Below are positions 1-64,000 of a stretch of 64,000 nt of DNA, piece after piece. The number at the start of each line of letters is the position of its first letter. The first letter of the stretch is position 1. Origin of the DNA: Rhizobium sp. Q54 (GTDB taxonomy: Bacteria; Pseudomonadota; Alphaproteobacteria; Rhizobiales; Beijerinckiaceae); contig CAMCUC010000012.1 of the NCBI GenBank assembly GCA_945878875.1, positions 1 through 64,000 on the forward strand, read 5' to 3'. Position numbers and translations under genes: made by a program. The notes below the pieces were generated by a model. That model was not told the origin of the DNA. It saw nothing but the letters and a program-made list of their open reading frames with translations, and did no database searches.

Positions 1-563
1 GACCCTTCATGAATTCTTGTTCAGTCATGCGTGCTGCCTCAAGCATACATATCTAAATTGCTGCGTCGATCCGCGTTCGTCCATGGTAGATAGGATACTG
101 CCGCATATCGCGCGCTTGCATAATGATGAACGTAACAGGGCTCCAAAGCGATGCGCGCTTCGAGCTTTGACAGTGCAGGCACCGCATCGGAGGGCGTTCC
201 TGCACGCGAATAACGCGGTCTCGGATCGTCCCAATTGTCTTGTCGAGCCATAGCGGGCGACATGGTTATGCCGCTTTGAGGCTGCTGCCATTCGTCCTGC
301 TGCGGCTTTCGCCAATGCGGGTCGATTGTTTGGTCTTCCATGCGTATCGCACGGATATGCTGCGCCCGCATTAGCGAAGCTAATGTTTGATTCTCGAAGC
401 CAGTTGCGCGCCCCACGACGGGACGGATCAGCGGCGGTAGATCCAGAGCCATTGACAGACAACACCATAAACGGTTGTCGGAGAACGACATCTCCGACAC
501 CCGTTATGATGCTTAGGCAAGGCTGCATGAGACTACCACTTGATTTCAGAATCTTGGTTAGCG

Positions 564-1388
564 TCAACGAACAAGCGTATCGACTGCTGAGCGGATCATT
601 TCGGAATTTGTTTGCAGGGCACGCGCATTTCCGTTGTAGGCCTGTTGAGCCTTTACCATGCTCATGAGCTCGGACGTGATATCGACGTTCGCATCTTCCA
701 GCGTGCCTTGTCGAATGTCACCCATTCCATTTCGGCCCGCTGGCACAAGCTCGGCTTGACCCGATGTATCGGTCGCCTTTAGCTTTGCTCCCGTGACGTT
801 CTTCAGCCCGTCATCGTTTCGGAATGTTGCCAGCGCAATCGCGCCGCCCTGGACAGATCTTCCATTCGCAAGAGTTATGTTGATAACGCCTTTGCCATCA
901 ATTGAAACAGTTTGGATGTTTCCTGGTTTGCCTCCTGCTGCTGCCGAGAGGTTGATAGGTGCTGGTTGTCCGCCTATCATGTTTCCCGTCAGTATCGGAA
1001 AACCAAGCAACGGATTTCCTGCAGAGTCCACGATAGCACCATCCTTGTTTAGAGTAAGTTTACCTGCACGGCTGTAGGTCATGTCCATCTCGCCGGGCGC
1101 GCCGTTAGCCTCGCCGAACACGAGGTACCCGCTGCCAGATACGGCTATGTCGAGAGCGCTTTCCGTATTTGTGAACCCGCCTTGTGTATTGTTGCGTCGA
1201 ATATCCAGGGTTAGAGCTCCTGACCCAGCCTCTACGCCTGAGCGCGCACCTTCACTTGTGCTTCTTACCTCGGCAAACTGCGCAATCGACCTCTTGAACC
1301 CTGCCGTTTTAGCATTTGCGAGATTATTGGAGATAACCGAAAGGTCTCGCGATGCCGCAATTACGCCGGTCAGTGATGTCTTCATCAT
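564..1388 (-). CDS. Flagellar hook/rod protein of the FlgF/FlgE/FlgG family (short, 274 aa)
   Basis: N-terminal 'SNNLANAKTAGFKR' and C-terminal 'LEDANVDITSELMSMVKAQQAYNGNARALQ' rod/hook signatures; sigma-54-like promoter upstream. Confidence 0.85.
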   Translation of the reverse strand: MMKTSLTGVIAASRDLSVISNNLANAKTAGFKRSIAQFAEVRSTSEGARSGVEAGSGALTLDIRRNNTQGGFTNTESALDIAVSGSGYLVFGEANGAPGEMDMTYSRAGKLTLNKDGAIVDSAGNPLLGFPILTGNMIGGQPAPINLSAAAGGKPGNIQTVSIDGKGVINITLANGRSVQGGAIALATFRNDDGLKNVTGAKLKATDTSGQAELVPAGRNGMGDIRQGTLEDANVDITSELMSMVKAQQAYNGNARALQTNSEMIRSAVDTLVR

Positions 1389-1420
1389 TTTATGATACCC
1401 ACATTCGACTGTCCTAAAAT

Positions 1421-1436
1421 AGCAATTAATGTGCCA
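1421..1436 (-). promoter_or_regulatory. Predicted sigma-54 promoter (TGGCAC-ATTAA-TTGCT)
   Basis: Exact match on the minus strand to TGGCAC-N5-TTGC[AT], upstream of 564..1388. Confidence 0.75.
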
Positions 1437-1470
1437 GTTTAGAGGTGCTTTTATTACATGAGCTTAAGCT

Positions 1471-2184
1471 TTAATCGCTCATCCATTCCCGCAATTGGCC
1501 GAGGGCAGATTTTTTGATTTGTGAGACGCGACCGACGCTCACCGTCAGCACTTCTGCAATTTCTTCGAGATTTAATTCTTCAACAAAGTAGAGCTGAAGA
1601 ACCAGGGCTTCACGCGGCTTCAGTCGTTTGAGGTTGGCGATCAGTATCGTCCGTAATTCGTCTGCAACAACCGCGCTTTCTGGCGTATGGCCTTTATCGA
1701 CAAACCAAGCTGAATGATCGTCATAGATTTCATCCAGCGATTTGTGTGGCGCTGCTGCAGCCCGTTCGCGCCAAATAGCGAGCTCGCTCGCTGATATGCC
1801 AAGCCCCGCTGCAACGGCTGCGCTGTCTCTTGGATCGCCACCCGCCGTCTTTACCGCAAGTTCTGCCGCTGCGATCTGGTTGCGTTGCTGCACGCCTAGA
1901 CGCGTCAGAGTTAAATGTTTCCGCAGATGATCGATCAGAGCTCCGCGTACACGGACGGAGGCGTACGCACCGAAAGTAGCGACGCCATTGTCCTGAAATC
2001 GTTGCGAGGCTTCGATCAGCGTAATCATGCCGATCTGAATCATATCCTCGATCTCAAACAGGTCGCGGACGCGTCCATGCACCTGCCAGGCAATTTTGCG
2101 CACCAGCGGCATGTGCGAGCGCACGCGCTCGGCTATTACATCCGGGTCGCTTAAAGCTTCTGCATAGACGCGCAATCCGGTCAT
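1471..2184 (-). CDS. fliA: RNA polymerase sigma factor FliA (sigma-28)
   Basis: Sigma-70 family regions ('DLFEIEDMIQIGMITLIEA', 'LKPREALVLQLYFVEELNLEEIAEVLTVSVGRVSQIKKSAL') and location after flhF/flhG. Confidence 0.93.
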   Translation of the reverse strand: MTGLRVYAEALSDPDVIAERVRSHMPLVRKIAWQVHGRVRDLFEIEDMIQIGMITLIEASQRFQDNGVATFGAYASVRVRGALIDHLRKHLTLTRLGVQQRNQIAAAELAVKTAGGDPRDSAAVAAGLGISASELAIWRERAAAAPHKSLDEIYDDHSAWFVDKGHTPESAVVADELRTILIANLKRLKPREALVLQLYFVEELNLEEIAEVLTVSVGRVSQIKKSALGQLREWMSD

Positions 2185-3023
2185 ATCAATCTGTCGCCTG
2201 ATTTGTCGGGTTCGCTCGTCTCGCTTTTGTGCGACGAGTAGGGGGCAATCTGGTTCGTTTGGCTGTCGTCTGTTTTTACGAGCGATGCCGCAAGCGTTAT
2301 AATTGCGCGGGCGGATGGTGCATCAGGATTCATGATCGTGATGGGATTGCATCTTGCGACACTGACATGCAATTGATTATCTTCAGGAATACTTGCCACA
2401 TGATACAGGTTTGCGTCGAGAAATCGTTCTACAATACCTTTGAATCTTTTAAAAACATCAATACCGTGAGTATCATCTCTGGATCTGTTCACGATGACAT
2501 CAAAGGTATAAATCCCATAGTTTTGATGAAGAATTTTTATGCATGCATACGCATCAATGAATGCCGCCGGTTCGCCGACAACAATAATCATTATTCTATT
2601 ACACGCCCGCACGAATTCGAGAACATTGTCCTCAATGCCAGCTGCGGTATCAACGATAATATAATCACAAGTCGCTTCAAGCTCTGCAAACGAATGGATC
2701 AGTCTCGAGCGTTGTTCTGATGGAACATTCATCAATTCAACTAGACCGCTCCCGCCTGATATTAACCTCACTCCTAATGGCCCGATAGTACTGACGTCCA
2801 TCAGTGATTTTTCATGATCCAGAACATCGACGAGAGTCATTGTCGGCTGTACGCCCATTACAATGTGTGCATTAGCTAACGCCATATCCGCATCGAACAA
2901 AGTTACCCGCTTGTTCAATTTACGCAAAGCAATAGCAAGGTTGACGGATATGTTGGTTTTTCCAACTCCGCCTTTTCCGCTTGCAAGCGCGATCGCGTTC
3001 CTGAACTTTATCGCTGTCCCCAT
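2181..3023 (-). CDS. flhG: MinD-like ATPase FlhG/FleN, flagellar number regulator
   Basis: 'ALASGKGGVGKTNISVNLAIAL' deviant Walker A; adjacent to flhF. Confidence 0.92.
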   Translation of the reverse strand: MGTAIKFRNAIALASGKGGVGKTNISVNLAIALRKLNKRVTLFDADMALANAHIVMGVQPTMTLVDVLDHEKSLMDVSTIGPLGVRLISGGSGLVELMNVPSEQRSRLIHSFAELEATCDYIIVDTAAGIEDNVLEFVRACNRIMIIVVGEPAAFIDAYACIKILHQNYGIYTFDVIVNRSRDDTHGIDVFKRFKGIVERFLDANLYHVASIPEDNQLHVSVARCNPITIMNPDAPSARAIITLAASLVKTDDSQTNQIAPYSSHKSETSEPDKSGDRLI

Positions 3024-4162
3024 CAGGCGGCGCTCTCTCTGCGAACTCCAGGCAGACTTCCCCGGATCAGGCGCTCAATGGTTGAAGCATCGGCTTCCGT
3101 CAGGCCGCGCATCAAATGAGAGTCCGTAGAGAGATAAGCTATCGGCGCCTGACGCATGCTGAGTTGGCTGATAGCTGTCAGTGTCACGCGCGCTTCGTTA
3201 AGTTTTGTAAGCGCTATCGCGTCGATGTCTGGATAAGTCTCAAACATCTGCGTGATGGACTCGGCAGATAACGTTGACGCTATTACGCCGATACGCGTGA
3301 TTGGCGCGAGTTCATCAGACTGGCTGTTCAATTCCTGCATCAGCGTTTCGCAATCGGAGCCTCCACTCGGCATATCAACAAGCATGGTGAGCTGGCTGTC
3401 CGCGTTGCGAACAAATCCTGACAGCTCCCGAACCTTTTCAATATCGACTACGGGTACGTCCATGATGCGGCCATAGGCCTGCAATTGTTCGCTCGCAGCT
3501 AGTCTGCGCGCGTCAGCGTTTACAAAAGCGACACGCGCTTCTGAGTTTTCAAGTCGTATCTTAGCAGCCAATTGCGCTAGCATTGTCGTTTTTCCTGAGC
3601 CTGAAGGGCCAAGCGCGACTACAATGCGCTGTCCTCCGCACAGGTCTGGAGGGTCCTTGTGTACGAGGCGCGAGGCCAGAAAAGCTGCAAAGTTACGGTC
3701 GGAGCGGGGGCCTTCGATGGCGTTGGCTTGAGCGAGAAAAATAGAAATTAATGCCGGTGATGCGCCAGCCGCCATCAGGCCGTTCGCCATCAGTTCGGAC
3801 CCCAGCATCGCCTTGATCTCTGCAATAGAGCCTTCAAGTGCAGTCAGGCGGTTGTCGTCATCACCTCTTTGAAGCGGCGCTTTGTTTGTCTCGGATCGAC
3901 GTAATCTTGGTTGGTTCGCTTGCCGTGCGTCGTCAAGAAGTGCGGCGAATTCCTCCATCCTTCGGCTCGTCCGCTTAACGGTTGATGAAGCAGACTGTTG
4001 TTCAAGATGAGCGGCAAAATCCATCGGGGGAGAGGCTATTATTTCGACGCCGCTTCCTAGTTTGCGTGTGGAAATAATGCGCGCATCGGCGCCAAGTTCG
4101 CGCGTGATTTTTTCCATCGCTGCTGAGCTGTCTTCAGCGATCACTTTTACGTGGTTGAGCAT
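3023..4162 (-). CDS. flhF: SRP-like GTPase FlhF, polar flagellar placement
   Basis: 'GPSGSGKTTMLAQLAAKI' P-loop, N-terminal 'DARIISTRKLGSGVEIIA', adjacent to flhA and flhG. Confidence 0.92.
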   Translation of the reverse strand: MLNHVKVIAEDSSAAMEKITRELGADARIISTRKLGSGVEIIASPPMDFAAHLEQQSASSTVKRTSRRMEEFAALLDDARQANQPRLRRSETNKAPLQRGDDDNRLTALEGSIAEIKAMLGSELMANGLMAAGASPALISIFLAQANAIEGPRSDRNFAAFLASRLVHKDPPDLCGGQRIVVALGPSGSGKTTMLAQLAAKIRLENSEARVAFVNADARRLAASEQLQAYGRIMDVPVVDIEKVRELSGFVRNADSQLTMLVDMPSGGSDCETLMQELNSQSDELAPITRIGVIASTLSAESITQMFETYPDIDAIALTKLNEARVTLTAISQLSMRQAPIAYLSTDSHLMRGLTEADASTIERLIRGSLPGVRRESAA

Positions 4163-4172
4163 GGTTCAGGTC

Positions 4173-6272
4173 CTATGCTTCTGATCCGCCAATAATGGCT
4201 GCAACATTGATACGTTTATTTTCTGGTATTTCTCGATAGCTTAGAACCAGTGCGTCAGGCGCTGCCTGTCTCACGAGTGTTGATAGTTCACGCCGCAACA
4301 CAGGTGATGTGACGACGACAAGTGTCTTGTCTTTTTCAGCCAAAATCTTTGACTGTTCCTGAAAGGAATCAAGCAATTTTCGACCAAGTCCGGGCTCAAT
4401 CATCCCGCTTTCCCGGCCGCCAGTGCGTGCATTTTGTATGATGATCTGCTCCAGCGCCGAGTCCAGAGTGATGACTGAAAGCGATTCCTTGGGCCCGCAA
4501 ACGCGTTGAACAATAATCGGCGCCAACGCAATGCGAGCAGTATCTACAAGATCATCAATCTCGCGTGTTTTAGCTCCCGAGAGCGCTTCGAGAATGCGCC
4601 GCATATCGCCGATAGATATTTGTTCCGATACCAGCGCCCTGAGCACCTGCGTTAGTACGCCCAGCGAAATCAGCTTCGGAACCATTCCGGAAACTAAATT
4701 AGGGGCGCTTTTAGAAACGTGATCGAGCAATTCCTGCACTTCGTCTTGGCCAAGAAGATCCGCTGCATTTGCGCGCAGCAATTGATTAATTTGCGTCGCC
4801 ACCACTGTGGCGGGATCGACGACGGTGTAACGCGCGGCTACGGCGCGGCTTCGATCCTGCGGTTCAATCCAGACCGCATCGAGTCCGAAAGTGGGGTCCT
4901 TTACGATTTCGCCAGGAAGGTTGATATTTGAGGCTTCGCTTTGAATAGCGAGGAGCTTGCCGACTGCGACTTCGTCATCTGCGACGACCACGCCTGCAAT
5001 CGTGAGGCGATACGCGTTCGGCTGAATCGATAGATTATCGCGGATACGCACCGGGGGTATAATAAAGCCAAGATCTCTCGACGCCTGCTTTCGGATGCCG
5101 GTAATGCGAGAAACAAGGGCGGTTTTTCCACTTTCCTCAATGAGAGGGATCAGGCCATAGCCAACTTCCAAAAGCAGGACAGCTCGATTGGATACATCGT
5201 CGAGAGTTAGTTGCTCGGCTTGATCGGAGGCTCCGTCTGCGCCATCTTGGGTTGAAGCGACTGCGTCAACGGCGTCAGCGGCGTCTGTTACAACTTGCTT
5301 TGAACGCCAGGCGACGAACATCGCAACACCTGCCGCGCCCAGAAAAAGGCTTGTCGGCATACCGGGAACCAAACCAAACAAGGTTAGAATTCCAGCCACC
5401 GGCCACCATGCGCGACCGTCGCCCAATTGCAGCATCAAGCGGTCGGACAGATTGTGCGCTGACGAATCTCTTGTGACGATTACAGCGGTTGCAACGGAGA
5501 GCAGCAGCGAAGGAATTTGCGCAACAAGTCCGTCGCCGATAGCGAGCGTAATATAAACTTTTGCGGCTTTAGCTAAAGTGAGGTCGTGGTAGACCATACC
5601 GATGATCAGGCCGCCGATAACATTGATTCCAAGGATCAACAATCCTGCGATTGCGTCGCCTTTCACAAACTTCGTGGCGCCATCCATAGAGCCATAAAAG
5701 TCAGATTCCCGCGTCACTTCTTCTCGACGTTTTTTTGCTTCTTCTCCAGTCAGAAGGCCGGCATTAAGCTCAGCGTCAATTGCCATTTGTTTGCCAGGCA
5801 TCGCGTCCAGTGTGAAGCGAGCGCTTACTTCCGACACGCGTCCTGTGCCTTTTACGATCACCACCATGTTGATGACGATAAGAATGAAGAACACGAGCAT
5901 GCCGATAGCAAAATTACCAGCCGTAATGAATTCTCCGAATGCTTTGATAACTTGGCCGGCAGCATCCGTGCCCTTGTGTCCTTCGGCCAAAACGACACGT
6001 GTGGATGCCACGTTCAAGGCTAAGCGTAGGATGGTTGCAAATAGGAGAACGGTTGGAAAGGCGGAGAACTCCAGCGGCCGATATGTATTAAGGCTAGCCA
6101 TAAGAATGGCGAGAGATAACACGATATTAAAAGTGAAGAACAAGTCTAGAACCAACGGCGGGACGGGGATAACCATAAGGAGGATCATCGCAATGAGTGC
6201 GAGCGGAAGTACGACCGAGCTTAAAAGACGGCCTTTTTCCATTCCGCCTGGTGTCAGTGCTACGTCCGTCAA
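4173..6272 (-). CDS. flhA: Flagellar export protein FlhA
   Basis: 699 aa; 'TFNIVLSLAILMASLNTYRPLEFSAFPTVLLFATILRLALNVASTRVVL' typical FlhA. Confidence 0.97.
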   Translation of the reverse strand: MTDVALTPGGMEKGRLLSSVVLPLALIAMILLMVIPVPPLVLDLFFTFNIVLSLAILMASLNTYRPLEFSAFPTVLLFATILRLALNVASTRVVLAEGHKGTDAAGQVIKAFGEFITAGNFAIGMLVFFILIVINMVVIVKGTGRVSEVSARFTLDAMPGKQMAIDAELNAGLLTGEEAKKRREEVTRESDFYGSMDGATKFVKGDAIAGLLILGINVIGGLIIGMVYHDLTLAKAAKVYITLAIGDGLVAQIPSLLLSVATAVIVTRDSSAHNLSDRLMLQLGDGRAWWPVAGILTLFGLVPGMPTSLFLGAAGVAMFVAWRSKQVVTDAADAVDAVASTQDGADGASDQAEQLTLDDVSNRAVLLLEVGYGLIPLIEESGKTALVSRITGIRKQASRDLGFIIPPVRIRDNLSIQPNAYRLTIAGVVVADDEVAVGKLLAIQSEASNINLPGEIVKDPTFGLDAVWIEPQDRSRAVAARYTVVDPATVVATQINQLLRANAADLLGQDEVQELLDHVSKSAPNLVSGMVPKLISLGVLTQVLRALVSEQISIGDMRRILEALSGAKTREIDDLVDTARIALAPIIVQRVCGPKESLSVITLDSALEQIIIQNARTGGRESGMIEPGLGRKLLDSFQEQSKILAEKDKTLVVVTSPVLRRELSTLVRQAAPDALVLSYREIPENKRINVAAIIGGSEA

Positions 6273-6366
6273 GCATCGTCTCCAGTGTCAAGTATCCGCC
6301 ATAACGATGCTTGGAGCGTCGGTTTTCCGGCGACTTCCTACGAGTAGGCGCTGTAGCAGGGGTGTT

Positions 6367-6382
6367 AGCAAGGTGTATGCCA
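6367..6382 (-). promoter_or_regulatory. Predicted sigma-54 promoter for the flhA operon (TGGCAT-ACACC-TTGCT)
   Basis: Motif read on minus strand, upstream of flhA. Confidence 0.7.
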
Positions 6383-6396
6383 GAGCTACATGCCAT

Positions 6397-6412
6397 CGGC
6401 ATGAAACTTGCT
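6397..6412 (+). promoter_or_regulatory. Predicted sigma-54 promoter for flgP-flgT-flgA (CGGCAT-GAAAC-TTGCT)
   Basis: GG-N10-GC spacing with TTGCT, 24 bp upstream of the flgP-like start. Confidence 0.6.
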
Positions 6413-6435
6413 AATTTCGTCTCTGACAATTCATC

Positions 6436-6876
6436 GTGGGGTGCTGCTTGAAACCGTTTGTCGCCGTCCTTGTTTTAGCGCTGGCTCTTTCCGGTTGCGC
6501 AGCCCATGTGGATTCATTTTCATTCAGTGGTTCCAGAAGCGATGCTCCAATGCGCGCTATTGGTTACGCTACAGTTTCAATACAGCCGGGACGCAGCACT
6601 GCGCAGAAGCAATTGAACGCTATTCGCGCTGCAAAGCTCGCTGCCATGCGCGAGCTTGCCGAAAAATTATATGGTGCAAACGTTGCTGGACAAGCGTCCG
6701 TGGCGGAAGGACGGATTGTCAACGATCTCTTGCGCAGCGAAGTCGAGGGTCTAATTCGCGGCGCGCGGGTTGTGAGTATTCAGCCCGTTCGTAATGATGT
6801 TTATCAGGCCGAGCTAGAGATTGCGGCTGAAGAAGTTTATGCCCTCCGCAGTCGCGGTCGGCCAGTGTTTCAATAG
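6436..6876 (+). CDS. flgP: LPP20-family lipoprotein, FlgP-like
   Basis: Lipobox 'LALSGC', LPP20-like core 'AIRAAKLAAMRELAEKLYGANV', followed by flgT. Confidence 0.75.
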   Translation: MGCCLKPFVAVLVLALALSGCAAHVDSFSFSGSRSDAPMRAIGYATVSIQPGRSTAQKQLNAIRAAKLAAMRELAEKLYGANVAGQASVAEGRIVNDLLRSEVEGLIRGARVVSIQPVRNDVYQAELEIAAEEVYALRSRGRPVFQ

Positions 6877-6885
6877 AGATTTGAT

Positions 6886-7974
6886 ATGCGTGTTCTTTCC
6901 CTCGCTCTAGTTTTGATCCTTGGTTGTGTTGGCTCAGTCTACGCCGGGTATCGCGTCGTACAGGGGGAGGGGCGCGCAGCCATAGCTGGATCCGATATCG
7001 CATCAGCTAGAAAGGCCGCTCTGGCTGAGGCGCTTTATGACGCGGCTGGAAAACTTCAAACCAAGGTGCGGGGCTTTAGTGTGCAGTCCGCGTCGGGGAT
7101 CTTTCGTGAAGAATCTTCGGCGCTCGTAGAAGGACGGTTCAAGGGCTACCACATTGTTCGAGAGGAGCGCCAAGGGTCGGCTTTTATGGTTTCGATCGAA
7201 GCAATTGGCGAAGACGATCAGAATTCCTGCGAGGGGAAACGGGTCGATATAGATGTAAGACATATAGGCGTACGCGTTGCACCGGGCTTGCAAGGACACA
7301 TTGTTCAATCGGTGAACGAGGGACTATCACGTGCATCTTCGGTTTTGGAACAGGGCGTTTCGTTCCGAATATCAGATCAGCGTTGGCTCCCTAAACTGAG
7401 GGGTGCGGAGCGCTTCGGCGCTTCCGACAATGATTATTACAGTCAGTTAATGGGTGAAATTCCGAGTGCTGCCGGTTATTCCCTAAGCGGAACAATAGTT
7501 GTTGAGCGCGAGAGACGAGATAACCTGATAGCAAACGTCACTGATGTATCGGTAACGATTTCGCTTAAGCTACGTGATAATTTTTCTGGGGCTCATGTCG
7601 CAGACATCGTGAAGCGGGTGAAATTTGCGGACCGTCGTTCGATCTTTGGTTTGGATGAAGCGTTTATCTCGCAACCTAAAGTCAATATTGAACCGCTATT
7701 TGATGAAGTGCGGATCGAGCTGGAACGCATTCTCGCATGCCGCCCATTACGTGCGATGGTCCTGGAAGCAAAAGGCGGAAATTTGCTTCTGTCCGTCGGT
7801 CAGGAACATGGTGTGGCTGCCGGAGATTATTTTCTTGTCACGTTACCCGGTTCAAAAACGAATGGATGGCAGATCGTGCGGATCGACGATGTGGACGTGA
7901 AACGCTCATCTGGGAAGGCCTTGAAGCCTTCTCCTGTTGTTCCGGGGAAATCGCTCGCGATCTTGATGCGATAG
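6886..7974 (+). CDS. flgT: Flagellar assembly protein FlgT-like
   Basis: Signal peptide and N-terminal 'GRAAIAGSDIASARKAALAEALYDAA' FlgT-type domain; between flgP and flgA. Confidence 0.78.
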   Translation: MRVLSLALVLILGCVGSVYAGYRVVQGEGRAAIAGSDIASARKAALAEALYDAAGKLQTKVRGFSVQSASGIFREESSALVEGRFKGYHIVREERQGSAFMVSIEAIGEDDQNSCEGKRVDIDVRHIGVRVAPGLQGHIVQSVNEGLSRASSVLEQGVSFRISDQRWLPKLRGAERFGASDNDYYSQLMGEIPSAAGYSLSGTIVVERERRDNLIANVTDVSVTISLKLRDNFSGAHVADIVKRVKFADRRSIFGLDEAFISQPKVNIEPLFDEVRIELERILACRPLRAMVLEAKGGNLLLSVGQEHGVAAGDYFLVTLPGSKTNGWQIVRIDDVDVKRSSGKALKPSPVVPGKSLAILMR

Positions 7975-7983
7975 GAATAAAAC

Positions 7984-8709
7984 ATGCGCATTGTTCAGGT
8001 TATTTCGTTACTATTGATTATGACGCAATTCGGATACGCCGCTGACGGCGCGCGCTGGGGAGCTGAAGACCTGCGCCGTGAGTTAATGCAATGGTTCGCG
8101 AAACACGGTCACGAGGCTCCCGTCTCGGAGTCCATTGGGCCTCTTGATCCCCGCTTGAGCCTGGCTGCTTGCGCCAATCTTTCGATCGTCCCGCGAAGCG
8201 CGGCCGGTTCAAGCTTCATGATGACATGCACCGGCCCCACCGCCTGGCGTTATGTGCTGACAACGGATGCAAGGGGCGTTGGTGCTTCTCCTCAGTTACT
8301 AAAGGAGCAAGGCGGCGCAGAAAAGCGTTGGCCAGTCGTCGTCGCCAAAGCGACGCTGTCCACCGGGATGATCTTGACCAATGATCTGATTGAGGAAACC
8401 CTACAGGCTAACGTGCCGCCGGGACAAGCGCTGAAGTCGTTAAGCCAGGCAATTGGTATGCGCCTTACGTCGGGCGTCACGAGCGGGGCCGTGCTGACCG
8501 CGCGCAATATTATAAAATCACCTCTCGTTATGAAAGGTGAGACAGTAAATTTACTGGCTGCAGGGCAGGGGTTTGAGATCGCGACTCCTGCGAGGGCAGA
8601 GGAAGATGGTTACGAGGGGGATCTCATCAGCGTAAAGAATGTCCGCACTGGGGCCCCTATGAAGGGGCGCCTTCAGCGTGACAAGACCGTTGTCGTCGTC
8701 AGATTCTAA
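7984..8709 (+). CDS. flgA: Flagellar P-ring formation chaperone FlgA
   Basis: SAF-domain C-terminus 'KSLSQAIGMRLTSGVTSGAVLTARNIIKSPLVMKGETVNLLAAGQGFEI'. Confidence 0.93.
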   Translation: MRIVQVISLLLIMTQFGYAADGARWGAEDLRRELMQWFAKHGHEAPVSESIGPLDPRLSLAACANLSIVPRSAAGSSFMMTCTGPTAWRYVLTTDARGVGASPQLLKEQGGAEKRWPVVVAKATLSTGMILTNDLIEETLQANVPPGQALKSLSQAIGMRLTSGVTSGAVLTARNIIKSPLVMKGETVNLLAAGQGFEIATPARAEEDGYEGDLISVKNVRTGAPMKGRLQRDKTVVVVRF

Positions 8710-8746
8710 AACTCGACGAGATCCGATTTTAATACTAAAGAAAAAC

Positions 8747-8794
8747 ATGAGGCGTCCGTCTTAGGACGTGATGAGGCGTCCGTCTTAGGACGTG
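8747..8794 (+). repeat. Two exact tandem 24-bp copies of ATGAGGCGTCCGTCTTAGGACGTG, each with an internal hairpin (CGTCC-GTCTTA-GGACG)
   Basis: Direct reading; copies at 8747-8770 and 8771-8794, 13 bp upstream of the flgM ATG. Confidence 0.95.
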
Positions 8795-8807
8795 AAAGGT
8801 GCTAACC

Positions 8808-9107
8808 ATGATCGACGGCATACGCCAAAATCTGACCTATCTCGAGCCCGGCGCCCGCAAAGGCGCTAAAGCTGATAGTTCGACATTAGCTCCGCCGCCT
8901 GGGCAGTCAGCCGCGACCTCCGGTGCTGCCGGGGCGTTCATCGACGTGACGTCAGCAAGCAGTGGCGGCGCGGCCCCTCTGGATCAAACGCGCATAGAAG
9001 CTATCCGTGAGGCTATTCGCAACAATGCTTATCCCGTAGATTTTGATCAATTGGCTGAGTGGATGATCGACGTTGATTTCAAGCGGCGCGGCGAACAGGC
9101 TCTCTGA
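8808..9107 (+). CDS. flgM: Anti-sigma-28 factor FlgM
   Basis: C-terminal 'RIEAIREAIRNNAYPVDFDQLAEWMIDVD'; after flgA, before flgN-like gene. Confidence 0.9.
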   Translation: MIDGIRQNLTYLEPGARKGAKADSSTLAPPPGQSAATSGAAGAFIDVTSASSGGAAPLDQTRIEAIREAIRNNAYPVDFDQLAEWMIDVDFKRRGEQAL

Positions 9108-9397
9108 TGAGTTCGCCAGAATTACTGGCTCTTCACTCTGCTTTTGAATCAATGAAGCGTGCTCTCGCCTCAAACGATCTTGGTGCGGTTGAAGCCGCGA
9201 CAGCAGATTTTCATATCTGGTTAGAAAGATTGAGCTCAACGGACGTCGTTCGTCCCGATGATCTCTCTTTGGTTCGCGAATTGCGTGAAGTCAGCGACGC
9301 CATCGTCCATGACCTTGCATTACGTCTCCGTGCATTTGACGTCGTCATCAACGCGTGGCGTGATGCTGAAAGGGATCGAGATGAACCTGTTGATTGA
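9107..9397 (+). CDS. FlgN-like flagellar chaperone
   Basis: Small helical protein directly after flgM; position-based. Confidence 0.6.
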   Translation: MSSPELLALHSAFESMKRALASNDLGAVEAATADFHIWLERLSSTDVVRPDDLSLVRELREVSDAIVHDLALRLRAFDVVINAWRDAERDRDEPVD

Positions 9398-9830
9398 AGC
9401 TCTCATCTTGACGTTTATCGGTTTATTGACAGTGGCCTATGCAGCTCGAATGTTAGGGCGTCAGCGGAAAAAATATGATCTCCGCCTGGAAGAGCAGAAA
9501 AAATATGATCTCCGCCTGGAAGAAATGACCCTCTGCCTGAATGATTTGACAGTTCGAATGGAGCGGTATGAAACAGGCACACGCCGACAGTCGCGCGAGC
9601 GCGAGGCTGTCGTTGCCAGCTCGTTAAACCAATTGCAAACTGACGTAAAATTGATGCAGATGAAGTCTCATGATCCCGTGTCCGGGCGTGATGCGCCAGA
9701 GCTACTTGAGCAGGCAATACAACTTGCCCGTGAGGGGAAACCCGGCGACCAAATTATGCGACGTACTGGCCTTTCAATGGACGTGGTGGAAGCAATTACG
9801 ATGCTCCATTCTTCTAGGCCTCGCCATTAG
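9381..9830 (+). CDS. Membrane-anchored coiled-coil protein, DUF2802-like
   Basis: N-terminal TM then coiled coil; C-terminal 'LLEQAIQLAREGKPGDQIMRRTGLSMDVVEAITMLHS' DUF2802-like; internal ATG at 9381 gives the natural start. Confidence 0.65.
   Translation: MNLLIEALILTFIGLLTVAYAARMLGRQRKKYDLRLEEQKKYDLRLEEMTLCLNDLTVRMERYETGTRRQSREREAVVASSLNQLQTDVKLMQMKSHDPVSGRDAPELLEQAIQLAREGKPGDQIMRRTGLSMDVVEAITMLHSSRPRH
9467..9526 (+). repeat. 30-bp in-frame tandem duplication encoding KKYDLRLEEQ/KKYDLRLEEM
   Basis: gaaaaaatatgatctccgcctggaaga occurs twice with a 30-bp period. Confidence 0.95.
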
Positions 9831-10506
9831 GGACCTTGGGACGCTTTGCCACTTCACGACTTTCTTTAATCGTATTTGCGGTCGCGATTTCAAGAGCTGC
9901 TGCGAGGCTATGGGAAGCGATGGCATAAGACCCGCGCGCCAGATACCCCTGCTTCGTTGACGCTTCGCGGAGCAGGTTTGAACCAGTCAATAACGGAAGT
10001 ATTACAGTCGCTGCATAGGCAATAATAAATATAACTATTCCGCCCGATAAATAGCTGACACACCAAATCAGAACCGTTGCAGTCAGCATCTGCCATTGAC
10101 GAAACCTCGCGTACAAAAATGGCGGAAAAAAAGTCCAGAAGCAGGATAAATCCTCGGGGATTAAAATCATGTCGCCGTTCGACTGAACGCCGCCCCAGTA
10201 AAGCGGCCACGTCGCGCCTGTTGGAATATCAATCAGCTCAGCCGGTGTTGCTGCTTCAAATTCAAGGCCATCCAACCCTTCGCTAAACGCTAGGCGGAAC
10301 AAAATACCTCCGCGTAGTACCGTGAGCCAGTCCGTCCGCTTGAGTGTTTGCAACAATTCTCGATCCTCCAGGGCTGCGCTTGGCGCGCATGAAGCGAAAG
10401 AGACGATGAAGTCGCCGACAAGCAAACCTGTCCGTTCCGCCGCCGTGAAGCGGTGAACCGTGGTCACGATTACAAGATCATCAAAAGTGCGCGTTTCAAT
10501 TTGCAT
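9814..10506 (-). CDS. Hypothetical membrane protein with a PDZ-like N-terminus
   Basis: 230 aa; 'FTAAERTGLLVGDFIVSF' and two hydrophobic stretches; embedded in flagellar cluster. Confidence 0.6.
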   Translation of the reverse strand: MQIETRTFDDLVIVTTVHRFTAAERTGLLVGDFIVSFASCAPSAALEDRELLQTLKRTDWLTVLRGGILFRLAFSEGLDGLEFEAATPAELIDIPTGATWPLYWGGVQSNGDMILIPEDLSCFWTFFPPFLYARFRQWQMLTATVLIWCVSYLSGGIVIFIIAYAATVILPLLTGSNLLREASTKQGYLARGSYAIASHSLAAALEIATANTIKESREVAKRPKVPNGEA

Positions 10507-10518
10507 TAATAATAACGT

Positions 10519-11337
10519 TCACGGGTATCGTATCATGGAGTTACTTGGGGCCGAAGCAGCAGGGCGACCGGCGTTTGGGCGTGTCGCAACGGGTGGACGC
10601 ACCATTACTTGTGTCTTCGCTTGCGGCGTAGAGGGGGCTGGCCGTGACGCTGCTGATATCAAATCAACTGTTCTTGCATTGGCTGATCGAGTAGCAGAAC
10701 TAAGCTCGTCCAACGATTGTTTGATTTCAGCGAATCGCTTCTCCTGAGCCTCGAGCTTCGTAATGTTGGCGTTCGCTGTATTCAGAGCTAGCGTTAAAAC
10801 CTGCACTTGCTTGGCAAGATCGGAATTTGAGAGTGCTATAGCCTCGAGGGCCTGCGAGGATGATTTCACATTTTCATCAACTTTCTTAGCGACCGCGACA
10901 AGACCGTTGATTTCACCCGAAAAGACAAGCAGAGCATCCCGGTTTACTTTTGTTATCAAATCAAGATCATTAATAGCACGCTTGAAATAGACCAGCGAAC
11001 CAAACACAGCAACGGCTGCGAGGAGGAAAATCAGCGTTGCACTATATAGCAATAATCGGCTGCTCTTTCGCGTCTCTGTAATGAGTTTGAAAGATTCCGC
11101 ACGAATGCGTTGTATCTCAAGTGCTGAATCAACGGCAGTGCTGGCCGCCTCAAGAGCAATTTCAATCGCTTCCTCGATTGCGGGCGTTTTGTCAGCGGCA
11201 TTTGTTTTATCTGGCCGAGGAACGGTGCTCTTTATTGGTTTAGAGGCGACTGCTTCAGCCGCAGACGGGGACTTATTTTCTGGCAAATTTAGGGGGTTCT
11301 TATCACTTTTGGTTTTTTTCGTTGGTTTAATGCTCAT
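10519..11337 (-). CDS. Hypothetical bitopic membrane protein with coiled coil
   Basis: Single TM 'LLLYSATLIFLLAAVAVFGSLVYF', coiled-coil C-terminus, Pro/Ala-rich tail. Confidence 0.6.
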   Translation of the reverse strand: MSIKPTKKTKSDKNPLNLPENKSPSAAEAVASKPIKSTVPRPDKTNAADKTPAIEEAIEIALEAASTAVDSALEIQRIRAESFKLITETRKSSRLLLYSATLIFLLAAVAVFGSLVYFKRAINDLDLITKVNRDALLVFSGEINGLVAVAKKVDENVKSSSQALEAIALSNSDLAKQVQVLTLALNTANANITKLEAQEKRFAEIKQSLDELSSATRSANARTVDLISAASRPAPSTPQAKTQVMVRPPVATRPNAGRPAASAPSNSMIRYP

Positions 11338-11437
11338 CTCGGCCTCCTCTTGAGCCCGGTATTAGGATTTGATACGCGCCGTTGACACTTGAGACCCGAC
11401 GTCATTAGTACTTCGATAGAGGGGATACGTCGAGAGC

Positions 11438-11470
11438 GGAACCCGTATGCGAGGCACGCATACGGGTTCC
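11438..11470 (-). terminator. Strong 13-bp-stem hairpin between flhB and the membrane-protein pair
   Basis: GGAACCCGTATGC / GCATACGGGTTCC with 7-nt loop; no clear T-tract. Confidence 0.5.
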
Positions 11471-11521
11471 TTGCATCGTGAGTGATAATAAAATGAATGC
11501 ATCCAAAACAGGAAACGCCGA

Positions 11522-12658
11522 TCATTTGTTGCGTGTCTTTCGATTTCCATTTGCGTCAAACTGCAGGGCATCAGGTACTTCGACGTCTGGCGGATCTCCA
11601 GCGGCGCCGGCCTGGAAAACAAAGCTTAGGACAGCAGCCACCGCGCGGTATAAATCCGCATGAATTTCCGAGCCAATTTCGGTTGTGAAGAAGAGTGCTC
11701 TTGCGAGAAGCGGCATCGTAAGGATTGGGATCCCAGCTGCCTCCGCTCGCTCTCTTATTTGTGAAGCTATCACATCAGCACCTTTAGCAATCACCTTGGG
11801 GGCGGAACCCTCTGCGAAGTCATAATTTAAGGCAACAGCAAAATGCTGCGGATTTACGAGAACAACCTGAGCTTTTTCGACCTGTGAAACTGAGCTACGT
11901 TGGGAAATTTCCTGCTGAGCGCGTCTTATACGGGCCCTAATTTCCGGGGCGCCTTCCGTCTGCTTGTTTTCATCTTTAACTTCCTGCTTTGTCATCATCA
12001 GCTGCTTTTTATGGCGAACGAACTGAATGACCAAATCCATAAGTCCAAGCATTGCTACCGATCCAACCAAGATAAGGAATATCCACAACGTAATTGAGCC
12101 AACGTTCTCAACAGTGGATTCAAGACTTCCAGACGCTATTGCTAAAAATTGAGGCAGACTATGTATCAAAAGAAACATGCCTAGCACAGCCAGCACAAGA
12201 ACTTTAAGCACTGATTTGGTAAGCTCAATAAGCGCGTTTGAACCAAACATGCGCCCGAAACCAGAAATAATTGATAATCTATTAGACTTAAAATTAAAAT
12301 TAGAGGGAATAAAATGGATGCCCCCGATAAGCATTTGCGCGCTGATGGCAATAATTACTAACGGAAACGAAAAAGCCAGCACAATAATTGCTGCTGAAAT
12401 GAACCGATCAGCAATAATGCTTGTGAGGCTGATTTCTTGAACAAGAATGGATGAGATATCGAGGCCCTGCCTAAAGCTTCCGACTAATTCCGAAAACATG
12501 GTGCGGCCAAAATATGAAAAAAGCATCGCGCCTGCTATTAATACGGCTCCCATTACAAAGTCTTTTGAGCTTAAAATTTGCCCTTTTTCGATAGACTCTG
12601 TCTTGCGCCGTTCTGTGGCTTCTTCGGTCTTTTCTTGATCGCTGTCATTTGCGGCCAT
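11522..12658 (-). CDS. flhB: Flagellar export switch protein FlhB
   Basis: 'DSDQEKTEEATERRKTESIEKGQILSSKD' N-terminus; C-terminal domain with NPQH at the autocleavage site. Confidence 0.95.
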   Translation of the reverse strand: MAANDSDQEKTEEATERRKTESIEKGQILSSKDFVMGAVLIAGAMLFSYFGRTMFSELVGSFRQGLDISSILVQEISLTSIIADRFISAAIIVLAFSFPLVIIAISAQMLIGGIHFIPSNFNFKSNRLSIISGFGRMFGSNALIELTKSVLKVLVLAVLGMFLLIHSLPQFLAIASGSLESTVENVGSITLWIFLILVGSVAMLGLMDLVIQFVRHKKQLMMTKQEVKDENKQTEGAPEIRARIRRAQQEISQRSSVSQVEKAQVVLVNPQHFAVALNYDFAEGSAPKVIAKGADVIASQIRERAEAAGIPILTMPLLARALFFTTEIGSEIHADLYRAVAAVLSFVFQAGAAGDPPDVEVPDALQFDANGNRKTRNK

Positions 12659-12663
12659 TTAGA

Positions 12664-13440
12664 TCATACCTCCCCAAGTATCAGTTTGCGGGTTGTAGCC
12701 GCAGCATTTTCGATCAATACGGATAGCGAATCGCTCATACTAGGCATAAGTACAAGTAGAAGTGCGAGCCCAATAAGAATCGTCAACGGGAACCCAACAG
12801 AGAATATGTTCATTTGGGGTGCTACGCGTGTTAATAGCCCAATCAAGAGATTTGAGCAAAATAAAGCAACAATGATCGGCATCGCAAAGATGATAGCGAT
12901 GGAAAAAATCAATGCGGCGCTTCGAGATATGTTCAAAAATATATCTGTATCAAATTTTAATTCTATTGGTAATGATATATAGCTCAAGACAACATGTTGA
13001 ATAAGTAAATGATGCCCCTCAACGGATAGAAAAATAAGCACAAGCAATATTGATAAGAATTGCGTGATCACTGGCGATTGACTTCCAGTTTGCGGATCAA
13101 TTATTGAGGCGAAACCAAGGCCCATTGAAAACGCAATTTGTTCTCCGGCCATCGCTATAGCCGCAAAGATAAGCTGATAAATAAGGCCTATCATGACCCC
13201 GATTAAAACCTCTCGGGCTAAAAGGATAGCACCCATCAATGAAAACATATCAACTGAGGGAACTGATATATAATTTGAGAGAAGAAAAGCCAAAGTTATA
13301 GTGAGGGTCACTCTGATTGGTGTCGAAATAGCAGAGGCGGAAAAAAAGGGGGCTATAAGCAGCATTCCCGTCATACGAACGGAAATGAGGATAAGTAACC
13401 ACATTTTCTCAAAGACCGCACTTTCTTCAAGAACGATCAC
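12664..13440 (-). CDS. fliR: Flagellar export protein FliR
   Basis: Polytopic; order flhB-fliR-fliQ-fliP. Confidence 0.93.
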   Translation of the reverse strand: MIVLEESAVFEKMWLLILISVRMTGMLLIAPFFSASAISTPIRVTLTITLAFLLSNYISVPSVDMFSLMGAILLAREVLIGVMIGLIYQLIFAAIAMAGEQIAFSMGLGFASIIDPQTGSQSPVITQFLSILLVLIFLSVEGHHLLIQHVVLSYISLPIELKFDTDIFLNISRSAALIFSIAIIFAMPIIVALFCSNLLIGLLTRVAPQMNIFSVGFPLTILIGLALLLVLMPSMSDSLSVLIENAAATTRKLILGEV

Positions 13441-13706
13441 CTACCGACCCTCGCTATCTCTGTAAAAACTGTGAAGAAGAATCCTGTCATCGTGGACATC
13501 ATAAACGGGCCTGCGATCGCGAGAATTCCTAAAACAATAACTAATTTTGGTACAAATGTCAGGGTACTTTCATTGATCGACGTTGCTGCCTGGAATATTC
13601 CAATCAATAGACCAACGAGAAGAGCCGTTATTAAAATAGGCCCTGTCGCAAAAAGAACACTTATAAGCGTCTCACGACCGATGGTTGCATACTGCTGATA
13701 CAACAT
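13437..13706 (-). CDS. fliQ: Flagellar export protein FliQ
   Basis: 89 aa, 'ATSINESTLTFVPKLVIVLGILAIAGPFMM'. Confidence 0.95.
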   Translation of the reverse strand: MLYQQYATIGRETLISVLFATGPILITALLVGLLIGIFQAATSINESTLTFVPKLVIVLGILAIAGPFMMSTMTGFFFTVFTEIARVGR

Positions 13707-13710
13707 CGCT

Positions 13711-14478
13711 TCAGCCCCTAGTAAAGCTTTGGACGATTGATGAAATCGTCATACTCCATCCGTCTACGACTACGAATAAAAGCAGCTTGAACGGAAGTGA
13801 TATGAGAGTTGGAGAAAGCATCATCATGCCTAACGACATTAGAACGCTTGCGACAACGATGTCGATCACAAGAAAGGGCAGAAATAATAAAAAACCAATG
13901 GTGAAAGCTGTTCGAAGTTCGCTTATTATAAACGCTGGTATTAATACAGGTGCTGGCACTGCCTCAGGGCTCGCATAGCCCTTGTCGCCTTGAAGTTCAG
14001 CCATCAAGATAAGGTCGGATTCTCTCGTATGGCGTAGCATGAATCGCTTCATTACCTCGAGGCCACGCATACTTGCATCCTCAATGGTTATTGAGCCATT
14101 GGAGTAGGGAGAAAAAGAGGTTTCATTGATTTCTTTAAAGGTCGGCGCCATTATGAAAAGCGTCATGAACAACGCAAGTCCGACTAGTACCTGGTTTGGG
14201 GGTGTTTGCTGTGTCCCAAGCGCCTGCCGTAAAATAGACAGCGTAACTATTATTCGCGTGAAGCTAGTTGTTACGAGCAATAATGACGGCAACAATGTAA
14301 GCGCTGTCATCAATGCGAGTGTTTGCAGTGACAGAGAGAGACTTTGCTTGCCGTCAGCTTGACCTTCGATTTTTAGTAATGGAAAATCAAAGACAGAACC
14401 CGACTGCGCAAATACGTTTTGGGTCAATCCAATTATTATCATAATGGTTGATGTTATAAATAATGTTTTTTTGCTCAC
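13711..14478 (-). CDS. fliP: Flagellar export protein FliP
   Basis: 'LLPSLLLVTTSFTRIIVTLSILRQALGTQQTPPNQVLVGLALFMT'. Confidence 0.97.
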   Translation of the reverse strand: MSKKTLFITSTIMIIIGLTQNVFAQSGSVFDFPLLKIEGQADGKQSLSLSLQTLALMTALTLLPSLLLVTTSFTRIIVTLSILRQALGTQQTPPNQVLVGLALFMTLFIMAPTFKEINETSFSPYSNGSITIEDASMRGLEVMKRFMLRHTRESDLILMAELQGDKGYASPEAVPAPVLIPAFIISELRTAFTIGFLLFLPFLVIDIVVASVLMSLGMMMLSPTLISLPFKLLLFVVVDGWSMTISSIVQSFTRG

Positions 14479-14738
14479 GGAGTTTCGGCCTTATTTGTTG
14501 TGCTCAGTGTCTGCATTGCAGTCACGCCATACTTGCCTATGGCACAAGCAATTCGGTGGCCATCTATTTCAACAATTGCTATTCGCATTCCACTGCCAAG
14601 CTCAATCACACGGTGAATGCCTTCTGGCCGTCCAAACCTCGCATGGAGTTTGTTTCTCTGTCGGATTAGCGTTCCAGCGATTAAAATCGCAATTACCATT
14701 ATTGCAGCGCCAGACAACAAAGGCATTATGTTATTCAT
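14475..14738 (-). CDS. fliO: FliO-like flagellar biosynthesis protein
   Basis: Small single-TM protein between fliN and fliP. Confidence 0.75.
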   Translation of the reverse strand: MNNIMPLLSGAAIMVIAILIAGTLIRQRNKLHARFGRPEGIHRVIELGSGMRIAIVEIDGHRIACAIGKYGVTAMQTLSTTNKAETP

Positions 14739-15034
14739 AAGCTCCGTACCCGCTTCTCTGGAGATACTATCTCAGTTAACCTCACTCCTAATCGTTCACC
14801 GACCAGAACAATTTCGCCTTTTGCTAAGAGCGTTCCATTTACAAGTATGTCGAGATGTTCGCCTGCAAGCCGCTCTAGTTCTACGACAGAGCCATCATTG
14901 AGCTTCAATAAATCCCCAATTGATATCTTCGTTCCGCCCACCTCAACCGTTAATTGAACCTCGATGTTTTCTAGTCGTCGGAGGTTCGTTGCTCCGAGGT
15001 CTGAATCACTTTCGTCTTGTTCACCTGAAGGCAT
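14735..15034 (-). CDS. fliN: Flagellar motor switch protein FliN
   Basis: 'LENIEVQLTVEVGGTKISIGDLLKLNDGSVVELERLAGEHLDILVNGTLLAKGEIVLVGERLGVRLTEIV'. Confidence 0.96.
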   Translation of the reverse strand: MPSGEQDESDSDLGATNLRRLENIEVQLTVEVGGTKISIGDLLKLNDGSVVELERLAGEHLDILVNGTLLAKGEIVLVGERLGVRLTEIVSPEKRVRSL

Positions 15035-15055
15035 TTCTGTTCTCCCGTAACGCGT

Positions 15056-16015
15056 CTATCCAACGATACGGACAGCGAGCTGTCCGTCTTGTTCGCCAAC
15101 TATTCCCTCAAGCAGCGGTTCTTCCGCAACATATATTTTGACCTGTTCAAAGGTTTGGATATCGATGACCATGCCTTCGCGCAATTGTAGTAGCTCGCCA
15201 ATGGTAAGAACTGGCGTCGCTATTCGGGGAATGAAGCTCAGTTGAATTTCTTGTATCGCTTCCAGAAGACGTGCTTCCCACTTCAAATCACGGCCGTCGC
15301 CAACACGCTGTATTTTGCTGCGTAAAATAGTAGCAATTTGTTTTAGTGCTTGACGAGGATACAAAATATCAATCGTGGCTGGATCAGCATATGGTAGTTG
15401 TACGACGAACGACGATATGATCACAGCTTCCTGACCTTCTACGAAGGATGTAAAAGCTGGATTAGTTTCGCTTCCCATAAAATCAAAGCTAACGGGATAA
15501 ACTTCTTTCCAACTTTCCTCCAGCGTCTTCAAAGAGCCTTCAATGACTACCTGTAAAATTCGTTCTTCTGTTGGTGTGAATTCTGATTGGTGCGTAACGC
15601 CGCAATTTCCACGACCACCGAAAAATGAATTTACGAGAATACTTATAAGTTTTGGGGGAAACTGAATTAGGATCATCCCCTTTAACGCATCTGCTCGCGC
15701 TGTTGTGAAGCTGACGAAAGCCTCAGCGCCACGAACATATTCGTCGAAACGACGTGTTTCCGGCGCAAGTGTTGAAATTCGTGGCATAAAGCGCAACATT
15801 GGTAACAGCACATTACGTAATTGCCTTCCAAATCGCTCATTGATCAGCCGAAGCGTGTGCAGATCTCCAAGAAGACCAGCGTCTTCGCCGCCAAACACGT
15901 ATGGACGGTATTCTACTTTCTTTGCTGGTTTCGAATTTGGGTCAATTGACCCATCGTTTAGTCCCTCAATGAGGGCAGAAACTTCTTCGTTGCTGAGTTT
16001 GCGTGTAGGTGTCAT
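15056..16015 (-). CDS. fliM: Flagellar motor switch protein FliM
   Basis: 'LHTLRLINERFGRQLRNVLLPMLRF' and SpoA-type C-terminus. Confidence 0.96.
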   Translation of the reverse strand: MTPTRKLSNEEVSALIEGLNDGSIDPNSKPAKKVEYRPYVFGGEDAGLLGDLHTLRLINERFGRQLRNVLLPMLRFMPRISTLAPETRRFDEYVRGAEAFVSFTTARADALKGMILIQFPPKLISILVNSFFGGRGNCGVTHQSEFTPTEERILQVVIEGSLKTLEESWKEVYPVSFDFMGSETNPAFTSFVEGQEAVIISSFVVQLPYADPATIDILYPRQALKQIATILRSKIQRVGDGRDLKWEARLLEAIQEIQLSFIPRIATPVLTIGELLQLREGMVIDIQTFEQVKIYVAEEPLLEGIVGEQDGQLAVRIVG

Positions 16016-16017
16016 TT

Positions 16018-16611
16018 TTATTGCATTACCAAGGCGGTGATAAATACGTTCTCAATTCCACCGAACTCGGTACGCTGGAGTAGGACTCGATTAATAGCAT
16101 CTCTTATTTGATCTTGAATTCGCCGCCGATTCTCGACCCCTGAGATTTCCGCTTCCCCCTGTTCTGCAAGTACTGCAAGAACCTCGGAGCGAATAGCAAC
16201 TTCATGTTTCTGTACATTTTCTATGACACGCTTGTCATATTGAGTAGCTAGGCCTATGGACATTTGTACAAAGCGTCGAGATCCGCGCATGTTCGTTGTG
16301 AAATTGCCCGGAAATTCAAAATAACTGGTGATGTATTGTTCCCGTGACGGAACAGGTTTTCCAGTTGGGGCTGGTTCTTCAACTTTTCCCTTGTCGGGCG
16401 TTTTTGCACCAGTCTTTTGGCTCGCGGCCTCCGAGCCGCGTTCGATCACAATAGCTAGAGGGTTGTCTTCCTGTGGCTTAGTGAGCTTTGCGTATAGAAT
16501 ACTTGCACCGGCACCGAGTGCGATCAGAATTAGGGCTCCAATTAGTCCCAACAATATCTTTATAACGGGAAGCTTTTTTTTGGGCTGATCTACTTCGGGT
16601 TCCTGAGCCAT
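16018..16611 (-). CDS. fliL: Flagellar basal body-associated protein FliL
   Basis: N-terminal TM and 'ENVQKHEVAIRSEVLAVLAEQGEAEISG'; upstream of fliM. Confidence 0.9.
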   Translation of the reverse strand: MAQEPEVDQPKKKLPVIKILLGLIGALILIALGAGASILYAKLTKPQEDNPLAIVIERGSEAASQKTGAKTPDKGKVEEPAPTGKPVPSREQYITSYFEFPGNFTTNMRGSRRFVQMSIGLATQYDKRVIENVQKHEVAIRSEVLAVLAEQGEAEISGVENRRRIQDQIRDAINRVLLQRTEFGGIENVFITALVMQ

Positions 16612-16620
16612 TTTTTATCC

Positions 16621-18834
16621 TTAAGCCTGAAGTTCTAGTGAAAACTCAGGGTGATCACTTTGTATTTCCTGCGATGTTGTATGATTCCGCTCACGGTTCC
16701 GATCTTCGTCTGGATCGTTGTTCCCATCATTCACATCAAGACTAGTTATCGTAAATCCAGCGTCGTCCAGAGCTGATCTTAATGCTTCTTTCATCTCGTT
16801 TAAAGAGTTTGTCGCCTCGATGCTGGAAGTTCTTATGTGGAGGCGTAGCTTCGATCCATCAAGCGCTAACCTGATCAAAATTTGACCAATACCAGGTGGA
16901 TAGAGCTGCATGCGAATCTGGTTCGCACCGTCACGCGCAGCTGCGATAACCTGTCGCTCAAGAGCCCGAAAACGCAAGTCTTCGCTTATTTCCACTGATT
17001 TTGAATTCGGCGTGCTCTCCGGCCCGATATTTGGGGGGGGCGGTCGTAATATCGTTACATTTTGTTGCGTTTTTTCGTGACCACTTGTTTCGATGCTTCC
17101 GTCAGGTGTGGGTAATAATTTCATTGATGACGATCTACTTCGTTCAATCACCTCTTTTGCATCGGGAGCCAAATCCAGATTTGGTCCAATTAATTCATCG
17201 CTGGCTTTTGTTAAAATGATCGGATCTTCAACGCTAGTATTGAGACGTGTAAAAAAAACACTCTTGTTCGAACGCAGTTCTTGCGTCATTGTATTACTGG
17301 GTTGAGCGTCGCTGGCCGGCTCGATATCTAGGTCAGGATTCTGTTGTATCTGAAGTTGTGCCACTTTTGATTGTTGACTTCCTCTTTCAGCAGCTTTCTT
17401 TGCGTTGACCCTCGATTGATCAAATATGCCTTCAGACGATTGTTCTTGAGTAATCAAATTTATCAATTTTGGTTTGTTCAGAATGAGGTGGTCGTTCCTA
17501 TCTTTATTTTGAGCGATAGTCAGCATTGAAGAGGCCTGATTGTTCTTCATTTGCATCATATTGATCGAAACAGCCTCATTTTCTTTTAATACTATGTCTG
17601 TGTCCCCTGTATTGGTTGTTACGGGCAACGCGTCTCGTAGACTCGTCGTCGGCGCAATAAGGTTTTTTGCAGTCAAGCCACTCTTATAACGAGTTTGGTT
17701 TTGTGTGACTCGGAAAATTGTCGGAGGAGTATTCTGGGTTAAATGATCGTTCGGATAGTCAATGTTGACAGCTTCTCGCGATATGTTGCCAGAGCTTTTG
17801 TACTCGACGGTGTCTAATATCGACGCGTGGGAGATCGACGACATATCGATAGCGTTGGTACGTATGCTGTTGTTTGCTACGTGAGAAAACTCTATTTCTG
17901 TCACTCCGCTCTTCTTAGCGTCAGGTGAGCTAACCTCTTTTAAAAACATAGGCTCCGCTTCTTCAGGGTTTCGGATGTTTGCGGATTCTATTTCGGGTGC
18001 GGTATTTGGCTCCGTAAGCGCGTTTTCGTCCGCGCTGCTTAGCGAGGTAGAGGGATTGGGAGAGGTCGGAAAGGTTCTAGTTTTAGTATTTGAAAATATG
18101 ACGTTTTCGTGCTGCACATCGTAAAGGTATTCTTCATCAGCCTTTATGTAATCAAGTGTGTCGGTGTGCGCAGGGGCCGTTGTTATATTTGGATCTTGTT
18201 GTTTAACATTGTCTTTCGTAATCGGTAATACGGTCTGAGCTATATTTTGGAGAATGTCTTCTGTCAGCCTTAGCGACGCAGGCTGCTGTTCTATATCGCT
18301 TTCCTTTGACGTTTCGGTAACATCGTTGTCCGGTTGAGTGCCTTGATTTAATTCAAATTCGTGAACTGGTGTAATCGGATCATTGATCGTGCCGAAAGTA
18401 GCTTGCGGTTCTGTTTCAGCAATGGGCGACGCATACGGTGTGTCCGTAGCGCCTTGTGCGACGATCATAAAGACTTCGAGCTCGTCTTCAGGGTTCTGTC
18501 CGGTACTGGCTGTTTCGGCAGTTGACCTGGTGAGCTCTTCCGCGGATTTTTTGTTTGCGGCAATGGATAGCGCGGTGCTGATTGCGTCGATAATGGCCTC
18601 AACAAGAACAGCCGGTGGACCGAGGTGTGTTTTTGTTTGCGCCAGATTGTCTGCTTGCAGCAAATTAGTACTTCTGGCTTCTTCGTTGCTTACGTTGATC
18701 ACGGTTGCCGTTTCTGCGTAAGCTTCTCCAAAGCTTATCGTGCTGTCATTTTGTGGCAGCAGTTGTCCGTTGTTTGTGAGCACTGGTTCGCTTTGCGAGG
18801 GCAGTGCGCTGATGTTGAGCGTATCCACTATCAT
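16621..18834 (-). CDS. fliK: Flagellar hook-length control protein FliK
   Basis: Long low-complexity N-terminus; conserved 'IRMQLYPPGIGQILIRLALDGSKLRLHIRTSSIEATNSLNEMKEALRSALDDAGF'. Confidence 0.88.
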   Translation of the reverse strand: MIVDTLNISALPSQSEPVLTNNGQLLPQNDSTISFGEAYAETATVINVSNEEARSTNLLQADNLAQTKTHLGPPAVLVEAIIDAISTALSIAANKKSAEELTRSTAETASTGQNPEDELEVFMIVAQGATDTPYASPIAETEPQATFGTINDPITPVHEFELNQGTQPDNDVTETSKESDIEQQPASLRLTEDILQNIAQTVLPITKDNVKQQDPNITTAPAHTDTLDYIKADEEYLYDVQHENVIFSNTKTRTFPTSPNPSTSLSSADENALTEPNTAPEIESANIRNPEEAEPMFLKEVSSPDAKKSGVTEIEFSHVANNSIRTNAIDMSSISHASILDTVEYKSSGNISREAVNIDYPNDHLTQNTPPTIFRVTQNQTRYKSGLTAKNLIAPTTSLRDALPVTTNTGDTDIVLKENEAVSINMMQMKNNQASSMLTIAQNKDRNDHLILNKPKLINLITQEQSSEGIFDQSRVNAKKAAERGSQQSKVAQLQIQQNPDLDIEPASDAQPSNTMTQELRSNKSVFFTRLNTSVEDPIILTKASDELIGPNLDLAPDAKEVIERSRSSSMKLLPTPDGSIETSGHEKTQQNVTILRPPPPNIGPESTPNSKSVEISEDLRFRALERQVIAAARDGANQIRMQLYPPGIGQILIRLALDGSKLRLHIRTSSIEATNSLNEMKEALRSALDDAGFTITSLDVNDGNNDPDEDRNRERNHTTSQEIQSDHPEFSLELQA

Positions 18835-18884
18835 CCTCGCGTGCGTCTTTGAGCTGACGGCGCAGCGTCATATGGTCAAGTATT

Positions 18885-18900
18885 AGCAAAATTTGTGCCA
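18885..18900 (-). promoter_or_regulatory. Predicted sigma-54 promoter for fliK-fliLMNOPQR-flhB (TGGCAC-AAATT-TTGCT)
   Basis: Exact consensus on minus strand in the fliJ-fliK gap. Confidence 0.78.
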
Positions 18901-19311
18901 TTATCTTCGGCGTGCCGGCAGCAGGGCTTCCTGAATACGATCTCGTTCTTCACGCTCTTGCCTAAGTGCACTTTTTGCTTCGTCTGCGATCCTGTCGATG
19001 TGGCGCTTTTTCTCCGCTAAAATTGCAGACAGTCTATCTCGCTCGATTGAAAGCATTTCGATTCGGGATGTATCCAGTCTGCGTCGATTTTGTAACCGTG
19101 AGAGAATCGAGACCGTGTCACGGTATTCCGTGGGTCGTAATGAAGGAAGTTTTAGATGGTCATTATAGCTAAGCTCAAGTGTGTCTATTTGGCTCAATAG
19201 GGCGTCGAGGCGTGATAATTCGACTGCTAATTTCTGTGCTTCTCGGCGTACTGCTTGTTGTGCAATTGTGGCCTTTAGGCCAACTAAAGTAAGTATTCTA
19301 GATCGGTTCAT
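18901..19311 (-). CDS. fliJ: FliJ-like flagellar export chaperone
   Basis: 136-aa coiled coil immediately after fliI. Confidence 0.72.
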   Translation of the reverse strand: MNRSRILTLVGLKATIAQQAVRREAQKLAVELSRLDALLSQIDTLELSYNDHLKLPSLRPTEYRDTVSILSRLQNRRRLDTSRIEMLSIERDRLSAILAEKKRHIDRIADEAKSALRQEREERDRIQEALLPARRR

Positions 19312-20633
19312 GGAAACAGGGCCTGAAGTCGCGCATCGCTTTCAACCAGACTTGATCGCTCGTGCATCCCCTGTGCAATAAAACCAATAAGCGAAGGATA
19401 TGCCTGTGATGCAGCGTCCAGCTCAGGGTCTTGCCCGGTCTGGTAGCCGCCAAGTAACATCAAATCCCTATTTTGATCCCATAAACTTAAATAGCGACGA
19501 AACTTTCGCGCTCTCGCCATGTGTGTGGGTGACACACAATCCGTCATCGTTCGACTGATTGAGGCATTCACGTCAATAGCGGGGAAAACGCCCTGTTCCG
19601 CCTGCTTGCGCGATAACACTATGTGACCGTCAAGGATCGCCCGCGCGGTGTCGACGATCGGATCGTTCGTCGTATCGTCGCCATCAGCTAGAATTGTATA
19701 TATTCCGGTTACGCTTCCTCCGGTCTGTGAGTCGAGACCAGCTCGCTCTAGAACCGATCCAATTAGGGAAATAACAGACGGTGGATATCCCTTGGTAGTT
19801 GGGTGTTCGCCAAGAGCTAAGCCAAGCTCGCGTTGTGCATGTGCGACACGCGTCAATGAATCGACCATCAAGAGCACATTCTTGCCCTGCGATCGAAAGT
19901 ATTCTGCGTAGGCAGTCGCGCGGTGTAGCCCTCTTAGTCGCAATACAGGAGATTGATCGGCTGGGACTGCGACTATAATTGTGTGAGCAAAGGAGTCCGA
20001 CGCGGACAATTCTTCGACAAATCCTGATACTTCACGTCCTCGTTCGCCGATGAGGCCAATGATGACAATGTCAGCGGACGTGTAGCGCGCGATGCATGAT
20101 AGTAGCGAGGATTTTCCAACGCCGCTACCAGCGATGATGCCCACTTTCTGTCCGCGCCCGATGGTAAGCAATCCATTCAAGGCGCGCACGCCCACGTCCA
20201 ACGCAGCGCGTACGGGCTTGCGGCGTAGGGGGTTCACGCGTTGGCCGCGCAGCGGCCAACTGGATTCAAGAATAGGATCTCCGAGGCCATCGAGCGGTGC
20301 GCCTGCTCCATCGAATACGCGGCCCAGTAGGCCTCTTCCCACTGCTACGACATCGGCGCGTTGTTTGGTCTCAACACGTGCTCCGGCAACGAGTGGCGCT
20401 GCGCCCCCCGTTAGCACCATTACCGTATAATTATCGAGGAATCCGATGACCTCGGCTTCTGCCCATGTCCCGCTTTCGCACTCTATGCGACACTCCGTGC
20501 CCACTGATGCCGGGAATGAGGTAGCATGAACAATTTGACCGTCGAACCTTCGAACGCGTCCAGCTGCCTTCATGCTCCGCGCAGCTTTAATTGAAGTCAG
20601 GCGTCTGTCGAGTGTTATCGTCGGGTCTTTCAC
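19308..20633 (-). CDS. fliI: Flagellum-specific ATPase FliI
   Basis: 'GRGQKVGIIAGSGVGKSSLLSCIARYTSADI' and 'DSLTRVAHAQRELGLALGEHPTTKGYPPSV'. Confidence 0.97.
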   Translation of the reverse strand: MKDPTITLDRRLTSIKAARSMKAAGRVRRFDGQIVHATSFPASVGTECRIECESGTWAEAEVIGFLDNYTVMVLTGGAAPLVAGARVETKQRADVVAVGRGLLGRVFDGAGAPLDGLGDPILESSWPLRGQRVNPLRRKPVRAALDVGVRALNGLLTIGRGQKVGIIAGSGVGKSSLLSCIARYTSADIVIIGLIGERGREVSGFVEELSASDSFAHTIIVAVPADQSPVLRLRGLHRATAYAEYFRSQGKNVLLMVDSLTRVAHAQRELGLALGEHPTTKGYPPSVISLIGSVLERAGLDSQTGGSVTGIYTILADGDDTTNDPIVDTARAILDGHIVLSRKQAEQGVFPAIDVNASISRTMTDCVSPTHMARARKFRRYLSLWDQNRDLMLLGGYQTGQDPELDAASQAYPSLIGFIAQGMHERSSLVESDARLQALFP

Positions 20634-21421
20634 GCCCGCGCCTCATCGTCGGAAAGAACTGGCGCATCCTCGTATTCAAGATCGCGCGATATAAGTCGAA
20701 ATGCGCCAGTTTGTAATTCATCGTCTTCGATGATTTTGATGTTTGAGAACAAATCCTCTCCCTGCAATGCTGCAGAAAGAGTGAGACAATCATGGGGACT
20801 GAGCGCCAATGTGAAGTCCGATCCAGCCTTTGTGAAGCTAGCTGCTGCTGTCTTGATACGATCAATGAAAGCTTCCGGTATGTCTGCGATCACGGCGCCG
20901 AAAAGATCTTGCGAAATGCGTCTAACATGACGGGCAATAATTTCCGTATTGCGCTCAACCGCGTCGTCGGCAAGCGTAGTTAGCTCCGCAGCAAGCTTAC
21001 GAAGAATATGAAGCGTATCTGCCACTTCTCGTTGAGCGGCGTCATAGCCTTGCTTGTATCCAAGTCCACGGCCGTCTTCACGGGCGGTTTCGATCGCGGC
21101 TATAATATCCTCCGGCGCTGGCGGCGGATCTGCTAGCGGTGGCGGCGGCGGCGGCGGCGGAGGAGACGCAACGCTCGCTTGTGGTGGTTCTTCGATTTGC
21201 GCTGTGCCGTCTTGCGATGTCTCTTGGTCGTTCAGCGTTTTCTTGTTTGCTGTTTCGTCTTTATCTCGGCTAGGTTGATGCGGCTTGAAACTTGCCCGCC
21301 CCCAGGGCACGAAAGCAACGTCGTCAGATCTTCTGAACCGAGTGTCCTGTGTGAAGTCGCCGCTGCGTCGCACCAATGCAGCGACGTTTGCTATTGCTAC
21401 CGCCTGCTGCGACTGGTCAGA
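20630..21421 (-). CDS. fliH: Flagellar assembly protein FliH
   Basis: Between fliG and fliI; poly-Pro segment then FliH-like C-terminus. Confidence 0.85.
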   Translation of the reverse strand, partial: SDQSQQAVAIANVAALVRRSGDFTQDTRFRRSDDVAFVPWGRASFKPHQPSRDKDETANKKTLNDQETSQDGTAQIEEPPQASVASPPPPPPPPPLADPPPAPEDIIAAIETAREDGRGLGYKQGYDAAQREVADTLHILRKLAAELTTLADDAVERNTEIIARHVRRISQDLFGAVIADIPEAFIDRIKTAAASFTKAGSDFTLALSPHDCLTLSAALQGEDLFSNIKIIEDDELQTGAFRLISRDLEYEDAPVLSDDEARA

Positions 21422-22463
21422 CATAATCGTCACCGCGTCCCGCAAGCACCATCGTGCCGGCGTCAGAAAGTTTGCGAGCTATTGCAATAATACGTTTTTG
21501 GGCCTCTTGCACTTCGGTTACGCGCATTGGCCCTTTGGCTTCCATCTCGTCAATGATCGCAGCTGCAGCGCGTGCGGACATACAGCCCATGATCTTGTCA
21601 CGCAGACGCTCATCGGCACCTTTGAGAGCAATTGCGAGATCTTCAGGTTCAATGTTGCGCATAAGAATGCCGAGGTTCTTGTCGTCGACAGCAATCAGAT
21701 TTTCGAAGACGAACATATTTTCCTGAATGCTCGTCATCAAACCTTTGTCGAGCTTCAGCAGGTTTTTCATAATCCGCTGCTCAGTTGCTGATTGTGTGAA
21801 GTTCATGATCTTAGCCGCAGCTTTGACGCCGCCGATCTTGGATGCCCGCAGGGACGTATTAGCCTGGAATTGTAATTGCATGACACGTTCAAGTTGCTCA
21901 ATTGCTTCTGGCTGAACAGAATCCAGCGTCGCGACCCGTTGCAGCACTTCATGTTGAATATCGTCTGGCAAGAGCACCAAAACGTCAGCGGCCACAGCGT
22001 AATCCAGCTGCGCGACTATAAGTCCGATGATCTGTGGATGCTCGCCCTCAATCATTTCCGCAATAGAGCGCGCGTCCATCCATTCTAGAATTTCAATACC
22101 CTTACTGCTGTTCGACGGCGTGATACGTGTGAGAATGCTGCCGGCCTTGTCTTCACCTAGCGCCTTGATGAGCATCCTGCGAATATAGCTGTCGGCGCCA
22201 AGACCGATGCTCGTTTGCGCTTTGATGATCGACAAGAATTCATCCAGCACGAGGTTCACAGTTTTCTGGTCTACGTCAGCGACCGAGTACATTGCTGTCC
22301 CCAATTGTTGCACCTCGCGCGGAGACAGGTTTTTCAGGATTTCGGCTGCTTCGTCCTCGCCGAGGAGTAGCATAAGGATCGCACACTTCTGCGTGCCCGA
22401 CAGGAGTCGGAGCGGGCTTTCATCATCAATGTCTATTGTTGATCCGGGTGCTTGGTCGGCCAT
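21417..22463 (-). CDS. fliG: Flagellar motor switch protein FliG
   Basis: 'GTQKCAILMLLLGEDEAAEILKNLSPREVQQLGTAM'; 'HPQIIGLIVAQLD'. Confidence 0.97.
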   Translation of the reverse strand: MADQAPGSTIDIDDESPLRLLSGTQKCAILMLLLGEDEAAEILKNLSPREVQQLGTAMYSVADVDQKTVNLVLDEFLSIIKAQTSIGLGADSYIRRMLIKALGEDKAGSILTRITPSNSSKGIEILEWMDARSIAEMIEGEHPQIIGLIVAQLDYAVAADVLVLLPDDIQHEVLQRVATLDSVQPEAIEQLERVMQLQFQANTSLRASKIGGVKAAAKIMNFTQSATEQRIMKNLLKLDKGLMTSIQENMFVFENLIAVDDKNLGILMRNIEPEDLAIALKGADERLRDKIMGCMSARAAAAIIDEMEAKGPMRVTEVQEAQKRIIAIARKLSDAGTMVLAGRGDDYV

Positions 22464-22478
22464 GTTTTCGCTGCTTGT

Positions 22479-24179
22479 TTAAGATAGATCACGCTGGATC
22501 AGCGACTTCAGTACGGCCGTTACTCGACCGGCGTCGTCACCAACCAGCATGCGTATCAATGTGACCTTATCGTCGTATGTGTTCGCAGTATCCAGCAGCT
22601 CGGCAGAGATCGAAGCTTTCTTTGGCTTGAGCCTTGCTTTGATATCATCAAGCGTTTCGCCCTCCCGCACTTCAATTGACTCGCCGTCGCCTATAAGCGC
22701 TTCATCGCCAATTGCGTTTGCGTTGCTCGATGCATCCATCAGGCGTGTCAGGAACGGCTTGAGCGCGCCAAGGACGACCACGGCCAGAATGAGCAGGATA
22801 ACAAGCTGCTTGATAGCGTCTTCCAGCCACGGCGCATCATACCAGCCGCGCTCGCTGAACTTTTGCTCGTCTGCAAAATTACTTGAGACCAAAGTTATCT
22901 TGTCGCCGCGTTGCGCGTCAAACCCGATAGCTTCCTGAAGAAGGCTTGTAAGGCGCTCGCGTTCAGGCGCGCCCAGCTGCTTTTCGATTTTGTTGCCGGC
23001 CTCATCGACCCCGCTTGCAGCACGAAGGATAACTGCAACGGACAGACGCTTGATCTCTCCCAAGGCAGGGCGCGTCGATTTGACTTCACGGCTAATTTCA
23101 AAATTTCGAACGGAAGTGCTTGAGCGGTTTTTCTGTTCACCCTGAGCGCTTGGCTGCGGGGTAGCTGAAAGCGCCGCAGCGTTTGGCGGCTGATTTGAGG
23201 TCGCTCCCGGAATTCCGCGCGCCTTTGCATCGGCGCTCTCCTGCAGGCTCTCTTGTTGACTGCGGATCGCATTATTATTGGGATCGTAGAACTCGCGTGT
23301 CTGTTCTGTGCGTGTGAAGTCGAGATCGGCGTTCACTTCAGTGTTGAAGTTACCAGGTCCAATAACGGGCGTCAGAAGATTGACGACACGCTCACGAAGT
23401 AGTTTTTCGAGGCGCATTTTATGTTCGAGCTGCTGCGCGGTGAGACCCAGATCAGCATCGCGCTGAGGGGCCGTCAAAAGTCCGCCAAACTGATCGACAA
23501 TCGTCACGTTGGCGACCGGAAGATGAGGCACGCTTGAGCTTACAAGATGCGCGATTGATTGCACCTGTCCATTCGACAGGGATCGGCCTGCAGAAAGTTT
23601 CAGGAATACTGATGCGGTAGGCGGTGTTTGGTCTCGCACAAACGCCGAGCGCTCTGGCACTGCGAGATGGACACGTGCGCCCTCAACATCGCGGATTTCC
23701 ATGATGCTCCGCGCAAGCTCATTTTCCTGCGCTTGTTTCAGCTTAATTTGCTCGACGGCGCGGCTTGCGCCCAGCGGCATCTGCGTGATCATTTCATAGC
23801 CGGAGACCGATGCTTTCGGAAGTCCGGCTTGTGCAAGCAGCATTTTGGCTTTGTAAAAGTCTCCGCGCGGTACAAGCACCTGACCAGTGGATTGATCCAG
23901 TTTTGCCTGAACGCCCTGCGCTGCAAGAGTCTGCATCACTTGTGCCTTGTCTTCATCTCCAAGGCGAGGAAATAGGGTGGTCATGGAGGGTTCGCGGAGC
24001 GACCATATTGCAATCAGGCCCACGACCATAATGAGCGTCACGACAATAAGCGGCGCTGCGCGCACGATCGCCGGTTGCTTCAGAAAAGTCTGAGCGACAG
24101 CCATTCCTTGCCATAGCTGAGCCCCGACGGGACCAAGCGCTTCAGGCGATGAGACCGCCACTGTCTTGGACTCTGCCAC
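22479..24179 (-). CDS. fliF: Flagellar MS-ring protein FliF
   Basis: 'MTTLFPRLGDEDKAQVMQTLAAQGVQAKLDQSTGQVLVP'; 566 aa. Confidence 0.97.
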   Translation of the reverse strand: MAESKTVAVSSPEALGPVGAQLWQGMAVAQTFLKQPAIVRAAPLIVVTLIMVVGLIAIWSLREPSMTTLFPRLGDEDKAQVMQTLAAQGVQAKLDQSTGQVLVPRGDFYKAKMLLAQAGLPKASVSGYEMITQMPLGASRAVEQIKLKQAQENELARSIMEIRDVEGARVHLAVPERSAFVRDQTPPTASVFLKLSAGRSLSNGQVQSIAHLVSSSVPHLPVANVTIVDQFGGLLTAPQRDADLGLTAQQLEHKMRLEKLLRERVVNLLTPVIGPGNFNTEVNADLDFTRTEQTREFYDPNNNAIRSQQESLQESADAKARGIPGATSNQPPNAAALSATPQPSAQGEQKNRSSTSVRNFEISREVKSTRPALGEIKRLSVAVILRAASGVDEAGNKIEKQLGAPERERLTSLLQEAIGFDAQRGDKITLVSSNFADEQKFSERGWYDAPWLEDAIKQLVILLILAVVVLGALKPFLTRLMDASSNANAIGDEALIGDGESIEVREGETLDDIKARLKPKKASISAELLDTANTYDDKVTLIRMLVGDDAGRVTAVLKSLIQRDLS

Positions 24180-24224
24180 TTAAAGTATCTCCCGTAGTGC
24201 TCAAACCAATAGTCAGGACCGTAT

Positions 24225-24527
24225 TTAAACGGGCATCGAAACAATATCTTTGTAGGCGCTTAGTAGCTTATTGCGTACTTGCAGCGTCGCCTCGAAGGCG
24301 AGCGATGATTTTTCGCGCGCCAGCATAACTTTCGTTACGTCAACTTCCTCACCGACTTCAAACGCTTTTGTAATACGTCCAGATTCTTCTTGCGCTTTGG
24401 CTACTTGTCCAAGCGCTTCTTTCATCTGGGCGCCAAAGTCAGAGTCCTTGTTGGAGCCCTGCTTCAACTTTGGTTCTGCGGCAGCCAGTATTTGCTTTGC
24501 GAGGCCGACGTTTACAATAGCGGTCAT
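24225..24527 (-). CDS. fliE: Hook-basal body protein FliE
   Basis: 'VDVTKVMLAREKSSLAFEATLQVRNKLLSAYKDIVSMPV'; ATG at 24527 has a ribosome-binding site. Confidence 0.93.
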   Translation of the reverse strand: MTAIVNVGLAKQILAAAEPKLKQGSNKDSDFGAQMKEALGQVAKAQEESGRITKAFEVGEEVDVTKVMLAREKSSLAFEATLQVRNKLLSAYKDIVSMPV

Positions 24528-24541
24528 GAATAAGGTCCCTC

Positions 24542-25702
24542 TCAAACTGCCGCTTTAAGCCAGCTTGGTTCGTGTTGTCCGGCGTAGAGAAAGTCCTGTA
24601 AATCGATCATAAGATGATCCTCAGTAATTTCCTTGCCGCCGGATAGAACGAGAGCGCGCTGAAGCACGTTTTCAAGTTCGCGCACATTGCCAGGCCAATT
24701 GTAGCTTTCAAGCTTCTGGGTAGCGGCTTCCGTCAGCTCGGGCATTTTGGCGAAGCCGCCCGCATGTTTGGCCAGGAGCGATACCGCGATCGGGAGAATG
24801 TCGCCGGTCCGTTCGCTGAGCGAACGTGTTACGAGTGGGAATACGTTCAGGCGATAATAAAGGTCTTCTCGGAATCGCCCGGCTTTGACCTCGTCGAGCA
24901 TGTATCTGTTTGACGTCGCAATGACGCGCACGTCGACGGGCACCGGCTTCGCGCTGCCGAGCGGCGTCACTTCTTTTTCCTGCAATACACGCAACAGCTT
25001 TGCCTGCAGGGATAGAGCCATTTCTGACACTTCGTCGAGCAGAAGCGTGCCGCCGTCGGCCGCGCGGAAGATGCCTTTGTTTGGATGATGGGCGCCTGTG
25101 AAGGCTCCGCGTTCATAACCAAATAATACTGCTTCAAGCATGGTGTCGGGAACTGCTGCGCAATTGACAGCAATGAATGCGTTGTCCTTGCGCGGTGAAG
25201 ATGAATGTAAAAACTTGGAGAGGACTTCCTTGCCGGTTCCCGTGGGGCCGACGAGCATGACCGTCACGTCGCTTGCAGCTACGCGTCGCGCCAGCCGCAA
25301 CAGATTGAAGGTTGAGGGATCGCCCACCGCCACGCCCTGATCTTCATCAAGGAAACGTGCGACCACTTCAGCTGTGAAGCGCCAATTATCAAGTGGCGGC
25401 TTGACCTGCAGCGTGGTTCCATTGAATTCGCACTTGAGAGAAAATTGATTACTGCGTTCACCTATAATAACAATACGCTCAGCCTTGAGCTGACGGCACC
25501 ATTTCACGAACCCTGTCGGATCGCCTGCAAGCTTTCGTGCGGCCTGATGCGAGAGCAACAAACCGCATCGGGGCCAGCTGGCCGAAACTGCGCCCAATTT
25601 GGCGAGCGTCGTTGTGCTGGTGTCGTAGCCGCGTTGATGTAGCTGGGTTAGCCACGCTTCTGCGTCTGATAACCCGTCCGTGATACACAGAACCGCAGTC
25701 AC
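24542..25702 (-). CDS. Sigma-54 enhancer-binding protein lacking a DNA-binding domain (FleT/FlbD-like)
   Basis: AAA+ with Walker A 'GPTGTGKE' and 'GAFTGA'; ends ~25-30 aa after AAA+ with no Fis HTH; GTG start with AAGGGAG (track ORF begins at 25726). Confidence 0.85.
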   Translation of the reverse strand: MTAVLCITDGLSDAEAWLTQLHQRGYDTSTTTLAKLGAVSASWPRCGLLLSHQAARKLAGDPTGFVKWCRQLKAERIVIIGERSNQFSLKCEFNGTTLQVKPPLDNWRFTAEVVARFLDEDQGVAVGDPSTFNLLRLARRVAASDVTVMLVGPTGTGKEVLSKFLHSSSPRKDNAFIAVNCAAVPDTMLEAVLFGYERGAFTGAHHPNKGIFRAADGGTLLLDEVSEMALSLQAKLLRVLQEKEVTPLGSAKPVPVDVRVIATSNRYMLDEVKAGRFREDLYYRLNVFPLVTRSLSERTGDILPIAVSLLAKHAGGFAKMPELTEAATQKLESYNWPGNVRELENVLQRALVLSGGKEITEDHLMIDLQDFLYAGQHEPSWLKAAV

Positions 25703-25739
25703 GCAATTCTCCCTTGCTAATACCATCGAACGCTAGACA

Positions 25740-25755
25740 AGCAACCGTTATGCCA
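25740..25755 (-). promoter_or_regulatory. Predicted sigma-54 promoter for the fleT-like-fliEFGHIJ operon (TGGCAT-AACGG-TTGCT)
   Basis: Read on minus strand; implied start site just upstream of the GTG at 25702. Confidence 0.7.
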
Positions 25756-25986
25756 GCGCTTATAGACTTGTTAGGTGAATGCATGTTGTTAAGAAGCAGT
25801 TGGCTAAGAAAGCCTTTGGTAATTGGGCATTTCTTCAATAGACCTAAAATGGGTCATTTCAATTTTTTGGCTACTTACTTATGAAATCAAGTAAATTCGC
25901 CGTGTTTTAGGCTGTGGGTAACATGGGCCGTTCTTGTTCTGCCTTCCGCGCTCAGTCAAAAAACTGACGGTTGGTCGCACAGGGCC

Positions 25987-27087
25987 GTGGAAACCTTAAT
26001 GACAAAGGATGAGGTGCTTCGCTGCCTGTCGCTGCCTAGCGCGTCCATGCGTGAGGCCCTGGATTTGGTGACGCGCGTTGCGCCGTCGCCGTCCACGGTG
26101 TTCATTCATGGCCCCTCTGGCAGCGGCAAGGAATTCGTCGCTCGAGCTGTGCATCTTTTATCGTTGCGCGCGCGGGGGCCTTTTGTCGCCGTGAATTGCG
26201 GCGCGATTCCTCGTGATCTTCTTGAGAGCGAATTGTTTGGCAGTGAGAAGGGTGCCTATACCGGATCTGTGCGCACGCGTGCGGGCCTGATTGAGAATGC
26301 GGCGGGCGGGACGCTCTTTCTGGATGAAATAGGGGACATGCCGCACGACATGCAGGTCAAGCTTCTGCGGGTTCTCGAGGATAGATGCTTCAGCAGAGTC
26401 GGCGGCGGAGCTGTTATCAGAGCTGACGTGCGTATCGTGTGCGCAACTCACAGAAATCTGATTGAACTTGTTGAGCAGCAGACGTTTCGCGAAGATCTCT
26501 ATTACCGCATCAATGTCTTTCCAATTACGCTCGCGGCGCTCGATGATCGTAGGGAAGACTTGCCGCGTCTGGTGCATCTTATCAGCGAGCGCTTCAGGGC
26601 GCAGGGTGGTGCCCATTGCGCTCGCCTTGGAGCCTCAGCCATAGCCGCGCTCCAGCAGGCGACATGGCCAGGCAATATCCGGCAATTGCGCAACGTCATC
26701 GAGCGCGCCGGAGTCTTGTATCCGGGACAGGAGATTGGCGCGCCTGAAATTGAGCGCCTTGTTGCGCCGCGTAAGCCAATAGATCGACAAGTTGAGACGC
26801 TTGCGTTGATGGATGCTGTTCGGGAAATGGCGGCTGTCGATGACTACTCAGTCTCAGGATCAGCACATGCGGCTGATGCTGCGGCTGAGGGCGCGCGGGA
26901 GCTTATCCACGCAGAAAAAGGCTTCAATCTCCGAGACCATATGGCAGAGCTTGAGACAAACTTTATTAAAACTGCGCTTGCGGACGCTAATGGTTCAGTC
27001 AGCGCCGCAGCGCGCATGCTCGGACTTCAGCGCACAACTTTGATCGAGAAAATGAAGAAGTTCTCGATCGTTCGTGACGATGCTTAA
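25987..27087 (+). CDS. Sigma-54 enhancer-binding protein with Fis HTH, no N-terminal regulatory domain (FleQ-like)
   Basis: AAA+ from the N-terminus ('GPSGSGKE'), 'GAYTGS' in place of GAFTGA, C-terminal 'NGSVSAAARMLGLQRTTLIEKMKKF' HTH; alternative ATG at 25999. Confidence 0.88.
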   Translation: METLMTKDEVLRCLSLPSASMREALDLVTRVAPSPSTVFIHGPSGSGKEFVARAVHLLSLRARGPFVAVNCGAIPRDLLESELFGSEKGAYTGSVRTRAGLIENAAGGTLFLDEIGDMPHDMQVKLLRVLEDRCFSRVGGGAVIRADVRIVCATHRNLIELVEQQTFREDLYYRINVFPITLAALDDRREDLPRLVHLISERFRAQGGAHCARLGASAIAALQQATWPGNIRQLRNVIERAGVLYPGQEIGAPEIERLVAPRKPIDRQVETLALMDAVREMAAVDDYSVSGSAHAADAAAEGARELIHAEKGFNLRDHMAELETNFIKTALADANGSVSAAARMLGLQRTTLIEKMKKFSIVRDDA

Positions 27088-27089
27088 GA

Positions 27090-27479
27090 TTATGCCGGAC
27101 GAACGGCGATTGAGCGCCAAGCGTCTGCGATCTCTGAAATCGCGCCCAACACTTCCTCAAGGTATGCGGCAATGTTATCGCGGCTTGCTTCTATAATCCG
27201 GCGGCGGGACCATTCGTAAAGCTGCGCCAGCGATATCGCGACTTCTCCGCCTTTATCGAAATCAAGGCTCGTCGCAAGCACGTGAATAATCGACAAAGCT
27301 TTCGATACGCCACTAGATTTGGTCGAAAGGTCCGCGCCCTCAAGACCTGTCTTCGCCAACTTCAACGACACTATTAGTTCGGTGAAAAGAATCTCAACCA
27401 ATCCATGTGCGTCAGCGCCGTCGATCAGGAAATCCCGTTCGGCCTCTTGGTAGGCGCGAATGGCGTTACGGTGCAGCAT
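27090..27479 (-). CDS. fliS: Flagellar export chaperone FliS
   Basis: 'AYQEAERDFLIDGADAHGLVEILFTELIVSLKLAKTGLEG'; C-terminal 'LYEWSRRRIIEASRDN'. Confidence 0.85.
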   Translation of the reverse strand: MLHRNAIRAYQEAERDFLIDGADAHGLVEILFTELIVSLKLAKTGLEGADLSTKSSGVSKALSIIHVLATSLDFDKGGEVAISLAQLYEWSRRRIIEASRDNIAAYLEEVLGAISEIADAWRSIAVRPA

Positions 27480-27597
27480 AAGCTAATCTCCAATGTCACG
27501 AAAGTTAGAACGGTCGGAACCCTCGCTGCTTTAGCGGTGCGATTTTATTTTCTTTTATTTTCAGGGATGAAGCGGCCTGAAACCGCACGAGTGTTTG

Positions 27598-27613
27598 TGG
27601 CACAAGAGTTGCT
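27598..27613 (+). promoter_or_regulatory. Predicted sigma-54 promoter (TGGCAC-AAGAG-TTGCT)
   Basis: Exact consensus, 70 bp upstream of the hook/rod gene at 27683. Confidence 0.78.
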
Positions 27614-27682
27614 GAGGAAATTCAGAACGTTGTTATTAGCCTCTTATCCTGAGGGGCGTGCAAACTTAAGCCGAGGTTAGGC

Positions 27683-28504
27683 ATGTTATCTGTCATCTTG
27701 ACGGGGTTAAACGTCGCACAGAAAGATCTTTCAGTTACAGCTAATAATTTGGCCAATGCGGGGACCGTCGGATTTAAGCGTTCCGAAGCTAACTTTGTAG
27801 ATGTCTTTGCAAATGACTCCACTTCCAGCGCAAAAACCCAAGTCGGCTCTGGGGCGAGTGTAGATAAAGTTCAGAAAATCATGTCTCAAGGCTCAATGAC
27901 GACCACGAGCCGTGTTACTGATCTTGCAATTGCGGGTCGCGGGTTCTTTGTTTTAGCACCGGAAGTAGCCGCAGGAGCAGCAGCTGCGGCGCCTATGTTT
28001 ACACGTGCTGGTAATTTCGGCATAGATGCAGCCGGAAAGGTTGTGGATAGTACTGGTAATCAATTGCAAGTGTTTGCTGTGAACGCGGCGGGGGTCGCTA
28101 CTGTGCCGGCAACGATCGGGGCGGTAATTCCGTCTAAAAATGCAGCCAATTTTCTTCTGCAAAGCGTTTCAATCGATACTAAAGGCTTTATTAGGGCCGG
28201 ATATGCGGATAATACAACAACAAACGTCGGCCAGGTGGCCTTAGCAAGTTTTCCAAGAGACGATGCGCTTAAAAACATTGGTGGAACCAAGTTTGTTGCT
28301 ACCGGTGATAGCGGCGTCGCGACATTGACACCACCCGGTGCTCCTTCAGCTGGCGATCTTTTCACATCGACGCTTGAAGAAGCTAACGTCGACATCACAC
28401 AAGAATTGATGGGAATGTTGCGCTCCCAGCAGATTTACAATGGCAATGCCCGTATGTTGCAGGCAGCTATGGAGGTAGCCTCGCGCATTACCGATAAGAT
28501 TTGA
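27683..28504 (+). CDS. Second FlgF/FlgE-family hook/rod protein (paralogue of 564..1388)
   Basis: 'TANNLANAGTVGFKRSEANFVDVF' and 'LEEANVDITQELMGMLRSQQIYNGNARMLQ'. Confidence 0.85.
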   Translation: MLSVILTGLNVAQKDLSVTANNLANAGTVGFKRSEANFVDVFANDSTSSAKTQVGSGASVDKVQKIMSQGSMTTTSRVTDLAIAGRGFFVLAPEVAAGAAAAAPMFTRAGNFGIDAAGKVVDSTGNQLQVFAVNAAGVATVPATIGAVIPSKNAANFLLQSVSIDTKGFIRAGYADNTTTNVGQVALASFPRDDALKNIGGTKFVATGDSGVATLTPPGAPSAGDLFTSTLEEANVDITQELMGMLRSQQIYNGNARMLQAAMEVASRITDKI

Positions 28505-28642
28505 TATTACATTATAACGGTGAGTAGTGGTTGTATTTTCCCTAGAGATATCGGTTAATTGATCGCTTCGTAAACATGCAGCATAAAGCGTGGCGCACTT
28601 GTGCAAGCGTAGCGCGCTCGCCTTACGTAACTGGAGTGGCTC

Positions 28643-29506
28643 GTGTTCGGTATTATCGGCTTGGTGTTGCTGCATGTCTGCGTGTTTGGCGTGTTCGTCA
28701 TTCATGGCGGCAGTATGGCACCTATTATTGCAGCTGCTCCGTTTGAAATAGCCACCATTCTTGGCGCGGGCATCGCGGCGATGTTGATTGGTAACGATCT
28801 CGATACGATCAAAGGCGTCGCAGGCGGGTTTGGTAAAGTTTTCGGTGGGTCGAAATGGAAGAAGCAGGACTTTCTTGACGTCATATTTCTGGTTTCCAAG
28901 CTGCTCAAGATTTTGCGTGTTGACGGTCCGGTTGCGTTGGAAGCCCATGTGGAAAGCCCGGAATCGAGCGCGATTTTCGGTGAATATCCCAGGATCATGA
29001 AGGATCATCACGTCCTGCATCTCATCACCGATACTGTTCGGCTGATGGTGATCTCGTCTGGGAATCTCAACGCCTATGCGGTTGAAGAAGTCATGGATGC
29101 TGCGATCAAGGAGCATGTGCATCACGCAGCCCACCCGGCGCACGCGCTGGCCTCGTTAGCTGGCGCACTGCCTGCGCTTGGCATCGTTGCGTGCGTTCTG
29201 GGCGTGGTGAAGACCATGGGCTCGATTGATCAGCCGCCGATTATCCTTGGCGGACTGATCGGCTCTGCGCTTGTCGGCACGTTCATGGGCGTGTTCATGG
29301 CGTATGGCATCGTTGAGCCGATGGCGAACCGCCTCACCACCGTCTTGAAAGAAGAAGCGCAGATCTATCATGTCGTGAAGCAGATGATTGTCGCGACTTT
29401 GCACGGTCATCCGCAGCCGCTGGTTATTGAGGCCGCTCGCGTTGCGATAAGTGCCCACAATCAACCCAGTTTTGGCGAGGTCTTTGACGGCCTGCGGGGC
29501 AAGTGA
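28643..29506 (+). CDS. motA: Flagellar stator protein MotA
   Basis: 'LASLAGALPALGIVACVLGVVKTMGSIDQPPIILGGLIGSALVGTFMGVFMAYG'; GTG start. Confidence 0.95.
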   Translation: MFGIIGLVLLHVCVFGVFVIHGGSMAPIIAAAPFEIATILGAGIAAMLIGNDLDTIKGVAGGFGKVFGGSKWKKQDFLDVIFLVSKLLKILRVDGPVALEAHVESPESSAIFGEYPRIMKDHHVLHLITDTVRLMVISSGNLNAYAVEEVMDAAIKEHVHHAAHPAHALASLAGALPALGIVACVLGVVKTMGSIDQPPIILGGLIGSALVGTFMGVFMAYGIVEPMANRLTTVLKEEAQIYHVVKQMIVATLHGHPQPLVIEAARVAISAHNQPSFGEVFDGLRGK

Positions 29507-29533
29507 TCGTGATGCTCATACTGGATTATAATT

Positions 29534-30502
29534 GTGGCTGAAGCCAAGAAGGGCGAAAAAAAGAGCGAAGCGCCCGCTCTTGCGCCCATCATCATCAAGA
29601 AGATTCAGGGCGAGGAAGCAGCTGGCCATGGCGGCGCGTGGAAGATTGCGCTCGCCGATCTGATGACCGCATTGATGGCCTTCTTCCTGCTGATGTGGTT
29701 GCTTGGCGCAACAAGTGAAGCGCAGCGCAAGAGCATCGCGGATTATTTCAAGCCAACGCCAAAAAGCCTTGTGCAGATGGGTCAACTTGCAGGCTCCAAC
29801 GGGGTTTTGGGCGGTCGCTCGATCATGGACCCCGAAGGCCTACCCGTAGCGGCCTCACAAACATCTCTGCTTGATCTTGAACCGCCGCGCGATCCCGAAA
29901 GCGGGAAGGAGCGTGGTCCTGGTTCAGAGGCTGATGAAAAGGCTGGAAAGGGTCCAAACGACAAGCCGCTCGAGGAGGAAGCCAAACAGAAAATAGCGGC
30001 CGAAGTTGATCAAAAGAATTTCGATCAACTTGAAAAAGAATTACGCAAGAAGCTTGAGCAAAGCAGTGCGCTTGCAAGTTTGCAGGGTCAGGTGCGCATC
30101 GTGCGTGATCGCGAGGGCTTGCGTATTGAGGTGATCGACAAGTCAGATTTCTCGATGTTTGCGCTTGGCACAACGCGTTTATTGCCACGTGCGCAGGCGC
30201 TGATTGAAGAGATAGCAAAATCCATCTCGGCCATGCCTAACAGAGTCGCGGTTCGCGGACATACGGACAGCGTGCCTTTCAGCGGCGGGGGGGCGCGCAA
30301 CAATTGGTCGCTATCGGCTGAGCGCGCCGATGCGACCCGGCAATTGCTGGTAGGGGCCGGCGTTGCACCGGATCGTTTTGCGCGCATCGAAGGCGTAGCC
30401 GACACCGATCCGTTCATTGCCAACGATCCATCCGATCCGCGCAACCGCCGTATCAGCGTGACGTTGTCGTATTCGGATGCAGCAGGCGGTGGCGCGCGAT
30501 GA
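29534..30502 (+). CDS. motB: Flagellar stator protein MotB (OmpA-like C-terminus)
   Basis: 'ALADLMTALMAFFLLMWLLGA' TM and 'RVAVRGHTDSVPF...NWSLSAERADATRQLL'. Confidence 0.95.
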   Translation: MAEAKKGEKKSEAPALAPIIIKKIQGEEAAGHGGAWKIALADLMTALMAFFLLMWLLGATSEAQRKSIADYFKPTPKSLVQMGQLAGSNGVLGGRSIMDPEGLPVAASQTSLLDLEPPRDPESGKERGPGSEADEKAGKGPNDKPLEEEAKQKIAAEVDQKNFDQLEKELRKKLEQSSALASLQGQVRIVRDREGLRIEVIDKSDFSMFALGTTRLLPRAQALIEEIAKSISAMPNRVAVRGHTDSVPFSGGGARNNWSLSAERADATRQLLVGAGVAPDRFARIEGVADTDPFIANDPSDPRNRRISVTLSYSDAAGGGAR

Positions 30503-30786
30503 GAAGGCGGACATTTATATTCGCTTTTACGATGCTGGCCGGATTGCAAGCCAACGCGGCTACGCAACCGAAGAAGGATGCGGAGCCGACAACGAAGCCT
30601 GCCGCGCCGTCTGCGTTGCGGGGTAACGTCATTCCGCATTGCGAGCCAGGAAAATATCCCGCCGGAAACATTTGCAAGCCGGCGCCTCCGGGCTTTTATG
30701 CACCCGCGAGCGCCACCTTTCCCGTTCGTTGCCCTGAGGGGAAAACATCGCCATCGGGCTCTCGCTCTCCTTCGGAATGTCGTTGA
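30499..30786 (+). CDS. Small secreted Cys-containing protein
   Basis: Signal peptide; 'CEPGKYPAGNICKPAPPGFYAPASATFPVRCPEGKTSPSGSRSPSEC'; start overlaps motB stop (ATGA). Confidence 0.65.
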   Translation: MRRRTFIFAFTMLAGLQANAATQPKKDAEPTTKPAAPSALRGNVIPHCEPGKYPAGNICKPAPPGFYAPASATFPVRCPEGKTSPSGSRSPSECR

Positions 30787-31511
30787 AGCGCAGGGCTGAA
30801 AACGTCTCCGGGCCGCTCGCTCCAAGCATTTTTGATGTTAGTGGCGGGCTGCGCTGGCATCTGCGCGCGCTCATGTCGCGCAGCGTGCATTGGGTGCCGT
30901 TTCGCCTCGCGCTGGCGGAGTTTCTGTTGCGATGGAGGCCGCCTCAAAACAAATTGCTGTTGATCGGCCCGAGCGCCGGATGGTGCATGCCTGACGCTGC
31001 ACTTACACGTTTTGGCGATGTTCACGCAGTCGATATCGACGTCTGCGCCGAGCTTCTGTTCCGCCGCGTGCATGCAAAGCCGCTGCGGGAAGGCTGCAAT
31101 CTCACGTGGGCGTGCGCTGATTTTTTCCACGATCCGCAAAGCGTGCTCGCGGCTTATCCCGATCACGCGATCCTGTTCTGTAATGTGGCTGGCCAACGAC
31201 GCTTCCATCATGCGCACTGGGCGGATGCGGAGGCGGAAATAGCTGCGTTGCAGGGGCTTCTGGCCAGGCGCCACTGGGCTTCGTTCCACGATCTTTTGTC
31301 AGGGTCATGTTCAGAGAACTTGCCGCCGCTGTCGCTACCCGCACGAGGGCAGGGGGCCGACGTGTTGCGGCAGTATGGTCTCGCGGGTGAATGGTTCGAT
31401 CATTTGACCGCCGCGCTTTTACCTGAAAACGCGCCGCGCATGATCCTGCCGTGGCGGTTCCAGCGCGATCGTTTGCATCTTGTGGAAGCTGGCTGGAGCG
31501 TGCCCGTTTAA
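30777..31511 (+). CDS. Hypothetical Rossmann-like (methyltransferase-like?) protein
   Basis: 'NKLLLIGPSAGWCMPDAAL...DVHAVDIDVCAELLFRR'; overlaps the previous ORF by 10 bp. Confidence 0.55.
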   Translation: MSLKRRAENVSGPLAPSIFDVSGGLRWHLRALMSRSVHWVPFRLALAEFLLRWRPPQNKLLLIGPSAGWCMPDAALTRFGDVHAVDIDVCAELLFRRVHAKPLREGCNLTWACADFFHDPQSVLAAYPDHAILFCNVAGQRRFHHAHWADAEAEIAALQGLLARRHWASFHDLLSGSCSENLPPLSLPARGQGADVLRQYGLAGEWFDHLTAALLPENAPRMILPWRFQRDRLHLVEAGWSVPV

Positions 31512-33577
31512 GCTTTTTTCAGCCAGACGCGATTGTCGTGGAAAGCGGCGCCGCCAAACGGTGCGGGGGAATCTGCGCCCGTGAGCGTGTTGATTCCGCG
31601 TCCGTCCTCAAACGCATCATTGGGCCAAATACCTTCCGAGACGAGCACTCCGCGTTGCAGGCCTGCAAATACTTGCGCGTGTATGCGCACCTGTCCGCGA
31701 AGATTGCCCAGTACAAGCTTGTCGCCGTCAGCCACGCCAGCCGCTTGCGCGTCGTCGGGGTGAATCAGCACGCGCGGGCGGCCTTCGCGAACGCGCGACG
31801 ACGACGTTTCGTTGAACGTGGAGTTGAGAAACGAGCGCGCGGGCGATGTCGCGAGGCGGAAGGGGTGCGCGTCGTCGGAAGCTTCCGTCACGGCCCAATG
31901 ATCCGGGAACGTCGGGATCCCCTCCCATGAGCCGGAACGCGGGCTGCGGAACGGCACGTCAGACCAATTGGCGCGGAAGCGGAACTTGCCGTCCGGCCAT
32001 GCAAAGCCGTCAATAAAATGCGCCTGTGCAAAATCCGTCTGCACGTCGCGCCAGTTGATTGCGGCCAGCTCCTCGAACGAGCCCCAGCCGATATCGCGCA
32101 GCGTTGCGTCAATGAGTTCGCGCGGGCTCTTGTGAAAGCCCGGATGCTCCGCTCCGAGCCTGTGCGCCAGCGCGCAAATGAGATCGTGATTGCTGCGACA
32201 TTCGCCCGGCGGGTCCACCAGCTTTTGCGCGAGTTCAACATAGGAATGGCCGCCGCCGGTGTAGACGTCGTCATGCTCAAGAAACATCGTCGCAGGAAAA
32301 ACAATGTCGGCCATCAGCGCCGTCTCGGTCATGAATTGCTCATGCACGACGACGAACAAATCTTCACGCGCAAAGCCTTCGCGCACGCGGTTTTGATCGG
32401 GCGCAATCGACATCGGATTTGTGTTCTGTATCAGCATCGCCTTCACTGGAGGCCCGCCCGCCAGCGCGTCCGCATCGCCGCAGAGTACTGCACCCACTTG
32501 CGATTGATCGAGCATGCGCACGTCTTTGTCGATCACGTCCGAGCCGTCGATCAGCGGCTGGCGCCATTTGTAAATAGCGCCGTTGTTATGAAATACGCCG
32601 CCGCCTTCCAGCAGCCACGCGCCTGTCACCGCACCAATACAGCTGGCCGCATGCATATTCGTAGCGCCATTGCGTTGGCGCGAAAAACCATAGCCCAGCC
32701 GAAAGAACGTGCGTTTACGATTCCCCACAAGATGCGCGAACGCTTCAATCTGTTCGATGCTGAGACCTGTCAGCGCCGCCGCCCATTCCGGCGTGCGTGT
32801 CGCCAAATGCGCCTCAAGTCCATGCGGATAGTCAGTGTATTTATTGAGGTAATCCCAATCCGCCAGCCCGTCGCGAAACAATACGTGCATCACGGCGCAG
32901 GCCAATGCGCCGTCTGTTCCGGGGCGCAGGCGCAGCGCCATGTCGGCCTGTTTCATGGTGTCGTTGTCGTAGATGTCGATGACGACAATCTTCGCGCCGC
33001 GTTCCTTGCGGGCGCGCATGGCGTGCGTCATCACGTTGACCTGCGTGGCGACCGCGTTCGTGCCCCAGATGACGACGCAATCGCTCTTGGCCATTTCGCG
33101 CGGATCGGGGCCAGCCATGCGGCCTGTGCCCGCCAGAAATCCCGGCCAGGCAAGGTTGACGCAGATGGTGCCGTTGTGGCGCGAGTATTTCTTTGAATGC
33201 GCCAGCCGGTTGACGCCGTCGCGCATCACCTTGCCCATGGTGCCGGCGTAATAATTCAGCCAGACGCTTTGGGCGCCATGTTCGCGCTCAGCTTCAAGAA
33301 AGCGCTCCGCAACAACGCTTAATGCATCGTCCCATGACATGCGTTCGAACTGGCCGGAGCCTTTTGGCCCGTTGCGGCGCATGGGATAAAGCAGCCGGTC
33401 TGGATGATGAATGCGCTCGGCATAACGCGCCACCTTCGCGCAGATGACGCCCGCCGTGTAGGTTTGATCTTTGGCGCCGCGTATGCGGCCAATCGTGTTG
33501 CCGTCGATCACTTCAACGTCCAGCGCGCAGGCGGACGGGCAATCATGCGGGCAAACGGACGGGCGATGTTCGATCAT
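31508..33577 (-). CDS. Molybdopterin-dependent oxidoreductase (DMSO reductase family)
   Basis: 'CPHDCPSACAL' Fe-S motif; 'VVIWGTNAVATQVNVMTHAMRARKERGAKIVVID'; molydopterin dinucleotide-binding C-terminus. Confidence 0.9.
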   Translation of the reverse strand: MIEHRPSVCPHDCPSACALDVEVIDGNTIGRIRGAKDQTYTAGVICAKVARYAERIHHPDRLLYPMRRNGPKGSGQFERMSWDDALSVVAERFLEAEREHGAQSVWLNYYAGTMGKVMRDGVNRLAHSKKYSRHNGTICVNLAWPGFLAGTGRMAGPDPREMAKSDCVVIWGTNAVATQVNVMTHAMRARKERGAKIVVIDIYDNDTMKQADMALRLRPGTDGALACAVMHVLFRDGLADWDYLNKYTDYPHGLEAHLATRTPEWAAALTGLSIEQIEAFAHLVGNRKRTFFRLGYGFSRQRNGATNMHAASCIGAVTGAWLLEGGGVFHNNGAIYKWRQPLIDGSDVIDKDVRMLDQSQVGAVLCGDADALAGGPPVKAMLIQNTNPMSIAPDQNRVREGFAREDLFVVVHEQFMTETALMADIVFPATMFLEHDDVYTGGGHSYVELAQKLVDPPGECRSNHDLICALAHRLGAEHPGFHKSPRELIDATLRDIGWGSFEELAAINWRDVQTDFAQAHFIDGFAWPDGKFRFRANWSDVPFRSPRSGSWEGIPTFPDHWAVTEASDDAHPFRLATSPARSFLNSTFNETSSSRVREGRPRVLIHPDDAQAAGVADGDKLVLGNLRGQVRIHAQVFAGLQRGVLVSEGIWPNDAFEDGRGINTLTGADSPAPFGGAAFHDNRVWLKKA

Positions 33578-33634
33578 GAAAAAACCTCCGCGCGCACAAT
33601 GGCGAGCGGAGGCCGTTATTGCAAGAAGTGCTGA

Positions 33635-34057
33635 TTAGCCGACGATTTCGTTGCCAGCGAACCATTGCGCGATTTCAATCGCGGCGGTCTCGGGGGCGTC
33701 GGAGCCGTGCACGGTGTTTTCGCCAACGGATACGGCGTATTCCTTGCGGATGGTGCCAGCGTCTGCGTTGGCCGGGTTGGTGGCGCCCATCACGTCGCGA
33801 TAGGTCTTGATGGCGTTCTCGCCTTCAAGAACCTGCACTACGACTGGGCCGGAGATCATAGAATCGACCAGCTCGCCGAAGAACGGGCGGGCGCTATGGA
33901 CGGAATAAAAGGTCTCTGCCTGGCCGCGGGTCATGTGGACGCGCTTCTGCGCAACGATGCGCAGGCCAGCCTTCTCAATCTTCGCGTTGACGGCTCCGGT
34001 GAGGTTGCGGCGCGTTGCGTCGGGCTTCAGAATGGAAAACGTGCGTTCAATCGCCAT
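33635..34057 (-). CDS. ndk: Nucleoside diphosphate kinase
   Basis: '[23 protein letters not shown]...[20 protein letters not shown]'; internal ATG at 34057 is the natural start. Confidence 0.97.
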
Positions 34058-34143
34058 GTCGAAAAGTCTCGCAAGTGTTTGGATACGAAGAGCGCTTATA
34101 GCCGCGCCCGCTGCGGTGCACAAGTGTTTGGAGGTAGCGATTA

Positions 34144-34171
34144 GCGAGTAGGCAGTAGGCAGTAGGCAGTA
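34144..34171 (+). repeat. Heptanucleotide array GCGAGTA(GGCAGTA)x3
   Basis: Direct reading. Confidence 0.95.
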
Positions 34172-34194
34172 GGAAAGCAAATATCCTAAAGATT

Positions 34195-34253
34195 GCGGGC
34201 TGGAAGCCCGCGGTCCAAAGTGCACCTCCATGGACCGCGGGCTTCCAGCCCGC
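34195..34253. repeat. REPIN-like element: perfect 23-bp inverted repeat (13-nt spacer), each arm containing a hairpin
   Basis: GCGGGCTGGAAGCCCGCGGTCCA (34195-34217) and its exact reverse complement (34231-34253). Confidence 0.92.
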
Positions 34254-34321
34254 AAAACGGCGTCAGTCGTTGCTTTGGGCTACAAACAGCCCACGTAAAC
34301 GGCGTTAGCCGCCGCCCAACC

Positions 34322-35176
34322 TCACCAATTATGCGCCTTCAAAAACCCCACCACGCGAGCTTCGGCGGCTTCGCGCGTTTGGCCGTCCACGCCGACGTCC
34401 CAATAATCGGACTTGGGCAGGCATTCCTGCAGATAGCGCGCGGCTGACGTGCCGTGGAACGCGTCGGCACCGGGCACGATGAGCGCGGGGATGTCGAGCT
34501 GCATCATGTCTTCGGGTTCGGCGCCCGCCGCCGTATCGCGGTCGAACATCGTGCGCAACATGCCGTCAACGATGATCTTGTAGCGCTCGACGTCCATCGC
34601 AGAATAGCGCGCGGCAAACTCGGGATCGGCTTTAATCACTGCGGCCCAGGGCCCACCGCGCGGGTCGGCGTTGAAGGGCTTGCCGTCGCGCTGCACCAGA
34701 TCGACCACGGCTTGCAGGCCTTCGCGCTGCACGAAGCCCAGATGATCGGCAAAGCGCATATGGCTGGAAATGCGATATTTCGGCCCGCCCGTCGGCCACC
34801 ACAGCACCATGGCGCCCACGCGCTCGGGATGCGCCACGGCGAACGCGGTTACGGGCGAGCAGCCCATGCAGCCGCCCATGATATGCGCGCGCTCGATGTG
34901 CAGATGATCCAGCAGGCCAGCGGCTTGTGTGACGAAATGCTGGAACGTAACGCGCTCCACGCGCCCGCCCGACTGGCCGCATTCGCGCCGGTCAAACGCA
35001 ATGCACCTGAAGTGCTGCGACAGCCATTCGAGCGGCTTCACCTTGGCATAAACGCCAAGGCCGGACCATTGTTCGACCACGGCGTTGAAGCCGCCGGGCG
35101 AGAACAGCAGCAGCGGCGGGCCGGAGCCCGACACTTCGTAGCGGGTGCGGATGCCGTCGATGTCTACAAAAGCCAT
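34322..35176 (-). CDS. Alpha/beta hydrolase
   Basis: 'GSGPPLLLFSPGGFNAVVEQW', 'AHIMGGCMGCSPVTAFAVAHPERV'; ATG at 35176. Confidence 0.82.
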   Translation of the reverse strand: MAFVDIDGIRTRYEVSGSGPPLLLFSPGGFNAVVEQWSGLGVYAKVKPLEWLSQHFRCIAFDRRECGQSGGRVERVTFQHFVTQAAGLLDHLHIERAHIMGGCMGCSPVTAFAVAHPERVGAMVLWWPTGGPKYRISSHMRFADHLGFVQREGLQAVVDLVQRDGKPFNADPRGGPWAAVIKADPEFAARYSAMDVERYKIIVDGMLRTMFDRDTAAGAEPEDMMQLDIPALIVPGADAFHGTSAARYLQECLPKSDYWDVGVDGQTREAAEARVVGFLKAHNW

Positions 35177-35181
35177 CTGTC

Positions 35182-36000
35182 TCAGCCCTTGATCTGCTTG
35201 CCAGCGCGGGCGTCGGCCACCAACGCCTTGAAGGCGTCGATCGTGCCCTGCGCCGTGTTGAAATAGGTGTCGGTCTTCGAGCCGATCCACTTCTCGCCAT
35301 AGCCCAGAACGGTTTGCGCCAGACGCACGCGGCCATCAAGCCACGGGCCACCGCCAAAGCCGCCGATGCAGGGGATTTTGACCGCCTTCACGACCGCCTC
35401 GCCAGCCACCGGGCCGGAGTTCGTAAAGTCGAGCGCCACCGCGCCAGCTTCCTCCAGCATCAAGCCTTCTTCGACCAGCTTTGACGCAGCCTCAGCAGTC
35501 GCCAGCGCAGCCGACGAGCTTTGGGCAGAATAGGGGATGCCGTACTTCAGCGCGGTTTGCGGCGTCAGGCCAAATTGCGCGAACACGGGGATTCCCGCCT
35601 GCGTCATCGCGCGCACGACTTCGGGGAAATTGGCGGCGGCGTCGACCTTTATCATGTCCGCGCCGCCTTCCTTGATGATGCGCACGGCGGCCTTCATAGC
35701 GCTCGACAGGCCTTCCTGAAGCGGGCCATAGGGCATGTCGCACGACACCAGCATGCGATCCGTGGCGCGGCGGACAGCCCTGCAGCACAGTAGGATCTCG
35801 TCGAGCGTAACCTCGAGCATGGTGGAGTGGCCCCACAAATTGGCGCCAACGCTATCGCCCACGACGATGAAATCCACGCCCGCGCGGTCTGCAAATTTTG
35901 TGGTGGGGAAATCCCACGCCACCACGCCAATGCTCTTCTTGCCGTCGCGCTTGCGTTGCTGGAGCAGCGGGATGGTGACGGTCTCAAAAGCGTCGGACAT
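35182..36000 (-). CDS. PanB-like (3-methyl-2-oxobutanoate hydroxymethyltransferase family) protein, divergent
   Basis: 'VDFIVVGDSVGANLWGHSTMLEVTLDEILLCCRAVRRA' and 'FGLTPQ' PanB motifs. Confidence 0.8.
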   Translation of the reverse strand: MSDAFETVTIPLLQQRKRDGKKSIGVVAWDFPTTKFADRAGVDFIVVGDSVGANLWGHSTMLEVTLDEILLCCRAVRRATDRMLVSCDMPYGPLQEGLSSAMKAAVRIIKEGGADMIKVDAAANFPEVVRAMTQAGIPVFAQFGLTPQTALKYGIPYSAQSSSAALATAEAASKLVEEGLMLEEAGAVALDFTNSGPVAGEAVVKAVKIPCIGGFGGGPWLDGRVRLAQTVLGYGEKWIGSKTDTYFNTAQGTIDAFKALVADARAGKQIKG

Positions 36001-36095
36001 AGCGATCCTCTTGTGGTTTCCTCTGCGCGTCGCGCGCGCCTGCCGCTTATTGCACGCAAGGGGCGAGGCTCGTCAATAATGGTGCTGTTTTAACG

Positions 36096-36893
36096 ATGCC
36101 GTTTGCGCGCCCGGACGTCCGGTCTATATTTGAGGCAACTCTAATTTGGGGGTATACCTTGGACGAGACCATGCGGCGGGCTCTTAAGCCCGGAGATTCC
36201 GAAATCCGTGCGCTGCCTTTGGGCGCCAACACCAAATTCGCACGCCAATTGCTCGGCGACGGCTGCGCGCGTGCGCTCGATATCGGCTGCGGCGAGGGCA
36301 AATTTACGCGCGGGATCGCGGCCTTTATCGGCGAGGTCGTGGGCGTGGACGTGAAGGAGCGCGCGATCTTGAAGGCGCGTTCGGCTGCGGAGGCCGAGGG
36401 CGTGGCGGTGGATTTTCAAATCGCCAGCGGCGAGTCGCTGCCATGGGCCGACGGCCATTTCGACGTAGTGATTTTCTCCAATTCACTGCACCACATGCCG
36501 GACCCGGCCAAAGCTCTGGCCGAAGCCGCCCGCGTGCTGGCGCAAGGCGGGCTGCTTTACGTGATGGAGCCGGTGGCGGCAGGCCATTACCACGAGGCGA
36601 CAAGCTTTGTGAACGACGAAACAATCGTGCGCACGCAGGCTTGGGGCGCGTTGAATTCAATGCTGGGGCAGGGGCTCTCACGCGCGCAGGAAAACCTATA
36701 TCGATCGCGCCGGGTGTTTCCTTCGTTTGAAGACTGGAGGGACGACCAATTGGAGCGCGACGAAAAGCGCCGCACAAAGTTCGACGCCGATCCTGACGGC
36801 GTGAAGACGCGGTTCGAAATGTTGGCCGACAAGGAAGACGGCAAGCTGGCGTTCGATCAGGTGTTCCGGGTGGATTTGCTGACGAAGGCGTGA
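36096..36893 (+). CDS. Class I SAM-dependent methyltransferase
   Basis: 'ALDIGCGEGKFTRGIAAFIGEVVGVDVKERA', 'FDVVIFSNSLHHMPDPAKALAEAARVLAQGG'; start uncertain (ATG 36171 possible). Confidence 0.85.
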   Translation: MPFARPDVRSIFEATLIWGYTLDETMRRALKPGDSEIRALPLGANTKFARQLLGDGCARALDIGCGEGKFTRGIAAFIGEVVGVDVKERAILKARSAAEAEGVAVDFQIASGESLPWADGHFDVVIFSNSLHHMPDPAKALAEAARVLAQGGLLYVMEPVAAGHYHEATSFVNDETIVRTQAWGALNSMLGQGLSRAQENLYRSRRVFPSFEDWRDDQLERDEKRRTKFDADPDGVKTRFEMLADKEDGKLAFDQVFRVDLLTKA

Positions 36894-37072
36894 GGGGCGG
36901 GGGTGATTATTGAGGCTGCATATTGCAGCTGCAACGCCCGCCGCTTTTATCCACTAAGTCCCAAACACGTCTTGGTCGCGAAGGCCGGGATGAAGCGGAG
37001 CCCGGATCGCAGGCTTCCAGCCCGCATGCGATGCATCAGCGCCGCTCGCCCGTGCCCCACAAAACAATAAAA

Positions 37073-37094
37073 CGGCCGGGCGCAAACCCGGCCG
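37073..37094 (-). terminator. Rho-independent terminator for 37118..38233
   Basis: CGGCCGGG-CGCAAA-CCCGGCCG stem followed on the minus strand by TTTTATTGTTTT. Confidence 0.8.
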
Positions 37095-37117
37095 CTCTCT
37101 AACTCAATCCAACAAGC

Positions 37118-38233
37118 TTACAGCCAGGGCATCAGCGATGCGTGAATCACGTCCTTCACGCCGCCTTCCTTGTTTCCGACGGACTTGATCGCGAGATCCA
37201 CTTCGTTCAGGCCGAACTTGTGGGTGGTGACGAGGTCCAGCGGGAAGCGCTGCGAGGCGAGCTGCTGAAGGGCTAGTTCGCAGGCCAGGTACGAATGGCC
37301 GCGCGCGGAATACATGGTGATGTATTTCGTGGTCATTTTCCCGATGGGGAAGTTCGGGAATTCCGGCATTTCGCCCTGAACCACGATGCGGCCAGCCTTG
37401 CGCTTCAGCGCTTCGATGCCGAGCATAATCGGGATCGTGCCGGCGCCCGCGGTGCAATCGAGCACCACGTCCACGCCGCGACCGCCCGTTACTTCCATGA
37501 TGCGCTGTAACGGATCTTCCGCGTTCACGTCAATCGTCACGTCGGCGCCGAGCTTCTTGGCAACTTCGAGACGAGCGTGATCCTTGGACGTGCCGGTGAT
37601 GATGATCTGCTTGGCGCCGGCCTGCTTGCAGATAACCGTCTGCGAAAGGCCCTGCTGGCCGGGGCCCTGAATCAGCACAACGTCGTTGTAGCCGACCTTG
37701 CCTTCAAACAGCGACCATTCGATGCCGTTGGCCATGGGGGTGACGAGGCCCGCCAGCTCCGGCGATACGCCCTTGGGGACGTGATGGACGACCGCGTTCC
37801 AAGGCAAGTAGACGTATTGCGCAAAGCCGCCCCACAGGTGAGGCGCACGCTCGGACGACGTGTAGCCGTAGCGGATGCCCTCGGGATTGGTGCGCCAGTC
37901 GGTGTTTTCGCAATGGCGATACTCGCCCTTGTGGCACCATTCGCACTTGCCGCACATGACATAGTGCTCAACGAAGACGAGATCGCCTTCCTTGAATCCC
38001 TTGCGGCGGGTGAATTCGCGACCGCATTTGGCGATGTAGCCGATGTTCTCATGGCCCATGATGACGTTGGCTTTGGTCGGCGGGCTGCCGTAGAGCTTCA
38101 CGTCTGTGCCGCAAATGCCGGCGACTTCCATCTTGAGGAGCGCAGCATCCTCCGGGATGTCGGGCATGGGATATTGAAGAATTTCAGTCTTGTTGGGCGC
38201 AGTGCGCACGGCGGCCAAAACTTTCTCAACCAC
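37118..38233 (-). CDS. Zinc-dependent alcohol dehydrogenase family protein
   Basis: 'VEHYVMCGKCEWCHKGEYRHCEN', 'GAGTIPIMLGIEALKRKAGRIVVQGEMPEF'. Confidence 0.88.
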   Translation of the reverse strand: MVEKVLAAVRTAPNKTEILQYPMPDIPEDAALLKMEVAGICGTDVKLYGSPPTKANVIMGHENIGYIAKCGREFTRRKGFKEGDLVFVEHYVMCGKCEWCHKGEYRHCENTDWRTNPEGIRYGYTSSERAPHLWGGFAQYVYLPWNAVVHHVPKGVSPELAGLVTPMANGIEWSLFEGKVGYNDVVLIQGPGQQGLSQTVICKQAGAKQIIITGTSKDHARLEVAKKLGADVTIDVNAEDPLQRIMEVTGGRGVDVVLDCTAGAGTIPIMLGIEALKRKAGRIVVQGEMPEFPNFPIGKMTTKYITMYSARGHSYLACELALQQLASQRFPLDLVTTHKFGLNEVDLAIKSVGNKEGGVKDVIHASLMPWL

Positions 38234-38313
38234 GAGCGTCTCCTTCTGGTGTTTCTTGAGCGGATGGAGCGCACTCTAGGACCGGCCCCGGAAGGGTCAA
38301 GTCAAAAAGGCGA

Positions 38314-38784
38314 TCACGGGTCCGGGCTTGGTGAATCGGCGGTAAATCCATGCCGCTTTGGCGCGCCGCCGCGCATGGGCGAAAGGCGCTCGTCGCCCGC
38401 AATCACTGCCGCCGCCAGAGCGCGAAAGCGGGCTGCGTCAGGGTGCGCCGTGGCCTCTTTGGGCGGGAGTCTTGCGCCCAGCTCGCTGAGTTCGGGAAAC
38501 GTCGCCAGCCACGGCTCGCTGCTTTCAAGGCTAAGTCCATCGACGCCGGGACGGCACACGAAGGCCATCGACAGGCGGTCGTCAGGCAGCGAATCGTCTT
38601 TGAAGGCGCCCACCACAAGGCCAAGGCGAAGCATGGGATATTTGGGCATGCCAGCAGGCTCGGCGAAGTAAACCGCAACCGGCGCCCCGTCCTCCATCAC
38701 CGCCCCGCGAACGCCCGGCGCCCCCGCGCAACAGGTGCACAGGGCGACGTCGTCTTCGGGGCTGGGTTCGATGTGGAATGTCAT
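38314..38784 (-). CDS. Hypothetical protein
   Basis: 156-aa ORF with alphaproteobacterial-like codon usage; no recognised family. Confidence 0.5.
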   Translation of the reverse strand: MTFHIEPSPEDDVALCTCCAGAPGVRGAVMEDGAPVAVYFAEPAGMPKYPMLRLGLVVGAFKDDSLPDDRLSMAFVCRPGVDGLSLESSEPWLATFPELSELGARLPPKEATAHPDAARFRALAAAVIAGDERLSPMRGGAPKRHGFTADSPSPDP

Positions 38785-38793
38785 GTTTATTTG

Positions 38794-38863
38794 GCGAGTA
38801 GGCAGTAGGCAGTAGGAAGAAGGAAGAAGGAAGAAGGAAGAAGGAAGAAGGAAGAAGGAAGAA
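38794..38863 (+). repeat. Heptanucleotide array GCGAGTA(GGCAGTA)x2(GGAAGAA)x7
   Basis: Direct reading, constant 7-bp period. Confidence 0.95.
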
Positions 38864-38929
38864 GAAAGGGTTCGTTGCTCTTCCTTCTCCCGCAGGCGAG
38901 AGATCGCGCGCAGCGTGACGGATGAGTGG

Positions 38930-38966
38930 TACTCTACTGCCTATTGCCTACTCCCTACTCCCTCCC
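38930..38966 (-). repeat. Inverted-orientation heptanucleotide array (GGGAGTA, GGCAATA, GGCAGTA units)
   Basis: tactctactgcctattgcctactccctactccctccc. Confidence 0.85.
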
Positions 38967-38968
38967 TT

Positions 38969-40075
38969 TCACATCCACGGATCAATCGACACATGGATGG
39001 ACCGTTCCTCCATCTGTCCGCCGACGATCTTCAGCGCCTTGTCGATCTCGTTCAGGCCGAACCTGTGCGTTGACATAAGCTCCAGCGGCAGTTTTTTGGC
39101 GGCCATGGTGCGCAGCGCCATTTCCACCGCCTCAAAGCTGTGGCCGCGCAGGCCGCGTAGCGTGAGCTGGTTGTTGATGAGTTTGTTGACGTCCAGCGGG
39201 TCCGTGCTCTCGCCGCGTGAAACAGTGAGCAGCACGCCGCGCTTGCGCAAGAGTGCCAGCGACGGGTTAATATTTTTGGGGCCGATGCCTGCGCAATCGA
39301 GCACGATGTCCGCCATGCGCCCGCCGGTGATGCGCGATACGGCGGCGCCCAAATCTTCCTCGTCAACGGCCACCGTATGCGAAGCGCCAAGGGCTTTGGC
39401 CAGATCAAAGCGCGCTGAATCGTGCGACATGCCAGACACGATGATGAGGTCGGCGCCCGCCACCTTGGCCGCAATCACGCCGCCCAGACCCTGCTGGCCG
39501 GGGCCTTGAATCACGATGTTTTTGCCGGGGCCTGCGCCGCCGTCAAAATACATCCATTGGAAGCCGTTGCCGATCGGCAGCGCCATCGCCGCGATATGGG
39601 GCTCAACGCCCGCAGGCACTTTGTGCACGACGGTGCGCGGATGCATATAGGCGAACTGGCTGTAGCCGCCCCAGAGCGAGGGTTGCACGGAGATGGGCGT
39701 CGAGCCGAAGCGGATTTTGCCGGGCAGGCGCTGATCGGTCTCAAGGCACGAGCGCATTTCACCGCCGCGGCAATATTCGCAATGGCCGCAGGGCAGATAT
39801 TCCTCCAGCGCGACGAGATCGCCTTCTTTCACGCCCCAGCGATACTTGGCCGCCTCGCCGATTTTCTCAATCGTGCCGACCATTTCATGGCCCAGAATGC
39901 GCGGGCCGGGCTTGTCGTTTTTGTACATGCCCCAATCGCTGCCGCAGATGCCGGTCACGGCGATACGCAGCAAGCCCGCGTCAGTTGGAATTTCGGGCAG
40001 GGGGAAGTCCATCAATTCGGTCTTCACCGAACCCACCGCAACCGCCGCGCGGGACATCATGCTCGCCAAGATCAT
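38969..40075 (-). CDS. Zinc-dependent dehydrogenase (MDR family), related to 37118..38233
   Basis: 'LEEYLPCGHCEYCRGGEMRSCLETDQRLPG', 'STHRFGLNEIDKALKIVGGQ'; start 40075 or 40060. Confidence 0.87.
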   Translation of the reverse strand: MILASMMSRAAVAVGSVKTELMDFPLPEIPTDAGLLRIAVTGICGSDWGMYKNDKPGPRILGHEMVGTIEKIGEAAKYRWGVKEGDLVALEEYLPCGHCEYCRGGEMRSCLETDQRLPGKIRFGSTPISVQPSLWGGYSQFAYMHPRTVVHKVPAGVEPHIAAMALPIGNGFQWMYFDGGAGPGKNIVIQGPGQQGLGGVIAAKVAGADLIIVSGMSHDSARFDLAKALGASHTVAVDEEDLGAAVSRITGGRMADIVLDCAGIGPKNINPSLALLRKRGVLLTVSRGESTDPLDVNKLINNQLTLRGLRGHSFEAVEMALRTMAAKKLPLELMSTHRFGLNEIDKALKIVGGQMEERSIHVSIDPWM

Positions 40076-40149
40076 CTCCTCCTGTTTTTTAATGTTTGGC
40101 TCCAAACGGCGGGTAAAGCAAATGGGCAGCAGGCAGTGGGGCGCTTCTT

Positions 40150-40172
40150 TGGACCGCGGGGTTCCAGCCCGC
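40150..40172. repeat. Single REP-like copy TGGACCGCGGGGTTCCAGCCCGC
   Basis: One mismatch to the 34231-34253 arm. Confidence 0.85.
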
Positions 40173-40213
40173 AACGGTGCCGATGCATCAGGCATTGGGA
40201 GCGCCAAAAGAAA

Positions 40214-40238
40214 AAAGGCGGGCTTGCTACCCGCCTTT
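40214..40238 (-). terminator. Rho-independent terminator for the PRC-barrel gene
   Basis: AAAGGCGGG-CTTGCTA-CCCGCCTTT, with TTTCTTTT following on the minus strand. Confidence 0.8.
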
Positions 40239-40259
40239 CCTGTCGATTGTACGCGAAGA

Positions 40260-40820
40260 TCAGCGCGGGGAGGGAGGCGTTTCTCCCATGGGCGTGCCGG
40301 CGGGTGGCGGCGCGACCGGGCCGCGGGGGGTGGTCGCCGTTGTCGATATGCGGTCACGCTGCGTCCATGAGTCTTCATACTTGAACTCAGGGGCGGTCTT
40401 CATCTGGTCGCGCGTCGTGTTCAGGACCACGCGCCAGTTATTGCCTTCCGGCATCATGTTCAAACTATCGTAATTGACGGCTACCCAACGCTCGCCGATT
40501 CCAAGAAAACCACCGACGCTGATGATGGCGGCTTTCACGTCGCCCTGTCGATCCATGATAAGGTCTTCGACCTCGCCCACAGTTTCATTCAGGTTGTTGC
40601 GCACGTTCACGCCAATGATGCGGGAGACGCGCAGTTCCTCGCCGCTGTGATTGTAATATGTAACTGGCCTGACCGCCTGTGCAGCGCCACTTTGCATGGC
40701 TCCGGGCTGTTGCGCAGCTGGCGGCTGGCGTGGGGGCGTCTGCTGCTGCTGGGCCTGCGCAAATGCAGCGCCGGTTGAAAGCGCAAAGCCCGTGAGCGCG
40801 ATGATGATGAGTGATTGCAT
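40260..40820 (-). CDS. Secreted PRC-barrel domain protein
   Basis: Signal peptide; 'SRIIGVNVRNNLNETVGEVEDLIMDRQGDVKAAIISVGGFLGIGERWVAV'. Confidence 0.85.
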   Translation of the reverse strand: MQSLIIIALTGFALSTGAAFAQAQQQQTPPRQPPAAQQPGAMQSGAAQAVRPVTYYNHSGEELRVSRIIGVNVRNNLNETVGEVEDLIMDRQGDVKAAIISVGGFLGIGERWVAVNYDSLNMMPEGNNWRVVLNTTRDQMKTAPEFKYEDSWTQRDRISTTATTPRGPVAPPPAGTPMGETPPSPR

Positions 40821-40872
40821 GGGTATCTCCTGTTGCAACATCGCCGTGTTATTGAGCTTTTGTCTTGTTGGC

Positions 40873-41079
40873 TCAGCTCTTGTCTTGCCGGGCCAGCCAT
40901 GCCTCGATCTCGCGATCAGCATCGTCCTTGGCCATTCCATAACGCTCTTGCAGCTTGCCGGAGAGCTGGTCCTTGCGGCCAGCGACAGCCTCAAAATCAT
41001 CGTCCGTAAGCTTGCCCCATTGCTCCCGAACATTGCCCTTGAGCTGCTTCCAATTACCTTCAACGCGATCCCAATTCAT
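40873..41079 (-). CDS. CsbD family stress protein
   Basis: 'MNWDRVEGNWKQLKGNVREQWGKLTDDDFEAVAGRKDQLSGKLQERYG'. Confidence 0.95.
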   Translation of the reverse strand: MNWDRVEGNWKQLKGNVREQWGKLTDDDFEAVAGRKDQLSGKLQERYGMAKDDADREIEAWLARQDKS

Positions 41080-41143
41080 GGCTGCCCTCATTGTTAAAGC
41101 GCGAATGAGGCGACGCTTCATTGCGTCGATCATCTTCGCATTC

Positions 41144-41168
41144 AACCGCCCGTTTAAGCTTTGGTTCC
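41144..41168 (-). promoter_or_regulatory. Predicted sigma-EcfG promoter (GGAAC-N17-GTT) upstream of csbD
   Basis: Minus strand GGAACCAAAGCTTAAACGGGCGGTT. Confidence 0.7.
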
Positions 41169-41214
41169 GGGCAAGAGACTGGCAAGAGATCCGGACATGA
41201 ATGCCAAGAAAACA

Positions 41215-41241
41215 AAAGCCCGCGCTTGCGGCGCGGGCTTT
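41215..41241 (-). terminator. Rho-independent terminator downstream of ecfG
   Basis: AAAGCCCGCGC-TTGCG-GCGCGGGCTTT followed by TTTTGTTTTC on the minus strand. Confidence 0.82.
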
Positions 41242-41271
41242 CAGGCTTTGGGGAAGTGCGCTGAATGAATG

Positions 41272-41820
41272 TCAGGCACCGCTTTGCGCCGTTACGGAGC
41301 GGCTTCGCGCGTCAGCCGATAGATCTTCGGGTCCGTCGATAGACAGAATTTCCGCAAGCTTTGTGCGCGCGCGATTGACGCGGCTTTTGATGGTGCCGAC
41401 CGCGCATTGGCAAATCTCGGCGGCTTCCTCATAGGAAAATCCAGATGCGCCGACGAGCAGAAGCGCTTCGCGTTGGTCTGGCGGCAGCGATTCAAGCGCA
41501 AGTCGAAAATCCTGTACGTCCAGATGGGCATCTTGCGAGGCCTGCACGGAAAGCCGGGCAGCATAGGCGCCGTCTTCGTCCTGCACCTCGCGGCGTCGCT
41601 TGCGATATTCCGAGTGAAAGAGGTTGCGCAAGATCGTAAAGAGCCATGCGTTCAGGTTTGTGCCGGGCTGAAAACTGTCGGCGTTCGCCCACGCGCGCAT
41701 GAGCGTATCCTGCACAAGATCGTCCGCTCGTTCTGCGCGACCGCTCAGCGAAATTGCGAACGCGCGAAGCGAGGGAAGAGCTTTCATGAGACCGGCTGTG
41801 AATTCTGCGCGATCATTCAC
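41272..41820 (-). CDS. ecfG: ECF sigma factor EcfG (general stress response)
   Basis: Sigma-70 family ('QREALLLVGASGFSYEEAAEICQCAVGTIKSRVNRARTKL') directly after nepR. Confidence 0.92.
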   Translation of the reverse strand: MNDRAEFTAGLMKALPSLRAFAISLSGRAERADDLVQDTLMRAWANADSFQPGTNLNAWLFTILRNLFHSEYRKRRREVQDEDGAYAARLSVQASQDAHLDVQDFRLALESLPPDQREALLLVGASGFSYEEAAEICQCAVGTIKSRVNRARTKLAEILSIDGPEDLSADARSRSVTAQSGA

Positions 41821-42011
41821 GATTGGCCTTCCTGACGCTCTTTTTCGTCGAGCTTTACGAGCAATTCAACAAACTTTTCCGGGATCGGTTCATTGAGCAG
41901 TTCGTCGTAATAGGAACGCAATTTCGTCCCAATACGACGCTGTATATGTTCGTCTATCTGAAGCTCTTCGTCGAGATTCTCCACTTCGGCGCTGGCTTGT
42001 TTTCTTTTCAT
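41817..42011 (-). CDS. nepR: Anti-sigma factor NepR
   Basis: 64 aa, 'HIQRRIGTKLRSYYDELLNEPIPEKFVELLVKLDE'. Confidence 0.93.
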   Translation of the reverse strand: MKRKQASAEVENLDEELQIDEHIQRRIGTKLRSYYDELLNEPIPEKFVELLVKLDEKERQEGQS

Positions 42012-42251
42012 CGAGAAGAGCCCCTTATAGGCGCTGCATCGTAATTTGTTTGTTTTGTCATGAAACGCCGATCTATTAGATTCCGCCGTACAGCTTTCGC
42101 TTGATGCTTTCTTGCAGGTTCCAACTTTATGAATGCTTTGTCGATAGGTGATTGGCCAGACATGGGTTAAAGTTGAAAATGTTCTCGTGTTTTATATATG
42201 CTGAAGAACCTCAGAAACCAGTCCCATTCCCTTAAATTTCAAGGAAGCCGC

Positions 42252-43046
42252 ATGTCGATAGCCCAACAGCTTGCTCCGCACCTTCCCTATCTCAGGCGTT
42301 ATGCGCGCGCTTTGACGGGGTCGCAAGCTTCAGGGGACGCCTATGTCGTGTCCGTACTTGAAGCGCTGCTGGAAGATTCTTCCATGTTCGACCGCAAGAT
42401 TCCCTCACGCGTCGCAATCTATAAATTGTTTGACGCTATCTGGCGCTCGGTTGAGTTGAACAACAATGTTCGTCCGCTTTCTGACAGTACCGATCCGCAG
42501 CGTCGCATCGAGGCGCTTACGCCCCGTTCACGCTGCGCTTTCCTGCTGCTCGCGATGGAGCGTTTTGACGAGAAAGAGGCAGCCCAAATTCTTGGCATGG
42601 ACGTTGCGGAAGTGCGCAGTCTGATCGAGGAAGCAGGGCGCGAGATCGCTGATCAGATTGCGACCAACGTACTCATCATTGAAGACGAACCGCTCATCGC
42701 TATGGACCTTGAGGGGATCATGGAGCAATTGGGCCACAATGTCGTTGGTGTAGCGCGCACGCATCGCGAGGCGATTGAGCTCGCGCGTGGACAAAAACTG
42801 GGGCTGATCCTCGCTGATATTCAACTCGCTGACGGTAGCTCGGGGCTTGAAGCTGTCAACGAATTGCTGCGCAGCGTTCAGGCGCCGGTAATTTTCATCA
42901 CTGCGTTTCCTGAGCGCCTGCTCACCGGCGAGCGCGCGGAGCCGACGTACCTCATCACGAAGCCGTTCCAGCCCTCGCTCGTGTCCGCACTCGCCAGCCA
43001 GGCGTTATTCTTTGACGAAAAGGCCAGTAGCGGCGCCAGGCGTTGA
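42252..43046 (+). CDS. phyR: Response regulator PhyR (sigma-like N-terminus and receiver)
   Basis: Sigma-like 'QLAPHLPYLRRYARALTGSQASGDAYV' and receiver 'VLIIEDEPLIAMDLEGIMEQLGHNVVGVA'. Confidence 0.96.
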   Translation: MSIAQQLAPHLPYLRRYARALTGSQASGDAYVVSVLEALLEDSSMFDRKIPSRVAIYKLFDAIWRSVELNNNVRPLSDSTDPQRRIEALTPRSRCAFLLLAMERFDEKEAAQILGMDVAEVRSLIEEAGREIADQIATNVLIIEDEPLIAMDLEGIMEQLGHNVVGVARTHREAIELARGQKLGLILADIQLADGSSGLEAVNELLRSVQAPVIFITAFPERLLTGERAEPTYLITKPFQPSLVSALASQALFFDEKASSGARR

Positions 43047-43088
43047 CGATAAGGGCCCGGCGCTTTAACGGGGAGCTTGCACCCTTGA

Positions 43089-43113
43089 GGAACCGCAGCC
43101 CGGCGTCCGCGTT
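43089..43113 (+). promoter_or_regulatory. Predicted sigma-EcfG promoter (GGAAC-N17-GTT) upstream of the DUF1328 gene
   Basis: GGAACCGCAGCCCGGCGTCCGCGTT. Confidence 0.7.
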
Positions 43114-43179
43114 GCCGGATCGTTAAAATGCTGCGCTCGCGCAGTGTTTTTGCGTCATGGCTTGCGCCTGGAGGTTCAA

Positions 43180-43356
43180 ATGGGCAATCTTCTTTATTGG
43201 GCGCTTGCGTTCCTCGTGGTCGCGCTCATTGCCGCTGCGCTTGGCTTCGGCGGGGTTGCAGGCACGGCAATGAGCGGCGCGCAAATGCTGTTCTGGGTAG
43301 CCATCGTTCTGTTCGTCGTCTCCGCGCTGATCGGCCTTTTCAGGCGGCGAACCTAA
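43180..43356 (+). CDS. DUF1328 small membrane protein
   Basis: '[30 protein letters not shown]...[19 protein letters not shown]'. Confidence 0.9.
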
Positions 43357-43364
43357 GCGCGGGT

Positions 43365-43577
43365 TTAACGGTAAGCCAGACGCGCGGCTATAAAGCCCAA
43401 TGCCAGCGCCAGCGCGACTGACGGCAGGGGCCGCAAACGAAGGTTCTCGTCGAACTGCGCAAGCGCGGTCTTTGCGCGTTCCATCGCAGCAGGCTGGCGC
43501 GGATGCTGTAACGGCACGGAGCTATGCCCGCCAGAGCCGGTAATGCGCGCTTCCTCGCTAACAAGCACATCGGACAT
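43365..43577 (-). CDS. Small hypothetical protein with C-terminal TM segment
   Basis: 70 aa; hydrophobic C-terminus; good RBS (GGGAG). Confidence 0.5.
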   Translation of the reverse strand: MSDVLVSEEARITGSGGHSSVPLQHPRQPAAMERAKTALAQFDENLRLRPLPSVALALALGFIAARLAYR

Positions 43578-43716
43578 TTCGAGCTCTCCCGGAGGTTAAA
43601 CGCTGATCGCTGTTAACGCGACGCAGGGCGCGGGGTTTCCTTGGGGTTAAGTCGCGCCTCGACTCTTTGCGGAGCTGGCGCTAAGCTTGACGTTTGGTTG
43701 GTTTCTTTTGGTTGGT

Positions 43717-44729
43717 ATGACGTTTAACCACATTATCTCTCTTGCAAGCGCCCATTCCACGGTGCCATGGCTTCGGCAAACGCCCGGAGGTCTTGGCGCG
43801 TTGGGCGGAAATCTTTTCGCGCCGAATGAAGCCCAAGCCGGGACGCTTGTTGTTTACGACGATCTGGCGGGGGGGGCGTCACCTGCGCACCGCGAAGCCG
43901 CAGGATTCTCGTCATCGGCGAGCCGCCTGGGATGAAAACCTACAAGCAAGATTTTATCGCTCAGTTTGGGCTTGTTCTTTCGCCATATTCGTTCGAAACG
44001 CAGGATGTCCCCCTGCGCATCACGCAAACAGGCCTGCCTTGGTTCTATGGTTTGAGGTTCGAAGCCGGGGGTATAACGGTTGGGCAATCGTTCGAGGACT
44101 TGCTCGCCTCGCGCCCTGGTCCCAAAGATAATAAAATCTCCGTGGTGTGTTCAACCAAGTCGAAATTGCCGCGCCATCGGGAGCGCCTCGCTTTTGTGAT
44201 GGCGCTCAAAGATCGCCTGAAGGATAGGCTCGTGATCCGGGGCAGGGGCTTTGAACCCGTGATCGACAAGGGGGAAGCGATTGCGCCGCATCGCTATCAT
44301 CTCGTCCTTGAAAACAATGATCTTGGATGCTTCTGGACGGAGAAACTGGCGGACGCGTTTCTTGGCTGGTCGTTGCCGTTATATGCCGGGACGAAAGCCG
44401 CGCTGGACGATTTCCCGGATGGCTCAATGATTTATCTTGATCTGAACGATGTGCCCTCGTGCGTGGCGCAAGTCGAGCGGATACTTGACGAAGACCCTTA
44501 TGAGAGCCGCCTGCCAGCAATTGCCGCCGCACGCGGAAAGCTGATGCACGAGCATAATTTCTTCGCGCTGATTTCGCGGGAAGTTGAGCGTCTGGCGCCT
44601 GCGGAGCCGCTTGAGCAGCCGCAGGTAGTGCACGCCAACAAGCGCGCAAGCGTCGTCAAGAGTGTGCGCCGGGCATTGAAAAGCAGAGCGATGAATGTTT
44701 TGGCGCGATTGCGCGCAGATAGGGGTTAA
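43717..44729 (+). pseudogene. Glycosyltransferase family 10 (fucosyltransferase-like), interrupted by a -1 shift at a G8 tract; may be phase-variable rather than dead
   Basis: Frame 1: 'MTFNHIISLASAHSTVPWLRQTPGG...TLVVYDDLAGG'; from the G8 (43869-43876) frame 3 gives 'GVTCAPRSRRILVIGEPPGMKTYKQDFIAQFG...HLVLENNDLGCFWTEKLADAFLGWSLPLYAG'. Confidence 0.75.
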
Positions 44730-44733
44730 GTCT

Positions 44734-45552
44734 ATGTCTAGGCTTCGCGATATGAAGCGAAACATCGTGCTTCAAGCTGGAATGGTTATCGACAAGCGCG
44801 CTAATCTATCACAGGTGCGCGAGTTGATTTCGACGCTAAGGCCCGAGCCGCAATCGCTTGTGCGTATCGGTCCGGACAGCGACGGCGGATACCTCGCGCC
44901 AGACGATCTGGATGGCGTTGTTGCGTGCCTGTCTCCCGGCGTATCCACCGAATGCGGTTTTGACCTCATGCTTGCTGAGCGCGGCATCGACATTTTCATG
45001 GCTGACGCGTCTGTAACCGGGCCGCCAACGCCCCATCCCAGATTTTATTTCACGCCGAGTTACATTGAACCATTCAACGGTCAGCAATCTATGACCTTCG
45101 AACGCTTTGCTGATATGGCTCATTTAGCGCATCCGGTTGGCGACTGGTTGTTGCAGATGGACATTGAAGGCGCAGAATGGCGCGTTCTTCTGTCAGCCCC
45201 GGAGAAATATCTCGCTCGCTGCCGCCTGTTGATTATTGAATTTCACGATCTTAATCGGGTGTTCCAGGCATCGCATTTTGATTTAATGGCGAGTGTTTTT
45301 AAACGGCTCCTGAACGACTTCAGATTGGTACACATTCACCCAAACAATGTCTCCAAAGTTTCAGCTGTTGGCGACATTGTCATTCCATCCATTATGGAGT
45401 TCACGTTCCATCGGCGTGACCGGCCTTTTGTTCCCGCGCATGCGCCAGTCTATCCGCATCAGCTGGATCGCGATTGCGTGTCTGAAAAGCCCACGCTTGT
45501 TCTTCCGAGAATATGGCGTACTGCTGAAAGGCGTATCCATCTCGACGGGTAG
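44734..45552 (+). CDS. FkbM-like methyltransferase
   Basis: 'VRIGPDSDGGYLAPDDL...CLSPGVSTECGFDLMLAERG', 'LLQMDIEGAEWRVLL'. Confidence 0.7.
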   Translation: MSRLRDMKRNIVLQAGMVIDKRANLSQVRELISTLRPEPQSLVRIGPDSDGGYLAPDDLDGVVACLSPGVSTECGFDLMLAERGIDIFMADASVTGPPTPHPRFYFTPSYIEPFNGQQSMTFERFADMAHLAHPVGDWLLQMDIEGAEWRVLLSAPEKYLARCRLLIIEFHDLNRVFQASHFDLMASVFKRLLNDFRLVHIHPNNVSKVSAVGDIVIPSIMEFTFHRRDRPFVPAHAPVYPHQLDRDCVSEKPTLVLPRIWRTAERRIHLDG

Positions 45553-45653
45553 AGATCGTTCATATCTTGGGTAGTGGTTGCAGGGAGCCTTGTTAATGCA
45601 TCTTCTAGACGCCCCCAGCATCGCAATTCATCGAGCAGCACTTTGGAGCTATC

Positions 45654-46381
45654 ATGCGCTTTCCGGCATTCCGCAAGTTTCATCGCCTTCCGCGGTTTTT
45701 CTCTGATTTTGCCGCCTTCAGGAGCGCTGCCGCAGCGGGAGGCGCGCGGATGCCAAAATTGCGAGACGCTCGCGCAATGGTTGAGGATGCGACGCCACGC
45801 ACCGGCTTTGAACCCAATATATCTACCATTGCGGGTGGGCGGCGCGCGAGCTGGCGCGGCGTTCGCCTGACAGGCACGTGGATTTCTCCTCCGCGCTCTG
45901 GTTCGTATCAATCGCTTCCGCAATCTGCCACATCGATCATTACGATTACCGGCCGCCAGCTCTTGAAATGCCAAATGTTGGCGTGGGGGCCTGTGATTTG
46001 CAGCATCTGCCTTTCGAGGACAAATCGCTCGCCTCTATCTCCTGCATGCATGTGGTCGAGCACATAGGGCTTGGTCGATATGGCGATGCAATCGATCCGC
46101 TTGGCGACAGGAAAGCGATGCAGGAATTATCCCGTGTACTGGCTCCCGGCGGAACTTTGTTGTTTGCGACCCCTGTCGGAAAACCGCGCACCGTCTTCAA
46201 TGCGCATCGCATCTACGCCTATGAGGAAATAACGGCTGCGTTCCCGGAGCTGCAGGTTGAGAGCTTTGCGCTTGTTACTGATGGCAAGTACGGCTCGAAA
46301 TTGATATTGGACGCTGATCCGGCATTAGTTGCAGAGCAGAAATATGGCTGCGGCTGTTGGGTTTTTCAGCGGCCTGATTAA
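45654..46381 (+). pseudogene. DUF268/SAM-methyltransferase-like protein with a -1 frameshift near 45811-45817
   Basis: Frame 3 'MRFPAFRKFHRLPRFFSDFAAFR...EDATPRTGFEP' joins frame 2 'QYIYHCGWAARELARRSPDRHVDFSSALWFVSIASAICHIDHYDYRPP...SCMHVVEHIGLGRYGD'. Confidence 0.7.
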
Positions 46382-46382
46382 A

Positions 46383-47282
46383 CTAGGCCGGGAGGCGTAT
46401 CCATCCCGGCGGATAGATATCCCTCGTGTCATGGGTCGCCGTCGCCTGCTTGGAGAACCATGCATCTGGCGCGATCACCAGAGCGTCGGGCCGGGGGTCG
46501 AGCCAGGCGCTCCACCAGCTGAATGTGCTGTTGGCGATGATGTGCGCGCGCGCTTTGCTCATCAGGTACATGTCGTCGTATTCGGATTCGCCGCGCACGA
46601 AATGGGCTTTTGGATGATGAGCGAACATTGCGCGCGCGTGATCGGGATCGTCTGAGAAGACGGATATTTTCTGGATTGCGAACTTGGTTTCCAGTAGCTC
46701 CAGCGCGCTTTCGTAATAGGCGGGCTGCATCAAGCCATGAAAAGCGTTAGCGCCCGAATGCGCGAGGTAATCGCCACGTCGCACGTGCAGCGCCACGCAG
46801 CCCTCGCCGATCTCCTGCGCTTGCGCTCGCGCATATTGCGAGATTGCGCGTTCCAAAGTAAACGCAGCGCGGACCGTATCCTCTGCGCCTGCAAAAAACT
46901 TCGGAGACTGGAAATAGCCGCGCAGATAACAATCGCCTGAAATCTGATGGAAGTCCGGCGTATAATTATAATTGGTTTGGGTAAAAACAGGTCCGCGCCA
47001 GCCAGTGGGGCGGCGGGGTGATCTGGCGCCAAGGAGCTTCGCCGACTGGTGGACAATTTTGTTGAAAGTCCGCTCAAGCGGACTGTCTCTATCCGTGAAA
47101 ACATCTGCGTCAACATTCATCGCTGCGAGGCTAAACTGACGGGCGCCGTCAATGCGCAAGCGTGACGTGTCGAGTTCCAGCTGCGCGCCAAGCCGTTGCG
47201 CAAGCGTTATCCCGGCCGCAGCCTGAAACATCTGGTTGCCGAGTCCGCCGAGCATTTCGACGCGAATTGTTTTATCTTTCAT
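46383..47282 (-). CDS. Alpha-1,2-fucosyltransferase-like glycosyltransferase (GT11)
   Basis: 'VEMLGGLGNQMFQAAAGITLAQRLGAQLELD', 'CVALHVRRGDYL', 'HIIANSTFSWWSAWLDP'. Confidence 0.93.
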   Translation of the reverse strand: MKDKTIRVEMLGGLGNQMFQAAAGITLAQRLGAQLELDTSRLRIDGARQFSLAAMNVDADVFTDRDSPLERTFNKIVHQSAKLLGARSPRRPTGWRGPVFTQTNYNYTPDFHQISGDCYLRGYFQSPKFFAGAEDTVRAAFTLERAISQYARAQAQEIGEGCVALHVRRGDYLAHSGANAFHGLMQPAYYESALELLETKFAIQKISVFSDDPDHARAMFAHHPKAHFVRGESEYDDMYLMSKARAHIIANSTFSWWSAWLDPRPDALVIAPDAWFSKQATATHDTRDIYPPGWIRLPA

Positions 47283-48141
47283 CGTCACGCGTCCTGTCCG
47301 CACGCAGCAAAAGAGGGCGCTTTACGCCAAAGCGGCGCGCAGCGCGATACAGCGCAGATCGCGCCAGGCATTCCAGCCACGCGCCGACCCCCAGCGTTTG
47401 TATCTGCCACGCCATTTTCCGCCTTAATCCTGCTGGGCCGATCCGCCTGCGCCGCAGCAGCTTTTGTATGCCGGTTTCGCGCGCCAGATTGCGTTCGCCG
47501 ATCGCGTCGATCGAGGATGTGGCAAGTACGTTGGCGTCCACTGGCGGCGGTGACATGCCGTAGGTTATCAAACTGAAATCCCACGGGCGTCGCAAGTCTT
47601 CGTCAATTGCGTGTATTGCGATCTTTAATCCCGCCAGTATTTTAGAAGCGCCGTTTTTGGAAATAAGATAGCACCCCATATTATTGGGCACGCGCAGGTA
47701 AGATATCAGCTCTCCAGCCGCCCCCAGATCAGCTTGCGCGACATAGGCGGATTTCGACGGGTTCGACAGCCGCACAATGTCCCAATCAGGCGGCAGATCC
47801 TTGATGTGCGCTATGAACGCGGGCAAGCGCTCGCTGATGTGAAGGTCGTCCTCCATCACGATAAGGCAGTCGTCGTCAGACGCCAGCAAGCCTTGCATAA
47901 TCGAAAGATGGCTGGCGTAAACGCCGATCTCGCCCGGCTTCAGGTTCGAATGGGGGCATCCTTGCGTATCAACAAAGCGTTCGCGCAGTTCAGGCGGGAC
48001 GGCCAATCCCCGTATCGCCTCAAATCGCCGGAAGGGGAGGCCCAGTTCGGTTAGCTGCTGCTCCATGTGGCCCAAGCGATCGGTATCGCTCGCCAAATTG
48101 ATGACGATTACGGGCGGGGGCGTTTGCGCGTCGGGCGGCAT
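47272..48141 (-). CDS. Glycosyltransferase family 25 (LPS-type)
   Basis: 'VIVINLASDTDRLGHMEQQLTELGLPFRRFEAIRG', 'GEIGVYASHLSIMQGLLASDDDCLIVMEDDL'. Confidence 0.92.
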   Translation of the reverse strand: MPPDAQTPPPVIVINLASDTDRLGHMEQQLTELGLPFRRFEAIRGLAVPPELRERFVDTQGCPHSNLKPGEIGVYASHLSIMQGLLASDDDCLIVMEDDLHISERLPAFIAHIKDLPPDWDIVRLSNPSKSAYVAQADLGAAGELISYLRVPNNMGCYLISKNGASKILAGLKIAIHAIDEDLRRPWDFSLITYGMSPPPVDANVLATSSIDAIGERNLARETGIQKLLRRRRIGPAGLRRKMAWQIQTLGVGAWLECLARSALYRAARRFGVKRPLLLRADRTRDDER

Positions 48142-48217
48142 ATTGATCGCAATCTGTTATCTATTGAGCGAGTGGTACATTTATATAAGCTGGAGCGTGA
48201 AATTGAAGGCGCTAATT

Positions 48218-48967
48218 ATGCGAACAGGCTTGAACAAGATAGCGGCCCGGCTGGAGAAGAGTTTCGCTTTGCTTCAAGGCAAAGGGGCCGGCTCGTTCTC
48301 TATAGATGACGAAGTGCGCCTTGCGCTGCGCTTGATGCACGGCGACGAGCTATTTCTTCTCGACGTTGGCGCCAATAAGGGTTTGTGGACCGCTGCGCTC
48401 CTGAAGCAGGCGCCCGGCAGGTTTAGCGCAGCTTATCTCTTTGAGTCCTCAGCGCATAACCTCTCATTGCTGGGCGCGATTGCCGACGCCCGTTTGACTA
48501 TCGTGCCCGCCGCCGTGGGCGCCGTTGCTGGAAGAGGGGTCCTTTATGCGGACGCCCCTGGCTCCGGCCTTGCCTCTTTGACGCAGAGAAACCTCGCCCA
48601 CAAAGGTTTGCGGCTTGATCGCGAAGAGGCTGTCAGCGTGGTGACGATTGATGAATTCGTGAGCGAACGGGGGCTGACGCGCGTGGATTTCATGAAGATC
48701 GACGTTGAGGGCCATGATCTCGATGTCCTGAAGGGTTCTGAAAAATCGCTGCGGAGCGGGCTAATTCGCGCTTTGAGCTTCGAGATGGGCGGGGCCAACG
48801 TCGATACGCGGACCTTTTTCCGGGACTTCTGGGATTTGTTGAGCGCATGCGGTTTTGATCTGTGGAGGGTGTCGCCGACGTTTGGGTTGATCCCGGTGAC
48901 AAGATATATGGAGCGCGACGAGGTGTTCGTCACAACCAATTACATGGCCACGCGGAAGCCCAAATGA
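48218..48967 (+). CDS. FkbM family methyltransferase
   Basis: 'ELFLLDVGANKGLWTAALLKQAPG...VVTIDEFVSERGLTRVDFMKIDVEGHDLDVLKGSE'. Confidence 0.9.
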   Translation: MRTGLNKIAARLEKSFALLQGKGAGSFSIDDEVRLALRLMHGDELFLLDVGANKGLWTAALLKQAPGRFSAAYLFESSAHNLSLLGAIADARLTIVPAAVGAVAGRGVLYADAPGSGLASLTQRNLAHKGLRLDREEAVSVVTIDEFVSERGLTRVDFMKIDVEGHDLDVLKGSEKSLRSGLIRALSFEMGGANVDTRTFFRDFWDLLSACGFDLWRVSPTFGLIPVTRYMERDEVFVTTNYMATRKPK

Positions 48968-49146
48968 AAAAGGGCCGCGCGCCGTCTTGTGTGCGGCGTT
49001 CGCGGCCCGGGGGCTGCTCGCGCCTGTGGGGCAGGGCGTGAGCTGGCTTGAGCTTGCCGCCTGCGGGTTAACGCCGATGGTTTGGGATCGCGCAGATTTA
49101 GTTAAATCGTCTTAAGCTTGAGTATTGGTTGCCGGGCGCCAGTCAT

Positions 49147-49243
49147 TGGACCTCCGGCGTCCAGCCCGCATCTTTGCATACCTACCGAAGGTACCTGAAG
49201 GTCGGACCTCTGGTCCGCTGCGGGCGGGGACGCCCGCGGTCCA
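49147..49243. repeat. Diverged REP-like inverted pair
   Basis: TGGACCTCCGGCGTCCAGCCCGC (49147-49169) opposite GCGGGCGGGGACGCCCGCGGTCCA (49220-49243). Confidence 0.75.
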
Positions 49244-49248
49244 ATCCC

Positions 49249-51435
49249 TCAAGCCGCCTGCGCTTCGTATTCAGCCTGGCGGGGGAGGCGGCAGAGCATG
49301 TCGATCAGTGCGCGGTCATGCAGCAGCACCATGCGCTCACCGGGCTTCAGCCATGAGATTGCTTCCTCAGCCGTGCGGGCTTCCAGCAGTTTGGCTTCCG
49401 CCATTGCCCGATCAGGCTCGATCACGCCGCGTTCGCGTCTCGGCGGCGGGGTCAGGATCGCTTCATGGACTTCGCGCAGCCGGGCGTCGGAATGGATGGC
49501 GAGCAACGGATCGCCCATCGGTATGGCGGGCTCCAGTGCTTGGGCCAGCTCCTCGGCGCGGGACGCGACCCTGGGGCGCTGGCCTTCCTCGGGCGTCACC
49601 AGCAGGCCGATACGGCGCAAGAACAAGCCGATGGACAGCTTGCCGCTGACCCATGACAGGAGAATCGCCAGCAGCAGGCCAGCAATCGTTGGTGACATCC
49701 ACGCCACCAGCGAGGTGGAGATCATCAGCCCCGAGATCAGCGTCAGCACGCCAAGCGCCACGTGCGACCAATGGCGGCGCACAATGTCGCGCAGCGGGAT
49801 CGAGCCGTCGTCGCGGCGCTGCGGCGTCCAGCCGGTGTCGCGGCCAAACATAATCTGCATCACCGAGCCGGTCTGGATCACCATCATGATCGGCGCGATT
49901 AGCGCGGCGAATATCACCTCCACAATGGCTGAGCCTATCAGCCCGATGGCGCCGCCGCAGGCGCGTCGTGTCGGCGCGCGGAAGATGGCGTAGGCGAGTC
50001 CCATGACTTTTGGGGCCAGCAGCACCGCCATCGTGATGCCGAACAGATTGAGCGCGCGCTCGTAGTCAAAGCGCGGCCAATCGGGGAAGCGGGCGAATTC
50101 GTGGGTGAAGAATTCCGGGCGGATGTAGGCAGATTGCACCACCAGCACCATGCCCACGATCAGGCTCGCCATCCAGATAGGCGAGGAGAGATAGCTCATG
50201 GCCCCGGTCGCCAGATGCTGGCGGCTCGAAAGCTGCAAACCGCGCGCGCCGATGATGCGCAGATGTTGCAGATTGCCCTGACACCAACGGCGATCCCGCA
50301 CGGCGACGTCGATCAGCGACGGCGGGCTTTCTTCATAGCTGCCGCGCAATGTGGGGAGCATGTAGACGGAATAGCCGCCGCGCAGCATGAGCGCGGCCTC
50401 TATGAAATCGTGGCTCATGATGTGGCCGCCAAACGGCGGGCGCCCGCGCAGCGTCGGAAGGCCGCAGCAATCGGCGAAAGCCCTAGTGCGGATAATCGCG
50501 TTGTGGCCCCAGTAATTGCCCTTGCGACCGGACCAGACGGCAAGGCCCGCCGCGATCACGAGGCCGTAAATGCGGGCGGCGAATTGCTGGAGGCGCGCAA
50601 AGAAAGTGTTGCGGTTGATGATGAGCGGCAGCGTCTGGATGATGCCAGCGTCCGGATCAGCGGCCATGGCGGTCGACAGGTTCAGAATGCACTCGCCGGT
50701 CATCAGGCTGTCGGCGTCGAGAACGATCATGAACTCATAGGCGCCGCCCCAGCGGGTGACGAAATCGTCGATATTGCCAGCCTTGCGGCTCGTGTTTTTG
50801 GGGCGGTGGCGATAATAGACGCGCGCGTCCGGCCCAAGCTGCTCCCTGAGCGTCATATAGGTGCGCTCTTCGGCGATCCAGACGTCGGGATTTGTGCTGT
50901 CGGACAGGAAGAACCACGAGAAGCGTGCGCCTTGTCCGGACGCCTCGACCTCTTCGCGCATCGCCTGAACGGCGGCGAACACGCGCGAGGGCGCCTCGTT
51001 ATATATTGGCATCACGACCGCGGTGTCATTAGTAATCGGCGCAATCTCGCCCTTGGGGCGCGGCGACATCAGCAATGAGCAGAAGCCGACGATGGCGCTC
51101 GTGAAGGCCAGCGCGATCCATGAGAAATTGATGACGAACAGAACCAGCAGCGCCCACTTGAGCACCGTGATCGGGCCGACGTTGATGACGCCATACATCT
51201 CGGATGCGCCAAAAGCGGTCAGCGCCAGCGCGCCGCCAAAGACAAACAGCCGCGCGTAAAGCGCCTTGCTGTCGTCGCGCTTTTGCGGACGGTGCGCGCT
51301 GGCCTCGTCGAACGAGGTCAGCGATTGCGCGGGCATGTGCAGCCGCGCTTCCCTCGGCGTCGAGAAGCGCGCTTCAGCGGGCTCCGGCTGCTGCACGACG
51401 GATTGTTTTTCGAGAGTTTGGGTCACGGCGTCCAT
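49249..51435 (-). CDS. opgH: Periplasmic glucan glucosyltransferase OpgH/MdoH
   Basis: 'VMPIYNEAPSRVFAAVQAMREEVE', 'EFMIVLDADSLMTGECILNL'; next to opgG. Confidence 0.94.
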   Translation of the reverse strand: MDAVTQTLEKQSVVQQPEPAEARFSTPREARLHMPAQSLTSFDEASAHRPQKRDDSKALYARLFVFGGALALTAFGASEMYGVINVGPITVLKWALLVLFVINFSWIALAFTSAIVGFCSLLMSPRPKGEIAPITNDTAVVMPIYNEAPSRVFAAVQAMREEVEASGQGARFSWFFLSDSTNPDVWIAEERTYMTLREQLGPDARVYYRHRPKNTSRKAGNIDDFVTRWGGAYEFMIVLDADSLMTGECILNLSTAMAADPDAGIIQTLPLIINRNTFFARLQQFAARIYGLVIAAGLAVWSGRKGNYWGHNAIIRTRAFADCCGLPTLRGRPPFGGHIMSHDFIEAALMLRGGYSVYMLPTLRGSYEESPPSLIDVAVRDRRWCQGNLQHLRIIGARGLQLSSRQHLATGAMSYLSSPIWMASLIVGMVLVVQSAYIRPEFFTHEFARFPDWPRFDYERALNLFGITMAVLLAPKVMGLAYAIFRAPTRRACGGAIGLIGSAIVEVIFAALIAPIMMVIQTGSVMQIMFGRDTGWTPQRRDDGSIPLRDIVRRHWSHVALGVLTLISGLMISTSLVAWMSPTIAGLLLAILLSWVSGKLSIGLFLRRIGLLVTPEEGQRPRVASRAEELAQALEPAIPMGDPLLAIHSDARLREVHEAILTPPPRRERGVIEPDRAMAEAKLLEARTAEEAISWLKPGERMVLLHDRALIDMLCRLPRQAEYEAQAA

Positions 51436-52979
51436 CTGTAGAGCCACGTCTCGCTGATTTGTTTGCCTGCGCCCTCAAGTATCAGGCGCAATTCGATATT
51501 GGGTTCGGCGCCGGCTTCAAGATCAAAGGTGACGCGCGCCGCTTTCTGGTCTCGCACCAGTACAACGCGCAAGGCCGAAACATTGGCGTTGGAGGCGTGG
51601 GCGCGGGCGGTAACTTCGGGCGCGGCGTTCACGTCGGCGAGGACGTCGCCGGTGAACTCGATCATAAACCTTCGGCGGCGCGAATTGGCGCCGGCGCCGG
51701 GCGGGCGGCCTGCGCGCGATAGGGCAGCAATCGCGAAAGGCGGGCGCGTGTTCGGCGTCCAGCACCAGAACTGGCGATAGGCGAACGAGTGTTCGGCATT
51801 GGCCGCGAGCGCATTGCGCGGGCGCCAATAGCTGACAATGTTCTGGTTGGTTTGCGCTTCAGCGGGGATTTCAAGCAGGGTTACATGCCCCGGTCCCCAA
51901 TCGCCGATCGGTTCGGTCCAGACGGAGGGGCGCGCTTCCCAGTGCTGATCGTCGTCCTTGAAATGGGCGAAATCACGATCACGCTGCAACAGGCCAAAGC
52001 CGCGCGGGTTTTCGTCAACGAAGGCGGAGGCCTGCAAGTTGAGGCGATTGGCGACCGGGCGCCAGATCCATTCATTCTTGCCCGTCAGCATTTGCAGGCC
52101 CGAGGCGTCATAGACGTTGGGGCGCACGTCGTCACCACGGCGTCTGTCGATGGGGCCAAACAGGAACGTGCCCTGCACGGTGGCGATGCCCACATGCTCC
52201 AGCGCAGCGCGCGTGAACAGCGTGCACTCGGTGTCGACGATGGTCGTGTCGCCCGGACGCAGCGTAAAGCGATAGGCGCCGGTCACGCTCTCCGAATCAA
52301 GCAGCGCATGAATGACGACGACGCCTGCCGCCAGTCCGGGACGCTCGACCCAGACTGCGGCGATGTTTGGAAATTCCTCGCTCTTGTTGGTGTCCACCGG
52401 GCGAATCGCCAGCGCACGCGCCGCTGCGCCGAAGGGCTGGTTGCGCGCGCCGGTCTGGAAATAGCCGGCGCCCTGAAACAGGAGCACGTCGCGCATCTCG
52501 CCCTCGGGCGTGCGCTGCTTGAGGCGAAAACCCGCAAATCCCGGATCGCGCTTGTCAGTCGGGGCGGGCGCCTTGCCATAATCGTAATCAGCGGCGTCAA
52601 AGCCAAGCCTGCGAACGTAGCCGTCCTCGATCAGGTTGATCTGGAGATTGTTGGAGAAGATGAAGCCGCGCGTGGTCGGCTCCATTGAGAACCCGGTCTG
52701 CTGCGCATCCCAGATTGCAGTCCCCGGCTTGCGGCGGATTGTTGAATATTGCTCAAAATTCAGGGCGCTAAATGCGTCAGTCATATCATGCGCAGGCCTG
52801 CGCCATGGCTGACGGGCCAAAGCGCGGGCAGCATCGAGCACTTGCGAGGGGTCAAATTTGGGTCCGCGCGGATCGGCGGCCGGTTCGGGCGCCGTTTGGG
52901 CGTTGGCGGCGGCTACAAGCGCAGACGGCGTCGCAAGGCCTGTCATTGCGATCTTCAACAGGTCACGGCGTCTCAACAT
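51423..52979 (-). CDS. Periplasmic glucan biosynthesis protein OpgG/OpgD
   Basis: 'FEQYSTIRRKPGTAIWDAQQTGFSMEPTTRGFIFSNNLQINLIEDG'; signal peptide. Confidence 0.93.
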   Translation of the reverse strand: MLRRRDLLKIAMTGLATPSALVAAANAQTAPEPAADPRGPKFDPSQVLDAARALARQPWRRPAHDMTDAFSALNFEQYSTIRRKPGTAIWDAQQTGFSMEPTTRGFIFSNNLQINLIEDGYVRRLGFDAADYDYGKAPAPTDKRDPGFAGFRLKQRTPEGEMRDVLLFQGAGYFQTGARNQPFGAAARALAIRPVDTNKSEEFPNIAAVWVERPGLAAGVVVIHALLDSESVTGAYRFTLRPGDTTIVDTECTLFTRAALEHVGIATVQGTFLFGPIDRRRGDDVRPNVYDASGLQMLTGKNEWIWRPVANRLNLQASAFVDENPRGFGLLQRDRDFAHFKDDDQHWEARPSVWTEPIGDWGPGHVTLLEIPAEAQTNQNIVSYWRPRNALAANAEHSFAYRQFWCWTPNTRPPFAIAALSRAGRPPGAGANSRRRRFMIEFTGDVLADVNAAPEVTARAHASNANVSALRVVLVRDQKAARVTFDLEAGAEPNIELRLILEGAGKQISETWLYRWTP

Positions 52980-53290
52980 GGATGCGTCTGGTCCCGGGGC
53001 GAGGCAGCGCAGACGGCAGATTCACGTAACAGCCTCGGCGCACCGCCAAGTCTATAGCAGATTGCGGCGGCGGCGCGACGACTTTCCATCGTTAACAAGG
53101 ACCAGTCGCTTTCTTTTATTAACGTCGCTTCCCTAGCGGAATTCACGTCTTGTAAGGCGTCCGTCATGCAGGATGACGCAGGATGCGTTTCAGGCTGTTT
53201 TGTTACGTTGCGGCATGACGCGCGTTTGTCGCTGACCCGGGCTTTCGCTTGGGATAAATCATTGTTCTTGTACTTACTGGAGATTCGCCC

Positions 53291-54655
53291 ATGTCCAGCG
53301 ACGCAGCCCAGGCGCAATCAGCGCGCTCTTGCCTCACCATCGTTCTGGCGGCGGGCGAGGGCTCGCGCATGAAGTCGGGCTTGCCCAAGGTTCTGCATAA
53401 GGTTGCAGGCCGCTCCATGCTCTCGCATGTGCTGGCTGCGGCTGGCGGCGATTCTGTCGCCGCCGTTGTGGGGCCTGATCGTGAGGACGTCGCCGCCCGC
53501 GCCCGGATGGATACGCCCGGCGCCGACGTGTTCGTGCAAAGCCAGCGGCTTGGCACAGCTCATGCTGTTCTGGCTGCGCGCGAGGCGATTGCGCGCGGCT
53601 ACGATGATCTGCTGGTCGTGTTCGCCGATACGCCGCTGGTGCGCAGTCAAAGCCTGCTGGCTCTGCGCGCAGCTCTGGCCGATGGCGCGAGCGTGGCGGC
53701 CATGGGGTTTGAAGCGCGCGATCCAAACGGTTATGGGCGCTTGCTGCTGAGAGGCGACTCACTTGAGGCGATCCGCGAGCAGAAGGATGCAAATGCCGAC
53801 GAGCTGTCCGTCAAAGCCTGTAACGCCGGCATTATGGCGCTCGACGGGCGCCGCGCTCTGGAGCTGCTGGACTCGATTGGGTCTGACAATGCGCAAAACG
53901 AATTCTACCTGACCGATGCCGTTAAAGCCGCCCGCGAACGCGGCCTGCGATGCGTCGCCGTGATGGCGCCCGAAGAAGACGCCATGGGTGTCAACGACCG
54001 GGTGCAATTGGCCGCCGCCGAAGCCGTGATGCAGCGCCGCCTCCGGGAGAGCGCCATGCGGGCAGGGGCCACAATGATTGCTCCCGAGACCGTCTTCATG
54101 AGCTTTGATACCCAAATCGGGCGCGACGTTTTGATTGAGCCGCATGTGGTTTTCGGCCCCGGAGTCATTCTGGAAGACGGCTGCGTGGTGCATGCGTTTT
54201 CGCATCTTGAGAGCGCGAAAGTGGGCGCCGGCGCCAACGTCGGGCCGTTCGCGCGCCTTCGTCCCGGCGCCAATCTTGGGCAGGGCGCAAAGGTCGGCAA
54301 TTTCGTCGAGATCAAAGCCTCGGACCTTGGCCCCGGCGCCAAGGTCAGTCATTTGAGCTATATCGGCGACGCCAGCATCGGCGCGGACGCCAACATCGGC
54401 GCCGGCACGATCACCTGCAATTACGACGGCTTCGGGAAATTTCGCACCAATATAGGCGCGGGCGCCTTTGTGGGCTCCAACACGTCGCTGGTCGCGCCCG
54501 TAAGCGTGGGGGCGGGGGCTTATGTGGGCTCTGGCTCTGTCATCACGCAGGACGTCCCGCCGGATTCGCTGGCGGTTGCGCGCGGGCGCCAGGCCGACAA
54601 GCCCGGGTGGGCCGCCGCTTTTCGCGCGCAGCAAAAGCCGAAAAACAAGCCTTAA
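53291..54655 (+). CDS. glmU: Bifunctional GlmU (UDP-GlcNAc pyrophosphorylase / GlcN-1-P acetyltransferase)
   Basis: '[29 protein letters not shown]'; left-handed beta-helix repeats; '[15 protein letters not shown]'. Confidence 0.97.
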
Positions 54656-54773
54656 AGAGCACGCCTTTATAGGCGTAAAAGCATCTTGAAATAATACGTA
54701 TTGAAACGTGATTTGAGCCTGGGCCTGTTTATGTTCATGGCCAGAAGAGCCTCAGCGGCGAACGGAGCGGCTT

Positions 54774-56600
54774 ATGTGCGGCATAGTTGGAATCATCGGG
54801 CGTGAACCTGTCGCGGCGCGGCTCGTTGAGGCGCTGAAGCGGCTTGAATATCGTGGCTACGATTCGGCGGGCATCGCCACGCTGGAGGGCGGTCATCTTG
54901 AGCGTCGCCGCGCCGAAGGCAAGTTGCGCAATCTTGCGGCGCGCCTTGAGCGCGAGCCGCTTTTGGGCCACGTCGGCATCGGCCACACCCGCTGGGCGAC
55001 CCACGGCAAGCCGACCGAGAATAACGCGCATCCCCATTCGTCCGTTCGATTGTCGGTGGTCCACAACGGCATCATCGAAAACTTCCGCGAGCTGCGCGAG
55101 GAATTGACTGCGCGCGGACACGTCTTTGTCAGCGAGACGGACACCGAGGTCGTGGCCCATCTCGTCACTGACGAGATGAACGCAGGCAAGTCGCCGCGCG
55201 ACGCCGTGGCCGCCGCTTTGCCGCGCCTGCGCGGGGCGTTCGCACTGGGTTTTGTGTTTGAGGGCGAGCCCGATCTTCTGATCGCCGCGCGTCAGGGCGC
55301 CCCGCTTGCGGTGGGCTATGGCGAGGGCGAAATGTTTCTGGGCTCGGACGCTTTGGCTTTGGCGCCGTTCACCGATTCCATCACCTATCTTGAAGACGGC
55401 GACTGGGCGGTGCTGACGCGCGATGGCGTCGAGTTCTTCGACGCATTGAACGCGCCGGTGATGCGCGCCCGCATTCGCACGCAGGCCTCCGCCTTCCTGA
55501 TCGACAAGGGCAATCATCGCCATTTCATGGCCAAGGAAATTCACGAGCAGCCCGAGGTCGTCGGCCGCACGCTGGCGCATTATCTCGACATGTCCAACGG
55601 CTGCGTGCGCCTGCCGTTTGAGCTGCCGTTCGATGCCGCCAAACTGACGCGCCTGACCATCGTGGCGTGCGGTACCGCCTATTACGCAGGGCTTGTCGCC
55701 AAATATTGGTTCGAGCGTTTCGCGCGCATACCGGTTGAAATCGACGTGGCGTCCGAGTTCCGCTATCGCGAGCCGCCGCTTGACGCATCCGGCCTCACCA
55801 TCGTCGTGTCGCAATCTGGCGAGACGGCGGACACGCTGGCCTGCCTGCGTTACGCCAAAGAGCAGGGCCAAAAAACGCTGGCCGTGGTCAACGTGCCGAC
55901 GTCCACCATTGCGCGCGAGGCCGATACGATGGCGTTGACCCTCGCCGGGCCAGAGATTGGCGTGGCGTCCACCAAAGCCTTTACCTGCCAGCTCAGCGTG
56001 TTGGCGTGCCTCGCCATCGCCATCGGACATGCGCGCGGCACGCTTAGCCTTGAGCGTGAGGGGGAGCTTGTCTCCCAGCTCATAGCCGTGCCCGGCCTGA
56101 TGGCGGAAGCGATCAAGCGCGAGCCCAGGATCGAGCAGATCGCGACGGTTCTCTCAAAGGCCAAGGACGTACTTTATCTGGGGCGCGGCGCCAGTTTCCC
56201 GCTGGCGATGGAAGGCGCTCTCAAGCTCAAGGAAATCTCCTACATCCACGCCGAAGGCTACGCCGCCGGAGAGCTGAAGCACGGCCCCATCGCGCTGATC
56301 GACGAGAACATGCCGGTGATCGTGATCGCGCCCCATGATGCCGTGTACGAGAAGACCGTCTCCAACATGCAGGAAGTGGCCGCACGCGGCGGCCGCATCA
56401 TCCTGATCGCCGACAAACGCGCCGCCGACGAGGCCGCAATTGACTTCGAAGCAATCGCCCCCATGCCCGAAATGGAGCCCGATTTCGCCCCCATCGTTTA
56501 CGCCGTCCCAGCCCAAATGCTCGCCTATCACACCGCCGTGGTGATGGGGAAAGACGTCGATCAGCCGAGGAATCTGGCTAAAAGCGTGACGGTGGAGTGA
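54774..56600 (+). CDS. glmS: Glutamine-fructose-6-phosphate aminotransferase GlmS
   Basis: 'MCGIVGIIGREPVAARLVEALKRLEYRGYDSAGIA'; C-terminal 'DVDQPRNLAKSVTVE'. Confidence 0.98.
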   Translation: MCGIVGIIGREPVAARLVEALKRLEYRGYDSAGIATLEGGHLERRRAEGKLRNLAARLEREPLLGHVGIGHTRWATHGKPTENNAHPHSSVRLSVVHNGIIENFRELREELTARGHVFVSETDTEVVAHLVTDEMNAGKSPRDAVAAALPRLRGAFALGFVFEGEPDLLIAARQGAPLAVGYGEGEMFLGSDALALAPFTDSITYLEDGDWAVLTRDGVEFFDALNAPVMRARIRTQASAFLIDKGNHRHFMAKEIHEQPEVVGRTLAHYLDMSNGCVRLPFELPFDAAKLTRLTIVACGTAYYAGLVAKYWFERFARIPVEIDVASEFRYREPPLDASGLTIVVSQSGETADTLACLRYAKEQGQKTLAVVNVPTSTIAREADTMALTLAGPEIGVASTKAFTCQLSVLACLAIAIGHARGTLSLEREGELVSQLIAVPGLMAEAIKREPRIEQIATVLSKAKDVLYLGRGASFPLAMEGALKLKEISYIHAEGYAAGELKHGPIALIDENMPVIVIAPHDAVYEKTVSNMQEVAARGGRIILIADKRAADEAAIDFEAIAPMPEMEPDFAPIVYAVPAQMLAYHTAVVMGKDVDQPRNLAKSVTVE

Positions 56601-56619
56601 GGGGCAGTAGGGAGTAGGG
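56601..56619 (+). repeat. Short heptanucleotide remnant (GGCAGTAGGGAGTAGGG)
   Basis: Immediately after the glmS stop codon. Confidence 0.8.
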
Positions 56620-56628
56620 TTCTGTCTT

Positions 56629-56678
56629 CCTTCTCCCGCAGGCGGGAGAAGGTGGGGCGCAAAGCGCGCCGGATGAGG
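56629..56678. repeat. Palindromic intergenic element (CCTTCTCCCG-CAGG-CGGGAGAAGG plus a second small hairpin and GGATGAGGG)
   Basis: Degraded relative at about 38881-38927. Confidence 0.8.
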
Positions 56679-56698
56679 GAGTATTCAGGCGCCGACCC

Positions 56699-57541
56699 TT
56701 ATTCCATCGCCCGCTCCACGGCGCGTTTGATCTCGTCCTTGATCGGCTCGGCGGCTGCAAAAATTTGTTGCGCAGCGAAGAAATCCAGCACGCGGAAGCG
56801 GTCGAGGTCGGGGCGCAGCAACGCGTGGGGCTGGCTTGCTTTGAGCATTTGCGCGGTGATGGCGCCCTGCATGATCTGGGCGGCGCCGAACATTGCCTCG
56901 AATGGGGAAGGGCTTGCGCGCTCGGCCATGACGGGACCGCCGGTGACGTCGCAGGCGATGACGAAGGCGCTGTTCCCCAGCAGGCAGCTATAGGGCAAGG
57001 GATCGGTCACGCCGCCATCCACATAGACCTTGCCTTCGATCTCCACGGCGCGAAACAGGCCGGGAATCGCCATGGACGCGGCCACCGCCGGGGCCAGCGG
57101 GCCAACGTCGAAGACGCGGCTTTCGCGGCCGAAGAAGTCGGTCGCCACCGCGTGAAAAGGCGTCTGCAATTGCTCGAAACGATCCGGCACCGCCTTGGGC
57201 CAGAACAGATCGAGGATGCGTTCGCCATCCAGCAGCACCGGATTGCCAAGGCCGCTGAAGATATCCGTGAAACGGCCAACGCGGGCTCGCAACACACGCG
57301 CCATCAGGTCGGCGCGGTTGCGCACCAGGCTTTGCACATGCGCACGCATCTCGCGCCCCGCCACGCCTGCGGCCCACGCAGCGCCGACCACGGCGCCCAT
57401 CGAGGCCCCAGAGATGGCTGCGGGCCGTAGCCCCATATCGTCCATCGCCTCGACGACGAGGATATGACCCAGCCCACGCGCGCCGCCAGCGCCAAGCGCG
57501 ACCGCGATCCTGCCTGCGTCCAGTTTTTGCCCGGAATCCAT
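56699..57541 (-). CDS. Patatin-like phospholipase (RssA-type)
   Basis: 'VALGAGGARGLGHILVVEAMDDMGLRPAAISGASMGAVVGAAWAAG'; 'DGGVTDPLP'. Confidence 0.92.
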   Translation of the reverse strand: MDSGQKLDAGRIAVALGAGGARGLGHILVVEAMDDMGLRPAAISGASMGAVVGAAWAAGVAGREMRAHVQSLVRNRADLMARVLRARVGRFTDIFSGLGNPVLLDGERILDLFWPKAVPDRFEQLQTPFHAVATDFFGRESRVFDVGPLAPAVAASMAIPGLFRAVEIEGKVYVDGGVTDPLPYSCLLGNSAFVIACDVTGGPVMAERASPSPFEAMFGAAQIMQGAITAQMLKASQPHALLRPDLDRFRVLDFFAAQQIFAAAEPIKDEIKRAVERAME

Positions 57542-57610
57542 TTCTGTGTAGCCACCTTGATTTGCAACGTTCGAGCGCTGGTTCTAGCATCGGTGAAAAT
57601 TATAACTGAA

Positions 57611-58648
57611 ATGGGAGCAAACGCCGTGATCCGCAATTCCTCATCGGCCGGAATCGTCTTGCTAAGCATGCTGGCGTGCGCGCCCGCAGTCGCGCAGAAT
57701 TTTTACGCAGGCAAGACGGTGGACATGATTGTCGGCGCGGACGTGGGTGGCGGCTATGACGTTTACGGTCGCTCGCTGGCGCGCCATCTGCCAAGGCACA
57801 TTCCGGGCGCGCCAAACATCGTCGTCAAGAACATGCCAGGTGCGGGAAGCGCGGTGGCGGCGGCCAACCTGTACAACATCGCAGCCAAAGACGGCAGCGT
57901 GATCGGGTCGCTGATGCCCGGCGCCATTCTTGATCGCGTACTCAACGAGAACGCAAAAGGCAATTTCGATCCCTCCAAATTCATTTATCTGGCAAGCGCC
58001 GACAGCGGCGCGCGCGTGTGCATGACCTATCAATCTTCAAAAACGCATACGCTTGCCAACGCTATGACAAACAAGACGATCGTTGGCGCAAGCGCGGCAG
58101 GCGGCGCCACGCGCGATTACGCCTTCATGGTTGCAAAAGCTCTTGGCGCGCAGTTCAATATCATATCCGGCTATAAAGGCTCAGCGGACATTTTTCTCGC
58201 TATGGAGCGCGGGGAAGTGGATGGCATGTGCGGGCTCGACTGGAACAGTCTGAAGTCGCAGAAGGGCGACTGGCTGCGCGAAGGCAAACTGCGTGTGATT
58301 TTACAAACGGCGCTTGATCCGCATCCGGAACTTGCCTCCATGAATGTGCCGGAAATCTGGCCTTCGGTGAAGAACGAGACTGACCGTCGGGCAATTCAAT
58401 TGATCCTCTCGCAGCAGGTGTTCCTGCGTTCCTACCTCACCCCGCCGGGCGTTCCGGCTGAGCGGGTGACGCTGCTGCGTAAGGCTTTTGCAGATACTTT
58501 GGCCGACAAAGATTTCCTTGCTGAAGCGCAGAAACTGAAGATAGACGTCAATCCCTCGTCCGGCGAAAAAGTGCAGGCGTTGATCGAGACGCTCTATGCT
58601 TCGCCGCCAGAGATTGTTGCGCGCGCCAAGGCGTTGATCGCGCCATAA
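57611..58648 (+). CDS. Tripartite tricarboxylate transporter substrate-binding (TctC-like) protein
   Basis: Signal peptide, 'MIVGADVGGGYDVYGRSLARHLPRHIPGAPNIVVKNMPGAGSAVAAANLYN'. Confidence 0.8.
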   Translation: MGANAVIRNSSSAGIVLLSMLACAPAVAQNFYAGKTVDMIVGADVGGGYDVYGRSLARHLPRHIPGAPNIVVKNMPGAGSAVAAANLYNIAAKDGSVIGSLMPGAILDRVLNENAKGNFDPSKFIYLASADSGARVCMTYQSSKTHTLANAMTNKTIVGASAAGGATRDYAFMVAKALGAQFNIISGYKGSADIFLAMERGEVDGMCGLDWNSLKSQKGDWLREGKLRVILQTALDPHPELASMNVPEIWPSVKNETDRRAIQLILSQQVFLRSYLTPPGVPAERVTLLRKAFADTLADKDFLAEAQKLKIDVNPSSGEKVQALIETLYASPPEIVARAKALIAP

Positions 58649-59542
58649 TCACAGAAACGCAAGCAGCGCGGCCAGCGTTTCGGGGGCGTTCTCCTCTGCC
58701 AGAAAATGCCCGGCGTTTATCTGCACGCCTGTAGCGTCCGGCGCAAAGGTGTCGCGCCAGACCTCAACGGCAGGGCGCGGGCCTGCGGTTAAAAAGAACG
58801 AGCCGGAGAGAATGCAAACCGGCGCCTCAATCGTGCGGCGCGCCGCATGATCGGCCTCGTCAGCGGCAAGATCCCGCTGCGCCCCAGCGCGATAATCCTC
58901 GCAGAAAGCGTGGATGCGCGAGCTGTCGCCCCACGCGTTGCGATATTCGCTCATCGCACCGTGAGCGAACGTGCGCAAGGATTGCCAGAGGGTCCAGCTT
59001 TGCATCAGGCCTTCAAAATAAGCGTTTGGCCCCATACGCGCGATCTCTTTCTCCGGCGCAGGCTCGGCTTGCGAGAGAAAAGCCCAATGGGCGGCGGGCG
59101 TCACGCCCGCCTTGATGTTGCGCCACACTTCCATCGTCGGGAGAATGTCGAGTAGCGCCAGCTTTTCGATGCGGCCCGGCTGATCGAGGCTGAGGCGATA
59201 GCCGACGCGCGCGCCGCGATCATGGCCCACGATGCTAAAACGTATGTGCCCCAGCTTCTGCATCACGCGCACGACGTCCTCGCCCATTGCGCGTTTGGTA
59301 TCGGCCTGACCGCTTTTACTGCGCGGCGCCGACGACCAGCCGTAGCCGCGCAGATCCATCGCCACCACATGAAAGCGCGTGGCGAGCTCGCCCGCGATGC
59401 GCGCCCACATCAGGTGGGATTGCGGAAACCCGTGCAGTAGAAGCAGCGGCTCGCTGGCCGGATCGCCGCCGCTGCGGGCAAAAATGCGGCCCGCGTCCGT
59501 GTCGATCCAGTGACTTTCAAAGCCGGGAAACAGGTCCGCCAT
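58649..59542 (-). CDS. Alpha/beta hydrolase (haloacetate dehalogenase-like)
   Basis: 'LLLLHGFPQSHLMWARIAGELATRFHVVAMDLRGYGWSSAP', 'IVGHDRGARVGYRLSLDQP'. Confidence 0.88.
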   Translation of the reverse strand: MADLFPGFESHWIDTDAGRIFARSGGDPASEPLLLLHGFPQSHLMWARIAGELATRFHVVAMDLRGYGWSSAPRSKSGQADTKRAMGEDVVRVMQKLGHIRFSIVGHDRGARVGYRLSLDQPGRIEKLALLDILPTMEVWRNIKAGVTPAAHWAFLSQAEPAPEKEIARMGPNAYFEGLMQSWTLWQSLRTFAHGAMSEYRNAWGDSSRIHAFCEDYRAGAQRDLAADEADHAARRTIEAPVCILSGSFFLTAGPRPAVEVWRDTFAPDATGVQINAGHFLAEENAPETLAALLAFL

Positions 59543-59650
59543 TTTTGCTCCTTTTGATTGTCCCCGCCCGCATCTCTGCACGCTCAACACCAAAAGGGTG
59601 CGCACTAAAAGAATGCGTGCTAGGCCGCGCACGGTCCAGATGGTTGTGTT

Positions 59651-60637
59651 TCAAGCAAGCTCTTCGCTCCCGCCAGCAAAACGCGTGAGCGCTCTGATGC
59701 GATCCTCCATCGAGGGGTGGGTCGAGAATAAATCTGCAAAGCCCGAGCGGGGATTGTCGATACACATTTCCATCACACCTGATGGCGCCTCTTCGATTTC
59801 GCCCTTGCCCTCGATCTTGCGCAGGGCCGAGATCATAGCGTCCGGGTTCTTGGTCAGCTCCACGGCGCCGGCGTCCGCAAGAAACTCGCGTGAGCGCGAC
59901 AGAGCGAGACGGATCATCAGCGACAAAGCCCAGGCTGCGGCCACGATCAGCAAAGCGATGGCGATGGCCGCCGCCCCGCCGCCTTTGCCTTTGCCTTCCG
60001 AATCGCTGGAGCGGCGGCGTGATCCGAACCCGCCGTTGCGACCGACGATCCGAAACAGCAGCTCGCAGAAAAAAGACACGACGCCCGCGATAATCATCGC
60101 CACCACCATCATGCGCACGTCCTCATTGCGAATGTGGGTGAGCTCGTGCGCCGCAACGGCCTCCAGTTCGGCGGGATCGAGCAAGTCGATAAGGCCGCGC
60201 GTGAAGGTGATTGTGTATTGCTTGTCGTTGACGCCGGAGGCGAAGGCGTTGGGCGCGGGGCTCTCCAGCACCGCAAGGCGCGGCACGGCCATGCCGCGCG
60301 AGATGCAGAGAGTCTCGACCATGTCATAGAGTGCGGGCGCGTCGCTGCGCTCCAGCGAATGGGCGGGCACGGCCAGCGCGATGATCTTTTGATTGAATAT
60401 CCACGCGAACCAGATCCACACAAGTACGCCTGCCGTGATGAAGGGCGCGTGGGCGATTGTATCTTGCAGAGCTTGCTCCAGAAGCGCCTGCAAGCCCCAA
60501 TCATAGGCGATGGCGGCGGCTCCAAGCGCGCCCGCGAACGCCAGCAAGTAGATGAGCGAGAACAGCGTTCCCAGCAGAAACAGCGAGCGGCGCCGGTTGG
60601 ATTGAATGTGCGTGTAAAGACCGAAGGCTGGCGTCAT
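59651..60637 (-). CDS. HtpX-like M48 family metalloprotease
   Basis: 'LEAVAAHELTHIRNEDVRM' HExxH; C-terminal 'FSTHPSMEDRIRAL'. Confidence 0.93.
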   Translation of the reverse strand: MTPAFGLYTHIQSNRRRSLFLLGTLFSLIYLLAFAGALGAAAIAYDWGLQALLEQALQDTIAHAPFITAGVLVWIWFAWIFNQKIIALAVPAHSLERSDAPALYDMVETLCISRGMAVPRLAVLESPAPNAFASGVNDKQYTITFTRGLIDLLDPAELEAVAAHELTHIRNEDVRMMVVAMIIAGVVSFFCELLFRIVGRNGGFGSRRRSSDSEGKGKGGGAAAIAIALLIVAAAWALSLMIRLALSRSREFLADAGAVELTKNPDAMISALRKIEGKGEIEEAPSGVMEMCIDNPRSGFADLFSTHPSMEDRIRALTRFAGGSEELA

Positions 60638-60662
60638 GGCGCAACCTTTCTGGTGCCGCGAT

Positions 60663-61226
60663 TCAGAACTTCACCTCGGGCGGCGCATCGAGGCGCTTGC
60701 GGTCGTCCTGCCCGACATCGAAGAAATCGCGATGCTGGAAGCCCATCGCGGCGGCGAACAGAACGGCGGGAAACGCCTGCACCGCAGCGTTATATTCGCT
60801 CACCGCATTGTTGAAGAAGCGCCGCGCCGCCGCCAGCTTGTTCTCGACGTTGGCAAGCTCGGTTTGTAATTGCTGGAAGTTCGTGTTGGCCTTCAGGTCC
60901 GGATAGGCCTCGGCCAGTGCGATCAGGCGACCAAGCGCCGCCGACAGCACGCCTTCAGCCGCAGCCTGCTGCGACGCGCCGCCGCCCGCGTTCATGGCTG
61001 CGTTGCGCGCGGCGACCACTGATTCGAGCGTGCCTTTTTCGTGCGCCGCATAACCCTTCACGGTCTCGATCAGGTTGGGAATGAGATCGTGCCGCTGCTT
61101 CAGCTGCACGTCGATGTCGGCAAAAGCCTGATGGGTGCGCTGGCGAAGGGCGACCAGCGTGTTGTAGGCGCTGATACCCACCAGCACCACAGCGGCGATG
61201 AGCCCGAGGAATACCCATAAACCCAT
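60663..61226 (-). CDS. LemA family protein
   Basis: 'AFADIDVQLKQRHDLIPNLIETVKGYAAHEKGTLESVVAARNAAM'. Confidence 0.95.
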   Translation of the reverse strand: MGLWVFLGLIAAVVLVGISAYNTLVALRQRTHQAFADIDVQLKQRHDLIPNLIETVKGYAAHEKGTLESVVAARNAAMNAGGGASQQAAAEGVLSAALGRLIALAEAYPDLKANTNFQQLQTELANVENKLAAARRFFNNAVSEYNAAVQAFPAVLFAAAMGFQHRDFFDVGQDDRKRLDAPPEVKF

Positions 61227-61363
61227 GATCAGCTCCCGACCCATTGCTGCGCCGCCGCTTTGGCGCGACTATAGACTACCGCAGTGCGACAGGCGGCTCA
61301 ACGCAAATGCGCGCGAGCGATTGCAAGAGTGAAGAAGGGATGGAGCCGTTTCCTGAAAAGGAA

Positions 61364-61439
61364 TGGCTCCCCGAGCAGGGCTCGAACCTGCGACAATTCG
61401 ATTAACAGTCGAATGCTCTACCAGCTGAGCTATCGGGGA
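61364..61439 (-). tRNA. tRNA-Asn (GTT), CCA encoded
   Basis: Minus strand TCCCCGATAGCTCAGCTGGTAGAGCATTCGACTGTTAATCGAATTGTCGCAGGTTCGAACCTGCTCGGGGAGCCA. Confidence 0.97.
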
Positions 61440-61631
61440 ACATCGCCGAAGCGATGGCGGCTACATAACAAGCCTTCGCAAGTTTGCAAAGCCGCATTTG
61501 GATTTTCTTTTATTTGCACACAGGCGGACAGGGTTGGGGAGACGTTTGAATGCGCTTCATCAGAGGCGCCATGGGCGGATTTAGCCGTCCATCCCGGCGC
61601 ATACGTTGCGAAACATAAAAGGATAAACTTT

Positions 61632-61705
61632 TGGAGGCCTCGCCCGGAATCGAACCGGGGTGCAAGGATTTGCAGTCCTCTGCGTAGCCACTCCGCCACG
61701 AGGCC
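61632..61705 (-). tRNA. tRNA-Cys (GCA), CCA encoded
   Basis: Minus strand GGCCTCGTGGCGGAGTGGCTACGCAGAGGACTGCAAATCCTTGCACCCCGGTTCGATTCCGGGCGAGGCCTCCA. Confidence 0.97.
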
Positions 61706-61793
61706 TCACTCGGAGTGAACTCCGTGACCGCTCATAGCAATGCGCACGCGAACTCGCAAGGACAGACTTGAGCCGGCAAGGGATATGGATGGT

Positions 61794-62660
61794 TCAAGAA
61801 AAACCATCCCCAACCCGCAACCCATATTCCCTGCGCACCAGCTCGCGGCCATAGGCGCGCTCAAGCCTGCGCACGGTAAAATGTCCGCGCGCCAGATCGT
61901 GGAAATGGCGTGCGAAGGCGTAATTGATCGCGGCGCCGCAGATGGCGCCGATGAGGGGCAGGCTTTGGGCTGCCATTTTCTGCGAGGCGACGATCCCGAA
62001 ACGCGGCGCCAGCGTCGAGACAAGCCGGGCCAGTGCGGGCGCACCTGCCTGACTGGCGAGGCCTTGGTTGGCGATATGCTTTGCGGCGTCCGAGATGGAT
62101 TTGGCCAGCAGGCCGCGCAAAGCGAAATAGCTGCTGTCCATGTAGTCATCGGTCGGCAGGCGGCCGCCCAGCGCGAACACCTCCAGACAGGCCATGGCGG
62201 TCTCGGGCGATTGCGGATCCTCGCCTTCCGCGCGTGCCACGTCAGCGATGGACCGCAACATGATGAGCGTCGAGACCGGCAGCTCAATCGCCAGCGCGCC
62301 AAGGCCAAACGCGCCGCCAGCTGCGCCCGAGGCAACGCTGAGGGCGGCGTGGAAGCGCCCGCGAGCCGGGCCTGATCCGGGCGGGATAGAGCGGGCTGCG
62401 ACCGCCACCGCACGCTCCAGCGCCACATGCGCCGCGCGCTCCGCCATCCGGCGAACGGGGGCGGGAACCAGTTCGCTCAAGCGGGCGGCCGGGCGCCCAA
62501 GGGCATGCGCTATTGAGGCCGCAAGGCTCGTGCGCTCCAAAAGCTTCACCGCCTCATCGAGCGCGCGCGCATCCACCTCGCTGAGGGCAGGGGCGTCATA
62601 GGCGCCTGCTTGGGCGCCTGCTTGCGCGACCAGGGCGCCTTCATGCTGCTTCATGCCCAA
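61794..62660 (-). CDS. EcsC family protein
   Basis: 'GAFGLGALAIELPVSTLIMLRSIADVARAEGED...ACLEVFALGG'. Confidence 0.88.
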   Translation of the reverse strand: MGMKQHEGALVAQAGAQAGAYDAPALSEVDARALDEAVKLLERTSLAASIAHALGRPAARLSELVPAPVRRMAERAAHVALERAVAVAARSIPPGSGPARGRFHAALSVASGAAGGAFGLGALAIELPVSTLIMLRSIADVARAEGEDPQSPETAMACLEVFALGGRLPTDDYMDSSYFALRGLLAKSISDAAKHIANQGLASQAGAPALARLVSTLAPRFGIVASQKMAAQSLPLIGAICGAAINYAFARHFHDLARGHFTVRRLERAYGRELVRREYGLRVGDGFS

Positions 62661-63051
62661 AGCCTCCCCGGATTCCGGCCGATCCGGAACCCGCTCCCTA
62701 CAAATGTGCCCGGAAAGTTCAGACGCAAGCGGGCGACCTTGCGGAAATTAATGCGGCGCGGGGACCTTAATTAACCAAGCACAGACCCGTTTTGGCCCCT
62801 TCGCGTTAATAATCGGCTTGATCTGGCTGTGCGCGACGGTTTGGATTCCGTAGCGACTTTCCATTCTTTATTTCATTAAAACAGCGATATAGCTGTAATT
62901 GCATAAAATTGTCCGTATTTCAGTACAGGTTCATTATACTTGCTGCGCTCTCCGCAAATTCTAAACGCGTTCTACTAAAAAGCGCGCGATTACTTTAGAC
63001 GCAAAGAAAATCCCGCCTGCGATGTTGGTGCATCGAAATTGCGGGGCTGTC

Positions 63052-63678
63052 ATGAACCGGAAAACCTTTAAGTCGCTCGTCGCCGCCGCCATGCTCATAG
63101 CTGGCATGGTTGGTTTGCAGACGCCCACGCAGGCCGAGGCGATGAAGTCGTCCTTCATCGAAGTTGGTGAGCGCACCCTGGTGCCCTTCGGCTGGATGGA
63201 TTTTTGCAATCGCTATACAGGCGAGTGCGCGGTGCAGACTGCATCTGCTGACATCAAGCTGACGCCGGGCGCCTTCCGCCGCATTGCGCAGGTCAATCGC
63301 TGGGTGAACGCCAACGTGAAGGCCCGCTCCGATCATGAGCAATGGGGCGTGGTGGATCGTTGGGATTACCCCTCCAACGGCATGGGCGATTGCGAGGATT
63401 ACGTGCTGCTGAAGCGCCGCCTGCTGATTGACGAAGGCTTTCCGGCGCAGGCGCTTCTCGTCACTGTCGTCCGGGACGAGAAAGGCGAGGGCCATGCGGT
63501 GCTCACCGTGAAGACGAACCAGGGCGAATTCGTACTCGACAACCTGCGCGAAGGCGTGAAGCCTTGGACGGCGTCGCCCTATCGTTTCGTGAAGCGCCAG
63601 TCGCAGACCGACCCCAACCTTTGGGTCTCGATCGGCGAACCCGGCGGATCTTCGCCTCCGGTGGTCGCCTCTCGTTAA
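63052..63678 (+). CDS. Transglutaminase-like cysteine peptidase (BTLCP family)
   Basis: 'PFGWMDFCNRYTGEC', 'GDCEDYVLLKRRLLIDEGFPAQALLVTVVRDEKGEGHAVLTV'. Confidence 0.93.
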   Translation: MNRKTFKSLVAAAMLIAGMVGLQTPTQAEAMKSSFIEVGERTLVPFGWMDFCNRYTGECAVQTASADIKLTPGAFRRIAQVNRWVNANVKARSDHEQWGVVDRWDYPSNGMGDCEDYVLLKRRLLIDEGFPAQALLVTVVRDEKGEGHAVLTVKTNQGEFVLDNLREGVKPWTASPYRFVKRQSQTDPNLWVSIGEPGGSSPPVVASR

Positions 63679-63789
63679 GTAGGCGCTTACATAGCGTAGC
63701 TAATTCGCCACAGCGGCGGGCGAACCGCCAGAGCTTTGCTATTCGCCCCTTGTTCCATCGCAGCCGCCGCTTTTAACTGGCGGTCAGCG

Positions 63790-64000
63790 ATGGCGGGGGC
63801 GAATATGTTCTTTCGTGGTTTCAGGGCTTTGGGCTCTGGTTTGAGTTTGGCTTGCCTGATGTTGCCTGGATCGCTCCAGCTTGCTGCTGGCGAACAATCG
63901 GCGCCGCTTCCCTCGCAGAGCATGACGATGGCGCCACTGTCGCTGGTTGTCGCCGGCGCAGCTCGCGATCCGGCGGGATGGACGGATTTCTGCAAGCGCT
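63790..64000 (+). CDS. Second BTLCP-family protein, truncated by window end
   Basis: Signal-peptide-like N-terminus then 'AARDPAGWTDFCKR'; ATG 63790 or 63805. Confidence 0.7.
   Translation, partial: MAGANMFFRGFRALGSGLSLACLMLPGSLQLAAGEQSAPLPSQSMTMAPLSLVVAGAARDPAGWTDFCKR

Follow-up and report, generated by a model that had tools for sequence, protein, structure and literature searches.

A GT10-like glycosyltransferase gene split at a run of eight guanines in a surface-glycan locus of Rhizobium sp. Q54

Described homopolymer tracts and the interrupted gene

The described systems closest to the locus reported here include the futA and futB genes of Helicobacter pylori, which encode GT10 alpha-1,3/4-fucosyltransferases and carry tracts of 12-13 Cs (PMC2583950). 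Multiple phase-variable G/C tracts are known from Campylobacter, in C. jejuni mainly G9-G10, and G8 tracts are biased to insertion there (PMC8355987). In Neisseria meningitidis homopolymers of at least 8 residues are mostly variable (PMC5084427), and for BadA of Bartonella henselae slipped-strand mispairing within long repeats has been discussed (PMC8859334). Our literature search revealed no homopolymer-tract fucosyltransferase switch in Alphaproteobacteria.

The stretch of DNA analysed here (the window) comprises 64,000 nucleotides of one contig of a Rhizobium sp. Q54 genome (GCA_945878875.1). It was compared with the ORFs of three near relatives. The closest one, the DNA of which is 87% identical, is in the following called the sister (G022); its record, labelled Rhizobium sp. 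Q54 MsE-30apr19-218, is a contig from a metagenome-assembled genome. The others are labelled Beijerinckiaceae bacterium (G073) and Hyphomicrobiales bacterium (G001). To judge from the record names of the relatives, G001 being named after a pond, the window genome, that of an uncultured bacterium, is probably of freshwater origin.

A run of eight Gs occupies exactly positions 43869-43876 of the plus strand and lies early in a glycosyltransferase gene, the halves of which are in different frames, as the preliminary description of this DNA had stated. The N-terminal fragment (43717-43935, plus strand) is a 72-aa ORF which starts with the ATG at 43717, is off frame past the G run and ends with a stop codon at 43933-43935. 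The C-terminal GT10-like segment (43878-44729, plus strand) is open for 283 codons in the other frame, with its first ATG at 43932. The two parts cover positions 1-53 and 49-330, respectively, of one family profile. The intact sister gene is one ORF of 337 aa, which agrees with the length of about 337 aa predicted earlier for the joined ORF. The stop codon of the N-terminal fragment overlaps the ATG of the C-terminal frame (ATGA at 43932-43935). This overlap is probably due to chance, since the sister reads ATA at the place of the ATG.

Judged by its sequence, the gene encodes a divergent GT10-like glycosyltransferase and forms part of a surface-glycan locus. The matches to the Pfam family Glyco_transf_10 (PF00852) are below the cut-off of 23.9 bits for the window part (16.1 bits) as well as for the sister (15.5 bits), and a homologue from the same family of bacteria (L041) reaches 24.7 bits and thus exceeds it. 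The Pfam search of the own genome gave no PF00852 match, and the family was subsequently recognised by its own profile. With a profile built from four sequences, the alpha-1,3-fucosyltransferase of H. pylori (PDB 2nzw) was found with an E value of 3.3e-4 over the motif region. An AlphaFold model was made from the intact sister protein and is confident over about residues 130-280 only; the fold matches of this model at places 1-11 are to fucosyltransferases, namely those of H. pylori (2nzx, 2nzw), mango FucT13 and human FUT9. Together with the profile match, the modelled fold suggests a C-terminal motif for the binding of GDP-fucose and an alpha-1,3-fucosyltransferase fold, and the GT10-like identity proposed in the preliminary description is upheld. 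The genome also contains gmd (TIGR01472), and a gmd-like ORF adjoins a distant homologue in G031. The enzyme may use GDP-fucose as donor.

The gene resembles futA and futB in its distant sequence and fold similarity, which is seen in the GDP-fucose-binding half (2nzw/2nzx), and in the G/C run near the 5' end that sets the frame. In contrast to these genes its tract has a length of only 8, the relatives are without a tract, the identity is only about 20%, and the locus contains a second frameshift which is not associated with a homopolymer.

The G tract in relatives and across the genome

The final bases of the G8 run coincide with a single isolated block of difference, in which GGGGGATTTC of the sister is replaced by GGGGGGGGC in the window. 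The sister has only G5 where the window has G8; within the block, ATTT of the sister stands against GGG of the window, which amounts to a net loss of one base. The block spans four alignment columns, and the closest further differences between window and sister lie 37 bases upstream and 13 bases downstream. At this site G073 reads GGTGATTTCC and G001 reads AAAGATTTTG; GATTT is common to all three nearest relatives. Frameshifts are absent from the 18 family homologues, as is any homopolymer of at least 7 at the place of the tract, and the sole runs of 7 among them are found elsewhere in the gene of one distant homologue. Since the relatives read GATTT, the homologues are without G run and frameshift at this place and the block change is isolated, the G8 run is, as far as the aligned sequences tell, derived and private to the window assembly. 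Neither simple slippage nor the mere growth of a tract already present accounts for it.

The lesion lies in a loop which varies in length across the family, and therefore no argument from functional residues is possible in either direction. The idea that an essential role falls to the conserved D-F pair at this site was dropped, because neither sequence nor length is constant at this point in the wider family.

G runs of at least 8 are rare in this genome. Only ten are found in 2.84 Mb with both strands counted, and the run at 43869-43876 is the only one of them that disrupts a gene; the remaining G8 runs are either intergenic or situated within intact frames. Within 864 kb, G/C runs of at least 8 are depleted, with 4 observed versus about 18 expected.

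Two of the other runs are described here in their own right. The second G8 of the window (17033-17040) is located in frame, as C8 coding for prolines, in an intact minus-strand gene of 737 aa, which possibly encodes a flagellar hook-length protein. The sole G9 run seen in the genome (L021 3001-3009, corresponding to L110 5938 and G000:C2:65938-65946) lies just past a response-regulator gene; an intact mutS-like gene with an open frame of 913 codons probably starts about 70 bases further on. A change of this tract could touch the expression of mismatch repair.

The preliminary description had suggested a phase-variation switch by slipped-strand mispairing, according to which the population would contain G8 (off) next to other tract lengths (on), as known for futA and futB. 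The position of the tract early in a glycosyltransferase gene for surface glycan, the variable loop, in which extra glycines could be tolerated, the purifying selection still seen on the gene (see below) and the published behaviour of tracts of at least 8 residues (PMC5084427, PMC8355987) are in line with this suggestion. It is opposed by the private occurrence of the tract, by its origin from a block change instead of run growth, by the neighbouring frameshift without homopolymer, by the depletion of long G/C runs, of which one G run in ten breaks a gene, by the intact mutS-like ORF and by the greater length of the fut tracts in H. pylori. Like the Campylobacter contingency genes of glycan and capsule loci, the window gene has a G homopolymer in a surface-glycan gene; unlike them it belongs to a genome that is depleted in long G/C runs and in which one alone breaks a gene. 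Tracts at the same place in relatives, or an enrichment of gene-disrupting tracts in the genome, as would characterise contingency genes, were not found. We therefore regard the switch as improbable, and the suggestion is not sustained by the comparison with relatives. The preliminary description had also named relatives that lack the G run and carry further inactivating lesions as evidence against a switch. The relatives do lack the run, but their copies are intact and not inactivated, and it is a neighbouring gene, within the window's own genome, that carries the second lesion.

A related idea is that of a young contingency locus, in which a new G8 in the fucosyltransferase-like gene would allow a free-living freshwater relative of the Beijerinckiaceae to toggle a surface glycan. 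By analogy with host-adapted Campylobacterota such a locus might perhaps be driven by phage pressure. This idea, too, has little probability in our view. If a switch were proven, G-tract contingency genes would extend to a free-living alphaproteobacterium.

Ribosomal -1 slippage on the run had been named as a further alternative. Slippage of either the ribosome or RNA polymerase would provide some full-length enzyme, and re-initiation at the ATGA would give a C-terminal protein of 265 aa. An eight-G run can be slippery, the ATGA overlap exists in the sequence, and selection appears intact. However, the sister has neither the tract nor the ATG, no stimulating structure is seen downstream (stem z = +0.39), the re-initiated protein would be without the N-terminal domain, and the break of the methyltransferase gene described below would be left unexplained. 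With the site missing in the sister and this z value for the downstream fold, a programmed frameshift cassette is not recognised, and we consider any form of recoding very improbable.

A second break, selection and the origin of the lesions

Two genes downstream of the GT10-like gene a methyltransferase gene (45654-46381) is divided into ORFs of 137 and 167 aa, compared with an intact ORF of 242 aa in the sister. The N-terminal fragment of this DUF268/methyltransferase gene (45654-46067, plus strand) loses its frame at 45811-45812, where GACGCCC of the sister stands against GAACCC of the window (plus strand, net -1, no homopolymer). The C-terminal fragment (DUF268 / Methyltransf_11; 45878-46381, plus strand) lies in the other frame. 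The FDAQY motif around this lesion is intact in G022, G073 and G001. As is characteristic of recent pseudogenes, the inactivating lesions of both broken genes are absent from the relatives.

An intact FkbM-type methyltransferase gene (44734-45552, plus strand) separates the two broken genes; the best match to it within the genus, in G026, has an identity of 41%. At this place the gene is missing from the sister and G073, and its absence from the sister suggests that the locus is being remodelled. The genes that follow are intact. They encode a GT11 protein of the alpha-1,2-fucosyltransferase family (46383-47303, minus strand), a GT25 LPS glycosyltransferase (47272-48141, minus strand) and a second FkbM methyltransferase (48200-48967, plus strand), which is common to window and sister.

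The frequency of such breaks was estimated from a sample. A comparison of 864 kb of the genome against about 0.8 Mb of G022 gave 255 matched ORFs and 86,853 aligned aa, and the candidate breaks were examined for codon-position signatures and for their relation to start codons and shadow ORFs. Among the approximately 255 ORFs the GT10-like gene and the methyltransferase gene contain the only two convincing breaks, flanked on either side by coding signatures. Two adjacent breaks with none elsewhere in the sample indicate a local cause. A general mishandling of homopolymers by the assembly was rejected, as the frames around the other G8 runs are intact and the sample gave no further convincing break.

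Of the 21 apparent splits, most fall before a start codon, within shadow ORFs or in non-coding DNA. The sequence at the apparent split at 61.5 kb resembles a tRNA gene, and the one at 36081-36149 is intergenic. The reverse case was also observed: an open gene of 365 codons (L122 8585-9679) appears frameshifted in G022 (L156 13476-14548).

No sign of relaxed selection after the lesion was found for either gene, neither by dN/dS nor by branch counts. The comparison of window and sister gives a dN/dS of 0.225 for the C-terminal part of the GT10-like gene and 0.10 for that of the methyltransferase gene; the intact neighbours show values of 0.21 (GT11) and 0.20 (GT25). The value of 0.45 for the N-terminal GT10 fragment comes from 50 codons aligned with the sister and few sites. 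After polarisation with G073, nonsynonymous and synonymous changes in the GT10 part number 7:15 on the window branch and 10:8 on the sister branch, and in the methyltransferase part 3:9 and 7:10, respectively. By this substitution pattern both genes have been under normal purifying selection up to very recently. As a rough estimate, neutrality over more than about one fifth of the window branch would leave clearly more nonsynonymous changes. With no excess of such changes the lesions are either very young or not real: normal selection is expected for a very young lesion and equally for an assembly error.

An error of assembly or consensus would mean that strain variants at a strain-variable glycan locus were joined or mis-called, so that the two frameshifts, separated by about 1.9 kb, would be artefacts and the cell would carry both genes intact. 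The purifying selection along both genes, on both sides of the breaks, is consistent with this, as are the compact form of the two lesions, which are blocks of substitution plus deletion, and the lack of a further convincing frameshift in about 255 ORFs, which calls for a local cause. Contigs are also interrupted nearby in other assemblies. G073 breaks inside the GT10-like gene, where L034 5574-5875 and L036 1-302 overlap by 302 bases and differ at 2 of these 302 positions, as would be expected of strain variants at the locus, and the contig of G001 ends about 220 bases past the gene. The length of the window contig (65 kb), which is clean otherwise, and the intact frames around the other G8 runs of the same assembly speak against an error. 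That both lesions arose in this way is in our view the main rival to a real loss of the gene, though less likely than not.

The reading which we favour, with a likelihood slightly above even, is a very recent loss of function of the GT10-like gene in the surface-glycan locus of this lineage. It is preferred because the relatives are intact, constraint on both genes has remained normal, a second frameshift is present in the locus and no other convincing breaks occur in the sample; that the two breaks adjoin each other is in keeping with one local cause. Next to a G5 a short block would have been replaced, giving the run of G8 with one base lost net, and translation would end after 72 aa. The methyltransferase gene two genes downstream would have suffered an independent net -1 change, in a glycan locus apparently under remodelling, where an FkbM gene that the sister is without lies between the two. 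We infer that the lesions are true DNA changes rather than assembly faults, and their consequence would be an altered cell-surface glycan. Several observations weigh against such a loss. Both lesions appear as substitutions plus a deletion in adjacent bases, which would be unusual for a single spontaneous frameshift, and in the absence of decay nothing independent marks the gene as dead. Furthermore, the assembly is fragmented (91 contigs), and the contig ends of G073 inside the GT10-like gene indicate that the locus is hard to assemble elsewhere too.

A recent loss would place the gene next to the ordinary recent pseudogenes of bacterial O-antigen and glycan islands. It shares with them a small frame-losing change in a variable glycan locus, the gain and loss of neighbouring genes and the intact copies of relatives; it differs by two lesions side by side and by selection which is not yet seen to be relaxed. 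The dead gene and the assembly error, which had been listed as alternatives in the preliminary description, both survive as readings and are ranked above the switch. The sequence does contain the split, and its explanation, recent gene loss or local assembly fault, is ordinary. If the breaks are real, surface-glycan genes are turned over rapidly in a lake bacterium, a common finding and one to be expected. Before a lone G8 at a frame break of a metagenome assembly is taken for a switch, the relatives and the neighbouring genes should be consulted.

Dispersed repeats in the window

A scan of viral contigs revealed no relatives. At 34184-34277 the window contains a palindromic element of about 60-95 bases, dozens of copies of which are found on both strands of G022 and which looks like a dispersed REP-type repeat family. 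A second dispersed repeat (38790-38966 and 56604-56720) has many copies in both G022 and G073. The repeat matches to G022 number 81 among the matches listed, most of them to 34184-34277 or 38790-38966.
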